Source: an uncultured Pseudoflavonifractor sp. (lineage in GTDB: Bacteria > Bacillota_A > Clostridia > Oscillospirales > Oscillospiraceae). Taken from it: a DNA stretch of 17,667 bases. The translations under genes were made by a program, and so were the position numbers. Below the pieces are notes generated by a model that saw nothing but the letters and a program-made list of their open reading frames with translations, did no database searches and was not told the origin of the DNA. Shown piece by piece: positions 1 through 17,667 of this stretch (the stretch's first letter is position 1; each line of letters starts with the position of its first letter). Location of the stretch: assembly GCA_947575475.1 (NCBI GenBank), contig CANPNN010000011.1, forward strand, positions 1 to 17,667. The letters run 5' to 3'.

Positions 1-44
1 AGCGAGTCGCTCCGTACCCTACATAAAATACTTCCTTATAAGTC

Positions 45-71
45 CGGCCCTTTTGGGACAGGGCCTTTTTT
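45..71 (+). terminator. Intrinsic terminator of an upstream gene outside the window
   Basis: A GGCCC/GGGCC stem (46-50 with 61-65) with a 10-base loop is followed by six T residues (66-71) on the plus strand. The minus strand has no T tract at the matching side, so it works for a plus-strand gene that ends before the window. It sits directly against the stop codon of the minus-strand antiporter gene, so the two transcription units converge here. Confidence 0.6.
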
Positions 72-72
72 A

Positions 73-1371
73 TTACTTTTTCCCTAAACCAGACACGGGC
101 TGTTTGACCACGTTGATGGTCCGGGCGGAGGTCTTGCCCTCGGGCTGGATCTCCCCAGCGGCTATCAGGGCACGTTTGGTGAGGGTGGGGCCGACCAACT
201 CATAGACCAGGACGGAGAAGAGCACCACGTTTCGAACCATGGTCCCATCTGTCAGGTTCTGAGCAGTGAGAGCCATGCCCAAGGCCACTCCCGCCTGGGG
301 CAGCAGCGTGATCCCCAGATGCTTCTTGATCTTGGCGTCGCATCCGGTGGCGGCGCAGCTGAGGTAGGCGCCGGTGTATTTACCCAGAGAGCGGAACAGG
401 ATATATACGATACCTACCAGTAACACCAGCGGCTGAGACAGAACGCCCAGGTCCAACTCCGCTCCTGAAAGGACAAAGAACAGAATATTCAGCGGGGCGG
501 TCCAGTGGTCGATACGCTCCATGATCTCCTGGGAGGTATGGCAGATATTACAGAATACGGTGCCGGCCATCATGCAGGTCAGAAGCAGGCTGAAGCCGAT
601 GTGGATCCCGCCCACCTCAAACTCCACCATGGAGAGGCCAGCAGTCAGCAGGACAAAGCCAATGGATAGGGAGCGCCGCTTGCTCCGGGAGTGGAAAAAC
701 TGCTCCGCGCAGTGGAGGAGGAATCCGGCCAGTCCCCCCAAGAGAAGAGACAGAACGATTTCAATGGCAGGTTCTACCAACACGCTGATGATGCTGATCG
801 CCCCGCTTTCCATAGCGGTAGCCACCCCATAGGAGGCGGAGAACAGGACCAGACCCACCGCATCGTCGATGGCCACTACCATCAGAAGAAGGTGAGTCAA
901 CGGGCCGTCAGCCTTATACTGCCTGACGACCATAAGAGTGGCGGCGGGAGCGGTCGCGGCAGCGATGGCGCCCAAAGTAATGGCGGAGGGAAGACTGATA
1001 AGGGTGGGGTTCAGGAGATGGAGCGCAATGAGGGCCAGATCCACAATGGCGGTAGTGACCACTGCCTGGGCGATACCCACCACGATGACCCGGGAGCCCA
1101 TGCTGCGAAGCTGCTCCAACCGAAATTCATCCCCGATGGCAAAAGCGATAAAGCCCAGAGCCACCTGGGAGATAATGTTGAACTGTGAGACCTGCTCCAG
1201 GCTGGAAAAACCCAGGCCGGAGACTTGGAAAGCGCCCAGACAGAAAGGACCCAGCAGCAACCCTGTGATAAGATAGGCAGTGACGGCGGGCAGCCCCAGC
1301 TTTTTGGCGGGCCGGGACATAAGAAGTCCGCCCATGAGAGAGAGGGATAGACAGATCAAAATTTGTTCCAT
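73..1371 (-). CDS. Cation:proton antiporter (CPA/Kef-Nap-type Na+/H+ exchanger)
   Basis: This 432-residue integral membrane protein probably exchanges Na+ or K+ for protons across the cytoplasmic membrane. It is almost wholly hydrophobic, with about 12 predicted membrane segments. An A-T-A-P-A stretch lies near residues 139-143, and the paired aspartates D169-D170 in AIDDAVG match the ion-binding 'DD' of electrogenic CPA2-type exchangers. It has no C-terminal RCK/TrkA nucleotide-binding domain, so it is the short, unregulated form rather than a full KefB/KefC. An upstream ATG at 1491 would add 40 residues, but that stretch overlaps the neighbouring gene's terminator and the likely promoter. 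ATG 1371 is preceded by GAGGTG (1383-1388) 11 bases upstream and begins directly with a membrane segment, so I chose it. The gene stands alone, with its own promoter. Exact substrate is not readable. Confidence 0.85.
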   Translation of the reverse strand: MEQILICLSLSLMGGLLMSRPAKKLGLPAVTAYLITGLLLGPFCLGAFQVSGLGFSSLEQVSQFNIISQVALGFIAFAIGDEFRLEQLRSMGSRVIVVGIAQAVVTTAIVDLALIALHLLNPTLISLPSAITLGAIAAATAPAATLMVVRQYKADGPLTHLLLMVVAIDDAVGLVLFSASYGVATAMESGAISIISVLVEPAIEIVLSLLLGGLAGFLLHCAEQFFHSRSKRRSLSIGFVLLTAGLSMVEFEVGGIHIGFSLLLTCMMAGTVFCNICHTSQEIMERIDHWTAPLNILFFVLSGAELDLGVLSQPLVLLVGIVYILFRSLGKYTGAYLSCAATGCDAKIKKHLGITLLPQAGVALGMALTAQNLTDGTMVRNVVLFSVLVYELVGPTLTKRALIAAGEIQPEGKTSARTINVVKQPVSGLGKK

Positions 1372-1411
1372 AGCGCAATGTACACCTCGGTTTATGTTTT
1401 TGCCGCAGTGT

Positions 1412-1440
1412 AGAATAGCACTTTTCTTTAAAAACTGCAA
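1412..1440 (-). promoter_or_regulatory. Probable sigma-A promoter of the antiporter gene
   Basis: Read on the minus strand, TTGCAG (1435-1440) is separated by 17 bases from TATTCT (1412-1417). A TGC immediately before the -10 makes it an extended -10 promoter. The -35 match is only moderate. It lies between the preceding gene's terminator and the ATG at 1371. Confidence 0.45.
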
Positions 1441-1464
1441 AGGTTTTTTGGCGAAAAGGTCAAC

Positions 1465-1493
1465 AAAAATGGGCCGGAAAACCCAGCCCATTT
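1465..1493 (-). terminator. Terminator of the kinase/acetyltransferase operon
   Basis: AAATGGGC (1467-1474) pairs with GCCCATTT (1486-1493), with an internal GG/CC extension. On the minus strand the hairpin is followed by TTTTT (1469-1465). It lies 13 bases beyond the acetyltransferase stop codon. Confidence 0.7.
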
Positions 1494-1505
1494 CTTATGA
1501 TTTAC

Positions 1506-2117
1506 TTAAAAGGAATTGTGTTGCTCCCAATATTCTGCTGCCAAGGCCTCCCAGTACCGGCTATCCTTCTCGCTGATCTCCCGCAGGACCCGACAGGGAT
1601 TACCCGCCGCGATGACGCCGCTGGGGATGTCTTTTGTCACTACGGACCCGGAGCCGATGACCACATTGTCCCCAATGGTGACCCCGGGATTGATGACCGT
1701 GTTGCCCCCGATCCACACAGAGGAACCAATGGTCACAGGTTTGCCGTACTCCAGTCCTGAGTTGCGCACCCCTGCGTCAATGGGATGGGTGGCGGTAAAG
1801 ATGGAGACCCGGGGAGCGAGAAATGCATGATCTCCAATGGTCACATCACACACATCCAGAATAAGACAGTCACAGTTGGCAAAAAAATGATCTCCGATAT
1901 GGATATGACAGCCGTAGTCGCAGAGAAAAGGGGGCTGGATCCAAAAATTTTCTCCGACAGAGCCAAGGAGCTCCCGAAAAATGGCCTTCCATTCTGCGTA
2001 GTCGTCAGATTGGGCCAGCCGGCGCAGCAGACGGTCCTTTCGGGCACAGTCCGCCTGAAGCTGGGGATCGTCGGCTTGGTAGAGCATTCCCGCCAGCATC
2101 CGCTCTTTCTCTGTCAT
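1506..2117 (-). CDS. Sugar O-acetyltransferase (maltose/galactoside acetyltransferase family)
   Basis: This 203-residue cytoplasmic enzyme is of the left-handed beta-helix type that moves an acetyl group from acetyl-CoA to a sugar hydroxyl (LacA/Maa/NodL family). The N-terminal helical cap (about 1-55, beginning [10 protein letters not shown] with a YQADDPQL motif) is the usual Maa domain. Hexapeptide repeats fill about 70-165, for example V-T-I-G, V-W-I-G and V-V-I-G. H111 in TATHPID matches the family's catalytic histidine. Length is normal. ATG 2117 overlaps the stop of the upstream kinase gene by 4 bases (ATGA), and a GAGGGGG site lies inside the end of that gene, so the two are translationally coupled. 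These enzymes are thought to detoxify non-metabolised sugars, but the natural acceptor is generally not predictable. Confidence 0.9.
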
Positions 2118-3214
2118 GTTCTATCCCCCTCTGAGGTGGGCAAACGGGAGGTGTCCACCACGATATCGCTCTGGCTTTCAACGGCAAGGGCTTCGAAATA
2201 GTTTTCCTCCATGGGGATCCACCGTTGTTTGAACTTTTCCAGACTCTCCGCAGTCTCCCGGCAGGCCAGACGGGCAAGCTGGACCTCGGGGGTGCAGGTA
2301 AAGAAAATGCGGAGAGTGGAATATCCAGCCAGAATGGGGTGAAGAGAATAGCTGCCTTCCACAAAGGTGAGCCGCCGGAAAGGGATCCCTATAGGATCTC
2401 CCATCGTCATAGTGTGGCAGTCAAAGCGGCGGTGGGACACCGCCTCCTCCCGGCGAAGGGGTTCGAAAAGCTCAGAGGCGGCCCGCTCGTAATCCACATT
2501 GCCGCCGGGAGCGGCCAGCCGTTCCGGGGTCCGCTTGGCGGGGGGCAGAAAGAAATCGTCCATGTGAAATATATTGCAAGGGGCAAAGAGCGCCGCCGCC
2601 TTCTGGGCGAAGGTGGTCTTGCCGCTGGCGCAGCGCCCGTCCACCGCCACGATGATCGGCCCCTCTGTGTTCCGTACAAGGGCGTCCACAGCCCGGAGGG
2701 CTGGGGCGTAGAGGGCCAGGTCCCGGTTCAGTATCCGGTAGTGGGGGCGGTAGAGCTCCCGGTAGCCGTCGCTGTGGTGGAGAGGGGGGCAGCCCTGGCT
2801 TTCATAGAGGGACAGGAACAGCTCCAGTTCCCTGGGATCCAGAGGCAGCTCTCCACACCAGGCCATGGCGGACAGAACCCCCAGCTTTTCCCAGAGTCCG
2901 GCCATGGTCCCCCGGGGTTGGGCTGAGCGGGTCAGACAGCGGGAGAGCAGGGGGAGGTCTGCCTCGGTGAAAAGGCGGGGGTCCAGATGGGCCCGACAGA
3001 GACCGCCGCCGATGGCCTCCACGGTATATTGGGGGGCATAGCTCTCCTCCCGGGCTTGGGCAAATTCCGCCTGCAGGCTTTCCAGAGCATCAGCCTCCGT
3101 CACAAGGTGACCGGGGCCGAATTCACTTTGATAGAGCAGTTTCACATAGTCCTGGATCTCCATAGCGGGATATCTTTGGGCGTGGAGCGTGAGAACGTTT
3201 TTCAGAACGGTCAT
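2114..3214 (-). CDS. Uridine-kinase-like P-loop NTPase with an extra N-terminal domain
   Basis: The 366-residue protein has two parts. Residues about 185-360 form a P-loop kinase fold like uridine kinase and phosphoribulokinase: the ATP loop G-R-C-A-S-G-K-T-T is at 193-201, an F-H-M-D-D-F-F motif at 216-222 and V-E-G-S-Y at 285-289, all where uridine kinases carry substrate-binding and catalytic residues. Residues 1-180 form a separate alpha-helical domain that I do not recognise by name, containing E-F-G-P-G-H-L-V at about 31-38. ATG 3214 has AGGAGG (3222-3227) 7 bases upstream. The gene is first in an operon with the sugar acetyltransferase. It probably phosphorylates a nucleoside or another small hydroxylated metabolite; the specificity is inferred only from the fold. 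Confidence 0.8.
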
Positions 3215-3273
3215 AGGCCTGCCTCCTGTCCGGCGATGACGCCGATCAGTATAGTGGGAGTGATTTCTCTTTG

Positions 3274-3294
3274 GATATAATAAAATATTATATC
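3274..3294. promoter_or_regulatory. AT-rich inverted repeat, possible operator
   Basis: GATATAAT (3274-3281) and ATTATATC (3287-3294) are perfect inverted 8-mers around a 5-base AAAAT centre. The repeat lies 60 bases upstream of the kinase start, in the intergenic region that divides the minus-strand operon from the plus-strand reductase gene. It has the shape of a dimeric repressor site and contains TATAAT-like sequence on both strands. It could also simply be an AT-rich promoter region. No regulator gene is adjacent. Confidence 0.35.
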
Positions 3295-3410
3295 ATAAAG
3301 AGAGTGTTTTGGGTAGGGGTGATGCTTCCCGACTTTGCACCCTGGGTCCATAAGCTGCAGAGGCTGGGATTGACCCCATAAAAAATGATTAAAATTGAAA
3401 AAATAGATTG

Positions 3411-3439
3411 TGGACCCTATGGGGATGTGGTACTATACT
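3411..3439 (+). promoter_or_regulatory. Predicted promoter of the flavoprotein reductase gene
   Basis: TGGACC (3411-3416) is followed after 17 bases by TATACT (3434-3439), matching 9 of 12 consensus positions. Transcription would start near 3446, leaving a leader of about 45 bases before the ATG at 3491. Confidence 0.55.
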
Positions 3440-3490
3440 TATTAGCCTGACACTATCAGGAAACAATAACATATGGAGAGGAGAGTACAA

Positions 3491-5761
3491 ATGAAAAAAA
3501 GGATCACAGCACTGGCCTTGGCCCTTGCCATGGTCATGGGAACTGCCGCCCTGGCGGTCGGTGTGGAGAAGACCATCACGGTCACTCCCATGGAGCTGAG
3601 CGTCAACGGCCAGAAGACGGCTGACACCGGCGCTTTTGCCCACGAGGGGGTCACATACGCCCCTGTGCGCTATCTTTGCGAGCTACTGGGCGTGGATGTG
3701 GAATGGGACAAGAACGATCCCGCCACCGTCAAGCTGACGGGAGTGCCCAACGCCCCCAAGGCTGACAGCCTCAAGCCCGGAACCTACACCGGAAGCGCCC
3801 AGGGCTTCGGCGGCCCTGTGAACGCTGAGGTCACTGTGGACGCCAGCGGCATCGTGGATGTGAAGCTCACCGGCGAGGGGGAGACTCCCGCCATCGGCGG
3901 CGCGGCCCTGGAGGCCCTGGCTGCCTCCGCTAAGGAGAAGGGGGCCGAGCTGGATATCGTCTCCGGCGCCACCTACACCTCTAACGCCGCACGGGAGGCT
4001 GTGAAAGCCGCCCTGATGGGGGAGGCCAGCTCCGCTGGAACTGTAGCCGATGGGAAGTACACCGTCAACGCCGTGGGCCATGAGGGTACCATCGTGGTCA
4101 CCACCATGTTCCAGGGCGGCAAGATCAAGTCGGTGACCATCAATTCCCAGAGCGAGACCGAGGGGGTGGGTACCTACGCCATTGACCGGATGCCCAGCCG
4201 GATCGTGGAGGCCCAGAGCGTCAACGTGGACGCCGTGGGCGGCGCCACCGTCACCTCTGCCGCCATCAAGCAGGGGGTGTCCCAGGCTATCACCATGGCC
4301 GGGGGCAAGGTGGCTGACTTCTCCGCCGCCCCCGCCAAAACGGCGGTGGTCCCCACCGAGGTCTCTGAGGATGTGGACGTGGTCATCGCCGGCGCCGGCA
4401 CCGCCGGACTGCTGGCCGCCGCCCGGCTGCTGGAGGCCGGTGTGAAGAACGTGATCCTCTTTGAGAAGCAGGACATCCCCGGCGGGTCCATGCCCATGGC
4501 CTTCGGCGGCTTCAACGGCGTGGGTTCCCAGACCTACCAGAACTGGCTGGCAGGCCGGGAAGTGCCCCGGGCCAGCCTCACCATGAGCTCCTGGGAGAAT
4601 ATCGGCGACATCCTGGGCGCCAAGTACGGCAAGACGAAAGATACCCTGCCCTGGCTGCAGCAGATGTACGAGGGGGGCGGCAAGCTCTACGACTGGATGA
4701 ACAGCATCGGCGTGGGCTTCATGTCCCTGGGTACCGAGCCTGCCCTGGCGGGCAGCCCCTATTTTGCCCCCGGCTGCTACTCCGGCGGCTGCGGCTACGT
4801 CATGGAGTTCTTTGTGGATCGGATCACCGCCCAGGGCGGCCGGATCATCTACAATACCGAGGTCACCGAGCTCATTCAGGATAAGGCCGGGGTCGTCACC
4901 GGCGTGAAGGCCGTGGGCGAGGACGGCAAGACCTGGACCGTCAGCGCCGACGCCGTCATGCTGGCCACCGGCTCCTTCGCCAAGAGTCCTGAGCTCCTGA
5001 AGGAGTACCATCCCGAGTGGGCCGACGAGTTCTTCATCTGCCCCGAGACTCTCACCGGCGACGGCCTGAAGATGGGCCTGAAGGCCGGCGGCGTGGTGGA
5101 CTACGCCGGGTCCTATATGCCCGGCTTCCTGGCCACCTACCAGAGCCATTTTGAGCTGGCCTTTATCCACTACATGAACGTGGGCCTGATGGTCAACGTC
5201 AAGGGCGACCAGTTTGCCAACATCATGGTGAATAACCACGCCACCATGGCCGCCGCCAAGGCCGACCCCGCCAACGGCAACACCTTCTACTATGTCTTCG
5301 ATGACGCGGGAGCCGCCACCATCAAGGATTACGAGGATCGGAAGTTCTCCTATAAGGGCATCTTTGAGAAGGGTGAGGCCGTCCACTTCGACACCGTGGA
5401 GGAGGCCGCCAAGGCTCTGGACCTGCCCGACCTGGCCCAGACCATCGCCACCAACAACGAGCTGGCCATGAACGGCGGCACCAGCGAGTGGGGCCAGTCC
5501 AACCTGCCCTATCTGGACACCAAGGACGGCATCTGGCTGGTCCGGGTGGAGCCTGTGGTCTACCTGACCACCGCCGGCCTGCGGGTGGATCTGGACGGCC
5601 ATGTCCTCACCGAGAAGGACGCCGCGATCCCGGGCCTGTGGGCCGCCGGCGACGTGATCGGTTCCTACGAGCAGCGGGAGACCCGCTACGGCAACGGCTT
5701 TGACGCCGCCGTAGTCTTCGGCGCCATCGTAGGCGATCGGATCGCTGCGGATGTGAAGTAA
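3491..5761 (+). CDS. Secreted FMN/FAD flavoprotein reductase (fumarate/urocanate reductase-like) with stalk domain
   Basis: This 756-residue exported protein probably passes electrons to an organic acceptor outside the membrane. ATG 3491 has GGAGAGGAG (3475-3483) in front; the ATG at 3473 would overlap that site. In order: signal peptide (1-22, ending ALA, no lipobox), a copper-amine-oxidase-N-like stalk domain (about 27-82), FMN-binding domain 1 (95-176) with D155-IVSGA-T161, FMN-binding domain 2 (186-269) with D247-AVGGA-T253, and an FAD-binding fumarate-reductase-type domain (296-750) starting with GAGTAG (301-306). T161 and T253 fit the site where ApbE flavin transferase attaches FMN. By eye against Shewanella Fcc3, only one catalytic residue seems kept (R732 for R544), with M543, N581 and Y691/L692 in place of H365, R402 and H504. 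No haem motifs (CxxCH) are present and no apbE is nearby. The gene is monocistronic. Confidence 0.88.
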   Translation: MKKRITALALALAMVMGTAALAVGVEKTITVTPMELSVNGQKTADTGAFAHEGVTYAPVRYLCELLGVDVEWDKNDPATVKLTGVPNAPKADSLKPGTYTGSAQGFGGPVNAEVTVDASGIVDVKLTGEGETPAIGGAALEALAASAKEKGAELDIVSGATYTSNAAREAVKAALMGEASSAGTVADGKYTVNAVGHEGTIVVTTMFQGGKIKSVTINSQSETEGVGTYAIDRMPSRIVEAQSVNVDAVGGATVTSAAIKQGVSQAITMAGGKVADFSAAPAKTAVVPTEVSEDVDVVIAGAGTAGLLAAARLLEAGVKNVILFEKQDIPGGSMPMAFGGFNGVGSQTYQNWLAGREVPRASLTMSSWENIGDILGAKYGKTKDTLPWLQQMYEGGGKLYDWMNSIGVGFMSLGTEPALAGSPYFAPGCYSGGCGYVMEFFVDRITAQGGRIIYNTEVTELIQDKAGVVTGVKAVGEDGKTWTVSADAVMLATGSFAKSPELLKEYHPEWADEFFICPETLTGDGLKMGLKAGGVVDYAGSYMPGFLATYQSHFELAFIHYMNVGLMVNVKGDQFANIMVNNHATMAAAKADPANGNTFYYVFDDAGAATIKDYEDRKFSYKGIFEKGEAVHFDTVEEAAKALDLPDLAQTIATNNELAMNGGTSEWGQSNLPYLDTKDGIWLVRVEPVVYLTTAGLRVDLDGHVLTEKDAAIPGLWAAGDVIGSYEQRETRYGNGFDAAVVFGAIVGDRIAADVK

Positions 5762-5781
5762 GCCGTTTAGAAATATGGAGT

Positions 5782-5824
5782 AAAAGGGGGAGGCATTTCC
5801 GGATGGAAATGCCTCCCCCTTTTT
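5782..5824 (+). terminator. Strong terminator after the reductase gene
   Basis: Perfect 19-bp stem (5782-5800 with 5805-5823) around a GGAT tetraloop (5801-5804), running AAAAGGGGGAGG on one side and CCTCCCCCTTTT on the other, with T residues 5820-5824. The symmetric A and T ends could let it act in both directions. It starts 20 bases after the stop codon. Confidence 0.93.
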
Positions 5825-5964
5825 ACGTTCTCTTTCCTTAAAATATGACTGCGGTGAGTTGGTGGCTGGAGAACGATAAGCCGATTGGCGAGGAACAGAT
5901 GGTCTCACGTATGGAGAAGATCTTGTCTGAGCGTAGGCTGCTGAGAAAGAAATGTTTTGCGGAG

Positions 5965-5993
5965 GGACCCGATGGCTTCGCCGGGTCCTTTTT
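5965..5993 (+). terminator. Hairpin with T tract, orphan terminator or attenuator
   Basis: GGACCC (5965-5970) pairs with GGGTCC (5983-5988), and an inner GGC/GCC closes a TTC loop; five T residues follow (5989-5993). It lies 140 bases after the reductase terminator and before the lipoprotein gene. It could end read-through, end a small RNA made from 5825-5964, or act as an attenuator if the operon starts further upstream. Confidence 0.6.
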
Positions 5994-6015
5994 CAGGAAA
6001 TTCGAAAAAAGTTTG

Positions 6016-6044
6016 CTGACCCCATATCATTTTTCTGCTATATA
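6016..6044 (+). promoter_or_regulatory. Possible promoter of the lipoprotein/two-component operon
   Basis: CTGACC (6016-6021) and TATATA (6039-6044) are spaced by 17 bases. Both match consensus only 4 of 6. The AT-rich stretch 6024-6060 offers other -10 candidates (TATGAT at 6043, TAGAAT at 6048) without good -35 partners. Confidence 0.3.
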
Positions 6045-6097
6045 TGATAGAATACAAATAACTGTAACTATAACCGTCGAAAGGGGAGGGGGAAACC

Positions 6098-7489
6098 GTG
6101 AAAAAAAGGACCATAGGTCCCTGGGGTATCGCGCTGCTTCTAAGTCTGCTGCTGACGGGCTGCTTCTTCCGCACGGTGGATGAGCTATACGCCATTCCCC
6201 GGCCCTCCAGGGATTATGAGGCCCTTCAGGCCCGTCTGGGCGAGGTGGTCGCCCAGGGAGGAGAGTACGCTGCGCCTCTGACAGGCGAGATGATCCAGTC
6301 GGTCCAGCTTCAGGATCTGGATGGAGACGGAAGGCAGGAGGCCATCGCTTTTTTTCGCATGAGCAGTGAAGAAAAACCGCTGAAGATCTATATTTTTCGC
6401 CAGGTAGGCGAGGAGTACGAGACTTTTGCTGTCATTGAGGGGGCGGGAGCGGCCATCAACTGTGTGGATTATGTGCAGATGGATGACGAGCCATATAAGG
6501 AAGTGGTGGTCTCCTGGCAGATGACCGCCCAAGTCCATTCTCTTGCGGTCTACTCGATAGGGCCTGAGCAGGTGGAGGAGCTGATGCGTACCGACTACGA
6601 CAGCTATAAGCTTTTTGATCTGGATCAGGATAACCAGCAGGAACTCATCGTATTCCGCACTGCCGCAGGCAATGTGCCCGAAGCCGAGCTTTATGACTTT
6701 GACGGGGTGTTGTCCCGGACCAGTGAGGCTCCTTTATCGGTGGGAGCCTATGTGGGGGCTGACGGCACCGTTAAGAGCGAATACCTGACAGCTGTGCAGA
6801 CGGGGTATCTGGCCGACCGGGTACCGGCAGTCTTTGTCTCGTCGTCATATGGGGAGAACGGCGCCATCACCGACGTTTTTGCCGTCCGGGATGGAAAGCT
6901 GGAAAATGTGACTCTGGATCCGGAGACAGGAGAGAGCGGAGAGACGGTCCGCTTCTATACCCAGGTTGCCGCCCGGGACATCAATGGGGACGGGGTCATG
7001 GAGCTCCCTCAGCCGGTGCCTCTGGCCGATTACCGCATCACCGCTGATACGGTGAGTTTCTGGCTGATCCATTGGCGGCAGTTTGACGTTCAGGGCAATG
7101 CGACCCCGGTATTTACGACCTATCACAACGACCGGGACAGTTGGTACTTCATCCTGCCTGACGAGTGGGAGAACAATCTGACCCTGTCCCGCAGTGATCT
7201 GCCCGGCGGGGGGGAGCGGAGCGTGACCTTCTCCTACTGGCCGGCGGATGCGGGGGCCGAGCCGCTGCCCTTCCTGACCATATATAAGCTGACGGGCACC
7301 AACCGGACCACCCGGGCCCGAACGGGGGGGAGATTTGTGTTATGGCCCATGAACGCACTGGAAAACCCGGATGAGAGCGCCATCATCTATGCCGCCGAAT
7401 TCCGGGGAGCCTGGGACTGCGGCCTTACCGAGGAGCAGGTCCGGGAGCGGTTTAACATCATTCGTACCGATTGGTACAGTGGATATTGA
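6098..7489 (+). CDS. Lipoprotein with D-x-D-x-D (VCBS/FG-GAP-like) repeats
   Basis: This 463-residue lipoprotein is probably anchored on the outer face of the cytoplasmic membrane. GTG 6098 follows AGGGGAGGGGG (6082-6092). Residues 1-21 are a lipoprotein signal peptide ending LLTG, with C22 as the lipid-attachment cysteine. Three short acidic loops, DLDGDGRQE (73-81), DLDQDNQQE (174-182) and DINGDGVME (294-302), resemble the calcium-binding loops of VCBS/FG-GAP beta-propeller blades, so at least the first 300 residues may form an incomplete propeller. The C-terminal part (about 310-463) has no motif I recognise. The response regulator gene follows after 16 bases and then its kinase, which suggests the lipoprotein senses or modulates the signal read by that kinase. 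No enzyme activity can be assigned. Confidence 0.8.
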   Translation: MKKRTIGPWGIALLLSLLLTGCFFRTVDELYAIPRPSRDYEALQARLGEVVAQGGEYAAPLTGEMIQSVQLQDLDGDGRQEAIAFFRMSSEEKPLKIYIFRQVGEEYETFAVIEGAGAAINCVDYVQMDDEPYKEVVVSWQMTAQVHSLAVYSIGPEQVEELMRTDYDSYKLFDLDQDNQQELIVFRTAAGNVPEAELYDFDGVLSRTSEAPLSVGAYVGADGTVKSEYLTAVQTGYLADRVPAVFVSSSYGENGAITDVFAVRDGKLENVTLDPETGESGETVRFYTQVAARDINGDGVMELPQPVPLADYRITADTVSFWLIHWRQFDVQGNATPVFTTYHNDRDSWYFILPDEWENNLTLSRSDLPGGGERSVTFSYWPADAGAEPLPFLTIYKLTGTNRTTRARTGGRFVLWPMNALENPDESAIIYAAEFRGAWDCGLTEEQVRERFNIIRTDWYSGY

Positions 7490-7505
7490 GAGAGGAGGAG
7501 TTCCC

Positions 7506-8201
7506 TTGACAAAGAAAGTTCTGGTACTGGAGGACGAGGCCAATATCCGTTCCTTCATCGTTATCAACCTGAAGCGGGCGGGCTATGAGACGGTAGAGGC
7601 GGGGACGGGACAGGAGGCTTTGGACCAGCTTCACAGGAATCCGGATGTGAATGTGGCCCTTCTGGATGTAATGCTGCCCGATATGGACGGCTTTGAGGTC
7701 TGCCGCCGCATCCGGGCGGGAGATAACCGTATTGGCATCATTATGCTGACCGCCCGGACCCAGGAGATGGACAAGGTGACGGGGCTGATGACGGGGGCGG
7801 ATGATTATGTGACCAAGCCATTTTCGCCCGCCGAGCTCACCGCCCGGATCGACGCTCTCTGCCGTCGGGCCACCGGGGAACCCTCCGTCCTGACGGATAC
7901 CGGGGAGATCAGTTGTCCGCCGTTTCTGCTGAACACCCGAAACCGGACCCTGGAGAAAAACGGCCAGCGGGTAAAGTTGACCCAGGTGGAATATTCCATT
8001 GTCAAGCTTTTTATGGATAATATCGGTAAGGCCCTGGCCCGGGAGGAGATCTTGGATGCAGTCTGGGGCAAGGACTATTTTGGAGAAGTGAAGATCGTGG
8101 ATGTAAACATCCGCCGTCTGCGTATCAAGATCGAGGACGATCCCCAAAACCCCACTTATATCACAACAGTCTGGGGCTTTGGCTACAAGTGGGGATTTTG
8201 A
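7506..8201 (+). CDS. OmpR/PhoB-type response regulator
   Basis: This 231-residue cytoplasmic transcription regulator has a receiver domain (1-118) with acidic pocket E9-D10-E11, phospho-acceptor D54 in ALLDVMLP, T82 and K104 in TKPFSP. A winged-helix DNA-binding domain (about 125-231) ends in the usual T-V-W-G-F-G-Y-K-W. The frame is open from 7371, inside the lipoprotein gene, but TTG 7506 is the start that fits: GAGGAGGAG lies at 7492-7500, 5 bases before it, and the protein then begins TKKVLVLEDE as the family does. It should be phosphorylated by the histidine kinase encoded 41 bases downstream. Target genes are unknown; no direct-repeat operator was recognised upstream of its own operon. 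Confidence 0.95.
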   Translation: MTKKVLVLEDEANIRSFIVINLKRAGYETVEAGTGQEALDQLHRNPDVNVALLDVMLPDMDGFEVCRRIRAGDNRIGIIMLTARTQEMDKVTGLMTGADDYVTKPFSPAELTARIDALCRRATGEPSVLTDTGEISCPPFLLNTRNRTLEKNGQRVKLTQVEYSIVKLFMDNIGKALAREEILDAVWGKDYFGEVKIVDVNIRRLRIKIEDDPQNPTYITTVWGFGYKWGF

Positions 8202-8242
8202 GATAAAGCCCACAGCAAGCAAGAGGAAGGAAGGTGAACGCC

Positions 8243-9673
8243 GTGCCAAAAATGAAGGGCATCCGCCGCCGCTGGATGACCAATTCCATCGGTATGGTCC
8301 TTTTTATCCTCCTGTTCGCTATCACCGCCTTTTCGGTGGCCATGGGAGGGTACTACTATGCGACCCTTTCCAATGGCCTGCAGACTAAGGCGGAATATGT
8401 GGTGGAATTTTTTGGCGAATACTCAACCCAGAGTGAGTACTATCAGCATGTGGTCACCTATGTGAACAATAACGCTGAGGGGAAGGACAATGTGGAGATG
8501 CAGTTCCTGGGCACCAACGGGACCATCCGCTTCTCCACCTTTGGTCTGGCGGCCTACAGTACCCCTGGCACCCCTGACATTGCAGGAGCGCTCAACGAAC
8601 AATCGCCCCAGACGACCCCCTGGACGGGAAAGGACCCCTCCACAGGGGAACATATCATGGCGGTCTCCGCTCCCGTGCTTGTGGACGGCCGGGCGGTAGC
8701 GGCGGTCCGGTATGTGACCTCCCTGCGTCTGGTGGACCGACAGCTTGTCATCATTATTTCCATCACCGCCGCCATCGGCTTTGTGATATTGCTGTTGGTT
8801 TATTTCTCCAACCTCTATTTTGTCAAATCTATCGTGGAGCCGGTGGCGGGTATCACCGAGATCACCAAGCGCATTGCCGGCGGCAGCTACGGGATCCAGA
8901 TCGACAAGCAGCACGACGATGAGATCGGAGATCTGACCGATGCTATCAACGACATGTCCTCCCGCATCGACCAGGCAGAAAAGATGAAGTCAGAGTTTAT
9001 CTCCTCGGTCTCCCATGAGCTGCGCACTCCCCTTACCGCCATCAATGGCTGGGCTGAGACTATTCAGCGAGGGGAGGTCCGGGATGCGGAGGACGTAAAA
9101 AAGGGAATGGGTATCATTGTCTCTGAGGCAAAACGCCTTACCAATATGGTGGAGGAGCTGTTGGAATTCTCACGCATTGAGGACGGCCGCTTTACGCTTT
9201 CCATGGAGCCGGTGGATCTGAAGGCGGAATTTGAGGACGCGGTCTACACCTATCGGGAGTTTTTCCGTAAGGAGGGAATCGAGCTTACCTATGCCGACAG
9301 CGAGGAGGAATTCCCCCCTGTGAACGCCGACCCGGAGCGGCTGCGGCAGGTCTTTTCCAACCTTTTGGATAACGCTGCCAAGCACGGCGGCAGCGGCGGA
9401 CGCATTGACTGCGCCATCCGGCAGGAGGAGGGCTGGGTGGTGATCACCATCCGGGATTACGGCCCCGGCATCCCCAGTGACGAGCTGCCTCTTATCAAGA
9501 CAAAATTCTACAAAGGTTCCTCCAAAGCCCGGGGCTCCGGGATCGGCCTTGCAGTCTGCGAGGAGATCGTCTCCCGCCACGAGGGAGAGTTGATCATTGG
9601 CAACGCCGAGGGCGGCGGATGTATCGTTGCGATCCGTCTTCCAGAGGGTACGGCATCCGGAAGTGGAACATAA
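8243..9673 (+). CDS. Membrane sensor histidine kinase
   Basis: This 476-residue kinase pairs with the preceding response regulator. Membrane segment 1 (about 14-37) and segment 2 (about 168-190) flank an extracytoplasmic sensing domain of about 130 residues. Then come HAMP (about 192-245), the HisKA domain with autophosphorylated H258 in SVSHELRTP, and the ATPase domain with N box NLLDNAAKH (373-381), G1 box DYGPGIP (405-411) and G2 box GSGIGLAV (431-438). All catalytic boxes are intact. GTG 8243 is favoured because the purine-rich stretch ending GGAAGG lies 8 bases upstream; GTG 8234 (3 residues longer) and ATG 8252 (3 shorter) are alternatives. The sensor domain suggests an extracellular or envelope signal, perhaps relayed by the lipoprotein made from the same operon. 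Its ligand is unknown. Confidence 0.95.
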   Translation: MPKMKGIRRRWMTNSIGMVLFILLFAITAFSVAMGGYYYATLSNGLQTKAEYVVEFFGEYSTQSEYYQHVVTYVNNNAEGKDNVEMQFLGTNGTIRFSTFGLAAYSTPGTPDIAGALNEQSPQTTPWTGKDPSTGEHIMAVSAPVLVDGRAVAAVRYVTSLRLVDRQLVIIISITAAIGFVILLLVYFSNLYFVKSIVEPVAGITEITKRIAGGSYGIQIDKQHDDEIGDLTDAINDMSSRIDQAEKMKSEFISSVSHELRTPLTAINGWAETIQRGEVRDAEDVKKGMGIIVSEAKRLTNMVEELLEFSRIEDGRFTLSMEPVDLKAEFEDAVYTYREFFRKEGIELTYADSEEEFPPVNADPERLRQVFSNLLDNAAKHGGSGGRIDCAIRQEEGWVVITIRDYGPGIPSDELPLIKTKFYKGSSKARGSGIGLAVCEEIVSRHEGELIIGNAEGGGCIVAIRLPEGTASGSGT

Positions 9674-9685
9674 GTTCTAATTTTT

Positions 9686-9717
9686 GATCCAACTCCCTTG
9701 AAAAAGGGAGTTGGGTC
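9686..9717 (+). terminator. Hairpin after the kinase gene, poor T tract
   Basis: CCAACTCCCTT (9689-9699) and AAGGGAGTTGG (9704-9714) form a perfect 11-bp stem closed by a GAAA tetraloop, extendable to 14 bp (9686-9717). Only TCTGTT follows, so it would be a weak terminator for the two-component operon. The loop and right arm overlap the next promoter. Confidence 0.45.
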
Positions 9718-9726
9718 TGTTACAAT
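9698..9726 (+). promoter_or_regulatory. Strong sigma-A promoter of the DUF1385-prmC unit
   Basis: TTGAAA (9698-9703) and TACAAT (9721-9726) match the consensus at 5 of 6 positions each and are spaced by exactly 17 bases. The -35 box lies in the loop of the preceding hairpin and the spacer is its right arm. Transcription would start near 9733, directly in front of an 8-bp hairpin. Confidence 0.8.
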
Positions 9727-9734
9727 AAGAATGC

Positions 9735-9756
9735 AGCGTCCCTCTTATGGGACGCT
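9735..9756 (+). promoter_or_regulatory. 5'-terminal mRNA hairpin before the DUF1385 ribosome binding site
   Basis: AGCGTCCC (9735-9742) and GGGACGCT (9749-9756) pair perfectly around a TCTTAT loop. With the predicted start site near 9733 the hairpin would form the very 5' end of the transcript, and the ribosome binding site AAAGGAGA (9758-9765) begins 2 bases after it. Confidence 0.5.
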
Positions 9757-9772
9757 CAAAAGGAGAACCCTC

Positions 9773-10756
9773 ATGCTGAAACGACTGCTTTTTTTGGCCG
9801 CAAGCGGCTTTAAGACTATGATCGGCGGACAGGCCCTTATAGAGGGGATCTTGATGATGGGGCCGGATAAAAAGTCCATTGTGGTCCGTAAGCCGGACGG
9901 GGAGCTGGAGATCAAGACCGAACCCCGGAAGGCGCTGAAAGACAAGTACCCCATTGTGGGACTGCCCCTGATCCGGGGCGTGGTGAATTTTGGCTCCTCC
10001 ATGTATAACGGAGTTACGGCTCTGATGTACTCGGCGGAGTTTTACCCGGAGGATGAGGAAGGGGAGGAGGAACCCTCCAAATTTGAAAAATGGCTGGACG
10101 AAAAGCTGGGCAGCGAGAAGCTTACCAGACTTGTTATCACCCTGGCGGTGGTGATGGGGATGGCTTTTTCAGTGGGGCTATTTATTCTTCTGCCCACCGC
10201 TCTGGGCGGGGGAGTGGTCCGGCTCTTTCCCGGCTGCCCTGATTGGGGGCGGAATCTGATCGAGGGGATCCTGAAGATAGTCATCTTTCTCCTTTATCTG
10301 ATCCTCTGCTCCCGGATGAAGGATATTCACCGTACCTTTCAGTATCACGGAGCAGAGCATAAGACCATCTTTTGCTATGAGGCGGGCCTTCCCCTGACGG
10401 TGGAGAATGTCCGCAAGCAGCCCAAGCACCACCCACGCTGTGGGACCAGTTTCCTTTTTGTAGTCATCGTGGCGTCTATCCTCCTGTCCAGTGTGGTGTT
10501 TTCCCTTGTGGAGGTGGAAAATACTCTCCTGCGTATGGGAGCCCACCTTGCGATGCTGCCCTTCATTGTCAGTATCACTTACGAGTTTAACCGCTTCGTG
10601 GGCGGCCATGACGGGGCCTTTTGCCGTCTGGTCCGAGCCCCTGGTATGGCCATCCAACGCTGGACTACCTTTGAGCCGGATGACAGTATGATCGAAGTGG
10701 GGATCCGGGCCCTCACCGAGGTGCTGCCCCAAAGAGAAGGGGCGGACCGCTGGTAA
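9773..10756 (+). CDS. DUF1385 family membrane protein (YqhQ-like)
   Basis: This 327-residue membrane protein belongs to a widespread family of uncertain function often found near prfA/prmC in Firmicutes. Family hallmarks are IGGQALIEGILMMGP (17-31), FQYHGAEHKTI (189-199) and HPRCGTSF (220-227). The histidines and cysteine of the last two motifs could bind a metal, but that is my inference. Membrane segments are at about 120-145, 163-180, 227-247 and 254-272. An acidic stretch (PEDEEGEEEPS) precedes the first segment. The frame is open from TTG 9698, but that codon is inside the promoter and ATG 9731 is at or before the transcription start. ATG 9773 has AAAGGAGA 7 bases upstream and gives the normal family start. 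prmC follows after 44 bases. Confidence 0.88.
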   Translation: MLKRLLFLAASGFKTMIGGQALIEGILMMGPDKKSIVVRKPDGELEIKTEPRKALKDKYPIVGLPLIRGVVNFGSSMYNGVTALMYSAEFYPEDEEGEEEPSKFEKWLDEKLGSEKLTRLVITLAVVMGMAFSVGLFILLPTALGGGVVRLFPGCPDWGRNLIEGILKIVIFLLYLILCSRMKDIHRTFQYHGAEHKTIFCYEAGLPLTVENVRKQPKHHPRCGTSFLFVVIVASILLSSVVFSLVEVENTLLRMGAHLAMLPFIVSITYEFNRFVGGHDGAFCRLVRAPGMAIQRWTTFEPDDSMIEVGIRALTEVLPQREGADRW

Positions 10757-10800
10757 AGGGAGACCCTTTTTGAAAATATCCACCCCGGGAGGTGAGTCCC

Positions 10801-11664
10801 TTGGCGACCACATATAACAATCTATATTTGGATATTCGCCGCAAGCTGAAAGCGGCGGGGATCCCCGCCGCTCAGTTGGAGGCCAGAGAGCTTGTCTGCT
10901 ATGCGGCAGGCAAGGGCCGAGAGGAGTTTTATCGGGATATGGGCCTCTACGCCTCCGACCAGGTGGAAAAGACGGTGGCAGAGCTGACCGCCCGCCGTCT
11001 GGCGGGAGAGCCGGTGGCGTACATTATCGGAGAGTGGGAATTCTATGGCCTGACCCTGGATGTGGATCGGGAGGTGCTGATCCCCAGGATGGACACGGAG
11101 GTATTAGCAGAGCGGGCTATCCTGGCAGCCCGGGCCGCCGGGGAGGGCTGCCGGGTGTTGGACCTGTGTGCCGGCAGCGGCTGTGTAGGCCTTGCAGTGG
11201 CCGCCAACGTTCCTGAATGCCGGGTGGTGTTGGCCGACTATTCGGAGGGAGCCCTCCGGGTCTGCCGCCAGAATATCCGTCGCTGTGAGCTTAGCGACCG
11301 GGTCATTTGTGCGTTCGCCGATGCAAAACTGCCCCCGCTGCCCGCCCTGTGGGATTTTGATGTGATCGCCTGTAATCCGCCCTATATCCCCACTGCGGAT
11401 ATTCCGACCCTGGAGTCCTCGGTGAAGGATTATGAACCTCACAAGGCCCTGGACGGGGGAGAGGATGGACTTGAATTTTACCGTACCGTTTGCTCCAAGT
11501 GGAAGGGGGCCCTCCGCCTGGGCGGCTGTCTGATTTTTGAGGTGGGCGCAGGACAGGCTTCGGATGTGAAGGCCCTGCTGAGTCAAAATGGATTTGAGGA
11601 TGTCCATTCCTTCCAGGATACCCAGGGGATCTGGCGGGTGGTCTCGGGAGCGATCAACGAGTAA
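10801..11664 (+). CDS. prmC: Peptide chain release factor N5-glutamine methyltransferase
   Basis: PrmC uses S-adenosylmethionine to methylate the glutamine of the GGQ motif of release factors RF1 and RF2, which speeds translation termination. The 287-residue protein has the N-terminal helical domain (1-75), the family segment GEWEFYGL (77-84) and LIPRMDTE (93-100), the SAM-binding motif LDLCAGSGCVGLA (120-132) and the catalytic NPPY (192-195). Length is normal. TTG 10801 is preceded by GGGAGGTG (10787-10794) at a 6-base distance; GTG 10792, which would add 3 residues, sits inside that site and is less likely. In many Firmicutes prfA lies next to prmC, but here it is absent: DUF1385 lies upstream and recA downstream. 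Confidence 0.95.
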   Translation: MATTYNNLYLDIRRKLKAAGIPAAQLEARELVCYAAGKGREEFYRDMGLYASDQVEKTVAELTARRLAGEPVAYIIGEWEFYGLTLDVDREVLIPRMDTEVLAERAILAARAAGEGCRVLDLCAGSGCVGLAVAANVPECRVVLADYSEGALRVCRQNIRRCELSDRVICAFADAKLPPLPALWDFDVIACNPPYIPTADIPTLESSVKDYEPHKALDGGEDGLEFYRTVCSKWKGALRLGGCLIFEVGAGQASDVKALLSQNGFEDVHSFQDTQGIWRVVSGAINE

Positions 11665-11725
11665 AAGTCCGAGTTATGGGACAGATGACCTGGTAGACTT
11701 TACCCGTAAGTACCGGCGGGATGCC

Positions 11726-11774
11726 CCGTCCAAAAGACCGTTGTCTGGACGGCGGAAAAGAAGGCCCGTTTTTT
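11726..11774 (+). promoter_or_regulatory. Hairpin and T run in the recA leader
   Basis: CCGTCCA (11726-11732) pairs with TGGACGG (11746-11752), with an inner GAC/GTC pair closing a CGTT loop. A T run (11769-11774) follows 16 bases later, too far for a classical terminator. No typical Gram-positive LexA (SOS) box or good promoter was seen in 11665-11826. The hairpin may end prmC transcripts inefficiently or shape the recA leader. Confidence 0.35.
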
Positions 11775-11826
11775 ACAAGCAAAGGAAAGCATGGCGGGAT
11801 AGGCCCCGCAGGAGAGGAGAAAGAAC

Positions 11827-12999
11827 ATGGCAGAGAAGAAAAAAAACCCCATTACCCAGCCCGGTCAGGCCGCCGATAAGAAGAAGGCTCTGGATACCGC
11901 CTTGGCTCAGATCGAGAAGGATTTCGGCAAGGGAGCGGTGATGCGTCTGGGTGAAAACACGCATGTGGTGGTGGAGGCCATCCCCACTGGATCTCTGGCC
12001 CTGGACCTGGCTTTGGGTATCGGCGGCGTCCCCAAGGGGCGGATCATCGAGATCTACGGTCCGGAATCCTCCGGTAAGACCACTCTGGCCCTCCATATCG
12101 TGGCTCAGGCCCAGAAGCGGGGGGGCGAGGTGGCCTACATCGACGCCGAACACGCTCTGGATCCCGTTTATGCCAGCGCTTTGGGGGTGGATATCGACTC
12201 CATGCTCATCTCCCAGCCCGACACCGGCGAGCAGGGCCTGGAGATCTGCGAGGCCCTGGTCCGCTCCGGAGCCATTGACGTGGTGGTGGTGGACTCGGTG
12301 GCCGCCCTCACCCCGAGAGCTGAGATCGAGGGCGACATGGGCGACGCCCATGTGGGTCTGCTGGCCCGGCTCATGTCCCAGGCCCTCCGGAAGCTGGCTG
12401 GCGTCATCTCCAAAACCAACTGTATCGTCATCTTCATCAACCAGCTTCGGGAGAAGGTGGGGGTGGTCTATGGCAACCCGGAGGTCACCACCGGCGGCCG
12501 GGCTCTGAAATTCTATTCCTCGGTCCGTATCGACATCCGCCGGGTGGAGAGCCTGAAGAACGGCTCCGACGTTATCGGCAACCATGTCCGGGCCAAGATC
12601 GTGAAGAACAAGGTGGCCCCGCCCTTCCGCCAGGCAGAGTTCGATATCCTCTTTGGCGAGGGTATCGCCAAGGAGGGAGAGCTGGTAGACATGGGAGTCC
12701 AGCTGGGCCTGGTGCAGAAGTCAGGCTCCTGGTTCTCCATGGGAGAGGTCCGCATCGGCCAGGGCCGGGACGCCGCCCGCCAATATCTGAAGGACAATCC
12801 CGATATCGCCGAAAAGCTGGAGGCCGACATCCGGGCCAACGCCGCCAAGCTGATGCCCGGAAAGCCGGCTCCCCGTGCTGCGGCCCCTGCCCCTGTCGCC
12901 CCTCCGGCCGCCCCTGTCGCCCCTCCGGCCGCCCCTGCCGCCCGGCCTGTGAGCAGGGCGGTGGATGTGTCCGCCGAGGACTTTGAGGACGCGGACTAA
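11827..12999 (+). CDS. recA: Recombinase RecA
   Basis: RecA forms ATP-dependent filaments on single-stranded DNA, carries out strand exchange and triggers LexA self-cleavage. The 390-residue protein is complete: Walker [10 protein letters not shown] (78-86), Walker B DVVVVD (151-156), L1 around [13 protein letters not shown] (166-178), and L2 around [14 protein letters not shown] (216-229). ATG 11827 follows a GGAGAGGAGAAAG site. The C-terminal tail (344-390) is longer than usual: an Ala/Pro stretch with a repeated APVAPPA unit, encoded by a 21-bp tandem repeat, is followed by the normal acidic end (SAEDFEDAD). The acidic tail is known to moderate DNA binding; the Ala/Pro part is likely a flexible linker. 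recX begins 3 bases after the stop. Confidence 0.98.
12889..12943 (+). repeat. 21-bp tandem repeat in the 3' end of recA
   Basis: Two exact copies of a 21-bp unit starting GCCCCTGTCGCC (12889-12909 and 12910-12930) and a partial third (12931-12943, one mismatch) encode APVAPPA repeats in the RecA tail. The unit is a multiple of three, so copy-number change would stay in frame. Confidence 0.9.
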
Positions 13000-13002
13000 G
13001 CC

Positions 13003-13659
13003 GTGCAGATCGTAAAATTAGAGCCTTCCAAACATGTGGCGGAGCGGTGGCTGTGCTGGTTGGAGGACGGCTCCTGCATCCGGGTCACCGAGAGCGAGGT
13101 GGTCTCCTTTGCTCTCTATACCGGCATGGTCATCTCTGACGACCTTTATGACCAACTCACCGACGCTGCCGCCCGAAGCGGCGTCCGCAGCAAAGCGTTG
13201 GACTATATTTCAGCCCGTCCCATGTCCCGGAAGGAACTGGTGGATAAGCTCACCGCCCGGCGGCCCAAGGGGAAGGACGGCAGGGAGCGTCCTCCCCTTG
13301 CCACACCAGAGCAGGCGGCGGAGGCGGCCGACTGGCTGGAGGACCTGGGTTATTTGAACGACGCTGAATACGCCAAGACCGTGGCCCGGCACTATTCCGC
13401 CAAGGGTTACGGGGACAGAAAGCTGAAGGATGAGTTTTTCCGCCGGGGGATCTCCCGCCAGTATTGGGAGGCCGCTCTTCAGGAGGCCCAGGAGCCGGAG
13501 GAAGGCATTGATGCCTTCCTCCAAAAGCGGTTCCGGGGCCAGATCCCCGACCAGAGGGAGCTGAAACGGGCCTCTGACGCTCTGGCCCGCCGGGGCTACA
13601 ACTGGAGCGAGATCCGGGAGGGGCTGAACCGCTACGGAGCCAATATTGAGGAGGAATAG
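13003..13659 (+). CDS. recX: Regulatory protein RecX
   Basis: RecX binds RecA filaments and modulates, usually restrains, their growth and activity. The 218-residue protein has the usual N-terminal strand domain (residues 1-50, IVKLEPSKHVAERWLCWLED) followed by three-helix RecX repeats: ALDYISARPMSRKEL (66-80), the GYLNDAEYAK segment (about 116-125) and GDRKLKDEFFRRGIS (about 136-150), with a last repeat to about 210. GTG 13003 begins 3 bases after the recA stop and has only a distant GAGG (12985-12988), so expression probably depends on ribosomes finishing recA. The recA-recX order is the common arrangement. A Gly/Lys/Arg-rich insertion (RRPKGKDGRERPP, about 85-97) splits the first repeat. 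Confidence 0.93.
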   Translation: MQIVKLEPSKHVAERWLCWLEDGSCIRVTESEVVSFALYTGMVISDDLYDQLTDAAARSGVRSKALDYISARPMSRKELVDKLTARRPKGKDGRERPPLATPEQAAEAADWLEDLGYLNDAEYAKTVARHYSAKGYGDRKLKDEFFRRGISRQYWEAALQEAQEPEEGIDAFLQKRFRGQIPDQRELKRASDALARRGYNWSEIREGLNRYGANIEEE

Positions 13660-13662
13660 GCC

Positions 13663-14475
13663 ATGGAGGAACGGGAATACCGGACCCGCCTTGGGACCAT
13701 CCGCTACTGGGTAAGCCCCGGGGAGGGGATCCCTCTGGTATTTCTCCCCGGTCTTACCGCGGACCACCGGCTTTTTGAAAAGCAGATCGCGGCCTTTGAG
13801 GGGAAATATCCCCTTCTGGTCTGGGATGCCCCCGGCCACGGAGCCTCCCGGCCCTTCCGGCTGGAGTTCTCTCTGGACAGCAAGGCGGTGTGGCTCCGGG
13901 CCATTCTCCGGCAGGAAGGGCTGGAAAGGCCCATCCTTGTCGGCCAGTCCATGGGGGGCTATGTGGCCCAATGTTTTATGGAGCGGTTCCCCGGAACGGT
14001 CTCCGGATTCGTCTCCATCGACTCCGCCCCCTTGAAGCGGAAATACATTTCGGCAGCGGAGCTTGGCATGCTCAAGCACACGGACCTGATCTACCGCCCC
14101 TATCCCTGGAAGGCCCTCCGGAAGGCGGGGCTGGCCGTGGCCACCACCGACTACGGCCGGGACCTCATGGCCCGAATGATGGCCGGCTACACCAAAAAGG
14201 AGTACGTGGACCTGACGGTCCACGGCTTCCGCATCCTGGCCCAGGCTATGGAAAAGAACCGGCCCTACGAGGTGGACTGCCCCTGTCTCCTCCTCTGCGG
14301 GGAGGAGGATCGGGCGGGCTCCGCCAAACGCTACAACCGCCGCTGGGCGGAGCGGGAGGGGCTGCCTCTGGTATGGCTCCCCAAAGCGGGCCACAATTCC
14401 AACTGCGACGCTCCCGAGCGGGTGAATGCCCTGATGGAAGATTTTATCCGTCGGAGACTTACCACCCCCATCTGA
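13663..14475 (+). CDS. Alpha/beta-fold hydrolase
   Basis: This 270-residue cytoplasmic enzyme of the alpha/beta hydrolase superfamily has oxyanion-loop FLPGLTADH (27-35), the DAPGHG turn (55-60), nucleophile S96 in GQSMGG, acid D216 in GEEDRAG, and H244 in KAGHNSN; the catalytic triad is complete. The N-terminal part (RLGTIRYWV) is typical of small esterases and related enzymes. It starts 3 bases after recX, with GAGGAGGA (13648-13655) inside the recX end, and rimO follows after 19 bases, so it is in the same operon. I cannot name its substrate; an ester or lactone hydrolase is likely from the fold. It has no functional link to its neighbours that I know of. Confidence 0.88.
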   Translation: MEEREYRTRLGTIRYWVSPGEGIPLVFLPGLTADHRLFEKQIAAFEGKYPLLVWDAPGHGASRPFRLEFSLDSKAVWLRAILRQEGLERPILVGQSMGGYVAQCFMERFPGTVSGFVSIDSAPLKRKYISAAELGMLKHTDLIYRPYPWKALRKAGLAVATTDYGRDLMARMMAGYTKKEYVDLTVHGFRILAQAMEKNRPYEVDCPCLLLCGEEDRAGSAKRYNRRWAEREGLPLVWLPKAGHNSNCDAPERVNALMEDFIRRRLTTPI

Positions 14476-14494
14476 ACAAAAGGAGACATTCATT

Positions 14495-15814
14495 TTGAAA
14501 ATCGCCTTTATCTCCCTTGGCTGCTCTAAAAATCTCATCAATACCGAACAGATGATGGCTCTCTGCCGCGCCGCGGGCCATGAGGTGAGCGGGGAGCCCG
14601 AGGGGGCTGATGTAGCCGTCCTCAACACCTGCGGCTTCATAGACGCGGCAAAAAGCGAGGCCATTGAGCATATCATCTCCCTGGGGGAACTGAAGCAGGC
14701 GGGGAAGCTGAAAAAACTCCTGGTCTGCGGCTGCCTCTCCCAGCGTTACCGGGAGGATATTTTGGCCGACCTTCCCGAGGTGGACGGCCTTATGGGCACC
14801 GGCAGCTACGATGATATCGTCTCCGCGGTGGAGGAGGTGGCCAAAGGACAGTTCCCCCAACGCTTTGGGGATATCTCCGCCACCAGCGAGGAGGGGGAGA
14901 GGCTCATCACCGGTCCCCAGTATACCGCCTTCCTGAAGATCGCCGAGGGCTGTGATAATTTCTGTGCCTTCTGTATCATTCCTTACCTCCGGGGCCGCTA
15001 TCGCAGCCGCCCCATGGACTCGGTGCTCTCCGAGGCTAAGGCTCTGGCCGATTCCGGGGTGAAGGAGCTGATCCTCATCGCTCAGGATATTGGCCCCTAC
15101 GGCAAGGACCTGTACGGGGAACGTCGTCTGCCTCAGCTTTTGAAAGAATTATGTAAACTCCCCTTTCACTGGATCCGGCTCCACTACCTGTATCCCGATC
15201 ACTTTGACGAGGAACTGATAGAGGTGATCGCCTCTCAGCCCAAGATCGTCAAATACCTGGATATCCCCCTCCAGCACTGTGCCGACCATCTTCTCAAGTC
15301 CATGAACCGCTGGGGGACGGAGAAAGAGCTTGCCGCCCTGCTGAAAAACCTGCGGGAGAAGATCCCCGGCCTGGTCCTCCGAACCTCCCTGATCTGCGGT
15401 CTGCCTGGGGAGACGGAGGAAGATTTTGAGGCCCTGTGCCGCTTCGTCACCGAGACAGGCATTGAGCGGGCGGGGGTGTTCCAATACTCCCGGGAGGAGG
15501 GGACCCGGGCGGCCCAGATGCCGGATCAGGTCCCGGAGGAGATCGCGGCCCAGCGGGTGGAGCGGCTGGTGGAGCTCCAGTCCGTCGTTCTGGACCGGTA
15601 CAATGAAAGCCGGCTGGGTACGGTGATGGAGGTCCTCTGCGAGGGCTTTGATCCCCTGATGGGCAGCTACGCCGGACGGACCTACGCCGACTCGGTGGAG
15701 GTGGACGGCCGGGTGTTCTTTACCGCCGCGGGCCTTGTCCCGGCGGGAGAGTTCGTCAACGTCCGCATTACAGGGGCCGAGGACGGCGACCTGACGGGCG
15801 AGATCGAGGAGTGA
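14495..15814 (+). CDS. rimO: Ribosomal protein uS12 methylthiotransferase RimO
   Basis: RimO is a radical-SAM enzyme that adds a methylthio group to an aspartate of ribosomal protein S12. The 439-residue protein has the N-terminal [4Fe-4S] domain with C10 (SLGCSKN), C46 (NTCGFID) and C80 (GCLSQRY), the radical-SAM cluster C153-x3-C157-x2-C160 in EGCDNFCAFC, and a C-terminal TRAM domain (about 375-439). SLGCSKNL and CGFIDAAKSEAI are typical of RimO rather than its paralogue MiaB. TTG 14495 is preceded by AAAGGAGA (14478-14485) at 9 bases. Length is normal. It is followed after 6 bases by pgsA. Confidence 0.96.
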   Translation: MKIAFISLGCSKNLINTEQMMALCRAAGHEVSGEPEGADVAVLNTCGFIDAAKSEAIEHIISLGELKQAGKLKKLLVCGCLSQRYREDILADLPEVDGLMGTGSYDDIVSAVEEVAKGQFPQRFGDISATSEEGERLITGPQYTAFLKIAEGCDNFCAFCIIPYLRGRYRSRPMDSVLSEAKALADSGVKELILIAQDIGPYGKDLYGERRLPQLLKELCKLPFHWIRLHYLYPDHFDEELIEVIASQPKIVKYLDIPLQHCADHLLKSMNRWGTEKELAALLKNLREKIPGLVLRTSLICGLPGETEEDFEALCRFVTETGIERAGVFQYSREEGTRAAQMPDQVPEEIAAQRVERLVELQSVVLDRYNESRLGTVMEVLCEGFDPLMGSYAGRTYADSVEVDGRVFFTAAGLVPAGEFVNVRITGAEDGDLTGEIEE

Positions 15815-15820
15815 GGATAT

Positions 15821-16351
15821 ATGAATACACCCAATAAACTGACCCTTCTCCGGGTGCTGATGATCCCTCTGTTTCTGGGGGTGCTGTATCTGGGCTTTCC
15901 GGGGAGCAACTATGTAGCTTTGGTCATCTTTGTGCTGGCAAGCCTTACCGACCTGTTGGACGGCCACATTGCCCGGAGCCGGAACCTGGTCACCGATTTC
16001 GGAAAATTTATGGACCCTCTGGCGGACAAGGTGCTGGTGGTGACCGCCATGCTCTGGTTTGTCCAGTGTGGCCAGATGCCCGCCTGGGCGGTGGCCATCG
16101 TTATTTTCCGGGAGTTTGCCGTGTCCGGGATGCGCCTCATCGCCGTGGAGGGGGGGCGGGTCATTGCCGCGGGCTGGTCGGGGAAGGTAAAGACCGCCTC
16201 CACCATGATCTGTCTGATCCTCATGTTCCTGCCTTTCCTGCCGGGGTGGGTGAATACTGCCTGCGTCTGGGTCATCGTGGCCACCACCCTCTATTCCGGG
16301 GCGGAATATTTCGTCAAGAACCGGGATGTGTTCGACTGGAGCCAGCTTTGA
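15821..16351 (+). CDS. pgsA: CDP-diacylglycerol--glycerol-3-phosphate 3-phosphatidyltransferase
   Basis: PgsA makes phosphatidylglycerol phosphate from CDP-diacylglycerol and glycerol-3-phosphate, the committed step to phosphatidylglycerol. The 176-residue membrane protein has the complete CDP-alcohol phosphotransferase motif: D47-G48, A51-R52, G61, D65 and D69 in DGHIAR...GKFMDPLAD. About six membrane segments are expected. The N-terminus NTPNKLTLLRVLMIP is the family's usual start. ATG 15821 has GTGAGG/GAGGAG sites overlapping the end of rimO. It is last in the recA operon and is followed by a strong terminator. Length is typical. Confidence 0.96.
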   Translation: MNTPNKLTLLRVLMIPLFLGVLYLGFPGSNYVALVIFVLASLTDLLDGHIARSRNLVTDFGKFMDPLADKVLVVTAMLWFVQCGQMPAWAVAIVIFREFAVSGMRLIAVEGGRVIAAGWSGKVKTASTMICLILMFLPFLPGWVNTACVWVIVATTLYSGAEYFVKNRDVFDWSQL

Positions 16352-16355
16352 GGAA

Positions 16356-16401
16356 AAATTCACGGAGGGGCGCCGGATGGCGCCCCTCCGTGAATTTCTT
16401 T
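16356..16401 (+). terminator. Strong terminator after pgsA
   Basis: Perfect 19-bp stem (16356-16374 with 16379-16397) around a GGAT tetraloop (16375-16378). The AAATTCACGG side and CCGTGAATTT side are fully complementary, and CTTT follows. It starts 4 bases after the pgsA stop. Confidence 0.92.
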
Positions 16402-16410
16402 AAGGGGTTC

Positions 16411-16439
16411 TTGCAATATGGAAATATTCCTGCTATAAT
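16411..16439 (+). promoter_or_regulatory. Very strong promoter of the structured RNA
   Basis: TTGCAA (16411-16416) and a perfect TATAAT (16434-16439) are spaced by 17 bases, with TGC before the -10 (extended -10). This is the best promoter in the window. Transcription would start near 16446, and no gene start lies within 330 bases downstream. Confidence 0.88.
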
Positions 16440-16445
16440 TGGAAC

Positions 16446-16670
16446 GAAAAACAAAAATGCGGCAGCCTGTGGGTGGTCGGACACCCACAGGCCTGCGCAG
16501 GTGAACCACCACCTACACAACGGCCATATGGCCGCACCGCATGGTATATTATACGATAGCGGGGCTCTTCTTGCAAGGGCAGTTTTTCGTATCGTTGCCT
16601 GCGCCTGTGTGCATGAGAAGATCTCTTCTTACGCTGTGTAGGGTCATCCCTGCACGGCGTTTTTGTTTTT
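16446..16670 (+). ncRNA. Structured non-coding RNA of unrecognised family (about 225 nt)
   Basis: The transcript is bounded by the strong promoter and an intrinsic terminator, and no reading frame fits it. Domain 1: ATGCGG (16457-16462) pairs with CCGCAT (16537-16542) and encloses three hairpins: an 11-bp perfect stem (16465-16475 with 16482-16492, loop GTCGGA), AGGTG/CACCT (16499-16503 with 16510-16514) and CGGCC-ATAT-GGCCG (16521-16534). Domain 2: ACGATA (16553-16558) pairs with TATCGT (16590-16595) around GCTCTT/AAGGGC (16564-16569 with 16575-16580). Domain 3: the terminator domain, CGCC (16602-16605) plus GTGCA (16609-16613) with TGCAC-GGCG (16651-16659), enclosing two small hairpins. GCGCAGG (16495-16501) can also pair with CCTGCGC (16598-16604), a possible long-range contact. 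It does not fold like 6S RNA and I see no SRP, tmRNA or RNase P signatures. It may be a free RNA or the leader of the next genes. Confidence 0.75.
16602..16670 (+). terminator. Intrinsic terminator of the structured RNA
   Basis: CGCC and GTGCA (16602-16613, bulge TGT) pair with TGCACGGCG (16651-16659). Internal hairpins are AGAAG/CTTCT and AGGG-TCAT-CCCT (16640-16651, which competes for T16651). TTTTTGTTTTT follows directly (16660-16670). Confidence 0.75.
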
Positions 16671-16673
16671 CAC

Positions 16674-16737
16674 CCGCCGCCTGGGGGCCGGAAGGCCCCC
16701 GGGATCGGTGCGGTGAGAAGCGGCGGAGAGGCTTTTT
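16674..16737 (+). terminator. Second terminator-like or attenuator structure before the membrane genes
   Basis: CCGCCGC (16674-16680) can pair with GCGGCGG (16720-16726), enclosing a very stable GGGGGCC-GGAA-GGCCCCC hairpin (16683-16700). TTTTT (16733-16737) follows after 6 bases. It is only 4 bases beyond the RNA's own T tract and 40 bases before the next ATG, so it may be a back-up terminator or a regulated leader. Confidence 0.4.
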
Positions 16738-16777
16738 ATTCACGGTGCACAGCTTTTTGGGAAGGGAGGTGTTTGAG

Positions 16778-17089
16778 ATGGCAAGGTACAAGGTGAGCAT
16801 TACGGTATTCAAGGACGCCGAGGGAAAAACCATGAAGGGCATCACGTTTCTGCACTTCCTGGGGGATCTTTGCCAGGGCTTTGGGCTCATGCTGCTCCTG
16901 GGCGGCATTGCGTGGCTCATGGATGGCATGGTGACCCCGGGGAAGGCGGTGGTTTTGGCCGCCTGCGTCATCGGTTGCTTTGTGGGCGGTTCTCTGATCC
17001 ATAAAAGAGCCAGAGGGAAGGCAGAGATGCGCTATCTGGAGTCCCTGGCCCAGGCCGGGAAGACCACGAAGGAGGTAGAGCGGCTCTGA
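16778..17089 (+). CDS. Small two-segment membrane protein of unknown function
   Basis: I do not recognise this 103-residue protein. The N-terminus (1-20, MARYKVSITVFKDAEGKTMK) is charged, followed by two probable membrane segments (about 32-49 and 56-74) and a charged cytoplasmic-type tail (75-103, HKRARGKAEMRYLESLAQ...). The frame is open from 16541, but that part runs through the structured RNA. ATG 16778 has GGGAGGTG (16764-16771) at a good distance and gives a sensible protein. The next gene overlaps its stop by one base. I see no clear promoter between the RNA terminator and this gene, so it may be expressed by read-through from the promoter at 16411. Confidence 0.72.
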   Translation: MARYKVSITVFKDAEGKTMKGITFLHFLGDLCQGFGLMLLLGGIAWLMDGMVTPGKAVVLAACVIGCFVGGSLIHKRARGKAEMRYLESLAQAGKTTKEVERL

Positions 17090-17556
17090 TGGCGGACCGA
17101 TGCCCGGGGAGCGGAGGGAGGAAGCCTTGTGGAGAAAAGAAAGCAGGGAAGGGGAGCCGGAACCTGACAGATAAATGTCCGGGCCAGCTGGTCGTGCTCC
17201 TGGCCATCTGGGGCATAAGCAGTTTCGCACTTCTGTACCTGTGGTACTCTTATGCCGGCGTTGTGGGCGGAAACTCACTGCCGGTCCCGGCGGAGGCCCT
17301 TCCCGCATACCGAATGCTTCTTTTGGCCACCGTATTTGTGGATATTCTCATTTGGATATTGCTCTTTTTAGGTTTAAAGGCGGGCTTTTGGGCGGCAGTG
17401 GTCTTTATTTCCCTGGATCTTTTGAGTAAGATTCTGACGCTGAACCTGCGCAATGCCCTCCTGGACGCCCTGTATCTCTATCTTCTTCTCTGCCAGCCCA
17501 CCCGGATCTATTTTCGAATCGGGCAGTTCAAGGCTTTTGGGCCAAGAGAAAAATAA
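17089..17556 (+). CDS. Four-segment membrane protein of unknown function
   Basis: This 155-residue protein is not recognised. Residues 1-30 are basic and rich in Gly, Cys and Lys. Membrane segments are predicted at about 33-55, 73-96, 98-118 and 121-137, then a short tail ending GPREK. ATG 17089 shares its A with the last base of the preceding TGA, with GGAGGT (17071-17076) 12 bases upstream, so the two genes are translationally coupled. A tempting GGAGGGAGG site at 17112-17121 leads only to out-of-frame GTG/TTG codons and short frames. If the true start were further downstream the basic N-terminus would be lost, so the N-terminal boundary is uncertain. Confidence 0.68.
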   Translation: MADRCPGSGGRKPCGEKKAGKGSRNLTDKCPGQLVVLLAIWGISSFALLYLWYSYAGVVGGNSLPVPAEALPAYRMLLLATVFVDILIWILLFLGLKAGFWAAVVFISLDLLSKILTLNLRNALLDALYLYLLLCQPTRIYFRIGQFKAFGPREK

Positions 17557-17571
17557 AAAAGCCGCCGGGAT

Positions 17572-17585
17572 TGGGCGGATGCCCA
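17572..17585 (+). other. Short hairpin with GGAT tetraloop
   Basis: TGGGC (17572-17576) and GCCCA (17581-17585) enclose GGAT (17577-17580), the same loop as the two 19-bp-stem terminators. No T tract follows. It lies between the last gene and its terminator. Confidence 0.4.
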
Positions 17586-17609
17586 TAAGGAAGTAAATAG
17601 AATTTCCGG

Positions 17610-17643
17610 AAAAACCGGCATGGCAGAGGTCACGCCGGTTTTT
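17610..17643 (+). terminator. Terminator after the membrane protein pair
   Basis: AAAAACCGGC (17610-17619) pairs with GCCGGTTTTT (17634-17643) across a 14-base loop. The T tract is within the stem, so it can work in both directions. It begins 53 bases after the stop codon. Confidence 0.85.
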
Positions 17644-17667
17644 CTGTCAGTAGTTCCGGTTTGGCAA

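Follow-up and report, generated by a model that had tools for sequence, protein, structure and literature searches.

A probable antisense RNA-controlled transcription attenuator that recurs ahead of unrelated genes in Oscillospiraceae genomes

What is the role of a stretch of about 225 nt that has a strong promoter, a dense series of hairpins and a terminator, and that encodes no protein? The window, i.e., the whole 17,667-nt stretch of DNA analyzed here, from a contig of an uncultured Pseudoflavonifractor sp., carries such an element on its plus strand, and the first-pass annotation had read it as a stand-alone RNA and a complete transcription unit without a gene. The comparisons presented below suggest a different answer: on the plus strand the element looks like the leader of a gene (promoter, 5′ domain, intrinsic terminator, and then the gene for a 103-aa protein), and the element as a whole is likely a transcription attenuator controlled by an antisense RNA. 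The parts to which the text refers are the following.

15821 to 16351, plus strand: upstream gene, taken to be pgsA as in the first-pass annotation, followed by a terminator-like hairpin at about 16358 to 16396 (by eye)
16411 to 16439, plus strand: sense (leader) promoter, TTGCAA-17-TATAAT with a TG ahead of the −10 box (window scan; conserved among copies)
16446 to 16671, plus strand: leader RNA, from the predicted start to the end of the U-tract (plus-strand model R1, 228.5 bits)
16446 to 16541, minus strand: predicted antisense RNA of about 95 nt, read from 16541 to 16446, with three hairpins closed by helix P1 and a U-rich 3′ tail (minus-strand model R2, fold, polarity, covariation)
16465 to 16492, minus strand: hairpin hp1 with a hypervariable loop, the proposed recognition loop (polarity, loop comparison)
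16512 to 16518, plus strand: antiterminator segment CCUACAC, formed by the hp2 3′ arm and the next bases (matched vs. swapped pairing)
16548 to 16576, minus strand: internal antisense promoter TTGCAA-17-TATAAT, −35 box at 16576 to 16571 and −10 box at 16553 to 16548 (window scan; conserved spacing)
16631 to 16671, plus strand: intrinsic terminator (the attenuator) with its U-tract (window scan; base-pair polarity)
16636 to 16642, plus strand: GUGUAGG, in the terminator 5′ arm, putative partner of CCUACAC (covariation)
16667 to 16719, plus strand: hairpin 3′ of the terminator whose 5′ side takes up part of the U-tract (predicted fold)
16778 to 17089, plus strand: gene proposed to be under control, for a 103-aa protein that looks hydrophobic (by eye; 15 homologues, no Pfam match)

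Much of the earlier description was confirmed: the RNA is conserved and structured, falls outside Rfam 15, has a strong promoter and a terminator and shows many compensatory changes, and the dense hairpins and the multiloop closed by ATGCGG/CCGCAT are indeed present. The 228-nt fold (16446–16673) reached −111.8 kcal/mol (z = −8.5, with 0 of 200 shuffles equally stable), and the terminator consists of 13 pairs at 16631–16660 followed by TTTTGTTTTT. The element also seems to be free of protein-coding sequence, as inspection of 23 aligned copies by eye showed no conserved frame; an upstream frame starting from an AUG in the A-tract (by eye) was considered as a conserved one and discarded, since loci L085 and L137 are without that AUG. 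The sense promoter scores 10/12, as high as any in the window, but it is not the single best one that had been claimed: it shares this score with two others, one of which lies on the minus strand (16576–16548) within the same element. The score of the leader with R1 is not independent, as the window is one of the 23 sequences from which this covariance model was built, and the antisense RNA region, which helped to build R2, scored 97.4 bits with that model.

The Rfam 15 search gave no gathering match in the window, so that no known family was found, and none on the element in the 39 loci that the models added (among them L179, which is probably no genuine copy); gathering hits outside the element were a skipping-rope RNA in L190 and a tRNA in L176. 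A loose search (E ≤ 10) returned weak matches in the window, e.g., ctRNA_pGA1 (18.4 bits vs. a cutoff of 45), the best being drum RNA (RF02958, 23.5 bits vs. a cutoff of 43, E = 0.023, 16353–16458). The identity with drum RNA was rejected, as the match is below the cutoff and lies mostly upstream, on the pgsA terminator and the promoter. Rfam holds a pT181 model, and given that no gathering match to the curated models was obtained, descent from the pT181 and pIP501 RNA families does not appear to be supported.

The strand was judged by the mismatches in the helices. A helix selected as RNA tolerates G·U pairs and does not tolerate A·C pairs. Read on the plus strand in 100 copies, the 5′ domain has an excess of A·C over G·U (P1 35/15, hp1 73/8, hp2 23/4 and hp3 13/1), and the polarity is opposite in the terminator (8/157) and in P0, the helix that joins the two ends of the element (18/69). 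The binomial p values, in which cells are treated as independent, were 0.007 for P1, 3e−14 for hp1, 3e−4 for hp2, 0.002 for hp3, 5e−37 for the terminator and 3e−8 for P0; both these tests and the swap tests given below ignore relatedness and base composition. The 100 rows were left after a 95% filter had dropped four, including the row of the window itself, and the alignment model, built on the plus strand, disfavors A·C, a bias that acts against the 5′ domain result and toward the terminator and P0 results. For P1 the polarity is weak. Because the polarity is opposite in the two parts, the 5′ domain is most readily taken for an RNA of the minus strand and the terminator for one of the plus strand. 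More generally, a structured RNA can be assigned to the wrong strand unless A·C and G·U counts are compared.

The minus strand from 16541 to 16446, when folded alone, gave the multiloop as both the minimum free energy and the centroid structure (−59.6 kcal/mol, z = −6.8). The covariation test that had been suggested as a check was passed by this minus-strand structure: in 73 sequences, 24 of 28 consensus pairs had changes on both sides, 95.1% of cells were paired, and 0 of 500 shuffles were as high on any of five measures. The complementary ends (P0) also pair better when matched (−9.60 kcal/mol) than when swapped (−4.61 kcal/mol, n = 100). Because of these ends a retron had been considered; no reverse transcriptase was present among the 25 listed Pfam families of 71 downstream proteins.

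The sense and antisense promoters face each other. The conserved ATTATA...TTGCAA at the center of the element becomes a promoter when read on the minus strand, and a score of at least 9 was obtained there in 95/104 copies, compared with 13/104 after one letter shuffle each; the spacing was 17 nt in 97/104, and the best minus-strand site inside the element was 96–121 nt from the leader start in 103/104. The sense promoter reached at least 9 upstream of 81/104 copies (7/104 when shuffled); one copy, L245, had no upstream sequence. Variants often have other promoter-like letters (TTGTAA, TTGAAA, TTGACT, TATACT), which fit a promoter rather than an RNA motif, as would be expected. The alignment used for promoters and loops (A2) holds 104 of 110 matches, the six omitted ones being low scorers (27.8–35.1 bits) that all lie opposite a listed copy, on the other strand, three coinciding with it and three overlapping it in part.

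A switch between two exclusive structures is suggested by the pairing of CCUACAC with GUGUAGG. Matched arms had a mean of −12.04 kcal/mol vs. −10.04 kcal/mol for swapped ones (sd 0.23, best of 500 swaps −10.67) in 91 of 100 rows, the other nine having no alignable terminator arm. The 49 copies without the canonical CCUACAC gave −11.89 vs. −9.58 kcal/mol (sd 0.32), and the 27 distinct non-canonical pairs −11.79 vs. −9.66 kcal/mol (best swap −10.96), with co-varying arms such as CUCAGCAC:GUGUUGAG, CUCAUAC:GUAUGAG and CCUUACG:CGUAAGG. When 92 nascent leaders were folded up to the first arm of the terminator, the antiterminator formed with at least five expected pairs in 68 and had less than one pair in 8. 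In the full leaders, the terminator formed with at least six pairs in 88/92 with the 5′ domain blocked and in 77/92 unblocked. As the terminator is predicted in 77/92 even without blocking, and 8/92 are without the antiterminator, we infer from these folds that antitermination would have to depend on the order of transcription.

The genes that follow the element mostly have the same direction as it: in 105 copies the nearest downstream gene was on the same strand in 91, on the opposite strand in 11 and not called in 3, and the upstream gene was on the same strand in 55, on the opposite strand in 49 and not called in 1. Two of the 11 opposite cases (L121 and L135) have a nearer same-strand frame, and L130 was counted among the 105 and is absent from A2. 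Orientation was taken from our own codon-score caller, an earlier call by ORF length having been too noisy (71 same, 14 opposite, 20 undecided of 105). The start codon is located 20–154 nt 3′ of the leader in 74 copies. The downstream proteins are mostly unrelated. The scanned set comprised 71 of 83 proteins, with 12 left out by hand (mostly near-duplicates), and among the matches listed (25 of the 49 matched Pfam families) the SLH domain occurred in 11, the copper amine oxidase N domain in 5, BspA-type repeats in 4, NPCBM in 3 and TraX in 2, together with single cases of a TnpB-like protein (L146), a phage integrase and a Spo0E-like protein (L250). Neither a replication-initiator nor a toxin family was present among these 25 families, and the 103-aa protein has 15 homologues and no Pfam domain. 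With PHROGs, 51 families were matched by the same 71 proteins, and the 25 listed include an unnamed one (10 members), ‘major tail protein’ (5), integrase and transposase.

Some of these settings were looked at individually. In L146 (360–1466, minus strand) the module precedes a TnpB-like gene with Cas12f1-like TNB and OrfB_IS605 domains, and in L149 (1764–2420, plus strand) the downstream product matches HTH_OrfB_IS605 weakly (16.5 bits vs. a cutoff of 21). A nuclease associated with transposons may be under antisense control here. The copy at L085 (5074–5287) comes from a sequence labelled ‘Bacteriophage sp.’ in which an integrase gene was recognized by eye, and the copy is followed by a 67-aa and a HATPase-like protein; HATPase-like genes were also seen by eye 3′ of the copies in L156, L198 and L318, and a product in L153 is below the HATPase_c cutoff (21.9 vs. 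26.4).

The closest copy, L004, likewise lies after pgsA (95% identical over 408 bases, within a 3,380-base stretch that is 87% identical), and the region downstream of pgsA had been proposed as the place to collect homologues; this expectation failed, as blastn against 80 pgsA loci matched L004 only (some of these loci reach little beyond pgsA, and distant copies escape blastn). Judging from these loci, the position after pgsA is not conserved. In L001, with a PgsA 97% identical, the module is absent and a relative of the 103-aa gene lies directly after pgsA (by eye), and the same arrangement without the module was found in L005 by blastn; because both have a relative of the gene after pgsA without the module, close relatives must differ by a gain or loss of the latter. 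Another copy, in G007 (89%), is on a different contig, yet also ahead of the 103-aa gene (by eye). In L006 the region after pgsA (about 6525–6800) has what may be a T-box-like leader, judged by its motif, ahead of a gene that looks like cysS, and cysS also neighbors several module copies (by eye).

When 300 family genomes were searched at the DNA level, 37 had a match (E ≤ 0.01). With R1, matches at E ≤ 0.01 were obtained in 62/394 genomes of the order and 21/291 of the class, the weakest of which may be due to chance, and with R2, among the matches listed, in 99/300 genomes of the family (E ≤ 1e−4, up to 13 per genome) and in 10/398 of the phylum (E ≤ 0.001). Each tally includes the center genome, G001, and many of the genomes are in pieces. 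The viral contigs searched with the DNA pattern gave 0 matches, and no match to the element was found in the plasmids or in the E. coli genomes searched.

The copies differ most in the loop of hp1. This loop is hypervariable and often inverted, as the reverse complement of 62/104 loops occurs in other copies (mean 4.2 and maximum 15 in 1000 shuffles); on the minus strand, for instance, the window has TCCGAC and L082 has GTCGGA, each the inverse of the other, and the commonest loop is TTGGCG (15/104). In G130, 12 of the 13 copies were read and all 12 had distinct loops, and the eight most alike varied in 7/7 columns of the hp1 loop and 7/7 of the hp2 loop, compared with 3/84 of the other columns, a pattern that private loop-loop recognition would produce. 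Pairs of copies with at least 0.5 identity were also compared for loop sharing, which was seen in 1/10 (same genome) and 37/548 (different genomes) at 0.5–0.6 identity, in 0/17 and 21/195 at 0.6–0.97, and in 1/1 and 2/2 at 0.97 or above; these counts alone fail to separate co-resident copies from others. Two co-resident copies, L227 and L229, share a loop, as do two (L271 and L281) of the six copies read in G1271, where eight are present. In G1262, L274 and L279 have nearly the same stems with the apical loop inverted (GGTATTGGCGTACC vs. GGTACGCCAATACC). Clustered copies with differing loops were observed in L200 (2296–2506 and 3446–3655) and L213 (8187–8517, plus strand, and 2504–2837, minus strand), for which tandem or mobile spread of the cassette is possible.

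Taken as a mechanism, the leader of the 103-aa gene would start near 16446, and during transcription CCUACAC (16512–16518) would pair with GUGUAGG (16636–16642), block the terminator and let the polymerase read into the gene. The antisense RNA of about 95 nt, made from the internal minus-strand promoter, would contact the leader through its hairpin loops, pair along the 5′ domain and cover CCUACAC, upon which GUGUAGG would pair with the 3′ arm of the terminator and transcription would stop at about 16671. The sequence comparisons argue for both promoters, the strand polarity of the helices, the covarying exclusive pairings, the co-oriented genes and the hypervariable loops; we infer that the two RNAs are produced, that they meet through kissing loops and that their binding leads to termination. 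The U-rich tail that would terminate the antisense RNA follows the multiloop and not a simple hairpin, a point that counts against this otherwise best explanation. A wider proposal, whose chances we consider about even, is that of an orthogonal, self-diversifying set of antisense switches, in which one cassette is reused across related bacteria ahead of dozens of unrelated genes (surface, mobile-element and regulatory ones), kissing loops are forced to diverge among copies that share a genome (inversion included), and each gene would have a private silencer. If true, this could make the on/off expression of surface proteins noisy or copy-dependent.

The same parts could act on another output, with the antisense RNA working mainly on translation, through the ribosome-binding site and the U-tract hairpin, or through collision of the two facing promoters, and with termination being minor. 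Predicted folds give this some room: the U-tract pairs downstream in 69/74 copies, the hairpin after the terminator is more stable when matched than when swapped (−34.9 vs. −28.2 kcal/mol, 74 copies), and nearly all of the ribosome-binding site is paired in 31/65; according to PMC5703833, moreover, plasmid pSK41 works at translation. The site is not nearly fully paired in the other 34/65 of the same folds, however, and translational control leaves unexplained the GUGUAGG/CCUACAC covariation that an antiterminator needs, which makes this option unlikely. A second layer of control is nonetheless likely, in which the U-tract pairs with the 5′ A-tract or with the following hairpin, sometimes covering the ribosome-binding site, and which would be secondary to attenuation.

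A riboswitch-like or protein-controlled leader, in which a ligand sets the exclusive terminator and antiterminator and the antisense promoter is incidental, would account for the leader position, the conserved 5′ domain, the two alternative structures and even the unrelated downstream genes, as with second-messenger riboswitches. It would not account for 5′ domain helices that prefer A·C over G·U on the sense strand, for a minus-strand promoter found more often than the sense one (95 vs. 81 of 104) or for hypervariable loops, which are unsuited to a ligand pocket, and we regard it as highly improbable. Slightly less credit still is given to a minus-strand RNA that acts in trans or as a type I antitoxin against small membrane toxins: some downstream products are small, including the 103-aa one, but the listed SLH (11/71), copper amine oxidase N, BspA and TraX proteins do not agree with it, nor do the module-free relatives of the 103-aa gene that follow pgsA in L005 and L001, or a genome (G130) with its own loop in each of the 12 copies read. 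The least probable is the stand-alone sense RNA of 225 nt, the original reading. An own promoter and terminator and the plus-strand polarity of P0 speak for it; against it stand the polarity of the 5′ domain, which puts the multiloop on the minus strand with a conserved promoter of its own, and the co-oriented genes (91/105), which make the element the probable leader of the gene at 16778–17089 instead of a transcription unit without one. Both this idea and that of a plain riboswitch had served as working ideas until base-pair polarity and the internal promoter led away from them.

Read as antisense-controlled attenuators, the members of the family would supply more than 100 natural switches (105 copies examined), present, among the matches listed, in about a third of the sampled family genomes and placed before surface and mobile-element genes. 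With such a family it becomes testable how many antisense switches one cell can accommodate without crosstalk, and in what way recognition loops evolve. In the literature covered, which extends little into subscription papers and preprints, no description of this family was recognized; the element may be an unnamed entry among the 3161 candidate RNAs, 250 of them palindromic, reported in PMC8040213.

The features found here are a predicted antisense gene with its own promoter opposite the leader, a sense-strand intrinsic terminator before the gene and, in predicted folding, an antiterminator that traps the terminator 5′ arm and lies within the antisense-complementary stretch. According to PMC5703833 and PMC4878617, plasmids pT181 (repC with the antisense RNAI) and pIP501 (repR with RNAIII) work alike, as an antisense RNA acts on a leader that toggles between antiterminator and terminator and, by covering the antiterminator, lets the terminator form; RNAI has 87 nt compared with the approximately 95 nt predicted here. 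These plasmid systems control replication genes, whereas the present cassette is found ahead of numerous unrelated genes, with many copies per genome, has a predicted three-hairpin closed structure and has no Rfam match. RnaG/icsA of Shigella flexneri, as described in PMC5394118, shares the antisense RNA, the kissing loops and the premature termination of a non-replication gene, but it is one RNA of 450 nt for one gene on a virulence plasmid and not a repeated cassette. The TTGGCG loop of hp1 is identical to the six-base loop common to the loop-loop chimeric attenuators in PMC3753616, whose natural parents act on translation, a comparison that covers six loop bases. Taken together, the element is probably best seen as a portable, multi-copy cassette of antisense-controlled attenuators, with a kind of mechanism already known from pT181, pIP501 and RnaG.
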